From the NCBI GenBank assembly GCA_029243025.1, contig JAQWSU010000023.1, positions 1 to 63,779 of the forward strand: a stretch of DNA of 63,779 bases, written 5' to 3'. The DNA is from Pirellulaceae bacterium (GTDB taxonomy: Bacteria; Planctomycetota; Planctomycetia; Pirellulales; Pirellulaceae). Positions within the stretch are counted from its first letter, which is position 1. Each line of letters opens with the position of its first letter. Below, piece by piece: positions 1-63,779 of the stretch. A program made the position numbers and the translations under genes. The notes beneath the pieces were generated by a model. That model was given only the letters and a program-made list of their open reading frames with translations. It was not told where the DNA came from and did no database searches.

Positions 1-120
1 GCTAACTACTTTGCTAACTACTTGGCTAACTACTTGGCTAACTACTTGGCTAACTACTTGGCTAACTACTTGGCTAACTACTTGGCTAACTACTTGGCTA
101 ACTACTTGGCTAACTACTTG
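1..120. repeat. 12-bp tandem repeat, 10 copies, at the window edge
   Basis: Ten head-to-tail copies of the unit GCTAACTACTTG fill positions 1-120. Only the first copy differs, ending TTT instead of TTG. The array probably continues beyond the window. Read on the minus strand, the innermost unit supplies the TAG stop codon and the last lysine codon of the flavin reductase gene, so the array begins exactly at that gene's end. It has no spacers and is not a CRISPR. A + strand reading gives repeated LTTW, which I regard as a by-product of the repeat. Confidence 0.97.
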
Positions 121-590
121 GCGATGCGACGATAGCCTCCGGAAAAATAGATCAACGGCTCACCGTCCTCTTGATGATCGCCCTCCAAAATTTCACCGAT
201 AAAGATGTCATGATCGCCACCTGGCAAGACATCGACCACTTTGCAATCCAGCCATCCGAGCGCATCCAACAAAATGGGGGCTCCTGTTTCGCCCACCTTG
301 GTACGCAAATCTTCAAATTCACGCGGTGCGGGTGAAGCAAAGCGATTGGAGAGCTCTTCCTGGGTGGCAGAGAGAATATTGAGTGCGAAACATCCGCCGC
401 GTTGAAACATAGTGTGCGACTGACTCTCGCGGCCAACGGCCAACAACATAAGTGGTGGATCAAGCGAAAGCGAGGTAATCGCATTCGCCGTCATGCCCCA
501 ATTTTGCCCCTCGACGACGGTGGTCGCAACCGTCACCCCGGTGGCAAATTTGCCCATGATGTGACGCTGCTTTTTCGCGTCGAACTTCAT
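114..590 (-). CDS. Flavin reductase-like domain protein (FMN-binding split barrel)
   Basis: A 158-residue protein of the flavin reductase family. These cytoplasmic enzymes bind FMN and use NAD(P)H to supply reduced flavin to partner oxygenases or to act alone. The N-terminal stretch GKFATGVTVATT, then GMTANAITSLSLDPP at about residues 32-46, and the HDIFIGEI strand near residue 127 match this fold. The length (about 160) is normal and the C-terminus YFSGGYRRIAK is the usual end, so the gene is complete although it stops inside the 12-bp repeat. The neighbouring sulfatase is divergently transcribed. No partner monooxygenase is visible, so the physiological role is open. Confidence 0.85.
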   Translation of the reverse strand: MKFDAKKQRHIMGKFATGVTVATTVVEGQNWGMTANAITSLSLDPPLMLLAVGRESQSHTMFQRGGCFALNILSATQEELSNRFASPAPREFEDLRTKVGETGAPILLDALGWLDCKVVDVLPGGDHDIFIGEILEGDHQEDGEPLIYFSGGYRRIAK

Positions 591-862
591 ATTGATACCC
601 GTTAGATCGTTAGTTTCGGTTTAGTGATAAAGCTTGATTTCAAATGATGCCTCACTTTACTCATCAGAAGGCATTCCCAGAAGCCCCATCGATCAGCGAA
701 TTTCCCTCTCGAATACGCCTTCTCAACATTTTAGCAGCAGCCATCCAGCAAGCGGGGTAGTCGGAAAGCCGGTTCAATTCATGCATTCAGGGTGCTCTTT
801 GCTTTCCGCAAGCCTCCAAACGGGTTATGATCACCACAGCCAGTGTCCCGCGGGTTTCACAA

Positions 863-2335
863 ATGACTTCGACTTCTCCGTTCCGCAAAACAATCCTCCG
901 CAGTGAAATACTGCGAGCTTTGCTGTTTCTCTTTTGCACGACGTGCTGGCACAATCCTTGGCTGAGTTTTCTTACAGCGATACCGGCCGCGGAGCCACAA
1001 CATCCGAACATCGTAATGATCATGTGCGACGATCTCGGCTGGGGGGATGTCGGCTTCAACGGGAACAAACTAATCGCCACGCCTCAGCTTGATCAGTGGG
1101 CCAGTCAGGGGCTGATCTTTGACCGTTTTTATTCGGCCGCACCCGTGTGCAGTCCGACACGAGGTTCATGCCTCACCGGTCGACATCCTTACCGATACGG
1201 GATTTTCACCGCGAACCGCGGCCATCTCAAAAAGAAAGAAATCACACTGGCTGAGCTGCTGCGGCAATCCGGGTACGCAACGGGACATTTCGGTAAATGG
1301 CATTTAGGAACATTGACGACGACGCTTCGAGAATCGAACCGTGGTGGCCCACGAGGACGTAAGCATTTCGCGCCTCCTTCGGAACATGGTTTCGACATCT
1401 GCTTCTCAACAGAAGCCAAAGTCCCCACTTGGGATCCGATGCAGAAACCCCCTAAGGCGAACAACAAGTGGTGGGCCCCCATCCCTGCGGAGCAGGGGAT
1501 AAAATATGGAACCCATTACTGGGACCAACGCGGTGCACTCGTGACGGAAAATCTAGTGGGAGATGACTCACGCGTGATTATTGACCGAGTCTTACCTTTC
1601 TTCGATCAGCATGCAAAAAACTCCCAACCATTCTTTGCGGTGATCTGGCTTCACGCCCCGCACTTGCCGGTTGTCTCAGGCAAGCAGTACACAGAACGCT
1701 ATGCAAACTATTCAAAATATGAACAACATTACTTTGGCTGCATCACCGCTCTCGACGATCAAATGGGGCGAGTCCGAGATGCCTTGAACCGGCTAAAGAT
1801 CGCCAATAACACACTCGTATTTTTCTGTGCTGACAATGGGCCCGAAGGACGTAGTGGATCGGCCCCGGGCAGTGCTCGACCGTTCCGAGGACGCAAGCGT
1901 GATTTGTTTGAAGGCGGCATTCGAGTTCCTGCATTCGTCGTTTGGCCTCGGCAGATTAAAACGAATCAACGCACTCACATTCCCGCCGTAACAAGCGACT
2001 ACTTACCGACCATCCTCGATTTGCTTGAGATGTCTCCCATTAACGATCGGCCTCTCGACGGTACTAGCCTCGCGCCATTGCTGTGCGGTGACCCCATCAA
2101 GCGTCAAACAGGGATTGGTTTCCAATCCGCAAATCAGGCAGCATGGATCGAAGATCGTTATAAACTGTTAAGACGCGGTAGTAACATCTTCTTATTTGAC
2201 CTCATCCACGACCCGTCCGAATCAAAAGACATTGCAGCTGACCACAAGAATATGGTGAACCGAATGCAGAAAGAGCTGAGCAAATGGATCGATTCGTGCC
2301 GACACAGCAACCAAGGTGGTGATTACGAATCATGA
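863..2335 (+). CDS. Secreted sulfatase (formylglycine type)
   Basis: A type I sulfatase of about 490 residues that would hydrolyse sulfate esters, probably on polysaccharide, outside the cytoplasm. The formylglycine motif C-S-P-T-R lies near residue 96, preceded by the metal-binding N-terminal strand MCDDLGWGDVG. GKWHLG and FFCADNGPEG are further conserved blocks. I chose the ATG at 863 because it puts a hydrophobic signal segment (LLFLFCTTCW) near the N-terminus; an in-frame ATG at 827 is possible, and neither has a clear ribosome site. The stop overlaps the start of the next sulfatase (ATGA), so the two are translationally coupled. The sugar substrate cannot be read from sequence. Confidence 0.92.
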   Translation: MTSTSPFRKTILRSEILRALLFLFCTTCWHNPWLSFLTAIPAAEPQHPNIVMIMCDDLGWGDVGFNGNKLIATPQLDQWASQGLIFDRFYSAAPVCSPTRGSCLTGRHPYRYGIFTANRGHLKKKEITLAELLRQSGYATGHFGKWHLGTLTTTLRESNRGGPRGRKHFAPPSEHGFDICFSTEAKVPTWDPMQKPPKANNKWWAPIPAEQGIKYGTHYWDQRGALVTENLVGDDSRVIIDRVLPFFDQHAKNSQPFFAVIWLHAPHLPVVSGKQYTERYANYSKYEQHYFGCITALDDQMGRVRDALNRLKIANNTLVFFCADNGPEGRSGSAPGSARPFRGRKRDLFEGGIRVPAFVVWPRQIKTNQRTHIPAVTSDYLPTILDLLEMSPINDRPLDGTSLAPLLCGDPIKRQTGIGFQSANQAAWIEDRYKLLRRGSNIFLFDLIHDPSESKDIAADHKNMVNRMQKELSKWIDSCRHSNQGGDYES

Positions 2336-3651
2336 AGTATCTCATACCAAGCCTGCTAAGCCTCTTTCTCATTTTTGTCACGACCCCACAAACTCGAATC
2401 AGAGCTGACGATTCGAAACGCCCCAACTTTGTCATTATCATGGCGGACGATTTAGGATTTGGCGACCTTTCCTGCTTCCATGGATGGATCAACACGCCCC
2501 ACCTAAATCAACTCGCAAAATCAGGACTGCGATTGACGGATTATCATTCAAACGGTGCGGTCTGCAGTCCGACGAGAGCTGCGTTGCTAACAGGTCGCTA
2601 CCAGCAACGGGTCGGGATCCCACGTGTCATCGTTGCCAACCCCAAAGCAGCAGAGCATCGCAACGGACTCCCCGAAAAAGAAACTACCTTTGCAGAAGCA
2701 CTTCAGCAGCAAGGATACGCGACGGCTATTTTTGGAAAATGGCATTTGGGCTACTTCCCCCAATTCAACCCTCGCTTGCACGGCTTTCAGGAATTCCGAG
2801 GTTATGTGAGTGGGAATGTCGACTTTTTCTCACATGTCGACCAGGCTGGAAATGCCGACTGGTGGCACAACCAGCAACGCGTCAACGAATCAGGTTACGT
2901 GACCCACTTGATCACTGCGCACGCAGTACGTTTTCTAGAGGAACATCAAGATCGTCCCTTCTGCTTGTATCTTCCCCATGAAGCACCGCACTACCCCTAT
3001 CAAGGCCCTCATGACAAGGCAGATCGCAGCCCGGGCGGGTCATTCGCCAATCATGGCTCACGGGTTGATAAAAAGCAGGCCTACCGCGAAATGGTAGAAG
3101 AATTAGACAAGGGTGTCGGACAAATTGTCCAAAAACTGCAACAATTGGAAATCGATCAAAAAACAGTAATCTTTTTTTGCTCCGATAACGGAGCGACACG
3201 ACTGGGATCCAATGCGCCCTTTCGTGGTCACAAGGGATCAGTCTGGGAAGGCGGACATCGAGTCCCCGCGATTGCGTACTGGCCTGGCAAGATCAAGCCT
3301 CGTGAATCCAATCAAACGATGCTGAGCATGGATCTGATGCCAACCCTGTTAGCGTTGGCGGACGCAAATGCAGACAAATTTGCATTCGACGGCATCGATG
3401 TCTCAGAGCATTGGTTGGCAGCAGCAGACCTTCCTGAACGAACCCTCTTCTGGGACACCACAAAATCCCAAGCCGTTCGTGACGGTGCATGGAAATTGGT
3501 CCAACAAAACAACTCGAAGTCGCCACAACTTTTCCAGCTGACGGTCGATCCAAAAGAATCCAAAGATGTAAGCCAGCAACAACCGCAGATTCGCGACCAG
3601 CTTTCTACCAAACTTAAAAACTGGAAAAAGGCGGTTCAGTCAGCCCGCTAG
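2332..3651 (+). CDS. Secreted sulfatase (formylglycine type)
   Basis: A 439-residue arylsulfatase-family protein. The signal peptide is clear (MKYLIPSLLSLFLIFV). The metal site MADDLGFGD follows at about residues 37-45 and the C-S-P-T-R formylglycine motif at residue 78. GKWHLGYF and FFCSDNGATR are the next conserved blocks. Length is normal for the family. Its ATG overlaps the TGA of the preceding sulfatase by four bases, which implies one mRNA and coupled translation. The two proteins are only distantly alike (for example GSCLTGR against AALLTGR after the motif), so this is not a recent duplication. Two enzymes made together suggest two different sulfate linkages on one polymer. Confidence 0.93.
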   Translation: MKYLIPSLLSLFLIFVTTPQTRIRADDSKRPNFVIIMADDLGFGDLSCFHGWINTPHLNQLAKSGLRLTDYHSNGAVCSPTRAALLTGRYQQRVGIPRVIVANPKAAEHRNGLPEKETTFAEALQQQGYATAIFGKWHLGYFPQFNPRLHGFQEFRGYVSGNVDFFSHVDQAGNADWWHNQQRVNESGYVTHLITAHAVRFLEEHQDRPFCLYLPHEAPHYPYQGPHDKADRSPGGSFANHGSRVDKKQAYREMVEELDKGVGQIVQKLQQLEIDQKTVIFFCSDNGATRLGSNAPFRGHKGSVWEGGHRVPAIAYWPGKIKPRESNQTMLSMDLMPTLLALADANADKFAFDGIDVSEHWLAAADLPERTLFWDTTKSQAVRDGAWKLVQQNNSKSPQLFQLTVDPKESKDVSQQQPQIRDQLSTKLKNWKKAVQSAR

Positions 3652-3742
3652 CTCCCTCTGTCTCAACTCGGTCAACCGTCGAGACAAAATTCAAAGACAA
3701 GATAACAGCACGCTCTCATTTACCCAGCGGGATGATTAAGGC

Positions 3743-4068
3743 TTGACAGATCGCTTAACGGCTGCCGATCGCCTGGTTGGACTCGTTGATTTAAACGCGG
3801 CTCCGACAGGCAGCGACAACTATCTTGGTACCCTCAATCAACTTTTTTATCATCCAAGTATTGATTGTTCGACGATTCCGATGCAACCGAATGGTTCACC
3901 CCAGACAGTGACGCCTGAGCTTCGAGTGGATTATGTGCTCCCATTGAGTAACATGGAGATTGGGGAAGTTGGTCTATTTTGCCTGATATGCGTGTCCCGC
4001 TCGCGCGACGACTACTCGCTTCGGATCACGAACTCGTACCGGCGGGGATTGAATTATTAATAGTCCCC
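3743..4068 (+). pseudogene. Remnant of an endonuclease/exonuclease/phosphatase (EEP) family gene
   Basis: Only the C-terminal third of an EEP-family protein can be recognised. In one frame I read VDLNAAPTGSD (the DLNA.P motif), then NQLFYHPSID and LRVDYVLPLSNMEI. At about 3975-3983 the reading must change frame: one frame gives VGLFCLIC, while the next gives PDMRVPLARRLLASDHELV, which is the expected FWP...SDHRLVW ending. A single missing G (TTTTGCC for TTTTGGCC) explains the shift. The N-terminal two thirds, including the usual signal peptide and catalytic Glu region, are absent upstream. It lies between the sulfatase pair and a PSD1 gene. The family assignment rests on motif memory, not alignment. 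Confidence 0.7.
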
Positions 4069-4216
4069 GAACCCCACGGCACACTGATCTTGCTAACGGA
4101 CCTCATATTTGCATTTCGAAGGGCGCGAAGTTACGATTTCAAAAAACCAGTGACCTGCAGCGAAATTGACCTGCATAGCTTGCTACGGCAACAATAATTC
4201 GCGGAACGGTGGATTC

Positions 4217-7200
4217 ATGCATGGAATGAGCATTAGACGGGATCATTTTTTCTTGGTGATCATTTTGTGGCTCATCTGGCCATCATTAATCTTGGGGGAA
4301 GTTCCCGACCCAGGCGCAGCAGAAAATTTCGATCGTCAGGTCGCGCCCATCCTCGCGAAACACTGCTTAGCCTGCCACAACGCGGCAGAGCAAAAGGGCG
4401 GTCTCAATCTGTCCGAACTCCAAGCCGCCACCAAAGGTGGCGAAAGCGGCAACCCGTTAAAATCCACCACTGAAGGACCTGCCCTTCTCTGGCAGCGTGT
4501 GCTCGATGGAGAAATGCCACCAGAAGGAACCGTTTCACAAGAGGAGCAAGCGACGTTGAAAAGCTGGATTGAGTCGGGGGCAACCTGGGGCACCAATCCC
4601 ATTGACGTGTTTCAATTCACAACCGAGCAACGGGCCGGTCGCGACTGGTGGTCACTGCAACCGCTTCAACAATCGAATCCGCCGGCCACTGCCGATCATC
4701 CAATCGACGGATTCATTCAAGCCAAACTGATTGAACAACACCTACAGGTCTCCCCGCCAGCATCGGCGCGAGAGTTGGCACGTCGAATTGCCTTTGACAT
4801 CACGGGGTTACCACCTGAGCAGCAAGATGTCGCGAAGCTCGAATCCTCCGATCATCCGTCCAGCTATCGTGAATTAGTCCGTAAGCTTCTGGATTCACCT
4901 CACTACGGTGAGCACTGGGCCAGGCATTGGCTCGATGTTGCTCGCTACGGTGAAAGCGATGGTTTCGAATATGATCGGATGCGTCCGAACGCGTGGCGTT
5001 ATCGAGACTGGGTAATCAACGCCTTCAACCAAGACATGTCTTATCGTAAGTTCGCTCAACTGCAGATCGCGGGCGATATCCTCTCCCCAGATGATCCTGC
5101 CGCCATCACGGCTACTGGCTTTCTTGTCTGTGGCGCCCATGATGGCCTCATTCCCCAAGGGGATGTGATGCGTCAGGTGATGCGACAGGATACGCTTGAA
5201 GATTTTGTGGGAACGGTTGGGCAAACGTTCCTCGGATTGACCATCAATTGTGCACGTTGCCACGACCACAAATTCGACCCCATCACCCAGCGTGAATACT
5301 ACGAAATGACCGCCGCCTTGGCTGGCGTCAATCATGGGGAGCGCAAGATTCAACTTGATCAAGATCGCCTGAAACGATTGCAGCAACGGGCCGATCAAAT
5401 CAGTGAAGCACTCGCAGCATTGGAAACACCCATCCGATCGAAACTGCTCGCGAAGCGACAAGAAAACCAACAAGCCCCCGAACCGGACCTGTCCAGCAAT
5501 GGCGACCTGCGTCCAATCGCTGCTTGGGATTTCACGTCAGGCCTCGATGATCAGATCGGTGAACTTCATGCCAAAGTGATCGGTGGCGCGCAACAGACCG
5601 CAGACGGATTAGAACTGGATGGACAAACAGCACACGCCGTAACTCAGTCTCTGAAAGGTTCACTCAAGGCAAAAACGTTTGAGGCTTGGGTCCGCCTGAG
5701 TAATCGCGATCAACGCGGAGGCGGCGTGATCAGTTTACAGACTTTGGATGGCGTCACATTCGATGCGATCGTTTACGGTGAACGAGACCCTCACCAATGG
5801 ATGGCTGGTAGCAATGGCTTTCAGCGCACCCAATCATTCAAGGGGGAAGAGGAGCGAATTGCCACCAAGGAATTCGTGCATATCGCAATCACGTACGGTG
5901 AGGACGGTCGAATATCGGCGTACCGTCAGGGCAGGCCCTATGGCCAATCGTATCAGGCCGCCGGTGTCGCATCCTTTGCACCAAATCAAGCTCAAATCAT
6001 TTTCGGACTACGACACGGTACAGCCGGATCGGGCCGTATGTTAGCTGGCACGATTCGACAGGCGAAACTTTACGACTACGTGCTTAACGAAGAACAAATC
6101 GCTGCTTCTGCCGGGGATAGCTCTTACATCTCGCGGGATGAAATCATTCGTCAACTCAATCCAACTCAGCAAGAAACACATCGAGAATTATCCGAAGAGC
6201 TGGCAAAGCTGACGAACGAACAAGCGACGATGAAGGAAGGAAAGGTTTACGCGGCCATCACAAGAAATCCGGCTTCGGTGCACGTGTTGCTCCGCGGCAA
6301 TCCATTGCAAAAAGGCGATGTGGTAGCTGCCGGAGGCATTGCGGCGATTCAAGGCGTAGACCCCGATTTTGGTATTGATGAGAAGGCGAGCGATGCTCAG
6401 CGAAGACAACGACTTGCCGAATGGATAGCGAATCCTGACAATCCGCTCTTCGCGCGTGTGATTGCGAATCGAATCTGGCACTACCATTTTGGACGAGGCT
6501 TGGTGGACACCCCAAATGATTTTGGATTCAGCGGTGGCCATCCCTCGCACCCAGAATTGCTGGATTGGTTAGCGGGAAAACTGATTGAGCATGACTGGAG
6601 CTTAAAAGAACTGCACTTCCTGATTGTCACCAGCAACACCTACCAACAATCATCACGCTGGAATGAGGCGGCCGCAAAAATTGATTCCGACAATCGATGG
6701 CTTTGGCGTTTTTCCCCCAGACGATTATCCGCAGAAGAAATCCGAGACGCTGTACTCACGGTCTCTGGCGGACTGAATCGCCAGCACGGTGGCCCGCCAT
6801 TCCAAGACGTGCGACCCTACACACACCGGGGTGCTCAGTTCTACGAACCGATTGATCCAGCTGGCAATGAATTTGCTCGTCGTAGCATCTACCGTTTATG
6901 GGCTCGAGGCGGGCGTCATCCCCTGCTAGATGCTTTCGATTGCCCCGACCCTTCCGCCACCGCCCCCCAACGGGCTATGACAACGACACCGATACAAGCA
7001 CTTACGATGTTAAACAGTTCGTTCGTGATGCGTCTTTCAGAAAGTTTTTCCGAACGACTGCAGTCTGAAAGAGAAACGATTCCTGAACAAATCAGCCTCG
7101 CCTATCAGAATTCATTTTCACGCCCCCCCAAGGGGATCGAGCTTGAGCGTGCAAGTCAATTTGTTCAAGAACATGGCTTGGCCGCCTTTTGTCGCGTGCT

Positions 7201-7234
7201 GCTAAACAGTAATGAGTTCATGCACATCGATTGA
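4217..7234 (+). CDS. PSCyt1-PSCyt2(DUF1549)-LamG-PSD1(DUF1553) protein
   Basis: A large exported planctomycete cytochrome-like protein of about 1005 residues. It starts with a signal/anchor segment (FFLVIILWLIW). A PSCyt1 domain has heme-c motif CLACH at residues 50-54, and a DUF1549 domain holds a second CxxCH (CARCHDHKFDPI) near residue 344. A LamG/concanavalin-like insert spans roughly residues 433-625, and a DUF1553 (PSD1) domain closes the protein. The function of the family is not established; covalent heme and a carbohydrate-binding-like insert suggest periplasmic or surface work. I chose the ATG at 4217, after GGTGGA, because the longer frame from 4166 has no signal peptide at its start. 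The DUF1501 gene follows directly. Confidence 0.9.
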   Translation: MHGMSIRRDHFFLVIILWLIWPSLILGEVPDPGAAENFDRQVAPILAKHCLACHNAAEQKGGLNLSELQAATKGGESGNPLKSTTEGPALLWQRVLDGEMPPEGTVSQEEQATLKSWIESGATWGTNPIDVFQFTTEQRAGRDWWSLQPLQQSNPPATADHPIDGFIQAKLIEQHLQVSPPASARELARRIAFDITGLPPEQQDVAKLESSDHPSSYRELVRKLLDSPHYGEHWARHWLDVARYGESDGFEYDRMRPNAWRYRDWVINAFNQDMSYRKFAQLQIAGDILSPDDPAAITATGFLVCGAHDGLIPQGDVMRQVMRQDTLEDFVGTVGQTFLGLTINCARCHDHKFDPITQREYYEMTAALAGVNHGERKIQLDQDRLKRLQQRADQISEALAALETPIRSKLLAKRQENQQAPEPDLSSNGDLRPIAAWDFTSGLDDQIGELHAKVIGGAQQTADGLELDGQTAHAVTQSLKGSLKAKTFEAWVRLSNRDQRGGGVISLQTLDGVTFDAIVYGERDPHQWMAGSNGFQRTQSFKGEEERIATKEFVHIAITYGEDGRISAYRQGRPYGQSYQAAGVASFAPNQAQIIFGLRHGTAGSGRMLAGTIRQAKLYDYVLNEEQIAASAGDSSYISRDEIIRQLNPTQQETHRELSEELAKLTNEQATMKEGKVYAAITRNPASVHVLLRGNPLQKGDVVAAGGIAAIQGVDPDFGIDEKASDAQRRQRLAEWIANPDNPLFARVIANRIWHYHFGRGLVDTPNDFGFSGGHPSHPELLDWLAGKLIEHDWSLKELHFLIVTSNTYQQSSRWNEAAAKIDSDNRWLWRFSPRRLSAEEIRDAVLTVSGGLNRQHGGPPFQDVRPYTHRGAQFYEPIDPAGNEFARRSIYRLWARGGRHPLLDAFDCPDPSATAPQRAMTTTPIQALTMLNSSFVMRLSESFSERLQSERETIPEQISLAYQNSFSRPPKGIELERASQFVQEHGLAAFCRVLLNSNEFMHID

Positions 7235-7248
7235 TTGGGAGCTTCCAG

Positions 7249-8724
7249 TTGAATCCATTTCCTGACCCACACTCGAATGCCCCCACTCCCATCGATCGCC
7301 GGCAATGGTTCCGCTGGACGCAAGCTGGCTTGGGGGGAGCAGCTTTATCCAGCCTGTTAATGCGGGATGGAATTGCTCAGGCAACGGGTTCAAGCAACGA
7401 ATCAGCAACACTTGAGAACGTGCCCCATCAAGCTCCAAAAGCCAAGCGAGCGATCCATATCTGCCTCTGTGGTGGATTCAGCCACATTGATACGTTTGAC
7501 TACAAACCCGAACTCAGCAAGCGGCACGGAACACCGCTAACCGGCGACGAAAGACCGGATGTTTTTTTTGGCAAGGTCGGGTTACTCCGGAAAAACGACT
7601 GGAATTTCAAACAACGCGGCGAAAGTGGACTATGGGTATCGGATCTGTTCCCCCACCTTTCGCAAGTCGCTGATGAACTCACGGTTATTCGCTCAATGGT
7701 CGCCAATTCATCGAGCCACACTCCAGCAACATTTCAAGAAAACACAGGATTTCGCTTCAATGGATTTCCAGTTGCCGGCGCTTGGATGTCGTATGGGCTA
7801 GGCTCCGAAACAGATGAGCTTCCTGCTTACGTCGTGCTGCCTGACGCACGAGGTTACCCGGCTGGAGGCACAACCAATTGGACCAATGGATTTCTGCCAG
7901 CTCAACATCAAGGAGTCGTCTTCAAGACCAACGAAACGGTCATCGACAATTTGCAACCTGCACGTGCGATTAATGCACAAACAGATGCAGCCAGTCGAGT
8001 CCTATTACAGCAACTGAATCAACAACATTTTCAGGAGCGGGGTCAAAAAGATGACCTGCTCGACAGTCGAATTCGCAGCTATGCTTTGGCCGCAAAAATG
8101 CAGCTTGCTGTTCCTCAAGTCACCGATCTTGCCAACGAAACGAGGGCGACACTCGAAGACTACGGAATGACAGGTGAAGCGACGAAGGACTTTGGACGCA
8201 GTTGCTTAATGGCCCGTCGCTTATTGGAAAATGGCGTTCGATTCGTACAACTGTTCTCCGGAGGATCATTCGGATCCCCGCGAATCAATTGGGATGGACA
8301 TGAAGACATGATTCGCAATCACAATCGCGAAGCACAGCGAATTGACCAACCGGTAGCAGCTTTGATTCGTGATCTAAAACAACGCGGTATGCTCGAGGAT
8401 ACGCTGGTGCTATTCACGAGCGAATTCGGTCGTACCCCCTTCACTCAATCAGCTGCTAACGAAGTTGGCAAAGGACGTGACCACAATCAAACGGGGTTCA
8501 GCGTCTGGATGGCGGGTGGCGGACTCAAACCAGGCTTTGCTTACGGAGCAACCGATGAAGTTGGCTGGAAGGCAGTCGAAAACCCCGTATCGTGGTACGA
8601 CTTTCACGCCACTGTCTTGCATCTACTGGGCATTGATCACAAGCGACTCACTTACTACCACAATGGTATCCAGCGACGCCTGACCGACGTTCATGGGCGT
8701 CGGATCAACGACATTCTTGCCTGA
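7249..8724 (+). CDS. DUF1501 protein with Tat-type signal
   Basis: A DUF1501 protein of about 491 residues. The N-terminus carries a twin-arginine segment (DRRQWFRWTQAGLGG), so it is probably exported folded, possibly with metal bound. DUF1501 is related to the alkaline phosphatase/sulfatase superfamily; here the motifs CGGFSHIDTFDYKP, TSEFGRTPF, GRDHNQTGFSVWMAGGG and a DFHATVLHLLGIDH end are visible. I prefer the TTG at 7249 because GGGAG lies seven bases upstream; the TTG at 7231, overlapping the stop of the PSD1 gene, is the alternative. The tight linkage with PSD1 occurs four times in this window, suggesting a two-protein unit. The substrate is unknown. Confidence 0.9.
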   Translation: MNPFPDPHSNAPTPIDRRQWFRWTQAGLGGAALSSLLMRDGIAQATGSSNESATLENVPHQAPKAKRAIHICLCGGFSHIDTFDYKPELSKRHGTPLTGDERPDVFFGKVGLLRKNDWNFKQRGESGLWVSDLFPHLSQVADELTVIRSMVANSSSHTPATFQENTGFRFNGFPVAGAWMSYGLGSETDELPAYVVLPDARGYPAGGTTNWTNGFLPAQHQGVVFKTNETVIDNLQPARAINAQTDAASRVLLQQLNQQHFQERGQKDDLLDSRIRSYALAAKMQLAVPQVTDLANETRATLEDYGMTGEATKDFGRSCLMARRLLENGVRFVQLFSGGSFGSPRINWDGHEDMIRNHNREAQRIDQPVAALIRDLKQRGMLEDTLVLFTSEFGRTPFTQSAANEVGKGRDHNQTGFSVWMAGGGLKPGFAYGATDEVGWKAVENPVSWYDFHATVLHLLGIDHKRLTYYHNGIQRRLTDVHGRRINDILA

Positions 8725-8889
8725 TCGGCTCCATGAGTTCCATTCACCGCTTGCCTACGCAAGAGATGATCTTCCAATTCTGACTCGACAAGAGGCAAGA
8801 GGGCATCCTTTTGCAAGCTTACAAATCCCTCAGGGTTCATCTATAATGCGGTTACTCTCCGCAAGCCCACCCAACCTTAAAAAACGCAC

Positions 8890-11013
8890 GTGTCCGACAT
8901 GCGCCGACTGCTGCTAATCACATGGCTGAGTTCGATGCTCATCACGAGCTTTTATCGGAATGCGGTCGCTGATGAGGGGACAGACTACTATGAGCAACAC
9001 ATTCGTCCCGTGCTGGTTGAGCATTGTTATGAATGTCATTCGGCGGATGCGGAAGAATTACAAGCTGGCCTTCGACTCGACCAACCTGCTGGTTGGTTGG
9101 ACGGCGGTGATTCGGGTCCGGCAATCATCCCCGAGTCTCCGGAAGAAAGCTTGCTGCTGAAGGCGCTCAGCTACGAGGACGACTTCTACCAAATGCCGCC
9201 TGACCAGAAACTGGCGGACGAAATCGTCGAACGATTCACCGCTTGGATTGAGATGGGCGCCCCCGCACCGCAACCGAATGCGTCCACCGGCCGCGGAACG
9301 AACGATGCGCCCGAATCTCCCCAGCAATTTACCGCGGAATCTCACTGGGCCTTTCAACGTCCACATTATCAGTCCCTCGACGTTGCGAAAATCAAAACTA
9401 GCTCAACCAACATTCATTCAATCCTCGACGCGATCATCCAATCACAACTCGCCGAAGTCGATTTGGCGCCATCTCCTCAAGCCGACGCCGCTACACTGGT
9501 CCGCCGCCTTTCCATCGATCTCACAGGTCTACCGGCCAGCTTCGAAGAGATCTCTAGCTATCAGCAAAACGGGCGTCCCGATCGCTATCAACAATTGGTC
9601 GAGCGTCTCATTCATTCGCCCCGTTTTGGAGAACGTTGGGCCAGACATTGGCTCGACGTCGCGAGATTCGCCGACACAAAAGGATACGTGTTTACCGAAG
9701 ATCGGAACTACCCAGATGCGTACAAGTTCCGGGACTGGGTCATCGAATCCTTCAATCGAGATCGACCGATTGACGATTTCCTTCGTTTGCAGCTGGCAGC
9801 TGACCAGCTGTCCGCCGACAAACCCGAAAACCTCTCCGCAATGGGATTCTTGACCCTCGGCCGACGTTTCCTCAACGACAAACACGACATCATTGATGAT
9901 CGGATCGATGTGGTGACGCGTGGCATGATGGGTCTGACAGTGACCTGCGCACGCTGTCACGATCACAAGTACGATCCGATTCCCACCGCAGATTACTACT
10001 CTCTCTATGGCGTTTTTTCCAATTCCGAAGAACCGGGAGGGGAACCTTCGCCGTTGCGATTGGTCGACCGTGAGTCATTAAGCGACGCATACATTTTTGT
10101 ACGAGGCAATTCTTCGAACCGCGGCAAACGGGTCGAGAGACAGTTTCTCAAAATCTTGTCAAAACCAGAGCGTCCTCCCTTTCAAAAAGGCAGCGGCCGT
10201 TTGGAATTAGCCCATGCAATTGCCGATCACCAAAATCCGCTAACCGCGCGCGTCTTTATCAACCGTGTTTGGGGACACTTAACCGGAAGCCACTTGGTCG
10301 ATTCACCAAGTGATTTCGGAACGCGAAGTCGAAAGCCCGACCAACTCGCCCTGCTCGACTATCTGACGATAGAATTCGTCAAGCGAGATTGGTCCATCAA
10401 ATGGCTGGTACGGGAAATTGTACTGTCAGCAACTTACCGCCAATCGGCAACCGATCGCCCGACAGCAGCCGAGCTTGACCCAGAAAATCGACTTTATTGG
10501 AAGATGAATCGTCGCCGGCTTGACTTCGAATCGATGCGTGACGGCATTCTGTTGAAGTGTGGACAACTTGATCAGGCAGCCATCGGTGGCCCTTCCGAAA
10601 ACCTGACGGGCAAAGAGCGCTCTCACCGTCGCAGCCTTTACGCTTTCATTGATCGCCAAAACTTACCGAGTCTGTTCCGCGTTTTCGACGTCGCCTTACC
10701 CGATACCCATGTGCCACGCCGCTACCAAACAACAGTTCCGCAACAAGCATTGTTTTTGATGAACAGCCCATTTATTCGGGCGAATGCAGACAGCGCGATT
10801 TCTTCCTGGAGATTGGCCGAGGAGACCAACGACTCCGAGATCGTTCGCGGACTCTATCGGCAAATTCTTGGTCGGGAACCCAATTCGACCGAGTTGGACC
10901 TCGCTTGTCACTTCCTTGCTGAAAAGTCGGACGAAAAACAACTGCGGCAGCAAGCCATGGCGCGTTTCGCACAGGTCCTACTGCTTTCAAACGAGTTTCT
11001 TTTCTTGGACTAA
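8890..11013 (+). CDS. PSCyt1-DUF1549-PSD1(DUF1553) protein, compact form without LamG
   Basis: A 707-residue relative of the PSD1 protein at 4217. A Sec-type signal (LLLITWLSSMLITSF) is followed by PSCyt1 with CYECH at residues 46-50, DUF1549 with CARCHDHKYDPI near residue 353, and DUF1553 from about residue 435. There is no LamG insert, so this is the minimal scaffold. The GTG at 8890 is the furthest start; an ATG nine bases later is equally possible, and neither has a good ribosome site. The DUF1501 gene follows five bases after the stop. It starts 165 bases after the preceding DUF1501 gene, so the two pairs may share a transcript or have separate promoters. Confidence 0.9.
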   Translation: MSDMRRLLLITWLSSMLITSFYRNAVADEGTDYYEQHIRPVLVEHCYECHSADAEELQAGLRLDQPAGWLDGGDSGPAIIPESPEESLLLKALSYEDDFYQMPPDQKLADEIVERFTAWIEMGAPAPQPNASTGRGTNDAPESPQQFTAESHWAFQRPHYQSLDVAKIKTSSTNIHSILDAIIQSQLAEVDLAPSPQADAATLVRRLSIDLTGLPASFEEISSYQQNGRPDRYQQLVERLIHSPRFGERWARHWLDVARFADTKGYVFTEDRNYPDAYKFRDWVIESFNRDRPIDDFLRLQLAADQLSADKPENLSAMGFLTLGRRFLNDKHDIIDDRIDVVTRGMMGLTVTCARCHDHKYDPIPTADYYSLYGVFSNSEEPGGEPSPLRLVDRESLSDAYIFVRGNSSNRGKRVERQFLKILSKPERPPFQKGSGRLELAHAIADHQNPLTARVFINRVWGHLTGSHLVDSPSDFGTRSRKPDQLALLDYLTIEFVKRDWSIKWLVREIVLSATYRQSATDRPTAAELDPENRLYWKMNRRRLDFESMRDGILLKCGQLDQAAIGGPSENLTGKERSHRRSLYAFIDRQNLPSLFRVFDVALPDTHVPRRYQTTVPQQALFLMNSPFIRANADSAISSWRLAEETNDSEIVRGLYRQILGREPNSTELDLACHFLAEKSDEKQLRQQAMARFAQVLLLSNEFLFLD

Positions 11014-11018
11014 CCGCC

Positions 11019-12428
11019 ATGCACAACCCACTATCACGCCGAGAAATGATTGCCCGCAGCGGAATGGGCTTCGGAACGCTGGCGTTAGGTAATTTGTTGG
11101 CAGAAGATGCATCAGCCAACCGCAAATCTCCCTTGGAACAACAGTCACCGCATTTTGCCCCGAAAGCAAAACGCGTGATTCACTTGTTCATGAACGGAGG
11201 TCCCTCGCACGTCGACACGTTCGATCCAAAGCCGGCATTAGACAAATATGCGGGTAAGAAACTGCCAATGAAAAACTTGCGGACCGAACGAAAAACGGGT
11301 GCCGCATTTCCTTCGCCCTATCGATTTCATCGATTCGGCGAATCGGGAACGGAAGTTAGTGAGATTTTCCCAAACGTTGCCCAATGCGTGGATGACATGG
11401 CAGTCATCCGATCCATGCACGCCGATGTCCCAAACCACGAGCCATCCTTGCTACTGATGAATTGCGGTGCCGCGAGATTAATTCGCCCCAGTGTCGGCTC
11501 CTGGCTCACTTACGGCCTTGGCACTGAAAACCAGAATCTACCGGCCTTCATCGCCATGTGCCCTGGTGGATATCCGATTCAAGAATCTCAGAATTGGCAA
11601 TCCGGTTTCTTGCCAGGAATTTATCAAGGCACTTATATCAATACAAAGCATCGCGAAATCGACAAACTCATCGAGCACATTCGTCATCCAGAGACTTCGA
11701 CCGCGGTGCAACGGCGGCAGCTTGACCTACTTCGAAAACTAAACCAACAACACCTCTCTGAGCGAGAAAACGATTCTGCTTTAGAATCTCGAATCGAATC
11801 GTTTGAATTGGCGTTCCGAATGCAGCGAGAGGCAGCCGAGGCGTTTGACATTTCTCGTGAGCCTCGCTCGATCCGAAAGATGTATGGTTCGGGGACGCAA
11901 GCTCGTCAAATACTTATTGCCAGACGTTTAGTCGAGCGAGGCGTTCGCTACGTACAAGTCTGGCACGGCGCGGGCCAACCTTGGGATAACCATGATGACA
12001 TCGAGGTCAATCATCGACGTCTTGCTCGTGAATGCGACCAGGCAATCGGCGCCTTGTTGGTCGACCTTAAGCAACAAGGCATGTTGGAAGACACCTTGGT
12101 TATTTGGGGCGGAGAGTTTGGGCGAACCCCAACCGTCGAATTACCGAAAAAAGGATCCAACCAGGGAAAAGTCAACGGTCGCGACCACAATCATCACGGC
12201 TTCACCATGTGGTTGGCGGGTGGCGGAATTAAAGGTGGAACCGTCTACGGAGCGACGGATGATTTCGGCTTTCAAGCTGTCGACAAACGGGTCCACGTCC
12301 ATGACTTGCACGCTACCATGCTGCACCTGATGGGATTTGATCACGAGCAACTCACCTACCGCTACGCGGGTCGCGATTTCCGGCTCACCGATGTGCACGG
12401 AAGTGTCATTCACGACCTTCTGGCATAG
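11019..12428 (+). CDS. DUF1501 protein with Tat-type signal
   Basis: A 469-residue DUF1501 protein, partner of the PSD1 gene five bases upstream. The N-terminus SRREMIARSGMGFG is a twin-arginine signal followed by a hydrophobic stretch. Conserved blocks are MNGGPSHVDTFDPKP, WGGEFGRTP, GRDHNHHGFTMWLAGGG and DLHATMLHLMGFDHEQLTYRY. The His/Asp-rich blocks sit where superfamily members bind metals, but that is inference from the superfamily. No ribosome site is obvious, so coupling to the upstream stop is likely. The gene ends the rightward block; the next genes run the other way and end ten bases from its stop. Confidence 0.9.
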   Translation: MHNPLSRREMIARSGMGFGTLALGNLLAEDASANRKSPLEQQSPHFAPKAKRVIHLFMNGGPSHVDTFDPKPALDKYAGKKLPMKNLRTERKTGAAFPSPYRFHRFGESGTEVSEIFPNVAQCVDDMAVIRSMHADVPNHEPSLLLMNCGAARLIRPSVGSWLTYGLGTENQNLPAFIAMCPGGYPIQESQNWQSGFLPGIYQGTYINTKHREIDKLIEHIRHPETSTAVQRRQLDLLRKLNQQHLSERENDSALESRIESFELAFRMQREAAEAFDISREPRSIRKMYGSGTQARQILIARRLVERGVRYVQVWHGAGQPWDNHDDIEVNHRRLARECDQAIGALLVDLKQQGMLEDTLVIWGGEFGRTPTVELPKKGSNQGKVNGRDHNHHGFTMWLAGGGIKGGTVYGATDDFGFQAVDKRVHVHDLHATMLHLMGFDHEQLTYRYAGRDFRLTDVHGSVIHDLLA

Positions 12429-12437
12429 GCCGGATGA

Positions 12438-12911
12438 TCAGGTAACGCGAATCGAGTCCCCGACTCGCAACGTGCCTGCAGCGACGATTTCAGCTCTGAG
12501 CCCTCCTCGGTGTCGCAAGGCTGAAAGCAGATCTTGTCCGGAGTGCTTATTCAAATAGCTGCAAGGCTCGCACAACTTGATGCCTTTCAACGTGACGTCG
12601 CCGACACGAAACTGTTTACCGACCAGATGATTAAGTGGCACACCGATGGTCAATAGATTTCGACGAGTGGTCGCATGGGTCATCTGGACTTCATAGTCGG
12701 CATTGGCAGCTTGGATCGATTCCTGTTCAATCAAGGTAACCTGTTGGGATGGCCGAATCGTGCCTTTCTGAAAAGCTCCTTTCAAATTCGCATACCGATC
12801 CCCAACGAGCCCACGCCCCAGCGTCGCTTCAATTTGGTCTAGCTCACGCATCGCCTCAGCAGCGTTATCGCTGATCTGAATCGCCAACAATTCCCCGACA
12901 AACTCACTCAT
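12438..12911 (-). CDS. MOSC domain protein
   Basis: A MOSC-domain protein of 157 residues when started at the ATG at 12911, which has GGAG five bases upstream. MOSC domains are found in molybdenum-cofactor sulfurases and small stand-alone proteins that bind or transfer sulfur or N-hydroxylated substrates. The block KLCEPCSYLNK carries the conserved Cys, with GLVGDRY and an N-terminal LLAIQI strand as expected. The start overlaps the end of the esterase gene by eight bases, so the two are coupled. The link between this stand-alone MOSC protein and an exported esterase is unclear; they may simply share an operon. Confidence 0.82.
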   Translation of the reverse strand: MSEFVGELLAIQISDNAAEAMRELDQIEATLGRGLVGDRYANLKGAFQKGTIRPSQQVTLIEQESIQAANADYEVQMTHATTRRNLLTIGVPLNHLVGKQFRVGDVTLKGIKLCEPCSYLNKHSGQDLLSALRHRGGLRAEIVAAGTLRVGDSIRVT

Positions 12912-13824
12912 GCTTGCTCCTTGCATCACTGACCGCCTCAGCGAATTCTCGTCCCAACTCCAAGTACCCGTTCGAGTCATAATGCCACGGATCTGAATAT
13001 CCGTATTTATCCGTCGAGATCACCAATCGAGCAGCCGAATCCTGTTCGACAAAATCTCGCTGTGCCTTACGGACTGTTTCACCATATGGCCAAACTTTCT
13101 TATTGTCTGCGCCCGAGTCGGAGATTTGTCCAACAACGACAGGAAGATCATCGACGCGTAAACTTGCTCGAATCAGGTCCATTAAGCGTTTCAAGTTTTG
13201 CTGATATCGGTCCGCAACTTCTTGTGAATAAAGAGCGTCACTTTCCCCTTGCATCCAAACGATGCCAGCAGGATTCAACGAATCAACTTCTCCATCGCCA
13301 TCAATATCGCGATCGGACATGGCCTGACGAACGGCAGCCAGAAAATGGTCGTATTGGTTCACTCCCTTCCCGGCCCCGGTGCCTCCTGAGAAATCAGGCT
13401 CCCAACAGCCAAACTGACCTGCCGATGACTCGTCAATCGATGTTCCGCCACGTGAATACTTGATGATCGCAATATTCTTGTCGGGATCTAGCTGCCTTAA
13501 TCTCTGAGCAAAAGTCAATTCTGCACCAAAACGATCGGAATAGCGATTTTGCTTGCCATCAGACTGAAACCCGTAACCGTGACCAGCGCGTAGCGGCGCC
13601 CACTGCCCCCGCCCATCGATCGGATGACCATCGGGTGAGCTATTTCCATGGAAGATAAACACGCCCTCCAGTTCCGACGCAAGCGATGCGGGTACATCTT
13701 GATTGCGACCAAACCCATCCATATTCGATTGTCCGCCCAAGTAATAGACGTCGTACTCTTCAGCAAAGGCGGGAAAACTCCAGATGAAAACCAACAAGGC
13801 AAGAGGCATCAATCGGAAATTCAC
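12904..13824 (-). CDS. Secreted sialate O-acetylesterase-like (SASA/SGNH) hydrolase
   Basis: A 306-residue exported SGNH-type carbohydrate esterase. A signal peptide (LMPLALLVFIWSFPAFA) is followed by GQSNMDG at about residues 31-37, the nucleophile-serine block. IVWMQGESD lies in the middle and a DPWHYDSNGYLELG block near residue 283 carries the catalytic His. An acidic insert (DRDIDGDGEVDSLN) resembles a calcium-binding loop. The family removes O-acetyl groups from sugars, which suits a locus full of sulfatases because decorated polysaccharides often carry both groups. The ATG at 13824 has GGAG ten bases upstream. The real substrate may be plant or algal acetyl-sugar rather than sialic acid. 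Confidence 0.86.
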   Translation of the reverse strand: MNFRLMPLALLVFIWSFPAFAEEYDVYYLGGQSNMDGFGRNQDVPASLASELEGVFIFHGNSSPDGHPIDGRGQWAPLRAGHGYGFQSDGKQNRYSDRFGAELTFAQRLRQLDPDKNIAIIKYSRGGTSIDESSAGQFGCWEPDFSGGTGAGKGVNQYDHFLAAVRQAMSDRDIDGDGEVDSLNPAGIVWMQGESDALYSQEVADRYQQNLKRLMDLIRASLRVDDLPVVVGQISDSGADNKKVWPYGETVRKAQRDFVEQDSAARLVISTDKYGYSDPWHYDSNGYLELGREFAEAVSDARSKHE

Positions 13825-14187
13825 AACAGGCTCCGTACGTGAAGGAATTACAATGGGTAAGCAATTGTTATTTTAAAACACGAGGCAAGCCGAGGAAAGT
13901 GATCGGTCCTTCATCGTGGTTGGCACGCGGGCCCAATACTGGAAACGTTCAGTCCAACGCCGAGCTGGCAATCAGTCAAATAAAAATCGCGGGTAGACTG
14001 GCTGACGAAACGCGATTCGACTCCCAAAGTTCATTCGTATTGGCGGCCTGATCGATCGCCCGAATCTCTCACCAATCCAGATGAGTCCCAGCAAATCGTG
14101 CAGAAATCACACAATCAGAAACTCATTGATCGCGACAGAAAAAAATCAACGGACAGCCTTGCAGGCCCGAGAGACGCGTCGCCAACA
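13825..14187. other. Intergenic stretch, nothing recognised
   Basis: This 363-bp gap lies between two minus-strand genes, downstream of the DUF1501 gene and upstream of the esterase. It should hold the esterase promoter, but I cannot point to a convincing one. Short open frames here look random. Confidence 0.5.
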
Positions 14188-15570
14188 TCAAGAAATCAGT
14201 TCATCAACGACGGTCGCTTCTTCAGGCGTTACACGAACGGGGCGGCCGTCCGAAGTGCGCAATTCATGAGTCAGATCGACGCCGAGCAACGTGTAAGCCG
14301 TTGCGGCCAAATCACTCGGTGTTATGGGGCGATCTTGCGGACTTTCGCCAACCGCGTCGCTACTGCCCACAACTTGGCCGCCTTGAATTCCACCACCGGC
14401 AACAACGGCACTGAAGACACGAGGCCAATGATCTCTCCCCCCCGCTGTATTCAGCTTTGGCGTGCGACCAAATTCCCCCATCACCATCACAAGCGTTTCA
14501 TCCAACATGCCGCGATCATGCAGATCTTCGATTAGACCACTCAGCGCCAAATCCAGCGACGGGATCAGCCCCACGCCAATCTTTGCTCCTGCATAGCCCT
14601 CTTTCAGCCGCGTATAGAGTTTGTCATGGGTATCCCAGCCAGGATTATTAACGGTGACAAATGGCACACCACGCTCCACGAGACGACGAGCCAGCAAACA
14701 ACTTTGCCCAATCGTTTTGCGACCGTATCGGTCGCGCGTCGCGACAGTTTCGTCGGACAGTTTGAAAGCCTTTTTGGCATCGTTTGAAGTCAACAATTGG
14801 TAGGCCCGCTCCAGGTCCGAATCTTCCCTGTGGTCAGCTTTGCTCTCGATCTTTTCGTGAAAACCATTCAAGGCATTCACGAATTGACGACGACGATCCA
14901 GACGAGCCAGATTCATCCCTCGAGCAAAGTCAAGATCGCGAACTTGAAAGCCAGGCTTCGCTGGATCACCCCCCAGGGAAAAGGGCTGCCTGGCTGCGGA
15001 CAGATATCCGGCCCCCGAGAGCTTACTGCCGCCAACGCGAAAATCTGGCACTGCAATATTCGCGGGCAACACCCCGATTTGTTCACGAACCTCTGCCAAC
15101 ACGGCTCCCAACATCGGATATTCAAGAACGGGTGTCGGTTTGTAACCTGTCATGAGATAGTGGGTGCCAAAATTGTGCTCCCCTAGCGGCGAAGTCATCG
15201 ATCGAATAATCGCCAGTTTGTGAGCCAACGCAGCAGTTTTCGGCAGACATTCCGTGAAATGGACTCCCGGCACGCTGGTCGCAATCGACTGCAACGGTCC
15301 CCGTACTTCGATGGGAGCATCGGGTTTTGGATCGAACGTTTCAAGATGGCTCGGGCCCCCGTCGAGCCAAATCAAAATGCATGATTTGGCTCGCGGTGCA
15401 TTACGAGTCTTCTGGAAATTCGTTTCCTCTGCCTTGAGACGCTGCAAGCGAAACAAGTCGCCAAGTCCCAATCCAAGTCCCAATCCAAGTGCGCTGAGAC
15501 CTCCGATTCGCAAGAATTCGCGACGGGAGGCTGCCTGCCTGCATTGGCTTCCCAAAAAGATCGATCTCAT
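14188..15570 (-). CDS. DUF1501 protein with Tat-type signal containing a Gly-Leu repeat
   Basis: A DUF1501 protein of about 460 residues, third in a minus-strand set after the redoxin-like and PSD1 genes. The N-terminus has SRREFLRIGG, a good twin-arginine motif. The following hydrophobic core is a Gly-Leu alternation produced by a 12-bp DNA repeat. Conserved blocks are WLDGGPSHLETFDPKP, VMGEFGRTPKLN and GGRDHWPRVFSAVVAGGG, with the typical C-terminus DLTHELRTSDGRPVRV. I chose the ATG at 15570 because residues upstream (to 15606) do not look like a signal peptide. It begins 48 bases after the PSD1 stop. Confidence 0.9.
   Translation of the reverse strand: MRSIFLGSQCRQAASRREFLRIGGLSALGLGLGLGLGDLFRLQRLKAEETNFQKTRNAPRAKSCILIWLDGGPSHLETFDPKPDAPIEVRGPLQSIATSVPGVHFTECLPKTAALAHKLAIIRSMTSPLGEHNFGTHYLMTGYKPTPVLEYPMLGAVLAEVREQIGVLPANIAVPDFRVGGSKLSGAGYLSAARQPFSLGGDPAKPGFQVRDLDFARGMNLARLDRRRQFVNALNGFHEKIESKADHREDSDLERAYQLLTSNDAKKAFKLSDETVATRDRYGRKTIGQSCLLARRLVERGVPFVTVNNPGWDTHDKLYTRLKEGYAGAKIGVGLIPSLDLALSGLIEDLHDRGMLDETLVMVMGEFGRTPKLNTAGGRDHWPRVFSAVVAGGGIQGGQVVGSSDAVGESPQDRPITPSDLAATAYTLLGVDLTHELRTSDGRPVRVTPEEATVVDELIS
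15461..15490. repeat. 12-bp direct repeat inside a Tat signal sequence
   Basis: The unit CCAAGTCCCAAT occurs twice in tandem plus a half copy. On the minus strand it encodes alternating Gly and Leu in the hydrophobic core of the DUF1501 signal peptide. Because the unit is a multiple of three, copy-number changes would lengthen or shorten the signal core without breaking the frame. Confidence 0.85.
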
Positions 15571-15618
15571 TTCCCGAACTCCATCGAATACAGTTCTCAA
15601 ACACACGACACGGCGATC

Positions 15619-17775
15619 TCAATGGTTTGTCATAAATTCCTGACAACTGAGAACACTCCAAACAAAATCCTCCAGAACTTTCAACTCTGCTTGAGCATCA
15701 TCTTTATTCCGCCTTAGCTGGCTGTCCCAATACGCATGCTCATCATCGGTTGGATTTCGGCTCAGCGCCAAACGATAAAAACGGTTAACTACGCCAGCCT
15801 GATCTTCCTTCGCCTTCACAAGTTTAATCAAGCGACTTTGTGGATCACTAATTCTTCGATTCAACAAAGGGCCATTTATCAAATGCAGCGTGCGAGTGAG
15901 TCCACCCACAACTGCCCCAGTCGTCTCACAGGATTCCTGCCTTGAGCAACGTCCCAGCACGTCAAGCGACGTGGAAGCGATCCCAGCATCAACCAGTGAA
16001 ATGGCTCGCGTCCCTAACGGCTCATTGCCATATTGATCAGGCATGTCGATGACGTCAGAAATCGCATCTGCTAACAATTCGGGTGACAAAGGCCGGGACA
16101 GCGCGCGAGAGTAAAAACGATCATCATTCTGATTGGTTACAACGGTTGATGAAGAGCGACCATAAGTAGCGCTGAGTGCGATCCGTCGGATGACATGTCG
16201 AAGATCATATTCGTTTTGCACAAAGTCTGCGGCAAGTTTATCAAGTAACACGGGATGGGTCGCCGGATTAGTTGACCGAAAATCATCGGTAGGCTCGACC
16301 AATCCTCGTCCCATCATGGCTTTCCACAATCGGTTCACAACAGTTTTCGCAAAATAGGGATTCTCAGGCCCCGTCAACCAAGTTGCAAAAGCGACTCGTC
16401 CATCATCGACACCCGTCAGGTAAGGGCCTCCCGGGATACGCGGCTTGGCCGCTTCGCCCGTCCGAGGGTGAATTACTTCACCACCATCCGAATCTACTCG
16501 GATGACTCGCCCTTGTTCGACCCCCGCAAACACAGCCGCCAAACCGTGGTAATCATCCTGCGTCCAGTGATCGAGTGGATGATTATGGCAGTTGGCACAG
16601 CGCAAACGACTCCCCATAAATAACTCACTTGCCAACTCAGCTTGTTCGCGCGGCCCACGGACCGTACGAAAAAAATTCGCCGGACCAATCTCATGGGTAT
16701 CCCCTGTTGCCATCAGTAAATCACGGGCAACTTGGTCATAAGCAACTCGCTGGGACACTCTCTGTTTCAACCAACGATGGTAGGTAATCGCACCCTGTCG
16801 ATCATTGGGTTGTGGACTCACCCTGAACAACTGGGCCAATCGGAACGTCCAGTATTCGTCAAACGCATCCGATTCCAGTAATTCATTGACAAGCTGCACT
16901 CGGGTTTGGCGTTGACGATTAGCTCCATAAATCCGTTGTTGCTCAAGCGTTGGAAGACGTCCCGTCAAATCCAGTGTCGCACGTCGCAAGAACGTAGCAG
17001 CGTTTGCTTGAGGTGCAACGGGCAGCTGCAATGTTGCCAATCGAGCCAAAACCAGTTCATCAATAAAATTAAAACGAGGCTCAGAAGCGAGTTCAACGGG
17101 CTGATTACCGATCGGCACAAGAAATTCCACCGGGACCACTTGATCCAAATAACGAGCGATCACGAGGTGTCGACCACGGCGCAGCAATTCAGCCATTGCC
17201 GTTTCTGAATCAATTCGGACCGCTGCCTGATCCTCGGCAGTGAAGACGGTCCACGCCGTAACATCCACTTCGGTTTCGTCTGAGAAAAAAGCGATCGCCT
17301 GAAGCGTTACCGAATCACCAACACAATTCGCAACTTGGCTGCGAGGCGATACATCCAAACGGATAAGCTGCTTGGCTTGAATCTTGGGCGCCCCCTGTTC
17401 GACCCACGTCAATACAAGTTGCGCGGCATCGTCTTCAAGTCGAAAACCGCCACCGTGCTCGAGTGATTCCGTCGGCTTTCGCACAAGCAGACTCGCGGTG
17501 GGTGTGGCTAGATTAACTCGCCGCCCTTGAAGCTCTTGAACGATCGATCGGTAATCGAATTCGGAATCTCCCCCGTAGAGCGACAGGCGAAAACCGCCTC
17601 GCCCTACCGCCGCCCCATGGCAGGCGCCCGTGTTGCATCCCGCTTTCGTCAAAACGGGAATGATCTGATTGTCAAAATCGACAACCGCGCCACTTAACAC
17701 GGTCGACAATAACGAACAGAGGAAGAAGACGACTGCCATCAAAGGATTCGACAGACTGGCCGATCCAGTTTGCAT
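15619..17775 (-). CDS. PSCyt1-like/Ig-like/DUF1549/DUF1553 protein
   Basis: An exported PSD1-family protein of about 718 residues with a different N-terminal half. A signal segment (LMAVVFFLCSLLSTVL) precedes GCNTGACHGAAVGRGGF, where the Cys-Cys-His spacing is CX4CH (residues 47-53) instead of CxxCH. An Ig-like region follows at about residues 120-215 (VTLQAIAFFSDETEVDVT). Then comes DUF1549 with CANCHNHPLDHW near residue 394, and DUF1553 to the end. I chose the ATG at 17775 because GGGGA lies seven bases upstream. Starts at 17847 or 17904 would overlap the previous gene and hide the signal. The DUF1501 gene follows. Confidence 0.87.
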   Translation of the reverse strand: MQTGSASLSNPLMAVVFFLCSLLSTVLSGAVVDFDNQIIPVLTKAGCNTGACHGAAVGRGGFRLSLYGGDSEFDYRSIVQELQGRRVNLATPTASLLVRKPTESLEHGGGFRLEDDAAQLVLTWVEQGAPKIQAKQLIRLDVSPRSQVANCVGDSVTLQAIAFFSDETEVDVTAWTVFTAEDQAAVRIDSETAMAELLRRGRHLVIARYLDQVVPVEFLVPIGNQPVELASEPRFNFIDELVLARLATLQLPVAPQANAATFLRRATLDLTGRLPTLEQQRIYGANRQRQTRVQLVNELLESDAFDEYWTFRLAQLFRVSPQPNDRQGAITYHRWLKQRVSQRVAYDQVARDLLMATGDTHEIGPANFFRTVRGPREQAELASELFMGSRLRCANCHNHPLDHWTQDDYHGLAAVFAGVEQGRVIRVDSDGGEVIHPRTGEAAKPRIPGGPYLTGVDDGRVAFATWLTGPENPYFAKTVVNRLWKAMMGRGLVEPTDDFRSTNPATHPVLLDKLAADFVQNEYDLRHVIRRIALSATYGRSSSTVVTNQNDDRFYSRALSRPLSPELLADAISDVIDMPDQYGNEPLGTRAISLVDAGIASTSLDVLGRCSRQESCETTGAVVGGLTRTLHLINGPLLNRRISDPQSRLIKLVKAKEDQAGVVNRFYRLALSRNPTDDEHAYWDSQLRRNKDDAQAELKVLEDFVWSVLSCQEFMTNH

Positions 17776-17830
17776 CGGTAATTCCCCACGAAGTGCAGAC
17801 TGCCAATTGAGAAGAAAGGCGGCACAAACC

Positions 17831-18697
17831 CTAATTCTTCTTACCATATTTCTTGGCCCATCCGCGGATAACTGTTTGAGCAGCATCGGTTCCATAGTTG
17901 GCAAGTTTGTCAGAGTTCACAATCCGACCAGCAATTTGCCCAAGCTGTTTGGCCGCTTTGTCATTTTTTTCAACATAAGATTCCACTTCGGCTGCCGCAA
18001 CACGAACTTGTTCGTCGGTCGCCTGCTTGTTGATCACAGCACGCACCAATCTTGCTAATCTCGGATCATCCGTGCGCATGTTCATGCGACCTCGATTGGC
18101 ACCCCGCGCTGGGCGAAGCTCAGCAAGCGTGGGTACCTTACCACCGCCTGTCACATCCGCAATCGCTTTCAAGATCTTCGGCGCATCGGCCTGAAGACTT
18201 GGCTGAACAAGGGCAAAGTTAGCCGATGTCTCACCCGCTTTGCCAACCAATACCGTGAGCGTCACCTGTCGGTTGAGCCCATAAGCGCCCGGCCCCGCCA
18301 AACCGTCCATTGAAATCCCATAGGCCGCCTGCTGGGGAAAGTGTCGCTTGACATTCTGCATCCATTCCTTCGTCGCAGTCGCATCATCAGTCAAGAAAAT
18401 CACCCCTGACTGAAGCCCCTGCTCCCTTCTTTTGGCAGCGAATTTCATGACGGTGTTCGTCAAACCAAACGCTGGACGCGTTCGAGCATGAACAAAAATC
18501 AACGCAACGGGTTTCCCATCCGCCTGCTGAATCGGATCAAATTCCTCACCTGCCAACTCACCAAATACGCCGACCGCCTTGAATGGCGGCAACGGCTCAC
18601 CTACCTGGGGACCGGAGAATACTTCGTCTTCCGCCCAACCCGCGGAAGAGAGGCTCGACAATAGGAGAATAACTCCCAACAGGCTACGACTAACCAT
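17831..18697 (-). CDS. Secreted redoxin-like protein without cysteines
   Basis: A 288-residue exported protein with a signal peptide (LLGVILLLSSLSSAGWA). It has a thioredoxin-like region: PQVGEPLPPFKAVGV, then PVALIFVHARTRPAFG where a redoxin would have its CxxC, then ITFL-type strands. It contains no cysteine at all, so it cannot do thiol chemistry. The C-terminal 90 residues are helical and basic. The ATG at 18697 follows AGAGGG by seven bases. The gene is the first of three (redoxin-like, PSD1, DUF1501). Its last codons lie 56 bases before the chosen PSD1 start. A structural or chaperone role with the heme-bearing partner is a guess. Confidence 0.7.
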   Translation of the reverse strand: MVSRSLLGVILLLSSLSSAGWAEDEVFSGPQVGEPLPPFKAVGVFGELAGEEFDPIQQADGKPVALIFVHARTRPAFGLTNTVMKFAAKRREQGLQSGVIFLTDDATATKEWMQNVKRHFPQQAAYGISMDGLAGPGAYGLNRQVTLTVLVGKAGETSANFALVQPSLQADAPKILKAIADVTGGGKVPTLAELRPARGANRGRMNMRTDDPRLARLVRAVINKQATDEQVRVAAAEVESYVEKNDKAAKQLGQIAGRIVNSDKLANYGTDAAQTVIRGWAKKYGKKN

Positions 18698-19034
18698 AAG
18701 ACTGCCCTCTTGTGACATGTTTCCTAAGAATTTCCATGGCTCGAAATCCAGCCTACTATCCTAACTCATTTCGACTCGTCGACCCTTACCACTTCGACCG
18801 AAATTCGTTCAGATCCATTACGAAAATGCCCATGAGACAGGTCCTTACGAACTTTTTCGCCGCAGGCTCACCGTTCGGATGCAACCCGATTTCGTTTTCC
18901 AACCAATCGAATTTACTCGATCACACCGTCGAAAAGCGATCGTAACACAAGCAAAGATACTCGCGAGAGATTCGTCCAAAAAAAATCGATTCGTAAATCG
19001 CAAACGCCGCAAATCGAATCAAATCGTCCCCAGG
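18698..19034. other. Intergenic stretch, nothing recognised
   Basis: This 337-bp gap lies upstream of the redoxin-like gene and downstream of a minus-strand membrane protein gene. It probably holds the promoter of the redoxin-PSD1-DUF1501 set. I could not single out -35/-10 boxes or a convincing small gene. Confidence 0.5.
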
Positions 19035-19718
19035 TCAGTTCCAGCGTCCCCGGTACCCATCAGGCTTACGTGGTTGCACAAACGCGTGAAGCCTTTTCTC
19101 TGTCACGTTGCTGTCGGCATCGTCAGTAATTCCAAGAAACCCTTCAATCTCTTCTTCAATCCGTTTGGCAATCACAGCATTTTCCTCGATCGTCTTGGTG
19201 GCCTGTTCCCACCATTCACCTTCGCCGCTCTTGATTTGAATCAACGGGATCTTCCGCTCCTGATCAAGCAGAGCCCATACCTCATAACTGGATTTGTAAT
19301 GGCCTGTTGTTGCGACGGATCCACTATCTTGAGAATAAACAACACCTTGATTCTTCGCTTCAAGCACGATCACCTGTTTGACATCAGCAGTTGAAATGAT
19401 TTTCTTGCGTGACCAAGGAACGGGTATGGGACCTCGATAAATTATGATCTGTTCCTTGGTGACGCTCAGCATCGCTCGATTCAAGTAGATCGCCATCACG
19501 AAATAGACAATGAAGATCGCAATCGTGCAATTAACGCCAAAGACAATGAAAGAGCGTTCGATTCCAACTCCATTCAAACCAATGCTGGCGGCAGCAGTGG
19601 CGCTAGTTGCCCAGATGAATGGAATAGCAGACAGAACAATCGCGATCCGAAACAACCAGAAAGAGCCTCTGCCCGAAATTCGTAATTCCCTACCGTCTTG
19701 CTTCTTAACAATGTTCAT
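19035..19718 (-). CDS. Membrane protein, unknown function
   Basis: I do not recognise this 227-residue protein. It has two membrane segments at about residues 22-50 (FRIAIVLSAIPFIWATSA) and 60-78 (VFGVNCTIAIFIVYFVMAI). A soluble region follows with beta-rich blocks (ITLY-type strands, QVIVLEAKNQGVV, PLIQIKSGE) and then a charged helix. The arrangement resembles proteins with a membrane-attached PH-like domain, but that is only an impression. The ATG at 19718 is supported by a strong purine-rich site (GGGGAGGGG) close upstream. The gene stands alone. Confidence 0.6.
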   Translation of the reverse strand: MNIVKKQDGRELRISGRGSFWLFRIAIVLSAIPFIWATSATAAASIGLNGVGIERSFIVFGVNCTIAIFIVYFVMAIYLNRAMLSVTKEQIIIYRGPIPVPWSRKKIISTADVKQVIVLEAKNQGVVYSQDSGSVATTGHYKSSYEVWALLDQERKIPLIQIKSGEGEWWEQATKTIEENAVIAKRIEEEIEGFLGITDDADSNVTEKRLHAFVQPRKPDGYRGRWN

Positions 19719-20045
19719 CGTCCCCTCCCCCAGGCGCAAAGATGTGCCAATTAGCCTGACAGAACCGAGCCCGAATACAGCATCGATCCCAATTCACTGC
19801 TGTGTTCGTTCGACTTCCAACTTAGCTTGTCGGAAAACCGCAAAAATCGGGCCGGCGATGGTCCAGGCCAGCAGCCGTTCGATACGAGCATAGAAGCACG
19901 CGATGACCTGGTCGCCGATCGTGTCCAGTCGCCGATCGTGTCCCACGGAATGCAGGGCAACGCCGAAGCGCTGTGCCAAACAATGATAATCTGCTGCATT
20001 ACCCGGGTAGATAAGCCGGCGGGGTTGAACGACCCTGCCGTTTTT
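19719..20045. other. Gap with a possible 61-codon minus-strand ORF
   Basis: The 327-bp stretch between two minus-strand genes has one frame that reads somewhat like protein. It is minus strand 19979 to 19794, with blocks such as DQVIACFYARIERLLAWTIAGP. I find no family, ribosome site or clear start. It contains a 17-bp direct repeat and ends in a hairpin. I leave it as unassigned, possibly a gene fragment. Confidence 0.25.
19911..19943. repeat. 17-bp direct repeat, two copies
   Basis: The 16-base sequence GTCGCCGATCGTGTCC occurs at 19911-19926 and again at 19928-19943, with one A between. It lies in a gene-poor stretch. Together with the other short tandem repeats in this window it fits a tendency to local duplication. 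Confidence 0.9.
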
Positions 20046-20047
20046 TT
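20017..20047 (+). terminator. Hairpin followed by T7 (plus strand)
   Basis: CGGC-GGGGT pairs with ACCC-TGCCG around the loop TGAACG, and seven T follow on the + strand. This has the form of an intrinsic terminator for + strand transcription, although no + gene lies just upstream. It sits immediately after the stop codon of the small minus-strand protein, whose mRNA would end with the same hairpin but without a U-run. Confidence 0.55.
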
Positions 20048-20232
20048 ATTTGGCGTTTATTAAATCGAATACCTCAACACCTGCCAGTTTCAAGACCGCC
20101 CAAATCAAAGGACCCAATATCACCACACCCAAGCCAATACAAATGCCAGTCTTCCCATCCATCCAGGAAAACCCGTGTTGAGGTTGGCTCGTTAATTCTT
20201 CGTGGGAAGGTTCTTTTTTTCTCGTCCATCAT
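20046..20232 (-). pseudogene. Small single-span membrane protein with a +1 frame break at A7
   Basis: Starting at either ATG (20232 or 20229) the frame begins MMDEKK and then reaches a run of seven A at 20220-20214. In the next frame after that run I read EPSHEELTSQPQHGFSWMDG, a membrane span (GICIGLGVVILGPLIWAVLKLAG) split here as GICIGLGVV and ILGPLIWAV, and a stop at 20046. With six A instead of seven this would be one intact protein of about 61 residues. The break is either a real mutation, a homopolymer sequencing error or slippage. The spliced product has a charged N-tail and one C-terminal membrane helix. No family is recognised. Confidence 0.5.
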
Positions 20233-20493
20233 GATTTCTCTACGTTTTCATCGGAAATCTCGAAGACTGATCAGCAACAGAGATCTTACTGGGATTCACA
20301 ATGCGGGTGACCATTCACGCGCCAATTGCATCAAAAAATCACCAACCAAGGAGGGATTAGCAGTTAAAGATTTGCAAATAGACTCGCCATTTTTTGTAAC
20401 CTACCGTCGCTTCGTGGCTAGAAAACCCGACCAAAGATTGAGTTCAGCAAACGCTCCAGTAAACGAAGCCGACTTGCCAATTGTCTTGCATTT

Positions 20494-20514
20494 AAAAACC
20501 AAGAATCTGGTTTT
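20494..20514 (-). terminator. Terminator-like hairpin after tRNA-Leu
   Basis: On the minus strand AAAACCA pairs with TGGTTTT around GATTCT, and five T run out of the hairpin. It begins 24 bases after the tRNA end and so suits the end of that transcript. The stem is AT-rich, hence moderate confidence. Confidence 0.55.
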
Positions 20515-20537
20515 ATTAGAGATTCGATGTCAATCGA

Positions 20538-20623
20538 TGGCCGAGGAGGGGCTCGAACCCTCACACCGGTTACCCGATACGGGATTTTAAGTCCCGTGCG
20601 TCTGCCAATTCCGCCACCCGGCC
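20538..20623 (-). tRNA. tRNA-Leu (anticodon TAA)
   Basis: The 86-nt minus-strand cloverleaf has a 7-bp acceptor stem (GGCCGGG with CTCGGCC), the class II D-arm GCGGAATTGGCAGACGC and an anticodon stem CGGGA with loop CTTAAAA giving anticodon TAA. It also has a long variable arm and a T-arm GAGGG-TTCGAGC-CCCTC. The discriminator base is A and CCA is not encoded. The long variable arm fits leucine. It reads UUA, one of the codons used in the leuA leader peptide. Confidence 0.96.
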
Positions 20624-20858
20624 AAGAAGCGTGTCGGAAAACGGCCAATTTGTTCTCCGCGACCCCGCAATTCTGACGAAAGTTGATCCGCTCGTAAACC
20701 CGGCACGGTCGCTCATTGAAATCCAGTGCCAAGATTCCAGCCAGGTTAAAGATTACCCATTAGGCCAAGCTCATCTCCGCTGGGGGAGGCCGCCAGACGA
20801 CCAATCAGCCTTTGATCCACCAGATAGAGCAAAAGGGGTAGCTGCAGGCGATAGGATC

Positions 20859-20893
20859 AAAAAACGCTCGCAGATTCGCAGAATCGGCGAGCG
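20859..20893 (-). terminator. Intrinsic terminator of the ferredoxin gene
   Basis: On the minus strand CGCTCGC pairs with GCGAGCG and, after one mismatch, GATTC pairs with GAATC around a three-base loop. Six T follow at 20864-20859. It starts 31 bases after the ferredoxin stop codon and has the GC-rich stem plus U-run of a factor-independent terminator. Confidence 0.85.
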
Positions 20894-20923
20894 TCTACTA
20901 GAAGCCGCTGGGATGGCTGAGAA

Positions 20924-21202
20924 TTAATTGTCAGCCAAGGGCTCTTTTCTTTCCGTGATTACCGGAAGCTTAGGCGCCATTTCGGCGTTCAACTCCGTAA
21001 AGGGAGCCCACTCTTCTGGCAAATTGTCTTCGTGGAAGATCGCCTCAACGGGGCATTCGGGGACGCATGCTTCGCAATCGATGCATTCGTCTGGGTGGAT
21101 GTAAAGAATCTTGTCACCTTCGTAGAAACACTCGACGGGACAAACGACGACGCAGTCGGTGTACTTGCATCCAAAGCAAGGCTGGGCAACTACATGAGTC
21201 AT
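20924..21202 (-). CDS. Seven-iron type ferredoxin (4Fe-4S/3Fe-4S)
   Basis: A 92-residue cytoplasmic electron carrier. The first cluster motif is [19 protein letters not shown] and the second is [16 protein letters not shown], the usual arrangement in FdxA-type ferredoxins that bind one [3Fe-4S] or [4Fe-4S] and one [4Fe-4S] cluster. The tail EDNLPEEW is also typical. I chose the ATG at 21202, with AGGAG 11 bases upstream. A TTG nine bases earlier would lie too close to that site. The gene stands alone with its own terminator. It is divergent from the sigma factor gene. Its redox partner cannot be deduced here. Confidence 0.93.
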
Positions 21203-21552
21203 CGGAACCAAATCTCCTATTCGTCTGTGGACGCGGACCCGAGCCTGGCGACACGGGATTCAAACTAGTTATCGGCTCGTGACAATCGATCCTAAATAAG
21301 AAGCTTGTCCGACCGGGCAATCGTGTTGTTAAAGTTTAACGTGTGGGCGGCTTGCGCCCTTGCTATCCCTTGGAAATCTAGTGCTGGCGGAAGCTTATGT
21401 CAAGGGACAGTCAAGCCGGTCAGACTTGCTTCGTTCGCCGGGTCTACCTAGAATCGATCAAGGAAAAGGGGTCAGGAGGCTTTAGGCAAAGACAACTGAT
21501 TCACCGGAAACCAAGGATGGATCCGCACATTGGGGCTGGAAGGAAATAACGG
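21203..21552. other. Divergent promoter region
   Basis: This 350-bp gap separates the ferredoxin gene (-) from the sigma factor gene (+) and must hold both promoters. I cannot assign boxes with confidence. A 50-codon + strand ORF from 21395 ends just before the sigma gene, but its composition gives no support for coding. Confidence 0.5.
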
Positions 21553-22125
21553 GTGGCTCTTTCTGATATCGATCGCCGACTGCTAGAACGCTGCTTGGCT
21601 CGCGAACCGAGGTCGTGGGAAGACTTCGTTGATCGTTTCATCGGTCTGATGCTCCATGTGGTGAATCACACCTCGCAGGTACGTGGTCACCGTCTAACAG
21701 ACGAGGACCGAGAGGATTTGGTCGCTGAGATCTGCGTTGTGCTAATTCAGGACGATTTTTCGGTTCTACGGCGATTTCGCGGCGACAGCAGTCTGGCCAC
21801 CTATCTGACGGTTATTGCCCGTAGAGTTGTGGTACGACAACTCCAAAACGGGCGTAATGCGGCAACCTTGAAGACCGTTCGTGACTCCAGCCGTGAGGAC
21901 GCGCGTTCCAACGGGAGTGTGGAGCAGCGAATTAGCAATCAAGAAGAGCTTTCGCGACTGCTCTCTCGATTGGACGGTGCAGAAGCCGACGTGGTCCGCA
22001 TGTACCACTTGGAAGGCAAGAGCTATCGCGAAATCAGCAGTGTGGTGGGGATGCCCGAAAACAGCATCGGGCCCACCTTAAGTCGAGCGAGGACCAAACT
22101 GCGCCAGGCCCGTGCAGACGCCTAA
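21553..22125 (+). CDS. ECF-type RNA polymerase sigma factor
   Basis: A 190-residue sigma-70 family protein of the extracytoplasmic-function type. Region 2 spans about residues 20-95 (FVDRFIGLMLHVV, EDLVAEICVVLI, FRGDSSLATYLTVIARR). Region 4 is a helix-turn-helix at about residues 138-185 (DVVRMYHLEGKSYREISSVVGMP). It should direct RNA polymerase to a small set of promoters. The start is GTG at 21553 with AAGGAAA upstream. No anti-sigma gene follows: the next gene is on the other strand. Control must therefore come from expression or from a gene elsewhere. Confidence 0.9.
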   Translation: MALSDIDRRLLERCLAREPRSWEDFVDRFIGLMLHVVNHTSQVRGHRLTDEDREDLVAEICVVLIQDDFSVLRRFRGDSSLATYLTVIARRVVVRQLQNGRNAATLKTVRDSSREDARSNGSVEQRISNQEELSRLLSRLDGAEADVVRMYHLEGKSYREISSVVGMPENSIGPTLSRARTKLRQARADA

Positions 22126-22253
22126 GAAGCGAACGGCCCCAATTTTTTTTCCCGTGAGAGCGATGCTCCTATCGTTCGCTGCTGCCAGACCGGCCAAAGA
22201 TCCCAGCTGGTCGATTGAAAACGCACTTCTGATCTATTTTTGCATTTTCTTTT

Positions 22254-23231
22254 TTATCGGAGTCGATCGAAGGGGGGCAAGCGTCGAATCGCCGCATTTC
22301 GAGGAATGCTTTGGCTGCTGTACGGATTGGGCATGACCCCGGCCTGAGCCTGATTGGGCTGCAAGGCGTTCGGGTTTCCTAAATCGACGTACGGATAACC
22401 ATCAATTTGGGGCATGGCCCAAAGTTGCCGATCGTCTCCGACGACTTGGTTGATCAAATGTCGCTCTGTCTTCAGCGTGAAGACCAAGTCTGCCGGCGGC
22501 AGGCGAATCTCGACATTTCTCGGCAGCGAGACGGAATTCGAGGCATCATATTGGAACCCCGACGCAAGTGCACTGGCCAACGGTTGATTGGCCGTGTCGA
22601 ACAAATGCTGCTCAACGACCCATCCCCTCGATGCATCGACAACGGTAATCTTGGTGAGTTCCCCCGACGGAGTATGGATTCGGGATCGGATTTGCAAATG
22701 GCCCGGTCGCGCTGGAAACGGTCCTTCGTGCTCACCCGTCGGATCGATTTCTACGACGCCCAACGCCTCGATCAGCCAATTAGGTGGCACGGGCACGATC
22801 TCTTTAGTCGCACTCTGATAAAACTGTTCGTGTCTTCCCCAATAAACGGCTCGTTCATCGCTACGCTTCACCCACATCCAGTAGGCTTCGTCATTGCTCC
22901 CTAGATCAAGCTCCGGACCGGCCAGGCGAGTTTCCGCTCGAAGTCGAAATCGATTGGGACGTTCAAACGCGTAAGTTGCTTCCAAAGCTGGAATTCCGGG
23001 GCCCGGAACGGTCAATGTAGCGCCTGTGGATTGAACTTTTTGCACCTGAGTACTGTTGGCGTTGACTACTCGAATGATGTCTTCCAGCGAGGGCTGCAGC
23101 GAGAGCAGAACAGGAGCGTTATCGTTGACAAGCTGGCTTTTCTTAGGACAGCTGGCACCCGATGCGCAAAACAGAACGACAACAACAATCAAAGCGTATA
23201 GTGACTTGTGATTCAAAATCAGAGCATCCAT
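22254..23231 (-). CDS. Lipoprotein with LolA-like fold, unknown role
   Basis: A 325-residue exported protein. The N-terminus has a hydrophobic segment followed by a lipobox-like ASGASC, so Cys28 is the probable lipid anchor. After it, SLEDIIRVVNANSTQVQKVQS and YAFERPNRFRLRAET resemble the first strands of LolA/LolB-like lipid-binding folds. Such proteins are common in planctomycetes with no assigned function. The C-terminal 45 residues are low-complexity (Asn, Pro, Gln). It is the second gene of a two-gene minus-strand set, 52 bases after the small conserved protein. The fold assignment is from pattern only. Confidence 0.65.
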   Translation of the reverse strand: MDALILNHKSLYALIVVVVLFCASGASCPKKSQLVNDNAPVLLSLQPSLEDIIRVVNANSTQVQKVQSTGATLTVPGPGIPALEATYAFERPNRFRLRAETRLAGPELDLGSNDEAYWMWVKRSDERAVYWGRHEQFYQSATKEIVPVPPNWLIEALGVVEIDPTGEHEGPFPARPGHLQIRSRIHTPSGELTKITVVDASRGWVVEQHLFDTANQPLASALASGFQYDASNSVSLPRNVEIRLPPADLVFTLKTERHLINQVVGDDRQLWAMPQIDGYPYVDLGNPNALQPNQAQAGVMPNPYSSQSIPRNAAIRRLPPFDRLR

Positions 23232-23283
23232 GCTGTTAATTCATGTAACGCGAAAATAATTTGCCTGGCGAGCCGCTTCCGGA

Positions 23284-23769
23284 CTAATCGCCCTTCGCAA
23301 ACAACAACGCAGCTAATTCATGCTGAATTGCAGCGGCCTCCGCTTCTGTCGGATGACAAACGGGAACTTGATACTCTTCCTCGGCACGGGGGCAGAAAAC
23401 CATCATCACTTCGTGACCTTCCGCTGTTACCTCGGAAGCCTCGAGCTTGAAGATTCGTCTCCGCAACATGAGTAAGGCAAGGATGTAAGCAACATCCCGT
23501 TTGTGATCTTGGTTTTGCAACTCTTTGAAATAGTGCAGCATGACATCATTCGGAGCCCAATGCAGTCGGTTAGCCTTCGGATCCGGAACTTCCGACTTCC
23601 ACCAACCGAGTGAATTTTCCGGTGGGCCCTTCCATTGATCCTCAGCAAAATCCTGCCTAAGCACTTCGGCCCCCTCGGCAATTAACGCCGAATAAAACAC
23701 TTCTCCAGCCGCCAGCTCTCGCTCCGAAGCTGCACAACATCGAGTGAATTTCTGGACTTCGAAATCCAT
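23284..23769 (-). CDS. Conserved planctomycete hypothetical protein
   Basis: A soluble protein of 161 residues when started at the ATG at 23769 (MDFEVQKFTRCC). The longer frame to 23913 lacks sense as protein. The N-terminus RCCAASERELAAGEVFYSAL has the look of a small metal-binding or zinc-ribbon-like turn. GPPENSLGWWKSEVPD and HWAPNDVMLHYFKEL follow, then LALLMLRRRIFKLE and a C-terminal FCPRAEEEYQVPVC. I recall similar proteins in other planctomycetes but no function. It precedes the lipoprotein gene and is divergent from the leuA leader. No clear ribosome site is seen. Confidence 0.7.
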   Translation of the reverse strand: MDFEVQKFTRCCAASERELAAGEVFYSALIAEGAEVLRQDFAEDQWKGPPENSLGWWKSEVPDPKANRLHWAPNDVMLHYFKELQNQDHKRDVAYILALLMLRRRIFKLEASEVTAEGHEVMMVFCPRAEEEYQVPVCHPTEAEAAAIQHELAALLFAKGD

Positions 23770-23935
23770 GTTCGTCGACTGTCTATCTACCAGGAAAAAA
23801 AATACCCCAGACGTCTCGCGCGGCGGGATGGTACGAAAAAGCGGCCATCGCGACAAGGCGAAGCCAGCCAACGGACGTTCAAAATGACGGCTGGCGGCCG
23901 GTTCCGACCGCAAACCTTGATGATTTCGCAGCTTG

Positions 23936-23964
23936 TTGACCGAACCAAAACCCCAAGATAGACT
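23936..23964 (+). promoter_or_regulatory. Candidate sigma-70 promoter of the leuA leader
   Basis: TTGACC at 23936-23941 and TAGACT at 23959-23964 are separated by 17 bases. Transcription would begin near 23971, about 37 bases before the leader peptide ATG. It is the only good match on the + strand between the divergent gene and the leader ORF. Confidence 0.55.
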
Positions 23965-24007
23965 CTCTTAAGTGATTGAGAATCAGCAAATCCCCCCCAG
24001 ATAGACG

Positions 24008-24064
24008 ATGTTCACGCCAGCACTGCTCCTACTGCTGCTATCGTTACTTGCCCTTGGCAGCTGA
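24008..24064 (+). CDS. Leu-rich leader peptide of leuA
   Basis: An 18-codon ORF whose product is MFTPALLLLLLSLLALGS. Nine of its residues are leucine, with six Leu codons in a row (24023-24040) and three more at 24044-24049 and 24053-24055. The codons used are CTG, CTC, CTA, TTA and CTT, so several tRNA-Leu species are sampled. It lies 311 bases before leuA on the same strand and is followed by alternative hairpins and an intrinsic terminator. This is the design of the leu leader peptides known from enteric bacteria. Slow translation at the Leu codons would report low charged tRNA-Leu. The ribosome site is weak, which is the main doubt. Confidence 0.72.
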   Translation: MFTPALLLLLLSLLALGS

Positions 24065-24132
24065 GGGCTAACGTTGGGTGAACGACCAATCTGCAAGTCC
24101 TCCCCGAGGCCTGCTTCGCATGGGTCCCGGGG
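24063..24132 (+). promoter_or_regulatory. Candidate leuA attenuator: mutually exclusive hairpins
   Basis: Three pairings can be drawn. (1) GAGGGCT 24063-24069 with AGTCCTC 24096-24102, enclosing TTGG/CCAA at 24074-24089. (2) TGCAAG 24092-24097 with CTTcGCA 24114-24120, enclosing CCTC 24099-24102 with GAGG 24106-24109. (3) The terminator stem 24102-24132. Pairing 2 uses bases of both 1 and 3, so it can act as antiterminator, with 1 as its competitor. The leader peptide ends at the first base of pairing 1, placing a translating ribosome where it could choose between them. Drawn by eye, no energies calculated. Confidence 0.55.
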
Positions 24133-24138
24133 TTTTTT
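24102..24138 (+). terminator. Intrinsic terminator in the leuA leader
   Basis: CCCCG (24102-24106) pairs with CGGGG (24128-24132) and, past one A-C mismatch, GGCCT (24108-24112) pairs with GGGTC (24122-24126). A nine-base loop closes the stem and six T follow at 24133-24138. It points toward leuA and lies 37 bases after the leader peptide stop. No other + strand gene is upstream, so premature termination of the leuA transcript is its only evident use. Confidence 0.78.
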
Positions 24139-24297
24139 CATGGAATAGTCTGCGAGCAGAATCCAGATTCCTCGCGAAGTATAAGCGGACGTAAGCGCCT
24201 TGAAATGGTAACGATGCTCCTGTATTCCGATGATCACGAAAGTCGCCAAATCCGACCGCGTTGGATTTGCGTCACAAGGGCTGGGTTGTTACTTTCC

Positions 24298-24316
24298 AGC
24301 CGGCATTTGGCCGGCT
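24298..24316 (+). other. Perfect 7-bp hairpin in the leuA 5' untranslated region
   Basis: AGCCGGC pairs perfectly with GCCGGCT around the loop ATTTG, 59 bases before the leuA start codon. No T-run follows, so it is not a terminator. It may protect the mRNA or influence translation; nothing more can be said from sequence. Confidence 0.5.
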
Positions 24317-24375
24317 AGAAAATTTCGATAACTCAGCAACCCTCGATGACTTCTTATCTCTTGAAGGACAACCCC

Positions 24376-25917
24376 GTGTCCAACACACGCACAATCCGCA
24401 TTTTTGATACTACACTTCGAGACGGTGAACAATCTCCCGGCGGGAGTATGAATCTCGACGAGAAACTGAAAATTGCTCACGCACTCGTCGATTTGGGAGT
24501 GGACATTATCGAAGCCGGTTTTCCCATTGCTTCACCGGGTGACTTCGAGGCTGTCCGGGAAATCTCGACGAACGTCAGCGGTGCCACGATCTGCGGCCTA
24601 GCTCGTTGCAATGAAAAAGACATTGACCGTGCCTGGGATGCGTTGAAGCAGGCCCACCGACCACGAATCCATGTCTTCTTGGCAACGAGTGCAATCCATC
24701 GCGAGTTCAAGCTTAAGATGACTCCCCAAGAGATTGTCAAACGAGCCGTTTCGGGCGTCGCACGGGCTGTCAGTTACTGCGACGACGTCGAATTCTCTCC
24801 GGAGGATGCCGCACGAACGGAAGTCGACTTCCTCTGTGAAGTCGTCGAAGCCGCGATTACAGCCGGTGCAACGACCGTCAACATACCCGACACGGTTGGC
24901 TATGCGACTCCTGCTCACATGGGACGTGTGATCAAGACGTTAGTTGACCGCGTTCCCAACATTGACCAAGCCGTGATCAGCGTCCATTGCCATAATGACT
25001 TGGGACTGGCGGTCGCAAACAGCCTGGCGGCAGTGGAAAACGGAGCTGGTCAAGTCGAATGTACGATTAACGGGATTGGAGAACGGGCCGGAAATTGCTC
25101 ACTCGAAGAAATTGTTATGGCGCTACGAACGCGCGTCGATTATTTCCAGGCCGATACGGGAATCAAATCCGAGCGACTGGTCCCGGCAAGCCGGTTGGTA
25201 TCCGGCATTACCGGTTTGCAGGTGCAACGCAACAAGGCCATCGTAGGTCGCAATGCTTTTGCTCACGAAGCAGGTATTCATCAAGATGGGATGCTGAAAG
25301 AACGCACCACGTACGAAATCATGCGTCCCGAGGATGTGGGCTTTCTGAACACCGAACTGGTGCTAGGCAAGCACTCAGGACGAGCCGCTTTGGCGGACCG
25401 AGCTCGCGCATTGGGTTTTCACCTCACGGGTGAGCAACTCAAATCGGTTTTTGAGGACTTCAAGCTGTTGGCAGACAAGAAGAAGGAAATCTACGATGGC
25501 GATATCGCTGCGATTATCAAACAGACCATTCACGCCTCGAGCTCCAGGGAAGAGTGGTCATTGGTAGCCTTTCAGTCAACATCAGGAACCGGTCGGCAAC
25601 CGACGGTAAAGCTGACGCTGAAACGGGGTGACAATGAGATTACTGAGGAGCTTTCGGAAGGTGATGGCCCCGTCGACGCAGCGTTTTTGGCCACGGAGAA
25701 AATCACAGGTATGAAACTCGCCTGCAAAGATTTTCTCGTACGGAGTGCCACTTTGGGCCACGACGCCCAGGGCGAAGTCATCGTCGAAGTGGAACATAAC
25801 GATGAAACTTATCGGGGTCGGGGCGTTTCGACCGATACGGTCGAAGCCACCGTCCTGGCAATCCTGAATGCAGTAAACCGAATCGCCACCTCGGTCGAAT
25901 CAGGCAACGAAGGCTAA
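24376..25917 (+). CDS. leuA: 2-isopropylmalate synthase
   Basis: The first enzyme of leucine synthesis: acetyl-CoA plus 2-ketoisovalerate to 2-isopropylmalate. The protein has about 513 residues. FDTTLRDGEQSPGG at residues 9-22 is the catalytic metal-site signature, HCHNDLG near residue 206 and NGIGERAGN near 236 follow, and the TIM barrel ends near residue 330. From about residue 390 a LeuA allosteric domain (regulatory, feedback by leucine) runs to the end. I chose the GTG at 24376, with AAGGAC seven bases upstream. The ATG at 24346 has no ribosome site. The attenuator-like leader implies control by leucine supply as well. Its end overlaps the convergent DUF420 gene by 18 bases. Confidence 0.95.
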   Translation: MSNTRTIRIFDTTLRDGEQSPGGSMNLDEKLKIAHALVDLGVDIIEAGFPIASPGDFEAVREISTNVSGATICGLARCNEKDIDRAWDALKQAHRPRIHVFLATSAIHREFKLKMTPQEIVKRAVSGVARAVSYCDDVEFSPEDAARTEVDFLCEVVEAAITAGATTVNIPDTVGYATPAHMGRVIKTLVDRVPNIDQAVISVHCHNDLGLAVANSLAAVENGAGQVECTINGIGERAGNCSLEEIVMALRTRVDYFQADTGIKSERLVPASRLVSGITGLQVQRNKAIVGRNAFAHEAGIHQDGMLKERTTYEIMRPEDVGFLNTELVLGKHSGRAALADRARALGFHLTGEQLKSVFEDFKLLADKKKEIYDGDIAAIIKQTIHASSSREEWSLVAFQSTSGTGRQPTVKLTLKRGDNEITEELSEGDGPVDAAFLATEKITGMKLACKDFLVRSATLGHDAQGEVIVEVEHNDETYRGRGVSTDTVEATVLAILNAVNRIATSVESGNEG

Positions 25918-26424
25918 CAGGTAAAAAACGCAGCCCGTCAAAGCGGTTAAGAACAATTCAATCGCAGCGAGTCGCGCCCAAAAGATGTGGGAGCGACTGT
26001 GGTCACCGGGCGCTGGCGGACGCGGGAATTGTCGCAACGCGCGCACCACGACAAAGATCCACAACAGGGCAGTCGGAATAGCGCACGCCAAGTGGATCGC
26101 CAAACTTAAATCGATCCAATCGTTCCAGCGACCATCTTGCCAGAATCGGGAGGGCATTGCTCGATCCATCCAACCATTCACTCGCATATCAATTTCAAAC
26201 AAGGTAACGGCCGCCAGCAGAACTGCAGCAAGGATCAACTGGGTCGTTTTGTGTAAGCCATAGCGGCGGTGATACCGCACCTGATAAATGCTCCAAAACA
26301 TCACTGGCACGACCGCAAACATCGCCAGGAAAACGACATCAAGCATGAGTGATCCGCGAAATCCGACAAAACCATCAAGGCCGTTGAATTCGGCGAGTAA
26401 ACTGAAGCAAATCGGGTCAGACAT
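25900..26424 (-). CDS. DUF420 family membrane protein
   Basis: A 174-residue integral membrane protein with about four spans (VVFLAMFAVVPVMFW, LILAAVLLAAVTLF, LAIHLACAIPTALLW, LAAIELFLTALTGCV). It carries the family's conserved histidines in YHRRYGLHKTTQ and LSLAIHLA. DUF420 includes YozB/CtaM, a protein needed for heme-copper oxidase function in some Firmicutes, so a role in cytochrome oxidase assembly is possible but not shown here. The gene ends 18 bases inside the convergent leuA gene. It starts 105 bases after the sulfatase upstream, whose function is unrelated. The ATG at 26424 is the only reasonable start. Confidence 0.82.
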   Translation of the reverse strand: MSDPICFSLLAEFNGLDGFVGFRGSLMLDVVFLAMFAVVPVMFWSIYQVRYHRRYGLHKTTQLILAAVLLAAVTLFEIDMRVNGWMDRAMPSRFWQDGRWNDWIDLSLAIHLACAIPTALLWIFVVVRALRQFPRPPAPGDHSRSHIFWARLAAIELFLTALTGCVFYLLAFVA

Positions 26425-26529
26425 CTTCGCGTTGCTGGGGGCCAGAATAAAATGCGGAAACGGCAGCGAACTCTCGCCATTCTAAGCATCGTGATTCGCG
26501 AGACTAGAGCAGCCCCGCAGCATCTGCGT

Positions 26530-27861
26530 CTATTTTTGCCAAGATTGTTTCCATCGGCGATGAATCGCCTGTAACTGCTCGACCTGAGCAGGCTCATCCG
26601 CGGCCAGATTTCGACTCTCCGCAGGGTCTGAATCGATTCGATACAGTTCGGGCTCCGTCTTCTTGGAGGGCTGATACAGCTTCCACGCCCCTTGTCGAAC
26701 CGCCCGTTGACCGCCCAACTCCCAACAAAAGCTCGCATGGGGTGTGGCTGCCGCCGCCTCTTGAATCACTGGCAAGATGTCTTTCCCGTCCAAGGAATCA
26801 TCGGGTACGGCGATGTCACACAAACTGGCCAGCGTCGGCAGCCAATCACAGGCGGTGACCATTTGTCCCCGAACTTGGCCGGCAGGTAACTGTCCTGGCC
26901 ACGAGATCATGGCAGGAACCCGAATCCCCCCTTCCAACAGTTGAAATTTATGCCCGCGGTACGGACCAGAACTTCCGCCGCCATGGTGAGCTCGCTCTTC
27001 CACCGAATGTCCGTGGTCTGATTGAAAGACCAAGATCGTATCATCTCGCAAATCCAGATCATCAAGCAGCTTGACCAATCGACCGATTCGTTCATCGATC
27101 GTGGAAATAAAGGCAGCATAAAGGTTGCGTGGATAGGGAAGATCCCGATAACGTTCAAGCCATTGCTCATCCCCCTGATACGGATAGTGAGGCATGTTAA
27201 CGGCAAAGTAGATGAAGAATGGCGATTCAGGATCTTGCTGGATAAATTGCGTTGCTTCCTCAACCATCAGATCGCCAAAGAATCGTCCGTTCTCGAAGAC
27301 TTCGACACCATTGCGATAAAGATCGTGTTCATTGGGACCATTCCAATAATAGAAATGTGAGTAGTTGTCGATGCAGCCACCCATGTGACCAAAGGAATAA
27401 TCAAAACCACGCTGATTCGGCAGCAAGTGCGGTTCAAAGCCGAGGTGCCACTTGCCAATGTGCGCTGTCCGATATCCAGCCGATTGAAACATGTCAGCCA
27501 TCGTCTTTCGTTCGACTGCCAAACCGCCCTTTTGCCCTCGGCGCGTGCCCACATTACCTGACACGCCAGCGCGCTGGGGTGTCAGGCCGGTCATACAGGC
27601 CGCTCTTGAAGGCGCGCAGACGGGCGATGCCGCGTAAAACTGCGTAAAACGGACGCCTCGCTCTGCCAAGGCATCCATGTTGGGTGTAATCAGATCTTTT
27701 GCTCCGTAAACATTGATGTCTACGCTTCCTTGATCATCGGTCAAAATGAAAATCACATTCGGCTTGCGAGCTTCCGCCGTAATCGCCGCATGGCTGCAGC
27801 TCAGAAAACACATTCCAACCACGAAGCACTTAAACATGAATCGGCAAAACCTCTCGTTCAT
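26530..27861 (-). CDS. Secreted sulfatase (formylglycine type)
   Basis: A 443-residue sulfatase. A signal peptide (FKCFVVGMCFLSCSHAA) precedes the metal site ILTDDQGSVD, and the formylglycine motif is C-A-P-S-R at residue 82, the bacterial sulfatase variant with Ala. GKWHLGFEP, FFIYFAVNMPHYPYQG and VFQSDHGHS follow. The histidine-rich stretch SVEERAHHGGGSSG is probably a substrate-site loop. I chose the ATG at 27861, with GGGAAGG upstream. The frame extends further to 27933 without a signal there. It lies downstream of the DUF1501-PSD1 pair on the same strand, separated by 319 bases, so its promoter may be its own. Confidence 0.93.
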   Translation of the reverse strand: MNERFCRFMFKCFVVGMCFLSCSHAAITAEARKPNVIFILTDDQGSVDINVYGAKDLITPNMDALAERGVRFTQFYAASPVCAPSRAACMTGLTPQRAGVSGNVGTRRGQKGGLAVERKTMADMFQSAGYRTAHIGKWHLGFEPHLLPNQRGFDYSFGHMGGCIDNYSHFYYWNGPNEHDLYRNGVEVFENGRFFGDLMVEEATQFIQQDPESPFFIYFAVNMPHYPYQGDEQWLERYRDLPYPRNLYAAFISTIDERIGRLVKLLDDLDLRDDTILVFQSDHGHSVEERAHHGGGSSGPYRGHKFQLLEGGIRVPAMISWPGQLPAGQVRGQMVTACDWLPTLASLCDIAVPDDSLDGKDILPVIQEAAAATPHASFCWELGGQRAVRQGAWKLYQPSKKTEPELYRIDSDPAESRNLAADEPAQVEQLQAIHRRWKQSWQK

Positions 27862-28180
27862 CGGAAGAGCCTTCCCACCCGAATCAGGTGTCAAAAAACA
27901 TTGGTTCAGCTCACCGCACCCAGACTGCGGCAATTGGCTGGAGTGATTTAATCGACAGCTTCCCTCTTAAACAGCAACTGCCTCCCAGAGCCGGCTTGAT
28001 TCTATCTTAAGTCAACCGCACCATCCGTGAAATAATCAGAAACAAAGGATCTACCAATTCGACCATTTCATCGATGACCCCGCCGAGAATTCGGCATACG
28101 CCGGCCGGCAACATCAGCGCACAAAAATGGTTTGCCAATCGATCGACCAGCTGGTGCAGCCCGTCAAAGCGATCACCGTG
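27862..28180. other. Intergenic stretch, nothing recognised
   Basis: This 319-bp gap lies between the DUF1501 gene and the sulfatase, both minus-strand. I see only a short GCCGGCCGGC palindrome near 28100 and no clear promoter, terminator or small gene. Confidence 0.5.
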
Positions 28181-29626
28181 TCAGCTCCGCAGTCGCTTTG
28201 CGATGTCACGGTCTCCACCAATATCGGTCAGACGCCGTTCCCGCCCTTCGAAAAGGTATGTCAAGCGTTCATGATTCAGCCCCATCAATGACAGGATGGT
28301 CGCATGTAAATCGTGCACATGCAGTTTATCTTCAACAGCACGGAAGGCAAAATCATCGGTTGCTCCGATCACTTGTCCACCTCGAATCCCACCACCAGCC
28401 ATCCATGAGCTGAAACCGTAAGGACTATGATCGCGTCCCTGATTTCCTTGCATCACGGGGGTGCGACCAAATTCCCCCGTCCAGACAACCAGCGTGCTGT
28501 CCAGCATTCCGCGCTGCTTCAAGTCTGCCAACAAACCTGCGATGGGTTGGTCGATCCGTTTCGCGTTTCCGGCGTGATTCTTGCCACACTCACCGTGCCC
28601 ATCCCAATCGGTATTGCAAAGCAAAACACAACGCACCCCCCGCTCCACCATCCGGCGAGAGAGCAAACACATTTTCCCAAATCGATCTGCCGAGTCGGTC
28701 CCAATACCATAAAGTTCTTGAGTGGCCCGGGTTTCTCTCGATAGATCAATCAGTTCCGGAGCTGCCGTTTGCATACGATAGGCAAGTTCGTAATTGGCAA
28801 TCCGCGCATCAAGCCTCGAATCACCTTCGCGACTAGACCGATGAACCTGGTTCCAGGCGTTGATTCGATCGATCATCCGCCGCTGCTGTTCGGGTGAAAT
28901 TGATTTGGGGCGATTAAGATTTTGAATTGGGTGACCTTGATCGCGAAGCACTGTTCCCTGATAAACCGCTGGAAGGTATCCGGAATGGTACATCACTTTA
29001 CCGCCTCGAAAACCACCATCACTCAAAGCAATGTAGGCAGGCAGACTGTCACTTTCGCTGCCCAAACCGTAGGTGAGCCACGCACCGACACTCGGATGAC
29101 CGAGTAACGTTGATCCGGTCGTCATTTGCGTGATCGCCGGACCATGAATGAATGAATCGTGGTAACACGAACGGATAACTGCTAAATCATCGGCATGCTT
29201 GGCCAGTTGAGGAAAAAGACTCGACACTTCAAGGCCCGAATCGCCATACTTTTTGAACGGAAAAGCGGACGCCATTAATTTTCCATCAGTCGGTCGCATA
29301 AACTGCAACGAAAGCCCTGCGGTGTTAAAACTTGAGGGCAGCGATTGGAGGTGATGCTTGACCAACTCAGGCTTTGGATCGAAGGTCTCAATCTGACTCG
29401 GCCCACCCACCATAAACAACATAATCAGACTTTTGGCGTGGGCAGGAAAATGCTGAGGTTGAACGGCCAACGAACTGCCGAAAGAATTTGCCGGAGCAGC
29501 CTCAAGATCTGTTCGCAACAAACTGGCGAGTCCAATCGCACCGGTCCCCATTGCGGCTCTTGCCAAAAAATCGCGTCGACTATCGGCCAACTCGACACGA
29601 CCACAACGAGTTAAGGAATGAGTCAT
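28181..29626 (-). CDS. DUF1501 protein with Tat-type signal
   Basis: A 481-residue DUF1501 protein, fourth of its kind here. The N-terminus SRRDFLARAAMGTGAIG is a clear twin-arginine signal. Conserved blocks: FMVGGPSQIETFDPKP, WTGEFGRTPVMQ, GRDHSPYGFSSWMAGGG and DLHATILSLMGLNHERLTYLF. In this copy the usual PSH of the first block is PSQ, so one of the family's common His positions is replaced by Gln. It begins three bases after the PSD1 stop, so the two are cotranscribed. The C-terminal tail RRLTDIGGDRDIAKRLRS is slightly longer than in the others. Confidence 0.9.
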   Translation of the reverse strand: MTHSLTRCGRVELADSRRDFLARAAMGTGAIGLASLLRTDLEAAPANSFGSSLAVQPQHFPAHAKSLIMLFMVGGPSQIETFDPKPELVKHHLQSLPSSFNTAGLSLQFMRPTDGKLMASAFPFKKYGDSGLEVSSLFPQLAKHADDLAVIRSCYHDSFIHGPAITQMTTGSTLLGHPSVGAWLTYGLGSESDSLPAYIALSDGGFRGGKVMYHSGYLPAVYQGTVLRDQGHPIQNLNRPKSISPEQQRRMIDRINAWNQVHRSSREGDSRLDARIANYELAYRMQTAAPELIDLSRETRATQELYGIGTDSADRFGKMCLLSRRMVERGVRCVLLCNTDWDGHGECGKNHAGNAKRIDQPIAGLLADLKQRGMLDSTLVVWTGEFGRTPVMQGNQGRDHSPYGFSSWMAGGGIRGGQVIGATDDFAFRAVEDKLHVHDLHATILSLMGLNHERLTYLFEGRERRLTDIGGDRDIAKRLRS

Positions 29627-29629
29627 AGT

Positions 29630-32600
29630 TCAGTCCACGTAAACAAATTCATTCAGATTAAAGAGCGTCAAACAAAGCTTGGTCAGTGCCGCCGCCCGTC
29701 GCGGAGCAAGCTGATTAAGTCCTGCTGGTTGCTTGTCAACGGGCAACGAATCGTCGGCCATCTCCTCCAACCGATCGAGAAATGCAACTGCTTCAGTTAC
29801 TTCCTTGCCAGACGCGGGGCGTCCCAATGCGACTTGCCATGCGCGTTTAACCTGAGCGGTCGGCTCCTGCCCCACTTCGTGAACCAATCGCATCGCAAAA
29901 TTCTTTGCCTGCTCGAACCCCAACTGATTGTTCAATAACCACAGCGCTTGCGGCGCTACCGTTGACGCGTCACGACCTGAACAACTCACGGCGTTCACTG
30001 GCGCATCGAACAAGTCAAACAGCGGAAAATTGAAGTTTCGCCGCACAACAATATACAGGCCTCGACGCGTCTGGTCCGATGCCAATTCAGACTCGACCCA
30101 AATCGACTTATTTGTCAACTCCTCCGCCAACAGAGGTGGCATCACCGGACGGCCCCCCATCGCCAAATTGATGGTGCCCGCGACCGAATGTACTGCATCC
30201 CAAATCACTTCGCCTGCCAGCCGACGACGATTCATCCGCCAAAGCAACCTGTTATCAGGGTCCTGCTGAGCATGTTCCTCCGTGTAAAATAAACTCGATT
30301 GCCGATAGGTCCGCGACGTCATCATCAATCGGTGCATTGATTTAACGCTCCAACCGCGAGCGACAAACTCCGAAGCTAGCCAGTCTAACAACGGTGGATG
30401 AGTAGGCGGTGCTCCCATGCGGCCAAAGTCGTTCGACGTGGCGACAATGCCGCGGCCAAAGTGCCACTGCCAAATCCGATTGGCCATCACGCGAGCCGTT
30501 AAAGGATGGTCCGGTCGTGTCAACCAACGTGCAAACTCCTTCCGTCGACCTATCGAATTCACAGTCAACAGACTGTTGACGTTCGTCTGCTGAGCGAGTA
30601 GTTGCGGCAGGCGAGGGACCATCGATTGCTTTGGACGCGATAAATCGCCGCGACTCAGCAGGAGGACTTGCGGTGCTAATCCCGCACGGTAGTGCCCAAG
30701 CACACTCACGGTTGGACGCTCGTAAACCCCCACATACAAATCACCCTGTGCATCCTTCTCCGGCAATGCGAGCAAACGATCAGCAAGCTCCATTTTAAGT
30801 TCTTGCAGCCTGCGTTGCTCGACCTCCGTGCGTTCACCTTCCGAGTTCGCTTGCTGATAGGCACGATAGGCCTTGCGAGCTTCCTCGACTGCGAGCATTT
30901 TTGGATAGTGCTGTTTCCAATCGGCAAGCCCCATGCCGTGCTGCATCGGCATCTCAATTTCACGACTGGTCGCAAAGATTGCTTGGAGCGAGTAATAATC
31001 TCGCTGAGAAATTGGGTCGAACTTATGATCGTGACACCTGGCACAGGCAAACGTCAGCCCCATAAATGCAGCACCAGTCGTGTCCACCCAATCGGTCAGT
31101 CGCTCATTCGTAAGCTTCTTGACATCCATGTTCGACTCGTGAATCTGCGGGCCCAGGACATAGAAACCGGTTCCCGTCAACGCCTCGAAGTGACGTTTTT
31201 TTTCAGGATCCATCACATAGCTGCCACCAAGGTCAAGATTGTCCGCCCAGATTTCGTCGCCCGCGATCTGCTCCTGAACAAATTGATCATAGGGCTTGTC
31301 ATCGTTGAAGGATTTCACGACGTAGTCACGAAATCGCCACGCGTTGCGATAATAGATATCGGTTTCGTAGCCACCCGTGTCCGCATACCTGGCAACGTCC
31401 AACCAATGCCGCCCCCACCGCTCGCCGTAATGCTTGGAATGCAATAATTGCTCAATGACGCGTTCCCAAGCACCGACTGCGGTATCATTCACAAACGCTT
31501 CGATCTCCGCTGGTTTTGGCGGCAAACCAATCAGATCAAAATAGGCACGACGGATAAGCGTTCGTCGATCTGCGAGAGGAGCCGCCACCAGTTTTTTTTC
31601 CCGCAGCTTTGCTTGAATGAACGCATCAATCGGATGGCGGGGCGGATCCCCCCACTGCCGATCCGGTACCACGATGGCATATTTTTGGATCAGCCCCTCC
31701 TCGACCGCCCGACGTTGTGAGTCTTTCAACGCGATATTGTAGATGCTGACCTCGGCCAAATCGCCTCGAAAAGCACCAAGCGACTCGTGCGCCCGACCCA
31801 AAAAAATCCCCAGATCGGTCCGATGACGGATTTTTGGACTTGCCGAGCTTCCCAGTAATGCTCTCGAAGGAACCGGGCGACCATTCACAAACAGAGAACT
31901 CATCGGCGCCATCGGGCCGGCACGTTTGACGAGGCTGATTACGAGCGGCTTCTCGTAGAGTGACCACATTAATTGGGGAGATGTACGGGCGTCATGCGCG
32001 TAACCACCCGAGTGACTCAACTGACCACTCAAACGATGGATCTCGAGCAATGAAGCCGACGGTCGCCCCGGATCATGTTCCGCAGCAGGATCCCCGAAGC
32101 CAATCAACACAGAGGTCTGCCTGTCCTGGCTTGGCGGTCGCATATTGACAACCATCGTGATGGTCCAGGACGCATCACCATCAATCTCGACCGGATTATC
32201 AGCAGGCGATGACAGGCCCGCAATCTCATTGAATCGAACTGCGGCTTGATTCCCGATTGTCGAATACCGCATCCAACGTGGTGGAGCACCGACGAGAGCA
32301 TCAACTCGATTCCAGGTCGGACGCAGATGCCGATCGTTCCCGCTCTCGTCGATCCACTCAACAACCCGCTCCCCATGTTGGGTCGAGATACTTTCCGCGC
32401 GATACCAAGCCTGCAAATGACCTCGGAGCGTTTCATTATCAGGCGAAATGGCCGGCTGATCACGGGACGAAATTATGCTAGGCAGCGAACCAGGAACAAC
32501 AGGGCGGATGGGTGACTGGAAAGCCCAAGAAGCACCCCCCTTCGTCATTCGCTGCGTCCACTCATCGTGCGTTACATCACTTGCACGGGATCGGGCTCCC

Positions 32601-33025
32601 GTATCAATCCAACGACGGATCAAGGCGATTTCAGCGGGAGTGAGCGCGGGGTGATTCTCCGGAGGCATTTCCCCACTTTGAATCCGTTCGATCAATAAAC
32701 TCTCGTCCGCCGATAATTTCGTGATGGCTGCCCCCGAATCGCCACCACGTTGAATCGCAAATACGGAACGCAGATCCAAATTCGCTTCACGAGCTTGGCC
32801 GCCGTGACATTCCCCGCATTTCAGCAAAAAAATGGGGCGGACGTCTTTTTCAAAAACCGGAGGCGAACCGAAAGATAATTTTTCCCCGATGACGACCAGC
32901 AGCACAAACACGATCAGACAGCGAACAGACAGACCTTGCCCGAACAGACCCATCGATAATCGGCTCACCCATCGAGAAAAAAACGGGCAACAGCTCCCCA
33001 AATTCCATGCGATTCCAAGTCTCAT
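29630..33025 (-). CDS. PSCyt1-LamG-DUF1549-PSD1(DUF1553) protein
   Basis: The largest protein of the window, 1131 residues. A signal segment at about residues 35-47 (CLIVFVLLVVIG) is followed by PSCyt1 with CGECH at residues 70-74. A LamG/concanavalin-like domain spans roughly 195-460. Then comes DUF1549 with CARCHDHKFDPI near residue 664, and DUF1553 to the end. The LamG domain sits before DUF1549, whereas in the protein at 4217 it sits after, so the binding module has moved within the scaffold. The start at 33025 has AAGG seven bases upstream. An ATG at 32953 would place the signal closer to the N-terminus and is possible. The DUF1501 partner follows. Confidence 0.9.
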   Translation of the reverse strand: MRLGIAWNLGSCCPFFSRWVSRLSMGLFGQGLSVRCLIVFVLLVVIGEKLSFGSPPVFEKDVRPIFLLKCGECHGGQAREANLDLRSVFAIQRGGDSGAAITKLSADESLLIERIQSGEMPPENHPALTPAEIALIRRWIDTGARSRASDVTHDEWTQRMTKGGASWAFQSPIRPVVPGSLPSIISSRDQPAISPDNETLRGHLQAWYRAESISTQHGERVVEWIDESGNDRHLRPTWNRVDALVGAPPRWMRYSTIGNQAAVRFNEIAGLSSPADNPVEIDGDASWTITMVVNMRPPSQDRQTSVLIGFGDPAAEHDPGRPSASLLEIHRLSGQLSHSGGYAHDARTSPQLMWSLYEKPLVISLVKRAGPMAPMSSLFVNGRPVPSRALLGSSASPKIRHRTDLGIFLGRAHESLGAFRGDLAEVSIYNIALKDSQRRAVEEGLIQKYAIVVPDRQWGDPPRHPIDAFIQAKLREKKLVAAPLADRRTLIRRAYFDLIGLPPKPAEIEAFVNDTAVGAWERVIEQLLHSKHYGERWGRHWLDVARYADTGGYETDIYYRNAWRFRDYVVKSFNDDKPYDQFVQEQIAGDEIWADNLDLGGSYVMDPEKKRHFEALTGTGFYVLGPQIHESNMDVKKLTNERLTDWVDTTGAAFMGLTFACARCHDHKFDPISQRDYYSLQAIFATSREIEMPMQHGMGLADWKQHYPKMLAVEEARKAYRAYQQANSEGERTEVEQRRLQELKMELADRLLALPEKDAQGDLYVGVYERPTVSVLGHYRAGLAPQVLLLSRGDLSRPKQSMVPRLPQLLAQQTNVNSLLTVNSIGRRKEFARWLTRPDHPLTARVMANRIWQWHFGRGIVATSNDFGRMGAPPTHPPLLDWLASEFVARGWSVKSMHRLMMTSRTYRQSSLFYTEEHAQQDPDNRLLWRMNRRRLAGEVIWDAVHSVAGTINLAMGGRPVMPPLLAEELTNKSIWVESELASDQTRRGLYIVVRRNFNFPLFDLFDAPVNAVSCSGRDASTVAPQALWLLNNQLGFEQAKNFAMRLVHEVGQEPTAQVKRAWQVALGRPASGKEVTEAVAFLDRLEEMADDSLPVDKQPAGLNQLAPRRAAALTKLCLTLFNLNEFVYVD

Positions 33026-33653
33026 CTCAAAGCCTTGTTGTTGCTCAAGTCAACTTTGTCACCGATCCGCTAGACCTCTTTCGACGAACCCTGTCACACT
33101 GAAAAAGAAGTATTCAAACTTTGCAGAGTCGCCGCAGAGCCAGAGCCGCCGTAGGGCCCTCGAAAACCAACAGCAAATAGCTTGGACATCGCAACTTGCA
33201 ATCAGCAGGATTATAAACGATCCAACTCCGGGACGCCAAAAAGATCTATTCTCTTCAGCAAATCGTTGCCGAATGCGGATCGGAAAACTTTCCGAAGACC
33301 GTTCTGCCCCAACTTGCAATTCCAACATCCAAATCATCGAGACACAATTAATCTTGTTCGAAAGGCGACTGATTGACGCATCCGTGGACTTAAACTGCTG
33401 ATTTCCTCAAAACATCAACCCTGATGCGTCTGAGATAAGAATCACCTCTCTTTCCGCTTCTCTGTCGATATCAAAGACGCTTCCCGTGCAACAAGATCAA
33501 GCACACTGGCAATTGGCAGTCCACACGGCCCAAAAAGAGTAGAATTGAAAATTGATTTCTGGCGCCGGGTTGACCCAAGCCGCTCGTTAAACAATCACAC
33601 TCAGAAAGAAACCGAAACCCTTCGTCATCAATTCTGCACCTAAGGACATAGGC
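33026..33653. other. Divergent promoter region, no gene recognised
   Basis: This 628-bp gap separates the PSD1 gene (-) from a sulfatase gene (+). A 92-codon minus-strand frame (33337-33059) and several + frames exist, but their products have no sensible composition or ribosome sites. AAGGA just before 33654 serves the sulfatase. Nothing else is supported. Confidence 0.5.
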
Positions 33654-35192
33654 ATGCTTCAGCCGCTTGCTATCCCATCCACCACTCGCCACCTCATCCC
33701 CTCAAGTGACCGACAACACCGATTCAGGCCAGGATTTCTTGCTGTTGCTGCCGTTCTCATCTTACCGCTTCCGACGGCAGAATCGCTTGCCGCCGAACAA
33801 TTTTCAACACCGAATATTGTTATCCTCTTGGCTGACGACATGGGCTACGGAGATGTCCAGGCACTCAATCCTCATTCATCGGTCCCGACACCCAACCTGA
33901 ATGCGTTGGCCAAATCGGGAATGACATTCACCGATGCCCACTCACCATCGGCCGTGTGCACACCAACCCGCTACGCAATTCTGACAGGTAGATATTGTTG
34001 GCGTTCAAAGCTGAAGCGAGGAGTTCTCAACGGATACTCCGCACCCTTAATTGAATCGCATCGGCCGACGATTGCATCCATGTTGAAGAAGCAAGACTAT
34101 GTGACGGGAATCATCGGCAAATGGCATCTTGGACTTGGCTTTGTACGTCCGCAACCAAGTGAAGAAATGGACTTTACACGACCGCTGACGCATGGCCCCA
34201 ACAACTTGGGTTTCGACTATTCCTACATCATTCCGGCATCTTTGGATTTCCCCCCCTACGTGTATCTTGAAGACGGCAAGGTCACAGAAGCAGCGACCAC
34301 TTTACAAACAGCACAAAAATTCCCAGCATTCCTTCGTAAAGGACCACGATCCGAGAAATTGATCATGCACGAATGCCTGGACGATCTGACCGACCGGTCG
34401 GTAGAATTCATCAAAGATCAGGCAGCAACCGACAAGCCTTTCTTTCTTTATTTCCCACTGACGGCGCCACACAAACCCGTTTTGCCGCATCCCCGATTCG
34501 AAGGTAAAACGCAACTGGGTCCGTACGGTGATTTTGTTGTACAGGTCGATGACACCGTGGGACGCGTAATGCGAGCGTTGCAAGAAGCAAATGTGGATAA
34601 GAATACTCTCGTAATTTACAGCAGCGACAATGGTTCATTCATGGCTCGACGCGACGCCCAACCCGATCACGTTGAAAGTTCCGACGTGCAAGCTTATCGA
34701 CCTGAACACCACACAGCGAACGGCGCCCTTCGAGGCACGAAAGCTGACGTTTGGGAAGCCGGTCATCGAGTGCCATTTTTCGCACGCTGGCCAGGCAATA
34801 TCGCGGAACAAACCACTTGCGATCAAACCATTTGCTTAGTCGACTTATTGGCTACCTTTGCCGAAATCACCGGCGTTACGCAACCGGTAATGGCTCAGGA
34901 CAGCTACAGCTTTTTCCCACTTCTCAAAGGTGACGCCACGCATAATCGACCGCCAGTCATTAACCACTCAGCGGCCGGCATGTTCGCTATTCGCGCAGGT
35001 CAATGGAAACTCGTCTTGGGCAATGGCTCGGGTGGGCGTGAACGTCCAGCAGGAAAATCGTTCAAGAAGCCCTACCAATTGTTTAATCTGAGTGATGATC
35101 TGGGAGAATCAATAAATGTGATCGAACAACACCCGTCAATTTCCAGCAGGCTTGAGCAACAATGCCTGGAAATCATCGGAAATGACCGTTAG
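33654..35192 (+). CDS. Secreted sulfatase (formylglycine type)
   Basis: A 512-residue sulfatase with signal segment FLAVAAVLILPLPTAESLAA at about residues 29-47. The metal site is LLADDMGYGD, and the formylglycine motif is C-T-P-T-R at residue 102, followed by LTGRYCWRSKLKRGV. That block and the insert around residues 150-190 (HLGLGFVRPQPSEEMDF) resemble the arylsulfatase subfamily acting on sulfated sugars. IYSSDNGSF comes later. The ATG at 33654 follows AAGGA by seven bases. The gene is divergent from the PSD1-DUF1501 pair and the two may respond to the same signal. Substrate unknown. Confidence 0.94.
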   Translation: MLQPLAIPSTTRHLIPSSDRQHRFRPGFLAVAAVLILPLPTAESLAAEQFSTPNIVILLADDMGYGDVQALNPHSSVPTPNLNALAKSGMTFTDAHSPSAVCTPTRYAILTGRYCWRSKLKRGVLNGYSAPLIESHRPTIASMLKKQDYVTGIIGKWHLGLGFVRPQPSEEMDFTRPLTHGPNNLGFDYSYIIPASLDFPPYVYLEDGKVTEAATTLQTAQKFPAFLRKGPRSEKLIMHECLDDLTDRSVEFIKDQAATDKPFFLYFPLTAPHKPVLPHPRFEGKTQLGPYGDFVVQVDDTVGRVMRALQEANVDKNTLVIYSSDNGSFMARRDAQPDHVESSDVQAYRPEHHTANGALRGTKADVWEAGHRVPFFARWPGNIAEQTTCDQTICLVDLLATFAEITGVTQPVMAQDSYSFFPLLKGDATHNRPPVINHSAAGMFAIRAGQWKLVLGNGSGGRERPAGKSFKKPYQLFNLSDDLGESINVIEQHPSISSRLEQQCLEIIGNDR

Positions 35193-35345
35193 CGCCCCCC
35201 TCACACGCGACAAACAGACAGGTTTCTCGAGAGGGGAGCAGAAGTTTACTTGACGACTGACTGTCGGCTTATTTAGCTTAGAAGTATCGCAACCCTCTCC
35301 CATTCGGGAAAAGCACCTTTCTCGTTCCGAGCAATCAACGCACTG

Positions 35346-36701
35346 ATGAATTCGTTCTATGAGATTCTGGGAGTCGAACGCAGCGCATCTCGTCGCGAGA
35401 TTCGTGATGCGTTTTTGAATCTTGCTCATCAGCACCACCCTGATCTCAATCGAAATCACTCCGGTGCAGACGAACAATTCAAGCATGTCCGCCGAGCTTA
35501 TGAAGTTTTGAGTGATCCAATTCGCCGCGCGGCCTATGACGACAATCCCGGCTTGTTCCCGCTAGCACAAGAACAGACAGGAAACAAATCGACCATCGTG
35601 CCCGAAGCTTACCAGGCATCTGGCCCCAACCGATTTCACAGCAGCAGCCGTCGCCGTCATCCCGAAACGGCGATACCGTTTTCCTTCAACTTACAACCGG
35701 CGCAGCCGAAACGAAAACGCTTGATTCTCGCAACGCTTTGCACAGGAATCGTCATGGCATCGATCTCTTACTTTGCCCTGACTCAACCTCCAACGTCCAC
35801 ACCATCCGCGGGTCATCGGTTGACCGGAAAAACATCCGGGATTCATCCCTCCCCCCACTTGTCAGTGCCGATTGTTCCTCAGGAAGATCGATATCCTCCC
35901 CATCACGAGCTTGGGCAAGCCGTGCAACTCCCCTCCGGGTCATCCCCCCGGGATAAGCAACTATCTGCTTCCCACCGCCACGATACAGAAACTAACGCCG
36001 CACAGATGCCGTCCAGCGACAGAGAGCTTCACACCCACGAATTCCTGTTCCAATTACACCCCGAAAACTCCCCCTTTTTACTCCTACCTCAAGACGAATC
36101 CCATACCGTCTTGATTCCAGACTTTGGGGTAACCGGATCAATAATCGTTCCCAAAGCCCAGGTCGCCTTGCTGCCCGATTATGTCGAACAACAGCGTTTG
36201 CTGCTGAATGATTTAGGATCAACGTTTCAACAACTGATAGATACACCCTTACCAGAAATGCGGGAACCCGCAGCGTTGATCGGACCACCGACCTTCGAAC
36301 GCCTGCCACCACTGCAAATGCAGTTGCCGCCGACAGCCCAAGGTGGCTCCAGTTCAGGTGTTCTCATGCCAGGCAAAGGCCCGTTGATTCGTCCGGGCGC
36401 GGAGTTGAGTGGAACGCCTTCCACTTCACTTCGACTGCCAAGGGGATTTCCCGGGTATCGAGCCACCCAGGAGGCACATATTCCAAGTTGGTCGCGTCCT
36501 CTGTCTTTTTCGGTAGTCCCGCCAACAAGCGTGGCAGTCCCCCCAACGCCTGCCGGCCTACCGATTAGCAGTGGCCTTCAACCAGGACGACCTGGCGCGA
36601 CCCGATATGGCCCGATCGAAAACAAGCATCTGCCCTACCAGCCATTCAATCCCTCACGGGCACAACCGGAAGCGAAAAATCACTCTGCCGGCCGTCTCTA
36701 G
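35346..36701 (+). CDS. J-domain protein with membrane span and proline-rich tail
   Basis: A 451-residue protein with an N-terminal DnaJ domain, residues 1-66, including the HPD tripeptide in HQHHPDLN and the ending YEVLSDPIRRAAYD. A membrane segment follows at about residues 125-147 (ATLCTGIVMASISYFAL). The remaining 300 residues are rich in Pro, Ser and Gln with no recognised domain. The J domain should stimulate a cytoplasmic DnaK, so the long tail would lie outside the membrane. It has neither the Gly/Phe-rich nor the zinc-finger region of true DnaJ. The gene ends 17 bases from the convergent nagB. Function of the tail unknown. Confidence 0.8.
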   Translation: MNSFYEILGVERSASRREIRDAFLNLAHQHHPDLNRNHSGADEQFKHVRRAYEVLSDPIRRAAYDDNPGLFPLAQEQTGNKSTIVPEAYQASGPNRFHSSSRRRHPETAIPFSFNLQPAQPKRKRLILATLCTGIVMASISYFALTQPPTSTPSAGHRLTGKTSGIHPSPHLSVPIVPQEDRYPPHHELGQAVQLPSGSSPRDKQLSASHRHDTETNAAQMPSSDRELHTHEFLFQLHPENSPFLLLPQDESHTVLIPDFGVTGSIIVPKAQVALLPDYVEQQRLLLNDLGSTFQQLIDTPLPEMREPAALIGPPTFERLPPLQMQLPPTAQGGSSSGVLMPGKGPLIRPGAELSGTPSTSLRLPRGFPGYRATQEAHIPSWSRPLSFSVVPPTSVAVPPTPAGLPISSGLQPGRPGATRYGPIENKHLPYQPFNPSRAQPEAKNHSAGRL

Positions 36702-36718
36702 CACAAAGCTGGCCAGTT

Positions 36719-37459
36719 TTAGGAATTGCTCAGCAGCGAAGCAGCGAGACGATCTAAGTAAAGCGTCGTCCGCTCGTGACGTTGAAGTATCGATGCAGGC
36801 ACCTGAGGTGTAACCGTGCCTTCGGCTGAATCGGCAACAGCCCGAGCCTTACGTTGATCGGGCACCGTGCAAACAATCGCCTGCGATTTCAGAATCTGCT
36901 GTACGGACATACTGACGGCTTGTTTCGGCACATCTTCGAATGTTGGAAACCACCCCTCGCCTAGCTGCTGCTCCCGGCAGGCATCATCCAGATCAACCAC
37001 TAAATAGGGAACTTGCGTGTCAAAGTCGGCGGGAGGGTCATTAAAAGCAAGATGGCCATTTTCGCCGATTCCCACAAAGGCGACGTCAACATCGTGCTGT
37101 TGAATCGCTGCAGACAAACGGTCGCATTCAGTCGCGATCGGCTGCACTTCTCCATCAATATAATGAAATGCCTTGAGCGGAAGGTGGTCAACGAATCGTT
37201 CTTTCAGATATTTACGAAACGAAGCTGGATGAGAAATCGGCAACCCGAGATACTCGTCGAGATGGAAACCGGTCACGACGGACCAATCAATGTCGGGCTG
37301 GCGAATCAGGTTATCGAGCATCGTAAACTGAGATGCGCCGGTCGCGACGATGATCGTCGCTGCGCCCTTGTCTTGGATCGCATTACGAATGTGCTCAGCA
37401 CCATCGACGGCGGCCTGCAGCCCCATTGCTTCTTTGTCTTCACGTATGACGATATTCAT
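36719..37459 (-). CDS. nagB: Glucosamine-6-phosphate deaminase
   Basis: A 246-residue NagB-family enzyme that converts glucosamine 6-phosphate to fructose 6-phosphate and ammonia in the cytoplasm. FHLDEYLGL near residue 66 and [14 protein letters not shown] near residue 131 are the active-site signatures, and VSMSVQQIL is the usual C-terminal block. It is slightly shorter than the E. coli protein (266) and lacks that enzyme's C-terminal extension. The gene may let the cell use amino sugars from sulfated glycans handled by the sulfatases nearby, which is inference. A perfect palindrome TTGTCGACAA lies about 90 bases upstream of the start. Confidence 0.9.
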
Positions 37460-37656
37460 GATCTGGATCTCCGAATTAATTCCGACATCATAGCCAGACA
37501 GACGGTTCCTTGAAAGTCACCTAGAGATAAGATCTAACGGGATTCCATTGTCGACAACAATGACACTTTCAGTTTCCGGAGCTAATAATCCCAAACAGCT
37601 GCTATCGTTTTATCGCCTTCAGTTGAATCGTCCGCCATCAATTCACTCGTTAGCTT

Positions 37657-38955
37657 TCACTGTCGATCAGAAGACAGCAGAAACCCCTGACGCGGCTTCG
37701 CGTTGAGCCGATACACAGTGGGCAATCTCATCATCACGTCAACTGCTCGAATGCGGTCCTGTTTGCGGCTTCCCGTCCGACGCGCAGGAATCGATGAGTG
37801 AACCATCAAGACGCCGTCGGAAATTTGAAGCTGATCGAGGAGGGCCAAGACTGTTCCCGTACCAAATCGATCCGAGGGATAGATGGGGGCGTTCAATGCT
37901 GCCAACGACCAACGGTCGATGTAAAACTTTTTCAAATAGCCCTGGTAGGTGCCTTCGCTCAAATAAGGCTGCAGTTCCGCAGGCAATCGCTTCGCCAGGT
38001 CCTCCTGAAAATAGAGTTCAACTCGCGCAGTGCGAGTTGAATACAATCCCCATGACACCCAGGAATCCCAAAAGCCAAAGCCCTCAACGACGGGCAAACA
38101 AATCGCCAAGCAGAGCAGCAGGCGTGCTCCCACCGACGCAACAAAACGTCGTCTGGTCACTTGAATCTCCGCCACTTTTGCATCCGCTGAAACATTGTAA
38201 AACGGCCAAAAGACCACAGGAATCAAGATGCAAAACTGCAGATTCCAGATCAAGACAGCTGTTTTTTGTTGCATGCCCCAGGGGCCGAGAATCAGCATAA
38301 GAGTCAGATGCAAGCATATGGCCATGATCACGCCCAGACGGCGCGTACGGGGAAAAACCAAACAGACTGCAGTCAACAACTCACCCGCTGGAAGGAGTAA
38401 GGCAAACCCAATTCTCGCTCGTTCCGACCACTCGGAAAGGGAGATGCCCAATAATTCCAGACCTGCCGACAAAAGTTGTTGTCCGATTGTGGTCAAAAAG
38501 AGGTAATCGAATTTACTCAAAGCAGAAAACAAATAAACGCTGATGAATAACGCGCGCAACCAAATCACAATCTGATGGGACGTGCAACAGGCAATCGTCG
38601 CCAAAACGAGGAGCGCAAGATAAGCCCACGGTTGAATACGATGTTGATTCAAGACCATGAGCGTCGTGAGCAAAACAACAATCAGCAGCAGGCACACGGC
38701 TGTAAGGCGAGGCGAGATCCGAATGATACCCACGAGGATCAGCATTGGAACCAGCAGGGAGAGAAGGATTTGGTCTATCCACCAAGGCAGATCGACCAGC
38801 CCTTGAAAAAGCGGTACCTGAGGAAACGTCGGCTGTGGAATCCACAGTCTCCAGGTACTAAACAACAAAGCGACGGTGAACAGACAAATCGCGCGTTTCA
38901 ACAACTCAACGCGTGACCTTTCTTGAGCTACGAGTGGGTCGTTTTCAGCCATCAT
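37657..38955 (-). CDS. Multipass membrane protein, unknown function
   Basis: A 432-residue integral membrane protein with roughly eight hydrophobic segments in residues 20-290 (ICLFTVALLFSTW, QILLSLLVPMLILVG, LLLIVVLLTTLMVL, AYLALLVLATIACC, further ones to residue 285) and a soluble C-terminal 140 residues. The pattern FISVYLFSALSKFDYLFL, then LLLPAGELLTAVCLVF, recalls DoxX/MauE/HTTM-type membrane proteins, but I cannot assign it firmly. It is the last gene of a five-gene minus-strand run, 15 bases after the aminotransferase. Two adjacent ATGs (38955, 38952) are possible starts, without a clear ribosome site. Confidence 0.6.
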   Translation of the reverse strand: MMAENDPLVAQERSRVELLKRAICLFTVALLFSTWRLWIPQPTFPQVPLFQGLVDLPWWIDQILLSLLVPMLILVGIIRISPRLTAVCLLLIVVLLTTLMVLNQHRIQPWAYLALLVLATIACCTSHQIVIWLRALFISVYLFSALSKFDYLFLTTIGQQLLSAGLELLGISLSEWSERARIGFALLLPAGELLTAVCLVFPRTRRLGVIMAICLHLTLMLILGPWGMQQKTAVLIWNLQFCILIPVVFWPFYNVSADAKVAEIQVTRRRFVASVGARLLLCLAICLPVVEGFGFWDSWVSWGLYSTRTARVELYFQEDLAKRLPAELQPYLSEGTYQGYLKKFYIDRWSLAALNAPIYPSDRFGTGTVLALLDQLQISDGVLMVHSSIPARRTGSRKQDRIRAVDVMMRLPTVYRLNAKPRQGFLLSSDRQ

Positions 38956-38970
38956 GCGGGTCTGCGTGAG

Positions 38971-40227
38971 TCACGAAACGATATCCCGCAACGCATCCAA
39001 GAAAGATTGTACTTCCTCAGCCGTGTTGTAATGCACCAATCCGATTCTCACCATGCCGTCCGGCTCCAGCCCCAATGCTTCCGACAGGGGCAGAGCATAG
39101 AAATTCCCATGCCAGACAAAAATGCCGGCCTCACCGAGTCGCTTGGCAATTTGTGTTGAAGTGAATTGAGGATGCGTGAACGAAACGGTAGAAAACCGTT
39201 CTGACATTCGATCTTTGGCAGTGATCCCCCAAACTTTGACCCCTTCAATTTGCTGCAGTCCATCCAAGAGTTTTTCTGCCAGACCATTTTCATATTGGCG
39301 AATGGCTTGAAAAGCTGTCCGCAATGCGTGTCTTCGATCCGGCGGAGTACTTTCCGCCACGGTTTGCCCCAGCGTTTCTAAATAATCGATCGCCCCTTTC
39401 GTTGCCGCCAGACACTCGTGGTTTTGCGTGCCAGTCATCCACCGACCGGGAAGTTCGTCCGTTGCCGGACGGAGCTTATAAGGTTGCAGTTGTTCCAGTA
39501 GTTGGCGTCGTCCCCACATGATGCCCACGTGTGGACCAAAAAACTTGTAGGCACTGCAGACAAGCAAGTCGCAACCGAATTCATCGATGTCAATCAGTTG
39601 GTGAGGTGCATAGTGGACAGCATCCAAGAAACTGATTGCACCAACTTCACGGGCCCAGCGACAAATCTGCTGCACGGGATTAACGGTTCCTGACGCGTTC
39701 GAGGCACATCCCACCGCCACGAGCCGCGTCTTGGTGTTGATTTTCCCCCGAAAGTCATCCAAGTCGAGTGTGCAATCTTCAGGATGAATATTGACATATC
39801 TCACCGTTGCGCCCGCATCCTGAGCAGCAAGCACCCAAGGACTAAAATTCGCATCGTGTTCAAGTCGAGTTACCACCACTTCGTCACCCGGCTGCCATGT
39901 CTTGGCGAGTGCCCGTGAAACGGCCATCGTCAAACTCGTCATGTTTGCACCAAAGGCCACCTCATCTGGATCGTTGGCGCCAAGAAAATCGGCAACCGCT
40001 CGATGGATTTCGTCCAACCAACGATCGCTTTCGATGCTGGTTGCAAACAACCCCCCGTGATTTGCATTACAACGACAGAGGTACTCCCGAATCGCATCGA
40101 TTACGCATTCAGGCACTTGAGTTCCGGCGGGGCCGTCAAAATAAATGGCAGACCGATCACCTACCTGACGCGACAAGCTTGGAAATTGTCCACGACAATG
40201 CTCGACGATCTCAGCTGTTAACTTCAT
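38971..40227 (-). CDS. Class V aminotransferase / cysteine desulfurase-like protein
   Basis: A PLP enzyme of about 418 residues. The N-terminal YFDGPAGTQVPECVIDAI and NANHGGLFATS are typical of the VC1184-like subgroup of the cysteine desulfurase family. VAVGCASNASGTVNPV follows, and CSAYKFFGPHVG carries the PLP-binding lysine. No function is proven for this subgroup; sulfur transfer from cysteine is a family-based guess. The ATG at 40227 has GGAG ten bases upstream, inside a 20-bp direct repeat. Frames extend to 40326 and ATG 40278 is possible, in which case the repeat would be translated. Fourth gene of the minus-strand run. Confidence 0.82.
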   Translation of the reverse strand: MKLTAEIVEHCRGQFPSLSRQVGDRSAIYFDGPAGTQVPECVIDAIREYLCRCNANHGGLFATSIESDRWLDEIHRAVADFLGANDPDEVAFGANMTSLTMAVSRALAKTWQPGDEVVVTRLEHDANFSPWVLAAQDAGATVRYVNIHPEDCTLDLDDFRGKINTKTRLVAVGCASNASGTVNPVQQICRWAREVGAISFLDAVHYAPHQLIDIDEFGCDLLVCSAYKFFGPHVGIMWGRRQLLEQLQPYKLRPATDELPGRWMTGTQNHECLAATKGAIDYLETLGQTVAESTPPDRRHALRTAFQAIRQYENGLAEKLLDGLQQIEGVKVWGITAKDRMSERFSTVSFTHPQFTSTQIAKRLGEAGIFVWHGNFYALPLSEALGLEPDGMVRIGLVHYNTAEEVQSFLDALRDIVS

Positions 40228-40232
40228 CTTCG

Positions 40233-40268
40233 ATAAACTCCGGACAGGATCAATAAACTCCGGACAGG
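40233..40268. repeat. 16-bp direct repeat, period 20, before the aminotransferase start
   Basis: ATAAACTCCGGACAGG occurs at 40233-40248 and 40253-40268. On the minus strand each copy contains GGAG, and the copy nearer the gene puts it ten bases from the ATG at 40227. It may therefore be a duplicated ribosome-site region or an operator. Confidence 0.9.
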
Positions 40269-40332
40269 GAACGAGCATCTTACCGTTGAGTGCAGAACGA
40301 GAACAGGACCACAAACGGCCTGGCAATCATTG

Positions 40333-41523
40333 CTAATTGGCTGGAGAGATCGAAAAGCTTCGTTCCAAGCGTACTTTCTTAGGTACCGTTCCTTGCAACA
40401 GCTCAAAAGGCCTACCGATGCTATTGCCTGCAACGTCTTCCAAAACCTTGTCAAATCGCAGGCGATAATCGCCTGCCCGCCAACGATGCTTCGGTCGAAA
40501 TTGCCATTGCGTCTCGGCGTTTTTTACCGCAACTTGGCCAACCACCGGCAGCCCGTTGGCACCGACCACTCTCATCACGCGCTGCAGCATGGCGTGATCC
40601 AGTGGCTCAGGGAAAGTGACCAGCAACAAATCTCGCGACCCGACTGCGGGGATTTGCAGGATCCAATCGAGAGAATCCGGCTGCTTGTAGTCGGCTGGCC
40701 CAACCGAAAACTGCCTTTGAAAACCTTCCCTCAAAGGCATTCCGTTGGCATCTGGCCAAGCCTCATCGATCTGGAGCGTGTAACGATTTCCCGCCTCGAG
40801 AACTTGCCCCTCTTGTTCGCGGGGCTTGAGCCCTCGTTTGATTCGCCCGGGGTCGAACAACAACGTCAAACGCTTGCCATCCGGATCCCATAGTTCCTCG
40901 CCGAGCTCCAAAAAGGGCAGAGCGATCACCCCGCCGCGCTGATCGATAAGGCGAACGCGACGGTAAGCTTCACCACGACTCATCGGCCCCGAAAAATGAA
41001 GATAGAATTTCAATAGATTTTCGGGTAATCGATTCGCGGTGGGAAAAACCTGTTCTACCCGATGACGCTCCAATGGCTTGGAGACTTGTCGATGAAATTC
41101 GAGCTGCACTGCCTCGTCGATCGATTGACCCAACATCCCCCGAGGATCAAACTCTGCGACGTAACGAACATTCGGCCGAAATGGAAAGCGGGGCACAAAA
41201 CTCAACGAGTTTCCCACACGTCGGTAGTCCCCCAACATCGGAGTCACCCGTTCGGTAACTTGCACCCGAACTCGTAAGAAACGAGGTGCGTTCTGGGCAA
41301 GATTTGCCTCGAGTTCCGCCCAGCAGTCACCGGACAGCGGCCCTGCAGAAACAAATCTCCAGTTCTCATCAACGGACAAGCCTTCCGCCGGAGCTGAAAC
41401 AGCTTCGGCGGAAGCCCCGCTAAGCCAACCGATGACCAACAGCCAAACGACGCACCGAGGAGCTTTGCTTTGACTCACAAAGACCTCGGGCGATACCCTC
41501 CGGCTAAGCAGATGATTTTCCAT
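40333..41523 (-). CDS. Secreted protein with Ig-like (SbsA-type) regions
   Basis: A 396-residue exported protein with no clear family. A signal segment at about residues 24-40 (VVWLLVIGWLSGASA) is followed by beta-rich repeats. PNVRYVAEFDPRGM, LLKFYLHFSGPMSRGEAY, RYTLQIDEAWPDANG and LLLVTFPEPLDHAML resemble the Ig-like SbsA domain found in surface proteins. The ATG at 41523 overlaps the stop of the propeller gene by one base (TGATG), so the two are translationally coupled. A periplasmic or surface role is likely. Both neighbours are also of unknown function. Confidence 0.65.
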   Translation of the reverse strand: MENHLLSRRVSPEVFVSQSKAPRCVVWLLVIGWLSGASAEAVSAPAEGLSVDENWRFVSAGPLSGDCWAELEANLAQNAPRFLRVRVQVTERVTPMLGDYRRVGNSLSFVPRFPFRPNVRYVAEFDPRGMLGQSIDEAVQLEFHRQVSKPLERHRVEQVFPTANRLPENLLKFYLHFSGPMSRGEAYRRVRLIDQRGGVIALPFLELGEELWDPDGKRLTLLFDPGRIKRGLKPREQEGQVLEAGNRYTLQIDEAWPDANGMPLREGFQRQFSVGPADYKQPDSLDWILQIPAVGSRDLLLVTFPEPLDHAMLQRVMRVVGANGLPVVGQVAVKNAETQWQFRPKHRWRAGDYRLRFDKVLEDVAGNSIGRPFELLQGTVPKKVRLERSFSISPAN

Positions 41524-42611
41524 CACGGAAGCGTAAAGGTTTCTAAGCTGAGCCCCTTGTCTGACTCAACGAGCAACACCCCCTGCTTGTCATTCATGCG
41601 GTCCAACTGCACAACGCCGCTCAAACCCTTGATGGTTTCATAGGGAACACCAGCGGTCCCACCCCCTCGAACCGGTTGATCGAGCGAGGCTTGGTTAGCC
41701 ACCGTATCGGTCGAGACTTTCATGATGCCTCGACTGCTGTTAGCAATCAACAAGTAACGCTTCCCATCTTTTTCGTAGACGATCATGTCCAAAGGCCGAT
41801 TACGATTGCCTAATTCAGCGATCGTGACGCCTCGCACCTTCTGACCACCGTTCAATGCCGAAACGGGAAATTTAACCAACGGAGTGCAAGTGTAGGCCGC
41901 CAATAGATGCGGTTGATCATCGATATTGAATGGAACAAACGTCCGTACTGGAGAACGTGTTTCAAAATTGCCGTGGGCTGCGTGATAAATCTCGACGCTT
42001 GTCCCATCGGCAACTTCGCGAAACGGAAATGGCACCGAACGCAAGTTGGATGCAAACTCTTCATTCGAAAGACCGGCAATGAACAACTGATCGTCGACAA
42101 AAGCGAGATCCGTAATCGCCTGGGCACGTCGATTCCGACGCCCTTTCCCACCCGGTGCGGGCGCATTGGGGAGTTGGGCTTTCGCAAACTTGACATTCTT
42201 GAAGGAGAGCTCTGAAAAAGTCCCCGTTGCGTCGGTCTTTAAAATAACAGGATCCGCATCGGGGCCGCGACCGCGGGAAACAGATAGGTAAATGTTGCCG
42301 CCGGGACTGACCGCCAGATCGTTAATCAAAACGTCATCGGCAGTCGTTCCCAATACTGCCGCGATCTCCTTGCCAATTCCAGGTATTTCAAATATTTGCT
42401 TGATAGATTTCTGCTGGCTTTCCCCCGTCTCAAAGGCAAATACGGCAGCCCCTTTGCTGTCACCTACAAACAGTATCCCATCGGGACCAAAGGCGAGCGC
42501 TCCGGCTGATTGAAGATCTGCATCACCTTGTTTTAGACCATAGTCCGCCGCGCTGATCGACCCAGCAAGCATGGCGACCACAGCCACCGTTTTAGAAATC
42601 GTTCCAGACAT
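41523..42611 (-). CDS. Secreted beta-propeller-like protein
   Basis: A 362-residue protein with signal peptide (TVAVVAMLAGSISA). The mature part reads as repeated blade-like blocks: LQSAGALAFGPDGILFVGDSKG, VLINDLAVSPGGNIYLSVSRG, ITDLAFVDDQLFIAGL and HLLAAYTCTPLVKFPV. No catalytic motif is seen. It is the first gene of the minus-strand run that continues with the SbsA-like protein, aminotransferase and membrane protein. The start at 42611 is the natural one. An outer periplasmic scaffold or sensor role is possible but not shown. Confidence 0.65.
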   Translation of the reverse strand: MSGTISKTVAVVAMLAGSISAADYGLKQGDADLQSAGALAFGPDGILFVGDSKGAAVFAFETGESQQKSIKQIFEIPGIGKEIAAVLGTTADDVLINDLAVSPGGNIYLSVSRGRGPDADPVILKTDATGTFSELSFKNVKFAKAQLPNAPAPGGKGRRNRRAQAITDLAFVDDQLFIAGLSNEEFASNLRSVPFPFREVADGTSVEIYHAAHGNFETRSPVRTFVPFNIDDQPHLLAAYTCTPLVKFPVSALNGGQKVRGVTIAELGNRNRPLDMIVYEKDGKRYLLIANSSRGIMKVSTDTVANQASLDQPVRGGGTAGVPYETIKGLSGVVQLDRMNDKQGVLLVESDKGLSLETFTLP

Positions 42612-42848
42612 TTCTATCGTCCCTCTTTAGCAATGATTGAATAGCCCCACGAACAACAGCGAGGACCGCTATTATCACCCATTAGTGCCGGCAATCAACT
42701 CTACCAAATTAGAATCCATAGAGAGCGTCATCTTGGTCTCAATAACGTGAGGCAGAGATCAAATTTACTTTTTCTCTGCAGAACCGACTGGATTCCTAAA
42801 AGTCAGATAATGCACGGAAATATGGAAAAAACAACTCCTGGCGGATGG

Positions 42849-43466
42849 TCATGGCCCACCGGGTCGATAGATCGCAACCAAGAATGCCGTCGCTTCACCA
42901 CGTCCTACATTTTCAATGACATGATCCACGTCGGCCGTGTATCGAGCCAAATCACCGGCGTCCAAGACCGCCTCTTCCGTTCCCGCACGCACCTGAATCC
43001 TGCCTTTTTGGACGGTCAAAAACTCACGAGTGCCCGTCAAATGCGAACTACTCGGCAAGATAGCTCCAGGTCGCAACTTAACCTCGTAAAACTCGACATC
43101 TTTTTCCAGATGCACCGGATGGAGAGAGCGAACGCTGTGGTCGGACTCCTCCTGAAAATGATAATGCTGATCCTCCGCGCGTATCACCTCAATCGATGGC
43201 TCCTTCGGCTCCTCGTCAACTAACTGTCCCAGCGACATCCCGAAGGCCTGTGCAATTCGATAGGCCACATGAAATGTTGGATTGACCTGTTGTCGTTCAA
43301 TCTGACTCAACATCGAGCGACTTACCCCGGAGGCCTGGGCAAGTTGCTCAAGTGTCCAAGCTCGTAAGGCCCGCAACGCACGGACCCGTTGGCAGAGACG
43401 AAGGGTCGCAGAATCGGCCGTTTTGTCGGAGACAGAAGGCCGGTCGTTATCGGTTTGCTCGATCAT
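42849..43466 (-). CDS. XRE-family regulator with cupin sensor domain
   Basis: A 205-residue transcription factor. A Cro/CI helix-turn-helix lies at about residues 27-83 (LEQLAQASGVSRSMLSQIER, NPTFHVAYRIAQAFG). A cupin_2 domain lies at about residues 120-200 (VEFYEVKLRPGAIL, FLTVQKGRIQVRAG, ADVDHVIENVG). Such proteins bind a small molecule in the cupin barrel. The gene is divergent from putA with 169 bases between starts, so it probably controls putA and itself, with proline or a metabolite as signal (inference). ATG 43466 is 7 bases from the -10 box, so the mRNA may be leaderless. Longer frames reach 43571 but would start upstream of that promoter. Confidence 0.85.
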   Translation of the reverse strand: MIEQTDNDRPSVSDKTADSATLRLCQRVRALRALRAWTLEQLAQASGVSRSMLSQIERQQVNPTFHVAYRIAQAFGMSLGQLVDEEPKEPSIEVIRAEDQHYHFQEESDHSVRSLHPVHLEKDVEFYEVKLRPGAILPSSSHLTGTREFLTVQKGRIQVRAGTEEAVLDAGDLARYTADVDHVIENVGRGEATAFLVAIYRPGGP

Positions 43467-43472
43467 GCTTCC

Positions 43473-43501
43473 ATTATAGTGCATTGAATTCTTGCATCCA
43501 A
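43473..43501 (-). promoter_or_regulatory. Promoter of the XRE-cupin gene
   Basis: On the minus strand TTGGAT (43501-43496) and a perfect TATAAT (43478-43473) are separated by 17 bases. The expected transcription start falls at or within a base or two of the A of the ATG at 43466, so translation would begin on a leaderless mRNA. Confidence 0.7.
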
Positions 43502-43635
43502 GATCCGGGCTCACTACGATTCCTCGGAGCGCTTTCCTTGGGGAAACGCAGCCTGGGGTTCGGCCCGTCATCGGCTGTCGAATTGACGCCCGCCGAAATC
43601 CAATCGCTGCAGTCTTTGGCTACAGGAGCGTAATC

Positions 43636-46617
43636 ATGCACGGATCTTCCACTGCGAAATCAACGTTTTCCGACTCATCCTTTATCCACGCGACAGCTGC
43701 TCGCCTAGATTCCTCGTCCTTGGAAGAGCGGACCCAGTCGATTGGCTTGGATCTGCTAAAGTCGACACGCGAACGACGCGCACCTGTCTTGAGTCATCGG
43801 ACCTGGTCAAACAAGCTAATGGAATGGGCAATGCAGGACGCGGCCTTCAAAGTACAGATGTTTCGGTATGTCGACACGTTTCCCACACTTCGTGATTCGC
43901 ACCAGATTCATTCCGTGCTGCAAGATTATCTCAGCCAACCGGGCGTGCAGATTCCGCCGGGGCTGGGAGTTGGGCTCAAAGCGGGAAGTTTTGTGAAAGG
44001 GGCGTTGGCGAAGACGATCACCGCAAACATCAAACGGATGGCTGGAAACTTCATTGCCGGTTGCGATGCAGAGTCAGCCTTACCTAAACTTGAGCGTCTC
44101 TGGCAGGAACAAACGGGCTTCAGCGTTGACTTGTTGGGGGAAGCTTGCCTAAGTGACGAAGAGGCTGAAGCATACCGCCAACGTTATCTCGACCTGCTTC
44201 ATCACTTGCCGGATCAGGTGGAAAAGTGGCGGGAGCAACCGATTCTAGAGTCGGATCACTTAGGGCCGATTCCACGCACCAACGTATCTCTCAAGATAAG
44301 TTCACTTTCGAGTCAGCTTCAGTTGACAGACTTTCACGGATCGATCGAACGTCTTTTTGAGTCATTGCGTCCGATTTTGGAGCTGGCAGCTAAGAGGAAC
44401 GTCTTAATCAACTTCGACATGGAACAATTTGCATTCAAGGATTTAACGCTTGCTCTTTTCCGCCACTGCTGCGAACGCATCGATTTTCCAGCGAGCATTG
44501 CAGTGCAGGCCTACCTGCGCAGCGGGCCGGACGATGCGGCCCAGCTAATCAGTTGGGCTCAGTCAACCAAACGTCAAATCACAGTTCGCTTAATCAAAGG
44601 AGCCTATTGGGATTACGAAGTTATCCATGCTGAGGAAATGGGCTGGCCGATTCCGGTATGGACAGAAAAGAACGATACGGACGCTTGCTTTGAGCGAATG
44701 ACAGAACAATTCCTGCAGGCGACTCCACGCTCAAATTCCGAAGGTGGAATCAAATTAGCCTTGGGCTCGCACAATGTGCGATCGATCGCAAGAGCGAAGG
44801 CTTTGCTTTCTGAGCTAAATTTGCCGCTGAATGCGATTGAATTCCAATTTCTGGAAGGGATGGCGGACGAACTGCGTGCTGCCTTAATCGAGAGCGGGGC
44901 TCGAGTTCGCAGCTACTTGCCACTTGGCGAGATGATTCCAGGAATGGCTTATCTTGTTCGTCGCTTGCTGGAAAACACGTCGAACGAGTCATGGCTCCGA
45001 GGCTCTCTTTCAAATGAAGTTAGCGATGAGAAGCTGCTGGAAGCTCCACGACAAACCAAGGCTGAGAATTCGCCGCAGGACTTTGGCAAGCGGCATCATC
45101 TATCGGTGTCCGTTCCGGAAATCGATGCGGGTCGACCATTTTCCACCGAACCTTTCCGTGACTTTGCCGATGCGCAGCAGCGTTCCGCTTTTGCCTCAGC
45201 GATCAACGAAGCAAAGATCCCTGAAGTTCGTTTTGATGCAACGGTCGAACAGGCTGATCAAGCGATTCGAGTCGCCAACACATCCGATTGGTCAGAGCGC
45301 GACGTTCTCGAACGTTCCGCAACTTTGTTGGCGACCGCCGATTGGTTTCGCCAACGTCGTGATTTTCTGGCAGGCGTCATCATCCAAGAGGCAGGGAAGA
45401 CGTGGCAGGAGGCTGACGCAGAGGTTTGTGAAGCAATCGACTTCTGCGAATTCTACGCACGCGAAGCAGTACCGCTGTTCCGTGGCGAACGATTGGGCGA
45501 TTTCCTGGGTGAACTGAATGAACAGCGTTATCATTCGGCGGGGATCGCCGCCATCATCAGTCCCTGGAATTTCCCGCTGGCAATTTGCACCGGCATGACG
45601 GTCGCCTCCTTGGTCACTGGCAATCCCACGCTCGTCAAACCGTCACGACAAACGCCTGGCAGTGCGGCCTTACTTTGCGAGGCACTCTGGGAAAGCGGAG
45701 TTCCTCGCGACGCGCTGCATTTCATTCCAGGATCGGGCAGTCGTGTCGGCGCCTACCTAACTCATGACCCGCGGATCGATCTCATTGGTTTTACCGGCAG
45801 TCGGGATGTTGGTTTTCAAATCCTACAGGCTGCGGGGCAATTATCACCAGAAATTCCTAACGCGAAAAAGGTGATTTGTGAAATGGGTGGAAAGAACGCG
45901 ATTATTATCGACTCCACCGCCGACCTGGACGAAGCCGTATCCGCCGTTCGACATTCGGCATTCGGTTACTCTGGACAAAAGTGCTCGGCCTGTAGTCGGG
46001 TGATCGTCGTCAAAGACGCTTATGAACCTTTCCTGCGCCGACTGGTTGAAGCGACCTCCTCCTTGACGGTGGGCGACCCACGGCTCCCCAATACCGATTT
46101 TGGGCCCGTCATTGACGAAGCGGCAGCGAAAAACATTCGCGACTTCATTCAAATCGCCAAACAGGAAAACCGGCTCGAATTGGGCATGCCCACTCCACCA
46201 GGATTAGCAGAACAAATTGGCAAACCGGTCATTGGGCCTCATATTTTTTCCGCCGTCCAACCCGACGACACCATCGCTCAAGAGGAGATCTTTGGTCCCG
46301 TCTTGGCGGTCATGGTAGCGGCCGACTTCGAAGAGGCGCTTTCAATCGCCAATAACAGCGTCTATCGACTGACGGGTGGTGTCTTTAGCCGGACCCCCAC
46401 TCATCTTCAACAGGCCAAGCAACAGTTCCGAGTCGGTAATTTGTATTTAAATCGTGGCTGCACGGGCGCTTTGGTGGGGCGACAACCGTTCGGAGGCTTC
46501 GGCCATTCAGGGACCGGTACCAAAGCAGGTAGTAAGGAGTACCTAAAACATTTCGCCAATCCTATTGCTTGTTGTGAAAACACGATGCGTCGGGGTTTCG
46601 CACCCGGCTTGGTATGA
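43636..46617 (+). CDS. putA: Bifunctional proline dehydrogenase / P5C dehydrogenase
   Basis: A 993-residue PutA. The N-terminal PRODH domain, about residues 60-430, oxidises proline with FAD (FSLKISSL-type strand, INFDMEQFAFKDL, VRLIKGAYWDYEV, FQFLEGMAD). The C-terminal aldehyde dehydrogenase, about residues 500-970, oxidises P5C to glutamate with NAD. It has SPWNFPLAI, the catalytic Glu in CEMGGKN near residue 750 and the catalytic Cys in SGQKCSACS near residue 783. It lacks the DNA-binding domain of enteric PutA, so regulation falls to another protein, presumably the divergent XRE-cupin factor. The ATG at 43636 has AGGAG eight bases upstream. The longer frame to 43492 lacks support. Confidence 0.95.
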   Translation: MHGSSTAKSTFSDSSFIHATAARLDSSSLEERTQSIGLDLLKSTRERRAPVLSHRTWSNKLMEWAMQDAAFKVQMFRYVDTFPTLRDSHQIHSVLQDYLSQPGVQIPPGLGVGLKAGSFVKGALAKTITANIKRMAGNFIAGCDAESALPKLERLWQEQTGFSVDLLGEACLSDEEAEAYRQRYLDLLHHLPDQVEKWREQPILESDHLGPIPRTNVSLKISSLSSQLQLTDFHGSIERLFESLRPILELAAKRNVLINFDMEQFAFKDLTLALFRHCCERIDFPASIAVQAYLRSGPDDAAQLISWAQSTKRQITVRLIKGAYWDYEVIHAEEMGWPIPVWTEKNDTDACFERMTEQFLQATPRSNSEGGIKLALGSHNVRSIARAKALLSELNLPLNAIEFQFLEGMADELRAALIESGARVRSYLPLGEMIPGMAYLVRRLLENTSNESWLRGSLSNEVSDEKLLEAPRQTKAENSPQDFGKRHHLSVSVPEIDAGRPFSTEPFRDFADAQQRSAFASAINEAKIPEVRFDATVEQADQAIRVANTSDWSERDVLERSATLLATADWFRQRRDFLAGVIIQEAGKTWQEADAEVCEAIDFCEFYAREAVPLFRGERLGDFLGELNEQRYHSAGIAAIISPWNFPLAICTGMTVASLVTGNPTLVKPSRQTPGSAALLCEALWESGVPRDALHFIPGSGSRVGAYLTHDPRIDLIGFTGSRDVGFQILQAAGQLSPEIPNAKKVICEMGGKNAIIIDSTADLDEAVSAVRHSAFGYSGQKCSACSRVIVVKDAYEPFLRRLVEATSSLTVGDPRLPNTDFGPVIDEAAAKNIRDFIQIAKQENRLELGMPTPPGLAEQIGKPVIGPHIFSAVQPDDTIAQEEIFGPVLAVMVAADFEEALSIANNSVYRLTGGVFSRTPTHLQQAKQQFRVGNLYLNRGCTGALVGRQPFGGFGHSGTGTKAGSKEYLKHFANPIACCENTMRRGFAPGLV

Positions 46618-46730
46618 CCTAGACTCTAGCTGCTATCTAGTCCAAAATGTGGCGGAAATCACTCAACTCGGATTGGAAGGATTCCAATGTCGACTGACAC
46701 GATTTGCACCTCGTCGGCCGACGTCATCTT

Positions 46731-47765
<1,035 letters not shown>

Positions 47766-47787
47766 GCGTCTTCAGATTGGAATTTCA

Positions 47788-48978
47788 ATGACTTCTTCGA
47801 TCCAAGATGAAATTCAAGATCAACTGCATTCCATACGGGAAGCAGGACTATACAAACATGAACGCGTCATTCTCTCGTCGCAAGCCAACCAAATCCAGGT
47901 TGGTGATGGCGCCTTCGTCATCAATTTGTGCGCGAACAATTACCTAGGTCTGTCCGATCATCCCGAAATCGTGCAAGCCGCGCACGAAGGGCTGGATCGT
48001 TGGGGATTCGGCATGTCCTCGGTACGTTTCATCTGTGGCACCCAAGAGATTCACAAAACGTTGGAACAAGGCCTGTCGGACTTTCTTGGCACCGACGACA
48101 CGATCTTGTATCCGTCCTGCTTCGATGCCAACGGCGGATTATTCGAAACATTGCTGGGGCCAGAGGACGCCGTCATCTCCGATCAATTGAATCATGCCAG
48201 CATCATCGACGGCGTGCGACTCTGCAAGGCCAAGCGTTACCGCTACGCGAACCGAGACATGGATAACCTCAAGCAACAGCTCCAGCAAGCCGACGCTGAG
48301 GGTGCCCGATACAAGCTGATCACGACGGATGGCGTTTTCTCGATGGACGGTTACATTGCTCGCCTCGACAGCATCTGCGAACTAGCAGACGAATTCAATG
48401 CGATTGTTCACTTTGACGATTGCCATGCAACGGGTTTTTTGGGAGCAAGCGGCCGCGGCACTCACGAGTATTGTAAGGTGATGGATCGTATCGACCTGAC
48501 GACCGGCACCTTGGGCAAAGCGATGGGTGGAGCCAGCGGTGGCTATACCAGCGGTCGCAGTCAATTCGTGGAGTTGCTACGTCAGCGATCTCGTCCCTAC
48601 CTCTTTTCGAATTCTGTTGCTCCTCCAATCGTAACGGCCGCGCTCAAAGCCTTAGAATTGGTAACCCGATCCAACGATTTACGCCAACGACTAGCCAACA
48701 ATACGCAAACATTCCGGCAAGGCATGGTTGAACTCGGCTTCGAACTATTACCTGGCGAGCATCCAATTGTCCCGATCATGCTGTACGATGCTCATACCGC
48801 GGCAGAAATGGCAGATCGTTTACTCAAACGCGGTGTCTATGTGACTAGCTTTTCGTTTCCGGTGGTGCCCAAAGGCAAGGCTCGCATTCGCACTCAATTG
48901 TCAGCCGCACACACGTCAGAGGACATCCAGGCAGCGTTGACTGCCTTCGGAGCGGTAAAACAAGAACTGAATCTATGA
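47788..48978 (+). CDS. kbl: 2-amino-3-ketobutyrate CoA ligase (glycine C-acetyltransferase)
   Basis: A 396-residue PLP enzyme that splits 2-amino-3-ketobutyrate with CoA into glycine and acetyl-CoA, the second step after Tdh. [12 protein letters not shown] and [14 protein letters not shown] are the alpha-oxoamine synthase signatures, [10 protein letters not shown] follows, and [15 protein letters not shown] contains the PLP lysine. Length matches Kbl of other bacteria (about 398). It is cotranscribed with tdh. The pair turns threonine to glycine and acetyl-CoA. Confidence 0.95.
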
Positions 48979-49148
48979 CGAAACTCAACCGGATACCATC
49001 TTGCAGCTCCACCACAAATCGCACCACAATGTAATTTGTCGTTATTCGGCGGGTGTGCACCACGCGGACGAATCGATATTGCCATGAACCTGCCGAACTT
49101 GGCACCTTGAAATTAGGAAATCCCTCCAGGTTTGCAGGGATTGATGGA

Positions 49149-50321
49149 ATGATCGAATTTCACCCACCCAGTGGTGACGAACTATCTGTCCTGGGTCGAA
49201 TTGCTGCAGAAACATTCGGCTTCCCCGAGGCGGCATTCGAAAAAGTCGTCGAACGTGTAGGCAGGAACAACCTGCGCGTGGCCAGTAACAAAGCATCGGT
49301 CGTGGGCGGACTTGCGATTTATCGGCTTGCCCAGTGGTTCGGTGGCAAAGCCATTCCCATGGCGGGAATTGCATTGGTGTGTGTCCCTCCCGAAAAACGG
49401 GCGACAGGGATCTCACGGTTGATGATGTCCTCGTTATTGAACGAACTCTACCAGGACGGGACCCCTTTGGCGACGCTGTTTGCTTCCACGCAACACGCTT
49501 ATCGAAATGTCGGCTTTGAACAAGCGGGAACGTGGAATCAATACGAAATGGACATGTCACAGATCGGTCATCGAAATTTCCCGCTGCCACTCAATCAGGT
49601 TGAGTTGGATCTTGTCAACTTCGACAACCTTGCCCATCAGCGAGCAGCACTCACAAACGGAAACGTAACCCGCACGCCGGGTCTGTGGGATCGATTAATC
49701 ACGCCCATAAACTCAGCTTATCCAATGCGAGGTTATCTGATCGGTGAAAGCCAAACCCCATCCGGTTACATCATCTTTGAGCAACACATGGGGAACCGTT
49801 TTGACGATCGTTACCTTTTCATCCGAGACATGACTGCCTTGACTGGAGATTCGTATCAAAGTCTGGCGGCATTTCTCTATGGGCACCGCCCCATCTTCCC
49901 AAAAATCCGCTTCTACGGCGCATCGCTCGATCCTCTCATCGCAACAACTCAAGAAGCTCGTACCAAACCAATTTTCAGTGAACGCTGGATGATGCGAATC
50001 ATTCATGTCACTCGAGCGCTCACACTGCGAGGTTACAATCCTCACGTCAAAGCGAGCCTCGATTTTTCGCTGTCTGACCCACTTATTGCCGAAAACAATG
50101 GCCGTTTCCGTCTTCAAGTGGAAGATGGGAGCGGACAGATCACGCGAGGTGGCAATGGAGAAGTAGAAATGGACATTCGTGGCTTGGCATCGCTATATTC
50201 CAGTCTCTTTGACGCTACCACGCTGCAGCAGATGGGTAAACTAACCGGACCAGCAGCTGCCATTCATCGCGCAAATACCATGTTTGCCGGTCCCCAACCC
50301 TGGATGCCGGACAAGTTCTAG
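49149..50321 (+). CDS. Eis-like GNAT N-acetyltransferase
   Basis: A 390-residue acetyltransferase of the Eis type, with an N-terminal GNAT domain (AVCVPP-type strand IALVCVPPEKRATGISRLMM, then FASTQHAYRNVGFE). A second GNAT-like half follows (GYIIFEQHMG, FIRDMTAL), and a C-terminal SCP2-like part (ASLDFSLSDPLI, VEMDIRGLASLYSSLF). Eis proteins acetylate amines such as aminoglycosides or polyamines. I chose the ATG at 49149 because the family starts with a short strand before GDELSVLGRIAAETF. The frame is open back to 49053. tag follows 11 bases after the stop. Substrate unknown. Confidence 0.82.
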   Translation: MIEFHPPSGDELSVLGRIAAETFGFPEAAFEKVVERVGRNNLRVASNKASVVGGLAIYRLAQWFGGKAIPMAGIALVCVPPEKRATGISRLMMSSLLNELYQDGTPLATLFASTQHAYRNVGFEQAGTWNQYEMDMSQIGHRNFPLPLNQVELDLVNFDNLAHQRAALTNGNVTRTPGLWDRLITPINSAYPMRGYLIGESQTPSGYIIFEQHMGNRFDDRYLFIRDMTALTGDSYQSLAAFLYGHRPIFPKIRFYGASLDPLIATTQEARTKPIFSERWMMRIIHVTRALTLRGYNPHVKASLDFSLSDPLIAENNGRFRLQVEDGSGQITRGGNGEVEMDIRGLASLYSSLFDATTLQQMGKLTGPAAAIHRANTMFAGPQPWMPDKF

Positions 50322-50332
50322 AGTGATCGATC

Positions 50333-50920
50333 ATGAACGACAAAAAGACTCGTTGCCCGTGGGTCGATCTCTCGAAACCTGACTACGTCGCCTACCACGA
50401 CGAAGAATGGGGCGTGCCGGTTTACAACGACCAAAAACTCTTCGAATCTTTGACCCTCGAATCAGCACAAGCGGGACTCAATTGGTACACCATCTTGCAA
50501 AAACGCGAGAATTACCGCACGGCCTTTTCCGAATTCGATCCGCAACGGGTAGCAAGTTTCACAGAACGACGGGTCACCAAGCTCATGCAAAATGCGGGAA
50601 TCGTGCGACATCGCTTGAAAATCGAAGCGACCATCAACAACGCAAAGCAATTCATGAAGGTTCAAAATGAATTTGGCTCCTTCGCAACCTTCTTGTGGGA
50701 ATTTGTAGAAGGAAAACCACGCGTGAATCAGTGGTCTGAATCTGAAGATTCCCCCACAACAACTCGCGAGTCGGACCGGCTAAGCAAAGAACTTAAACGA
50801 CGTGGATTCAAATTCGTCGGGTCAACAATCTGCTATGCTCACATGCAAGCAACCGGACTCGTCAACGACCATTCATCAAATTGTTTTCGCTACCAGGAAA
50901 TTATTCAACAATTCGCCTAA
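50333..50920 (+). CDS. tag: DNA-3-methyladenine glycosylase I
   Basis: A 195-residue Tag protein, which removes 3-methyladenine from alkylated DNA. The N-terminal RCPWV with Cys8 and YHDEEWGVP with His22 are zinc ligands. LTLESAQAGLNWYTIL is the family core, and the C-terminal CYAHMQATGLVNDHSSNCFRY supplies the other His and Cys ligands. The length is that of E. coli Tag (187) plus a few residues. It follows the acetyltransferase gene by 11 bases and is close to a secreted propeller gene, so the three may form one transcript. Confidence 0.94.
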   Translation: MNDKKTRCPWVDLSKPDYVAYHDEEWGVPVYNDQKLFESLTLESAQAGLNWYTILQKRENYRTAFSEFDPQRVASFTERRVTKLMQNAGIVRHRLKIEATINNAKQFMKVQNEFGSFATFLWEFVEGKPRVNQWSESEDSPTTTRESDRLSKELKRRGFKFVGSTICYAHMQATGLVNDHSSNCFRYQEIIQQFA

Positions 50921-50932
50921 CGAGATTTGATC

Positions 50933-52036
50933 ATGCATAACTCCATCATCATTTCGCTACTCCTGAGCGTTATCCTGACTTTTCCTGCCCGAGCTGAAAA
51001 CTCGGCTCGTCGCCTTCTGTACGTGGCTTCTCCAGGCATTCGAAATTACTTGGAATTCGGCGGCCACGGCATTCTGGTTTACGACATGGACAACCACCAC
51101 CAATTCCTAAGACGAATTCCGATCGGCGGACTCGATGAGCAAGGGAAACCGCTCAATGTGAAAGGAATCTGCGCGAATGCAAAAAGCGAACGGATCTATC
51201 TCAGCACACTGCGGCACTTAATCTGCCTTGACCTAACAACCGATGAAATGCTTTGGGAAAAACAGTACGAAGGCGGCTGTGATCGCATGTCCATTTCCCC
51301 CAATGGATCATTTATCTACCTGCCAACACTCGAACGAAATCACTGGAAAGTAGTCCGAGGAAGCGACGGCGCAGAAATCACACGCATTTCACCTCACTCC
51401 GGTGCTCACAATACAATTGTCGGACTCGACGGCAAGCGAGCCTACCTGGCCGGATTACGTTCCCCCTTACTAACCGTCGCCGACTGCTCCAGCCACAAAG
51501 TGCTCAAAACGGTAGGGCCTTTCAGCAACAGCATTCGCCCCTTCACAATCAATGGGAGTCAAACCCAGTGTTTTGTGAATGTCAACGATTTGCTCGGCTT
51601 CGAAATTGGCGATCTGCAAACCGGAAAAATGTTGCACCGTGTCGAAGTCAAAGGTTTCTCAACAGGTCCCATCAAACGACATGGCTGCCCGAGTCATGGC
51701 GTGGGCATGACACCTGACGAAAAACAGATCTGGTTATCCGATGGAGCAAACAGTCAGATTCATGTTTTTGACGCCACCCAAATGCCCCCGGTGCAAATTG
51801 ACAGTATCCCGGTACGAGACCAACCAGGATGGGTGACCTTTTCAATCCATGGCGACTTGGCTTATCCATCCACCGGCGAGGTGATCGATGTTGAGTCACG
51901 AAAAATCATCGCCAAACTTAGTGACGAAAAGGGTCGTGTGGTCCAAAGCGAGAAAATGTTAGAGATCGACATGTTGGACGGGCATCCCGTCGCGGTGGGA
52001 GATCAATTCGGACTCGGACGCCATCGCTCTCCCTAA
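50933..52036 (+). CDS. Secreted YVTN-type beta-propeller protein
   Basis: A 367-residue exported protein with signal peptide (IIISLLLSVILTFPARA). The mature part has propeller blades: RLLYVASPGIRNY, ERIYLSTLRHLICLD, RMSISPNGSFIYLPTLE, KRAYLAGLRSPLLTVAD and KQIWLSDGANSQIHVFD. No catalytic motif is evident. The ATG at 50933 is preferred to the TTG six bases upstream. It follows tag by 12 bases. Its end lies 5 bases from the convergent PilZ-like gene. Function unknown; such proteins bind partners or sugars. Confidence 0.72.
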   Translation: MHNSIIISLLLSVILTFPARAENSARRLLYVASPGIRNYLEFGGHGILVYDMDNHHQFLRRIPIGGLDEQGKPLNVKGICANAKSERIYLSTLRHLICLDLTTDEMLWEKQYEGGCDRMSISPNGSFIYLPTLERNHWKVVRGSDGAEITRISPHSGAHNTIVGLDGKRAYLAGLRSPLLTVADCSSHKVLKTVGPFSNSIRPFTINGSQTQCFVNVNDLLGFEIGDLQTGKMLHRVEVKGFSTGPIKRHGCPSHGVGMTPDEKQIWLSDGANSQIHVFDATQMPPVQIDSIPVRDQPGWVTFSIHGDLAYPSTGEVIDVESRKIIAKLSDEKGRVVQSEKMLEIDMLDGHPVAVGDQFGLGRHRSP

Positions 52037-52041
52037 CCGGA

Positions 52042-52521
52042 TTACCCCGGAGATAGCACGGTCGCTTCGTCCGAGTTGAGTCGCTCTTTCGTGTCTTGGA
52101 AGAGTGGAACAACCAATTCTCGATGTTGCTGGTTCATAAACTCATGGACATGCGTCCCATATCTCCAAAATCCAGCTTCGATGGGTTCAACCGATTTGAC
52201 CTCAGCCCGAAAAAACCAAGGCTCCTCAAGCGACCCATCGCCCCCCCAAAAGCCGATCAAAATCGTCGAATCCTTCAGCTTTCGTGGCGAAATCAGACTG
52301 ATTCCTTGATCGGCCAAATCATAAGTCGAACAAGAAATCAACAAGTCAACAGCGGGTCGCCTGGCCGTCCAAGGAAGAATCACAACCGGGACACACCGCC
52401 GGTGTCGCACGTCCAGCCTTGCATCGGAAGTAGTGGCCTGATCCGACTTAATGAGTTGGCAAAGTCGGTGGATCTGTTTTTCAACGCCAAGCAAGTTTTT
52501 TTGAGAAAACAAAGAAAACAT
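52042..52521 (-). CDS. PilZ-like domain protein
   Basis: A 159-residue soluble protein. The block DVRHRRCVPVVILPW near residue 39 resembles the RxxxR start of a PilZ domain, and LISCSTYDLADQGISLIS matches the following D/NxSxxG strand (here D-A-D-Q-G). EPWFFRAEVKSVEPIEAGFWRYGTHV gives a beta barrel. PilZ domains bind cyclic di-GMP, but the RxxxR motif here is RHRRC, so binding should be tested. I recall similar planctomycete proteins with no known partner. The ATG at 52521 is preferred to the TTG at 52527. Convergent with the propeller gene. Confidence 0.55.
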   Translation of the reverse strand: MFSLFSQKNLLGVEKQIHRLCQLIKSDQATTSDARLDVRHRRCVPVVILPWTARRPAVDLLISCSTYDLADQGISLISPRKLKDSTILIGFWGGDGSLEEPWFFRAEVKSVEPIEAGFWRYGTHVHEFMNQQHRELVVPLFQDTKERLNSDEATVLSPG

Positions 52522-52768
52522 CGTCAACCGTTTACCAAGTCCGGGAAATGAAGCACGCTTAGCTGAATCCTAGCCCGATCTATCCAAGCAATCGGGAGAA
52601 ACTGGCTCGTTTTTCCCGCTGGGACCGTCGAAAACCAGAGGACAGGAGAAAAAACCTCAGAACCCGAGCGAACGGTAAGCTGGTCTGAGCAGCTTCCCAC
52701 CGCGGTCGGCAAGCGCCAAGGAGCGCTCAACATCGTCCGAAACAAAGCGGAGCAATCATCCGCGCACG

Positions 52769-52795
52769 AAAAAAGCCGGTTTATCACCGGCTTTT
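52769..52795 (-). terminator. Terminator of tRNA-Asp, usable in both directions
   Basis: GCCGGT at 52775-52780 pairs with ACCGGC at 52786-52791 around TTATC, flanked by A and T runs. On the minus strand six T follow, 12 bases after the tRNA. On the + strand four T follow, so it could also stop transcripts from the left. Confidence 0.85.
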
Positions 52796-52806
52796 ATTCA
52801 TCATCA

Positions 52807-52880
<74 letters not shown>

Positions 52881-52899
52881 CTGGTGGATTGAAGTCTCG

Positions 52900-52927
52900 A
52901 ATTATACCGCGTGCTTGCCGAGTCGCA
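52900..52927 (-). promoter_or_regulatory. Promoter of tRNA-Asp
   Basis: On the minus strand TTGCGA (52927-52922) and a perfect TATAAT (52905-52900) are 16 bases apart. Transcription would start about 12 bases before the mature tRNA 5' end. Confidence 0.6.
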
Positions 52928-53158
52928 AGGTCGCCTAATGCGAAATCTGAGCCGGTTTTCGGTGCGAATTCGGTTTATTGTTACGACCGGCAGGAAACGA
53001 CAACTCGCCGTCTCAAGCGGCAATTAAGCGGCAACGGAGCCCCATCCTCCATCGGCGCGTCAAACCAACCTAACCTACCCCAAGGACGCAGACCACGCAT
53101 TCCTCAGGCCATGTACTAGACTTGCGATAAAGCCAGCTTCGGCCGGAGCCTTATTGAA

Positions 53159-53302
53159 ATGGACCGCTTTCAACAAATTATAAGTAAGTCATCGATCATG
53201 CTCGATCGCATGGATCTGAATGATTGGATGATCCTGGCCTGCATCGTGTTTGTGATGAGCTTTTTCTGCCTCCGCGGTTTTGGCTCCCGACACGACTACT
53301 AG
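53159..53302 (+). CDS. 47-residue single-span membrane protein
   Basis: A small ORF whose product has a short charged N-terminus (MDRFQQIISKSSIMLDRMDL) and one membrane segment (WMILACIVFVMSFFCL). It ends RGFGSRHDY. A positively charged Arg follows the span, suggesting the C-terminus faces the cytoplasm. GGAG lies about ten bases upstream. The ending CLRGFGSR is one I associate with tiny conserved planctomycete proteins, but I cannot name a family. Met codons at positions 14 and 18 are alternative starts. The gene stands between tRNA-Asp (-) and a minus-strand TPR gene, so it has its own promoter. Confidence 0.6.
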   Translation: MDRFQQIISKSSIMLDRMDLNDWMILACIVFVMSFFCLRGFGSRHDY

Positions 53303-53330
53303 GTGCCAACAGTCGAACTCCGGCAGCAAG

Positions 53331-53370
53331 CAGACACTGGCCCTCAGACACTGGCCCTCAGACACTGGGG
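53331..53370. repeat. 14-bp tandem repeat, nearly three copies
   Basis: CAGACACTGGCCCT occurs at 53331-53344 and 53345-53358, with a partial third copy (CAGACACTGG) at 53359. It lies between the small membrane protein gene and the convergent TPR gene, within 30 bases of both stops. Confidence 0.9.
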
Positions 53371-53386
53371 GGCCGCCGCGGGCTAC

Positions 53387-54283
53387 CTACCAGATGCCCA
53401 GCTCGGGGTTGTAACCATACTCTTCGGCCAACTTGAAGTCCGCGTTTGCCTCTTCCGTCCGCCCAAGCGCCTCGTAGACCAAGGCTCGATGTTGGTAAAG
53501 CACGGCCAGACTTTCGTCGACCTGCCGTTCCTGCCGTACGAGCAGCCGTTCATCACCTCCCTGCTCCAACCAGGTTTCCCGCTGCATGGCGGCGTTGGAG
53601 CGGTCGTCTTCCGACATTTGTAGGGCGAGTTCCATATCAACCAAGGCCTGCTCAAAATTGCCAGTCTGATAGAACAAGTAGCCACGTGTGTCCAAAAAAG
53701 CCGGATTGTCCTCCGTCCCCAAAGCCTCGAATGCGGCTTGGATGTCGTCCAAACCCTTCTGAGGCTCAAGTTTGGCCAGCGCCCGTCCGTAGGCCCGCGT
53801 GTTGAGAGCCACGGCTCGCTCGAGGGCATTTGTAGATTCTTCAACCATTCGATCCGCATCGGCGAGTGCCAGTTCGTGCTGGCCCATCCGCTGGTAGACC
53901 AAGAGTCGCTGCATCAAACCATCGACAAATCCAGCCCCATTCAGCTGCAGCGTGCGTTCACAATCCTCCAAACTTCCAGAAACATCGTTTTGCTGCAGAC
54001 GAATCCCGGACCGTTGGAGGTACAAGCTGGAATGATCGGGAGCCCATTGGATTGCCTGATCGAGATAATTACTCGCGGATTCGAGATCCTCATTCAGAAC
54101 CGACTCTTTCGCAGCCGCCTGCAGCCAGCGGGCAACTTCATGCGGAAAGCCCATCACCAAAAGCGGGCCCAAAACCAGCAACAGGCACAGAATGATGGCA
54201 ATCCAGCCACCAAACCGCATCGGTTTTTCCACGGAGGAAGGGGGATGAAGGCCAGTTGGACCGATCTGCTTGGGGTCGTCCAT
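53387..54283 (-). CDS. TPR protein with N-terminal membrane anchor
   Basis: A 298-residue protein anchored by one span at about residues 26-46 (GWIAIILCLLLVLGPLLVMG). Then come about five tetratricopeptide units: ASNYLDQAIQWAPDHSSLY, GSLEDCERTLQLNGAGF, ALADADRMVEESTNALE, NFEQALVDMELALQMS and ALGRTEEANADFKLAEE. TPRs mediate protein contacts, so this is probably a periplasmic scaffold. The ATG at 54283 is the natural start. Its end lies among short tandem repeats and is convergent with the small membrane gene. Partner unknown. Confidence 0.8.
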   Translation of the reverse strand: MDDPKQIGPTGLHPPSSVEKPMRFGGWIAIILCLLLVLGPLLVMGFPHEVARWLQAAAKESVLNEDLESASNYLDQAIQWAPDHSSLYLQRSGIRLQQNDVSGSLEDCERTLQLNGAGFVDGLMQRLLVYQRMGQHELALADADRMVEESTNALERAVALNTRAYGRALAKLEPQKGLDDIQAAFEALGTEDNPAFLDTRGYLFYQTGNFEQALVDMELALQMSEDDRSNAAMQRETWLEQGGDERLLVRQERQVDESLAVLYQHRALVYEALGRTEEANADFKLAEEYGYNPELGIW

Positions 54284-54549
54284 CGCGGTATTTCTTCAGC
54301 CTAACCCAGATAAATGAGGTAGATCCGCAACGTGTGTCAAAGGTACGACAATCGCGCTCAAGCGGAAAACTTGTAAGCTACTTCTGAAGTGTGGCATCGA
54401 CAAGCCCACCACCTCAGGTAGAATCTCTAGCACTTTCGGACAACTGACCCTACGGGGCATCTGTGCCTCATCTTACATTGGCACCAGCGACGCAATGCCA
54501 CCCGACGGTTGTCGCAAAACTCGCTTTTGAGGACGTTGGAGATTGGACG

Positions 54550-54873
54550 ATGCCGTTATATGAAATTGAGACAACGGCCCACATCATTATCACGTGGGCC
54601 GACAGCGAAACAGACGCAACAAAGGTGGTCAATGACGCCTATCCGAGCGACGAAGTGATTCGGATGACGAAGCGACCGCGGGATACCTGGGTTATTTCGA
54701 AAGCAGCCTTGGGAATCGCTGACGAAGTCGATCCGTGTTCTGTCGCTCGCGACTGCTTGGCCAAAGCGGCCGGTGATAAAGTTCACGCAATCCGTCTGTA
54801 CATGCAGGAAACGGGCGTTGACCTACCGGCAGCCCGCAAGGTGATCGAGTCCAATATGGTGATGGGCTGGTAG
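54550..54873 (+). CDS. Small protein with ribosomal L7/L12-like C-terminal motif
   Basis: A 107-residue cytoplasmic protein when started at the ATG at 54550, which has GGAG eight bases upstream. The first 60 residues (MPLYEIETTAHIIITWADSE, RMTKRPRDTWVISKAAL) are of unknown fold. The last part, KVHAIRLYMQETGVDLPAAR with the following KVIES, resembles the C-terminal helices of ribosomal protein L7/L12 (KIxxIKxxRExTGLxLKEAKxxVE). It is too short to be L7/L12 itself. I recall close relatives in other planctomycetes without a function. The frame is open back to 54463 but without a better start. Confidence 0.6.
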   Translation: MPLYEIETTAHIIITWADSETDATKVVNDAYPSDEVIRMTKRPRDTWVISKAALGIADEVDPCSVARDCLAKAAGDKVHAIRLYMQETGVDLPAARKVIESNMVMGW

Positions 54874-55024
54874 TCACATCTAGAAATCAACAGTGCAAAT
54901 AAGCAGCCGATTGATCGTCGATTCGCTGAGGCCAACGGGCCTGATTCTTTCCAGGCGAATCGCCGACGTGGGAAAGCGATTTACAAAGCTGGCCAGGTGA
55001 CGCGATTCGACTAGGAGGTTTTTC

Positions 55025-55783
55025 ATGTCGATGTTCTCATTAGAAGGGCACGTGGCTCTGGTAACCGGTAGCTCGACGGGCTTGGGAAAAGCAACCGCTC
55101 TCGCTTTGGGAAAAGCGGGTGCGAAGGTTGCCGTCAACTACTTCAACAATGACCAGCGTGCGAATGCCACCTTAGCGGAGCTCGAAGAGGCCGGTGTCGA
55201 GTGCATCCTCGTGAAGGCCAACGTAATCGACGAAGCAGACGTCGACCGTATGTTCACCGAAATCGAAGCGAAGTTAGGCCCGGTCGACATCCTGGTCGTC
55301 AACGCCACCCCCGATCAACCGTTGAAACCTATCGAAGAATACGATTGGGAATTCTACCAGCAGATGCTCGACTTCTTCATCAAGAGCCCCTATCTACTTA
55401 CTCGTCGAGCCCTCACGAGCATGAAGGCAAAAGGCTGGGGACGAATCGTCAACATTACGAGCGAAGTGTTCCACCGCAGCGTCTCTCCATTCAGCGCTTA
55501 CGTGGCAGCCAAAGGTGGACAAATTGGTTGGAGTCGCAGCATGGCAACGGAACTGGCTCCCTTCGGCATCACGGTTAACACGGTCGCCCCCGGCTGGATC
55601 CCCACCGAGCGACACGAAACGGACCCACAAGAAATGAAGGACGGCTATTTAGCAATCGTCCCAATGGGTCGCTGGGGTTTGCCGGAAGATGTCGCTTACG
55701 CGATCGTCTACTACTCTAGTGAAGAAGCATCCTTCGTCACTGGCCAGACGATCTGTGTGAACGGTGGCAACACCCCTTGGTGA
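55025..55783 (+). CDS. Short-chain dehydrogenase/reductase (FabG-like)
   Basis: A 252-residue SDR. TGSSTGLGKA at residues 15-24 is the NAD(P) turn. The usual NNAG is replaced by VNATP near residue 92, and the catalytic Ser, Tyr and Lys are in NITSEVF and SAYVAAKGG. The C-terminus TGQTICVNGGNTPW is FabG-like. It should reduce a ketone or aldehyde with NAD(P)H, substrate unknown. Replacement of NNAG is a mild oddity since Asn there shapes the active site. The start has AGGAGG four bases upstream. It ends seven bases from the convergent lipoprotein gene. Confidence 0.9.
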   Translation: MSMFSLEGHVALVTGSSTGLGKATALALGKAGAKVAVNYFNNDQRANATLAELEEAGVECILVKANVIDEADVDRMFTEIEAKLGPVDILVVNATPDQPLKPIEEYDWEFYQQMLDFFIKSPYLLTRRALTSMKAKGWGRIVNITSEVFHRSVSPFSAYVAAKGGQIGWSRSMATELAPFGITVNTVAPGWIPTERHETDPQEMKDGYLAIVPMGRWGLPEDVAYAIVYYSSEEASFVTGQTICVNGGNTPW

Positions 55784-55790
55784 TTGCAAG

Positions 55791-57191
55791 CTACCGATAA
55801 GAAGGCGAGAGACGTCGCGAGTCCGCTTCTGATTCCCAGCCGTCGTTCCGATAGTTCGCTTCGCCACTGGGAGCAAGATTGCGTTCCTGCGGCGGATAAG
55901 AGGCGGGTGCGACACCCGCCTGCGGTGGAGCATAATCGCCACCTGAAGTTGAGTAACTCGTCGGTGGCGTCTCCCTGCGACTCTGGTCGCTCTCCGAGCT
56001 GCTGCCATAACCTTGAGTGCTTCCTGGCCGCCAGGGACGCGGAGTCCGCCGGGGTCGGGCAGCACGCGATGCGGGCTGGGAATAGTCCGGAACCAAGGTC
56101 GCCGCAGGCTGACCAGCAGGAGCAATCGAATCCTGGACGGCATCCCCGTCAACTCCCTGATATCCACCTACGCGATCGGTTGATACGTCCGCATACGGGC
56201 CCGCTGAATCATAAGGATTAGGCGAATCGGTTGTGGGCAAATCATAATCGACCGGTGCACCCGAGTAATCGCCGGGGACCTGCGTCTCATCTTCTCGACC
56301 ATACACCTTTCCGACAGCATTCTGTGCGGCACCAATCGCGTTGCCGTAACCGTCTTTAGCCGTCTCGGACAGGTTCTCGTAACCCGATTCGACCGAGTCG
56401 CGAAGATCCTGAACTTTCTCGCGAGTATAGCCATTCACATCATCCTGGAAGCGATCGGCCGAATCCGTAATCGCGGTGGCACCGTCGCGAATCCGCGCAT
56501 TCACACCGTCTTTCAAACGCCCGTAGTTTTCACGTAAACCTGAGTCCCCATCGCCTAAATCATCGACAGGATCCATCGCGTATGGCTCCGCGATCGTTTC
56601 GGCGTTTTCTCGCCCAATCTGTTCGAAATCCGCATTCGCTGAAGCCGCAATGGTGCCACCTTGTTCCGGCTCTCGACCGTAAGGCGTTGCATAATCTCTG
56701 TAAGGCTCTGAACTGTAAGGCTCTGAACTGTAAGGCTGAGCGGCCGCTCGTTGATCGGCGACCGATTCTGAGTCATTCGTGGCCGCGTAGTTCTCATCAT
56801 AGAAACCCTTCTGGGTCCCACCGACAGAGCCTTCGGTTGAGCTTTCCGAACTGACCGCGTAACTCTCTTCGCTCGTACTACTCGACTCACCGCTATACGG
56901 TGACGAGTAACCCGTGCTAGGATAAGCCTCGCTTGCCTCGGAATTCGGCTTCACTTGCTCGCCCGTCGAAACCACTTGCGGGGTAGCCCCCGACGAAGGT
57001 GTGGGCAGAGCTGCCGAATCCGCTTCACTTTCCCATCCAGAAAACGATTCGTCTTCGCTGGCTCCCACCCAACCCATGCCGGGAACTCGCGCCAAACCAT
57101 TTCGCGTGGTTTGACAACCGACGGAGAACATGACAGCGCTTACGGCGAGGACCACTGCGCATCGTGCGGGGTGGTACAACATGAATCGCAT
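55791..57191 (-). CDS. Lipoprotein with repeated GWESEADS motif and helical middle
   Basis: A 466-residue lipoprotein-type protein. The signal AVVLAVSAVMFSVGC ends at the lipobox Cys near residue 26. A Ser/Pro/Tyr-rich disordered region follows, including YSSEPYSSEPY. A helical section at about residues 215-305 (LRENYGRLKDGVNARIRDG, SADRFQDDVNGYTREKVQDL) resembles apolipoprotein or LEA-type amphipathic repeats. A Pro-rich tail ends in GWESEADSRRL. The same eight residues GWESEADS occur after the lipobox, so the two ends share a motif. The ATG at 57191 has GAGG eight bases upstream. No family recognised; surface or envelope role likely. Confidence 0.65.
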   Translation of the reverse strand: MRFMLYHPARCAVVLAVSAVMFSVGCQTTRNGLARVPGMGWVGASEDESFSGWESEADSAALPTPSSGATPQVVSTGEQVKPNSEASEAYPSTGYSSPYSGESSSTSEESYAVSSESSTEGSVGGTQKGFYDENYAATNDSESVADQRAAAQPYSSEPYSSEPYRDYATPYGREPEQGGTIAASANADFEQIGRENAETIAEPYAMDPVDDLGDGDSGLRENYGRLKDGVNARIRDGATAITDSADRFQDDVNGYTREKVQDLRDSVESGYENLSETAKDGYGNAIGAAQNAVGKVYGREDETQVPGDYSGAPVDYDLPTTDSPNPYDSAGPYADVSTDRVGGYQGVDGDAVQDSIAPAGQPAATLVPDYSQPASRAARPRRTPRPWRPGSTQGYGSSSESDQSRRETPPTSYSTSGGDYAPPQAGVAPASYPPQERNLAPSGEANYRNDGWESEADSRRLSPSYR

Positions 57192-57577
57192 GATTTCAGC
57201 CTCTTGCGGATAATTCAACGAACTGCTTGACGAAATGGCAAGCGACGTGGCTCGTTGAAGGTAATTAACGAAAGTGAAAAGTCGATGAGCCGTTTTGAAG
57301 CTATTCGGACACGGAACGCCAAATTCACTAGCTAATCCTCAAACTTTTGCTGACTCGCATGACCATTTCTGGCGTCGAGCGCGGCGGGATGATACGCGGC
57401 GACGGAATTCTGGTCAAGCGAAGAACCGAAAAGTTTGGGCACGTGCTTTCATAGGCAGCACGAATGGCTGGCAGCACGCCGCTATTCGAATCAAAATGCA
57501 GCCCCAAACAGCATCACACCATCCCCCTTCGCCAACGGCTAATGCTTGCTGGCTAAGATAAAACCAGCATTGATAGC
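57192..57577. other. Intergenic stretch, nothing recognised
   Basis: This 386-bp gap lies upstream of the lipoprotein gene and downstream of the superoxide dismutase terminator. It should hold the lipoprotein promoter. I see no convincing boxes, RNA or small gene. Confidence 0.5.
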
Positions 57578-57615
57578 AAAAAAAAAAGGAACCTTTCCCC
57601 ATTGGCAAAGGCTCC
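57578..57615 (-). terminator. Intrinsic terminator of the superoxide dismutase gene
   Basis: On the minus strand GGAGCCTTT pairs with AAAGGTTCC (one G-T pair) around a ten-base loop, followed by ten T. It begins 35 bases after the dismutase stop. Confidence 0.88.
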
Positions 57616-57649
57616 CGTTGTTAAATCAATTGCCGCAACGCGGCAGCAC

Positions 57650-58255
57650 TCATTTTGCAGCTGCGAACCGCTTGGCAACCTCATCCCAATTGATCACGTT
57701 GAAGAAGGCGGCCACATAATCGGGCCGTCGATTTTGATACTTCAAGTAGTAGGCGTGTTCCCAAACGTCCAACCCTAACAAGGGAACACGACCATCCATC
57801 AAAGGACTGTCTTGATTCGGGGTGCTCTCAACCAACAACTTTCCACCGTCAATGCTGAGCCAAGACCAGCCGCTGCCAAATCGCGTCGCCGCGGCACCGG
57901 AGAAGGCTTCTTTAAACCTTTCAAATCCGCCCAAATCAGCTTCGATCGCGGCAGCCAAGTCACCAGACGGCGTCCCCCCCCCGCTGGCGGATAAAATGGT
58001 CCAAAACAACGAGTGATTCGCATGGCCGCCACCGTTGTTGCGGACGACGTTGCGGATGTTCTCTGGAACTGAACTGAGTCCGGAAATCAAATCTTCAATC
58101 GATTTGCTTTCGAGATCTGTACCAGCGATCGCGTCGTTGACTTTGTTGATATAAGCTTGGTGATGTTTCGAATGGTGGATCTCCATCGTTCGAGCATCGA
58201 TGTGGGGCTCGAGTGCATCGTACCCGTAGGGCAATTCAGGCAATGAATAGGCCAT
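57650..58255 (-). CDS. sodA: Superoxide dismutase (Mn/Fe family)
   Basis: A 201-residue cytoplasmic dismutase converting superoxide to oxygen and peroxide. Metal ligands are His27 (EIHHSKHH), His81 ([11 protein letters not shown]), Asp163 and His167 ([13 protein letters not shown]). The GGGHANHS form is usual for the Mn-type proteins, but metal choice cannot be fixed from sequence, so the symbol is provisional. The length is normal. AGGA lies seven bases before the ATG. A terminator follows. No regulator is adjacent. Confidence 0.94.
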
Positions 58256-58976
58256 TGTCTTTTCCTGTCTGTCAATTCAAACCGTCAAGAATGGATTGCG
58301 AACAACAAACCCTGACGTCGGGCCGTCGGCAACGCATCGCACCATGTAGTATTTCGAGGACGCCAGAGCGTTATTCATTTTGGCAAGTAGAGTAACGCAT
58401 GTCCGAATCGGCGAGGATACCGCATCCGCCCTAACCTGACAATGAGGGCAGAGAGCGAACTCTTTGCCGGCCTGCCAAAGCTCCCCCATGCGTACTCTGT
58501 TAGCCAACCTTTTCCCTGGCTTTCTCCCAGATTGAACCGTGGCCAAGAATCCACATGGACGACCATGAATCGCTCTTCTCTGCTGATTTTGGTCGGCGAT
58601 CCGGAAAATAGGGATCAGAACGGGGCAAATCAGAAAGTCAGAAAAACTTTCAGATCCCAGCCAATTCGCCTGCCACCATCTCCGCCTGCAGCAGAACACG
58701 ACCCAGCAAAACCTTCTGCAGCGAACGGTCAGCAACGGCCACGATCAACTCCCGGTAGATTTTCTCCGCGAAGTGTCGTAAATCGATGCAATCACTCGAC
58801 CCACACTAGCTGTGCCAGCAACTTCTCTACTCTCGATCAAATTGAAGTTCTTGACGATGACGTCCGATTTTAGGAAGTGCGCGGATTCACCCGGCACATC
58901 CCACATCCGGCAAATACTCATGCGACGAAGTAACAATCGAGATGATCGACGGCGGCGAGTTCTCTCGGACGAGCGA
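58256..58976. other. Gap with a possible broken minus-strand coding fragment
   Basis: No intact gene is convincing in this 721-bp stretch. On the minus strand one frame, from about 58806 to a stop at 58650, reads like protein (IDLRHFAEKIYRELIVAVAD, then LQKVLLGRVLLQAEMVAGEL). However, it is closed upstream by a TAG and has no start codon. An overlapping frame (58936-58745) gives the upstream half. Together they could be a gene broken by one frameshift. I cannot name the family. Confidence 0.3.
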
Positions 58977-60032
58977 ATGATGTCGTCAGATCGGGAGCAC
59001 CTCCATCAAGAGGAGGCTGCGCCCAAAGGGGGCCCTGCACCCCGGTACTCCGACGCGGCCCGCGTGGATCAACAACCGCGAGTCTGCGACTTTCTACCGA
59101 TCCGTCTATGGACATTGTTTCTCTGGTTTCTGATGGGCACAACTTTCGTTGTGGGACATGCAACGCTGTTCGCCGCCGAAAAAATCTACGGCCTGCATGC
59201 GGGAATCGATTTGACCCCGATGCGTCTGACCGGGCCACAAACATTATCCAGTTGGTCTTCCTCGTTTTTATTGATGGTGTCGGCCGTGATCGGAGCGATC
59301 ATTGTCCAATTCCGTCGACATCGCATCAATGACTATCGCGGAGAATACCGCATTTGGTATTACTTCGTGCTCGCACTCGTGGTCGCAAGCATCAACGCTT
59401 CGATCGGTGGCCACCAAATTGCCTGGCATGCGACCCATCAGGCGACCCAATCGCTCGATATCAGCCATGCCGAGATTTGGATAAACGGCTTAATTTCGGT
59501 CTTCCTCTCCTGCGTGGGAATTCGGTTGCTGCTAGAAATTCGAGACTCTCGTGGTACGGTGATTACAGGCCTGGCTACGGCATCGATTTACGGCGTGAGT
59601 TGGTTAATTGCTTTGGATGTCATTCCCCTGGCGACCGCTGAGCTTACCGTCCTGACTGCTGGAATGGCGAGACTCATGTCTCATTTCCTGCTAATGATGA
59701 CCCTGGTTGTCTACGCGAGATACGTCTTCCTGGACGCACAGGGCAAAATCAATCACAGGGCAGTGAAGAAATCTCCCCAGAAACGAACGGCATCTCCGAA
59801 GAACAAGACCGCGAGTGCAAAAGCCAAAAAGGCCTCCTCGACAAAAACTCGAAGTGCAAAGAAAGCGGAAGTCCCCGCGGTCCAAACGGCCGATCTCACC
59901 CCGGCGTCATCTGAACAATTCGACGAGGAATTGGAGCTGAGTGACGAGGAATCGGCTTCCACACTGAAGTTAAATAAGGCAGAACGTCGGCGAATGCGGA
60001 AACAAAAGCGCCGTGATCGACGCGCCGCTTAA
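58977..60032 (+). CDS. Membrane protein with long lysine/arginine-rich C-terminal tail
   Basis: A 351-residue protein from the ATG at 58977; in-frame ATGs at 58920 and 58812 are alternatives. Five or six hydrophobic segments lie in residues 45-260 (LWTLFLWFLMGTTFVVG, SFLLMVSAVIGAIIV, YYFVLALVVASINASIG, ISVFLSCVGIRLLL, MARLMSHFLLMMTLVVY). The last 95 residues are basic and low in complexity (KRTASPKNKTASAKAKKASS), then acidic, then strongly basic (KAERRRMRKQKRRDRRAA). The tail could bind nucleic acid at the membrane. No family recognised. It precedes gltX by 140 bases. Confidence 0.65.
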   Translation: MMSSDREHLHQEEAAPKGGPAPRYSDAARVDQQPRVCDFLPIRLWTLFLWFLMGTTFVVGHATLFAAEKIYGLHAGIDLTPMRLTGPQTLSSWSSSFLLMVSAVIGAIIVQFRRHRINDYRGEYRIWYYFVLALVVASINASIGGHQIAWHATHQATQSLDISHAEIWINGLISVFLSCVGIRLLLEIRDSRGTVITGLATASIYGVSWLIALDVIPLATAELTVLTAGMARLMSHFLLMMTLVVYARYVFLDAQGKINHRAVKKSPQKRTASPKNKTASAKAKKASSTKTRSAKKAEVPAVQTADLTPASSEQFDEELELSDEESASTLKLNKAERRRMRKQKRRDRRAA

Positions 60033-60172
60033 GCGAACGGACATCAACTCGCACACCGGCACTTCTTGAGTTCGAGTTTTCTTCGTAGAATCTGCTCTTC
60101 GTTGTTTCGATTGCGTCACCGATCTCGCATTCGAACATTCCCCTTCGCTGACCCAACGCCGCGAGCATCCTG

Positions 60173-61750
60173 ATGAAGGTTCGAACCCGTTTTGCCCCCA
60201 GCCCAACCGGCTATTTGCACATTGGCGGCGTCCGCACGGCCCTTTTCAACTGGCTGTTTGCGAGACATCATGGCGGACAGTTTATCCTCCGCATCGATGA
60301 CACGGATCAACAGCGTAATGTGGAAGCCGCATTGCAACCCATTTTAGATGGTTTTCGCTGGCTCGGGCTCGACTGGGATGAGGGGCCGGGTATCGAGGGA
60401 CCGTTTGCGCCTTATTTCCAATCAAAACGATCTGACCGTTATCGCGAAGCTGTCACACAATTGATCGCCAGCGGTGCAGCCTACCACGATTACGCCAACC
60501 CAGAGGAGATCCAGGCGGAACGCGAGGCTGCCGAGAAGGAGAAACGTCCTTTTTCATACAGTCGTACCTGGATGGCTGAAACGGATGCCCAACGATCGCA
60601 ATTCGAGAGCGAAGGTCGCCAACCCGTTGTACGACTTAAAATGCCTCGAGCGGGTGAGTTAACAATCCCCGACATCATACGAGGCGACGTCACGTTCGAG
60701 TGGTCTCGTGAACAAGATCACGTTATCCAGCGCAAGGACGGCACATGCTTGTACCACCTGGCCACTGTCGTCGATGATGCCGATTTTGAAATCACTCATG
60801 TGATTCGTGCGGAGGAACACCTTTCGAATACACCGCGGCAAATTTTCATCGCCCAATCACTTGGCCTGTCATTGCCAACCTTCGCTCACGTGCCCTACGT
60901 CGCAGAACCTGGTAGCCGCACGAAACTGAGTAAACGCAAGCTGAGCAAATATCTCAAGAATCGGGACTTCGCCACCCTGAACAACTTAGGTTTGAACATC
61001 GCTCAGAAAACCGGCTTCACACCGGAAGCAGATACCTTCAATCCGGTGATCGTTGATTTCTACGAACAAGTTGGATTCTTGGCCGATGCCGTCGTCAATT
61101 ATCTACTGTTGCTTGGATGGTCACTCGATGATCGAACGGAATTCTTTTCGCGTGCTGAGATGATCGAACAGTTCTCTCTCGAACGCGTCAACAAATCACC
61201 GGCCAGTTTCGATTGCCAAAAGCTCATGGCGTTTGAAAAACATTATCTCCAGGAACTACCCATCAAGCAGAAAGTCACGCTCGTTTTGCCATTCTTACAA
61301 AAGGCAAATTGGGTCTCAACACCGCCCCCCTGTGGCATCAGCGAAAAACTGCAAAAGATCGTGACCGCTGCCGGTGATCGAATCACCATCGCCGGTGACA
61401 TTCTTGAATTCAGCGAGTTCTTTTCAGATGACCATCGCTTTGAATACGACGAAAAAGCCTACGCAAAGCGACTGACAAAAGCTCCAGAATCGGTCGAATT
61501 GCTGCAACAGTTTACAGAGATCCTGCGCAACGCGAACAGCTTCGCTGCTACGGACCTGGAAAAATTACTCAAGGACTTTGTTGCGGATCGAAACGTTAAG
61601 ATCGGTCAGATTATCCACGCGCTTCGAGTGGCAGTCACGGGCAAGGCCGTCGGCTTTGGCATGTTCGAAACCCTGGAAATCCTGGGTAAGGACAGTTCGA
61701 TCCTCCGTATTGACCGGACGCTTCAGAAACTGAACGAACAAACCGACTGA
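60173..61750 (+). CDS. gltX: Glutamyl-tRNA synthetase
   Basis: A 525-residue class I synthetase charging tRNA-Glu. [13 protein letters not shown] (residues 7-19) holds the HIGH-type motif and TKLSKRK near residue 249 the KMSKS-type motif. About 40 extra residues ([20 protein letters not shown] and on to DADTFNP-like text) follow KLSKR before the anticodon domain, as I recall from other planctomycete GltX. The zinc-binding cysteines of E. coli GltX are not evident. The start has no strong ribosome site. glnS follows 99 bases downstream. Confidence 0.94.
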
Positions 61751-61779
61751 CATACAACCTCGTCAATTTCGCGCAGACT

Positions 61780-61788
61780 TGGTATAAA
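61780..61788 (+). promoter_or_regulatory. Extended -10 element before glnS
   Basis: TGGTATAAA matches an extended -10 (TGnTATAAT-like) 61 bases before the glnS ATG. A -35 is weak, as is usual for extended -10 promoters. This would let glnS be transcribed separately from gltX. Confidence 0.4.
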
Positions 61789-61849
61789 CCGCCGCGTTAC
61801 CACGACTTCCCAACCGACACCGCCCATCCAGCTATAAGGAATTCGGAGC

Positions 61850-63550
61850 ATGCCTTCCGATCACTCGCCCGAATCGGCCGAACCATCGAACTATTTAAAT
61901 TTCATCGAGCAAATAATCGTCGCGGACAACGAATCAGGTAAGCACAACGGGCGAGTTCACACACGGTTCCCACCTGAACCTAACGGCTATCTACACATCG
62001 GACATGCAAAAAGCATCTGCCTAAACTTCGGTTTGGCCAAAAAGTACGGTGGCCAATGCAACCTAAGATTTGACGACACTAATCCTACCAAAGAAAGCGA
62101 CGAGTACGTCGAAGCCATTCAAGCGGATGTCCGCTGGTTGGGATTCGACTGGGAAGACCGCTTGTTCTTTGCCTCCTCTTATTTCGACCAGTTGCACGAC
62201 TGGGCCGTTCAACTAATTCAAGATGGAAAAGCATTTGTGTGTGATCTCAACGGAGATGAGATCCGTGAGTATCGCGGCAGCTTGACGGAACCAGGCCGCG
62301 AAAGTCCTCATCGAGACCGATCGGCCGAAGAGAATCTCGATCTGTTTGCCAAAATGAAGGCGGGTGAATTCCCCGACGGATCGCGCACCCTTCGCGCAAA
62401 AATTGACATGGCTTCGCCCAACCTTAACATGCGAGACCCAGTCATGTATCGGATCTTGCATGCCCCTCACCATCGCACGGGTGACAAGTGGTGCATTTAC
62501 CCCATGTACGATTTCACGCATGGACAATCCGATTCAGTCGAAGGAATCACTCACTCGATCTGCACATTAGAATTCGAAGACCATCGACCGCTCTACAATT
62601 GGTATGTGGAACAATTGGAAATTTTTCATCCACAACAAATTGAGTTTGCCAGGCTTAATCTGACTTTCACGGTCATGAGCAAGCGGAAACTATTGCAACT
62701 GGTAACCGACGGTCACGTCGATGGCTGGGATGATCCGCGAATACCAACCATCAGCGGGTTGCGACGACGCGGCTACACACCGGAATCCATTCGCAAATTC
62801 TGCGAGACAATCGGCGTGGCAAAATTCAACAGTACGATTGACATTCATGTGCTGGAAAACAGTGTACGTGAACACCTCAACAAGACAGCGGCTCGCGTCA
62901 TGGCGGTCACGAAACCAATCAAGCTCGTGATCACTAACTACCCGGAAAATCAAACCGAAGAACTGACTGCGATTAACAACCCTGAAGATGAAACGATGGG
63001 CTCGAGAGCATTACCGTTTTCTCGTACGCTGTACATCGAACAAGATGACTTCCGCGAAGACCCACCAAAAAAATTCTTCCGACTCGCTCCTGATCGCGAG
63101 GTTCGGCTACGCTACGCCTATATCATCAAGTGCACCGAAGTCATCAAAGATCCCGACACAAATGAAATCCTGGAAATCCACTGCACCTACGACCCGGAAA
63201 CAAAGAGTGGCATGGCTCAAGCAAAACGCAAAGTAAAGGGCACCATTCATTGGGTCTCCGCAGAACATTCACTGCCTGCTGAGATTCGACTTTACGATCA
63301 TCTTTTCTCGCAACCAAATCCCGATGAAGGCGACAATTTCCTGACAAACCTCAATCCCAATTCATTAGAAACCTTGTCGGAAAGCCGTGTTGAACCGTCC
63401 TTAGCCGCAGCCTCATCGGGCGACCGCTACCAATTCGAGCGACGCGGCTATTTTTGTGTCGACCCCGATTCAAAATCGGATGCACTCGTTTTCAACCGCA
63501 CGGTTCAATTGCGCGACACTTGGGCAAAAATAGCGAAAAAGACAAAATGA
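61850..63550 (+). CDS. glnS: Glutaminyl-tRNA synthetase
   Basis: A 566-residue Gln[23 protein letters not shown] (HIGH at residues 49-52), [10 protein letters not shown] and VMSKRKL near residue 275 are the class I signatures, and the two beta-barrel anticodon domains follow. GlnRS is patchy in bacteria and was acquired from eukaryotes early; its presence suggests direct charging of tRNA-Gln rather than only through GatCAB. The length is close to E. coli GlnS (554). AAGGA and GGAG precede the ATG. It is the last gene before the terminal repeat. Confidence 0.96.
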
Positions 63551-63653
63551 GCCACGGTCGCTCGTGCGGCACGATCCGTTTCGAGCAAAAGCGCTGCTGC
63601 CCAAAGGATCATCGATAGCCCCGGGGGATCAAAACCGTCGCAGACAAGCAAAC

Positions 63654-63779
63654 GCACCTCCTCACTGCACCTCCTCACTGCACCTCCTCACTGCACCTCC
63701 TCACTGCACCTCCTCACTGCACCTCCTCACTGCACCTCCTCACTGCACCTCCTCACTGCACCTCCTCACTGCACCTCCT
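63654..63779. repeat. 13-bp tandem repeat, about 9.7 copies, at the window edge
   Basis: The unit GCACCTCCTCACT repeats without change from 63654 to the last base and is cut mid-unit. It starts about 100 bases after the glnS stop. It is unrelated in sequence to the repeat at the other end, and 13 is not a multiple of three, so it is not coding. Confidence 0.97.

Follow-up and report, generated by a model that had tools for sequence, protein, structure and literature searches.

A putative leucine-responsive leader-peptide attenuator upstream of leuA in Planctomycetes, with related elements before cimA and DAHP synthase

Transcription of leuA in a Pirellulaceae bacterium is very probably controlled by ribosome-mediated attenuation, in which translation of a leader peptide senses charged tRNA-Leu. 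The putative attenuator lies in the window, our term for the whole stretch of DNA analysed (63,779 nucleotides of contig JAQWSU010000023.1), and its regulatory behavior is inferred from sequence, with no transcript data. Comparison with relatives shows the parts themselves: a promoter-like site, a CTA-rich leucine leader, a terminator, and an alternative helix joining the leader end and stop codon to the 5' arm of the terminator. The original prediction proposed attenuation of leuA as in enterics, which sequence comparison supports, leucine-dependent read-through itself being only inferred. Beyond that prediction, the same comparisons indicate that a single scaffold underlies at least three attenuators (leuA with Leu, cimA with Ile, and DAHP synthase with Phe/Tyr/Trp codons), the window element among them. 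Also new are the enrichment of the rare codon CTA in the leaders and a 13-bp hairpin (24042-24073) that, in predicted folds, can hide the antiterminator arm. The parts of the window element are as follows.

23936..23964, plus strand: promoter-like site, TTGACC (23936-23941), 17 nt, TAGACT (23959-23964), from sequence, with family promoter scores given below
24008..24064, plus strand: leader ORF MFTPALLLLLLSLLALGS, 18 codons, stop TGA, from sequence, conservation and codon use
24023-24040 (six consecutive), 24044-24049 and 24053-24055, plus strand: Leu control codons of the leader ORF
24042..24073, plus strand: predicted 13-bp leader hairpin (24042-24046/24069-24073 and 24050-24057/24061-24068)
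24052..24069, plus strand: putative antiterminator 5' strand, across the leader stop codon, from the fold with a ribosome at Leu6 and family covariation
24096..24109, plus strand: putative antiterminator 3' strand, overlapping the terminator 5' arm, from predicted folds
24102..24138, plus strand: intrinsic terminator, a stem followed by T6 (24133-24138), from stability (-16.1 kcal/mol), covariation and fold
24346..25917, plus strand: leuA, 2-isopropylmalate synthase, the controlled gene of the proposed switch, from profile matches

The main components named in the original prediction are all present. The leader ORF has nine Leu among its 18 codons, six of them in tandem; the base of the terminator pairs 24102-24106 with 24128-24132 in the fold of the window leader; and every part lies on the leuA strand. 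The original prediction saw no other plus-strand gene upstream, and the long ORF that lies nearest there (23284-23913) is on the minus strand. The leuA product is identified by matches to NF002086.0 (756.5 bits, cut-off 532) and TIGR00973 (712 bits, cut-off 598.7). The two remaining hairpins fared less evenly. A 7-bp hairpin said to start at the stop codon fits the helix 24063-24069/24096-24102, which folds as part of the antiterminator, and the proposed alternative hairpin at 24092-24120 is present but of low stability (-8.3 kcal/mol for 24090-24121). The folding energy of the window leader is unremarkable (z -0.74; 44 of 200 shuffles fold equally well), so our case is built on comparison, and the z-score was set aside as evidence.

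To compare leuA loci we searched 60 genomes, the window's own included, and found the gene in 58; at least 80 leuA loci were kept from named genomes, their planctomycete status being taken from titles. After removal of duplicates (L114, L139) and of two loci with less than 350 nt upstream (L038, L054), 95 planctomycete leuA loci remained, with some species possibly represented twice. Each locus was oriented by tblastn. Our strict criteria called for an ORF with at least four Leu in seven codons and, 10-90 nt beyond its end, a hairpin with a T-run. The shortest start was usually chosen, so true starts are uncertain for many leaders, as are the leader frames at L043 and L134. A Leu-rich leader and terminator were found at 64 of the 95 loci. 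Reverse strands of these loci gave 2 of 95, and five dinucleotide shuffles gave 0, 1, 0, 0 and 0 of 95; among loci from the 60-genome search the count was 45 of 57. The same-genus relative L002 has the leader MFTRLRxLxLLSLLALGR (two codons hold N), a TGA stop and a terminator. The conservation that had been put forward as a check on the prediction, covering leader ORF, terminator and compensating changes in relatives, is thus present, the alternative helix included. The strict criteria failed at 31 of 95 loci, five of which (L016, L022, L061, L117, L131) match the covariance model R1 described below; this leaves 26, at which an element more than 800 nt upstream is not excluded. Among named Gemmataceae genomes, L060 meets the strict criteria and L059 fails them. 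Cultured planctomycetes with the element include Stieleria tagensis (L043) and Thalassoglobus neptunius (L064). A promoter-like site scoring at least 9.5 occurs within 150 nt of 55 of 63 leaders (mean 10.1 vs 7.9 in shuffles), the scoring consensus having been picked post hoc, once sequences had been inspected. In one genome two near-identical leuA copies stand divergently, some 470 bp from each other (G040:C241:16863-20374, L138). They do not meet the strict criteria; a third copy carries the element.

Structural comparison used 63 elements, the 64 less the near-duplicate L125. Their leaders end in TAG (43), TAA (11) or TGA (9), the base after the stop is G in 43 of 63, and spacers are 25-54 nt long. 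In the majority consensus, GGCCnTAGGG ... AACCCCGAGGCC-loop-GCCTCGGGGTTTTTTT, the leader end resembles the terminator 3' arm and can therefore pair with the 5' arm. Eight of the 63, of doubtful leader or hairpin assignment, were removed by hand, and the other 55 make up alignment A1. In it the terminator is paired in 91.9% of cells, with covariation of 0.403 vs 0.198 when shuffled (0 of 500 shuffles as high). The antiterminator, in which the terminator 5' arm pairs with the stop codon and 3' end of the leader, is 70.5% paired vs 66.3% in shuffles (0 of 500), and its covariation, 0.209 vs 0.152 (0 of 500 as high), is weaker than that of the terminator. Its doubly changed pairs and further pair types were no better than in shuffles (219 and 118 of 500 as high, respectively), and a register slid by -2 gave more doubly changed cells than the true one (48 vs 45). 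The covariation shuffles do not control for relatedness, and neither the shuffle nor the slide control handles kinship fully. True leader/terminator pairs are predicted to bind at a mean of -14.1 kcal/mol vs -11.9 for swapped pairs (0 of 20000 permutations), and binding peaks about 6 nt or less from the stop codon, declining on either side. By eye, TTGGG/CCCGA (24074-24078/24103-24107) also looked able to pair, and the folds give it no support. We likewise rejected GAGGGC/GTCCTC as a separate anti-antiterminator; with a ribosome at Leu6 it co-folds with 24052-24057/24104-24109.

We modeled ribosome position by folding the RNA up to the end of the terminator 5' arm, taking the ribosome footprint to extend 12 nt beyond the first base of the A site, a general background value. 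Predicted sequestration of the terminator 5' arm averages 0.70 at Leu codons vs 0.16 at the stop across the 63 elements, and the Leu-codon mean exceeds the stop value in all 63. At the stop codon it is below 0.2 in 42 elements and at least 0.2 in 21. For a mid-Leu stall it is 0.73 vs 0.43 with the intervening RNA shuffled, 58 of 63 elements exceeding their own control. In the window the six consecutive Leu codons give 0.10, 0.10, 0.12, 0.54, 0.48 and 0.74, the later ones 0.39 and 0.38, then 0.80 for the last, and the stop codon 0.00; the value at the last Leu depends on the assumed footprint, falling from 0.80 to 0.04 with the edge at 14 nt. With a ribosome at Leu6 the predicted window antiterminator consists of 24063-24069/24096-24102 and 24052-24057/24104-24109 (-21.4 kcal/mol for 24051-24114). 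An attenuator of this kind should leave its antiterminator free at a control-codon stall and masked at the stop codon, and this is met, by prediction only.

When leucine is ample, then, the ribosome would reach the stop codon and mask the antiterminator 5' strand; the terminator would fold and transcription would end before leuA. When leucine is scarce, the ribosome would stall in the Leu run, in the window copy most effectively at codons 4-6, and the stop-codon region could pair with the emerging terminator 5' arm, allowing polymerase to continue into leuA. The 13-bp hairpin is predicted to form with a ribosome at Leu1 or Leu3 and to compete whenever the RNA upstream is free. If the window leader were untranslated, this hairpin is predicted to hide the antiterminator strand, and termination would follow. 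In trp-type attenuators a protector hairpin terminates untranslated transcripts; in the present family the picture from folds without a ribosome is mixed, predicted arm sequestration being 0.0 in the window and 0.01 in L002, below 0.2 in 14 of the 63 elements and above 0.5 in 32. Because these values differ among elements, the family may include both off-by-default and on-by-default versions. In the full-length window transcript the terminator fold wins in every ribosome state tested, so the switch would have to be kinetic.

Codon choice in the leaders departs from that of the genes they precede. CTA makes up 103 of 416 leader Leu codons (25%) vs 38 of 1764 in leuA (2%; odds ratio 15, p 7e-48). 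CTT is also enriched (93 of 416 vs 163 of 1764), TTA is not significantly so (22 vs 63 of the same totals), and CTG, CTC and TTG are depleted relative to leuA. The cimA leaders use ATT in place of ATC (72 of 104 vs 41 of 305). According to the part of the source available, the Salmonella leu attenuator uses three CUA control codons, and theory ranks CUA above all other leu control codons in E. coli (PMC1183508). Heavy use of CUA in these leaders is independent support for that codon-choice theory, which came from enteric attenuators (PMC1183508, seen in excerpt).

Model R1 was built solely from leuA elements. Its best match in the window's own genome precedes citramalate synthase (E 1.3e-4; TIGR00977 591.8 bits, cut-off 450), the window leuA element is second (E 0.0013), and the third lies before DAHP synthase (E 0.007; TIGR01361 382.1 bits, cut-off 267.75).

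C21:10513-10590, minus strand: cimA element of the window's own genome (L140), from R1; Ile/Val-type leaders in L183-L235 and L331-L355
C32:111633-111725, minus strand: DAHP synthase element of the window's own genome (L142), from R1; Phe/Tyr/Trp-type leaders in L361-L386

The leader before this DAHP synthase is MRNCFRYFWFFYFTSRGRGPGGAL, and that before cimA is MLYTATLSIDARFYPVAPIPSGIPWIGTIRESSRA, in which Ile enrichment is modest. Lower matches in this genome (L143-L149) resemble ordinary terminators and were set aside. Across the order, R1 has matches at E <= 0.001 in at least 113 of 146 genomes. Sixty matches without a locus were picked by hand among the matches listed, some known leuA being left out; 29 lie before leuA, 24 before cimA, 7 before DAHP synthase and none elsewhere. 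With a leader marked by at least three residues of a type within six codons, 29 of 29 leuA leaders are Leu-rich, 22 of 24 cimA leaders Ile-rich and 7 of 7 DAHP synthase leaders aromatic. No Leu, Ile or aromatic mark falls on the wrong gene, and one DAHP synthase leader meets the Ile plus Val mark.

An R1-independent survey, in which 30 relatives were searched by gene family, gave the same pattern. An Ile or Ile/Val leader with a terminator stands at 19 of 25 cimA loci (27 fetched, one without upstream sequence and one without the motif), and an aromatic leader with a terminator at 17 of 24 DAHP synthase loci (six of the 30 retrieved lacked the motif). For cimA and DAHP synthase, respectively, reverse strands gave 0 and 0, and shuffles 0, 0, 0, 0, 0 and 0, 0, 0, 0, 1. 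When the Leu, Ile and aromatic rules were applied across genes, leuA met them at 64, 4 and 3 of 95 loci, cimA at 1, 19 and 0 of 25, and DAHP synthase at 1, 0 and 17 of 24. At ilvB, trpE and hisG of 20 relatives the element was found at 0 of 79 loci (paralogues and some cut flanks included), and R1 gave no match in 60 of these. In the DAHP synthase elements the antiterminator strand sits about 11 nt before the leader stop, not across it. At L142:1472-1593, in the DAHP synthase terminator region, R1 has matches on either strand, as it would at a two-way terminator.

In a sample of the phylum, R1 matched at E <= 1e-4 in 25 of 199 genomes. Eight of these genomes belong to a single further family of the class, and the six loci read from it are leuA with Leu-rich leaders; matches L245 and L249-L251 look unrelated. 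This search was insensitive: only 22 candidates were scored per genome, and the window's own element was missed. Its non-matches therefore say nothing of absence in other classes, a conclusion that we rejected. The attenuator scaffold may reach past the class. In another class of the phylum, the R1 match L243 has an aromatic-looking short ORF before DAHP synthase.

These comparisons bear on other explanations of the window leader. That it encodes a functional hydrophobic micropeptide, or merely loads ribosomes, with a fixed, leaky terminator and no sensing of leucine, seems to us very unlikely. The window peptide is hydrophobic and signal-sequence-like, its function being undetermined, yet the peptides have little in common except the control residue, which tracks the pathway (Ile for cimA and Phe/Tyr/Trp for DAHP synthase), and the odds of the rare codon CTA are about 15 times higher in leaders than in leuA. 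We find it slightly harder still to credit that leucine acts on translation initiation, or by way of a pseudoknot, with termination incidental. Such a model has a precedent in the actinobacterial LEU element, which, in the part of the report available, also links a Leu-run ORF to leuA, the predicted connection being a pseudoknot that involves the Shine-Dalgarno box of leuA (PMC1262725). In the planctomycete elements, however, the end of the terminator hairpin lies 8-544 nt upstream of the leuA match, and the hairpin stem is the best covarying part.

There is next to no room for a leader that binds tRNA or a metabolite directly, as a T-box or riboswitch would: the leuA loci L094 and L102 of Nitrospira do carry T-boxes, but the window has no such match at gathering score, and a relaxed search of the leader gives just a chance snoRNA match (E 3.1). 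Hardly tenable, too, is a chance pairing of a terminator with an unrelated Leu-rich frame. The ordinary folding energy of the leader (z -0.74) would allow it; conservation, at 64 of 95 loci vs 0-2 of 95 in controls and with the element present in L002, contradicts it.

Leader-peptide attenuation, the reading that we prefer, has well-studied counterparts. Enteric leuL likewise has a Leu-rich leader, a terminator before leuA and mutually exclusive helices, the hairpin arrangement for which the enteric leu operon is known. It also shares rare CUA control codons (Salmonella; PMC1183508, in part). It differs in that the planctomycete antiterminator strand crosses the leader stop, that the planctomycete set has related Ile and aromatic elements before cimA and DAHP synthase, that the phylum is another, and that there is no Rfam match; Rfam families, leader-peptide ones included, gave no gathering-score match in the window leader, L007, L024, L140, L142 or L157. 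The inferred logic is that of enteric leader-peptide attenuation, with unrelated sequence and an antiterminator over the leader end. The Staphylococcus aureus ilv-leu attenuator is also leucine-dependent, with a Leu-rich peptide and a terminator, but its predicted antiterminator traps the poly-U and leaves the terminator stem intact, and its gene is ilvD (PMC5794164, as far as available); the planctomycete antiterminator would take up the terminator 5' arm, and leuA is the gene downstream. The actinobacterial LEU element shares the Leu-run ORF before leuA, and a pseudoknot with the Shine-Dalgarno box is predicted there in place of the conserved terminator seen here; the available text terms such cases attenuators with missing parts (PMC1262725). 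A T-box leader (RF00230) before leuA senses tRNA charging as well, by direct tRNA binding and without a leader peptide, and RF00230 is not matched in the window. The sole Rfam matches in the window are two minus-strand tRNA genes (20538-20623 and 52808-52881).

The mechanism is already known; what appears new from our literature search is the sequence family, its presence in Planctomycetota and its three exchangeable specificities. The original prediction knew of no described case in Planctomycetes, and we agree, having found no report of amino-acid gene attenuation there among the matches listed; Lopatovskaya et al. 2010 (Mol Biol 44:128), which may hold a case, was not covered. A 2010 survey, seen in part, states that before its own Firmicutes case no leader-peptide system had been shown beyond Proteobacteria and Actinobacteria, the atypical ermC leader aside (PMC2965389), and a later Firmicutes example followed (PMC5794164, also in part). 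An early T-box survey, in its available portion, included one planctomycete genome, with zero T-boxes (PMC2494555). Leader-gene distances have been counted in Planctomycetes, with leuA and leucine absent from the accessible portion of that report (PMC4833913).

It is tempting to speculate that in Planctomycetes an amino-acid regulon rests on a single modular RNA chassis, in which Leu codons before leuA, Ile codons before cimA and Phe/Tyr/Trp codons before DAHP synthase are swapped over a like antiterminator and terminator, perhaps by copying and recoding one ancestral attenuator, to guard these entry-point enzymes. We consider the evidence for and against this evenly balanced. Since attenuation needs ribosomes close behind RNA polymerase, a modular regulon would imply transcription-translation coupling in this phylum, whose cell plan was once called nucleus-like. 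The elements may thus offer a genetic handle on such coupling in planctomycetes, the named Gemmataceae genome (L060) included. Control codons swapped on one scaffold amount to a natural experiment in building and re-targeting attenuators, and leader codons would predict the amino acid to which a given gene responds, in organisms with poorly known regulation.

Other phyla also have leader-like features before leuA. In Verrucomicrobia, a Leu-run ORF, MIRSGLLRRLLLLLLLEG, lies 102-159 nt before leuA (L105), with no strong terminator reported. The T-box leaders before leuA in Nitrospira (L094:2218-2450 and L102:2080-2329) are another device for the same task.
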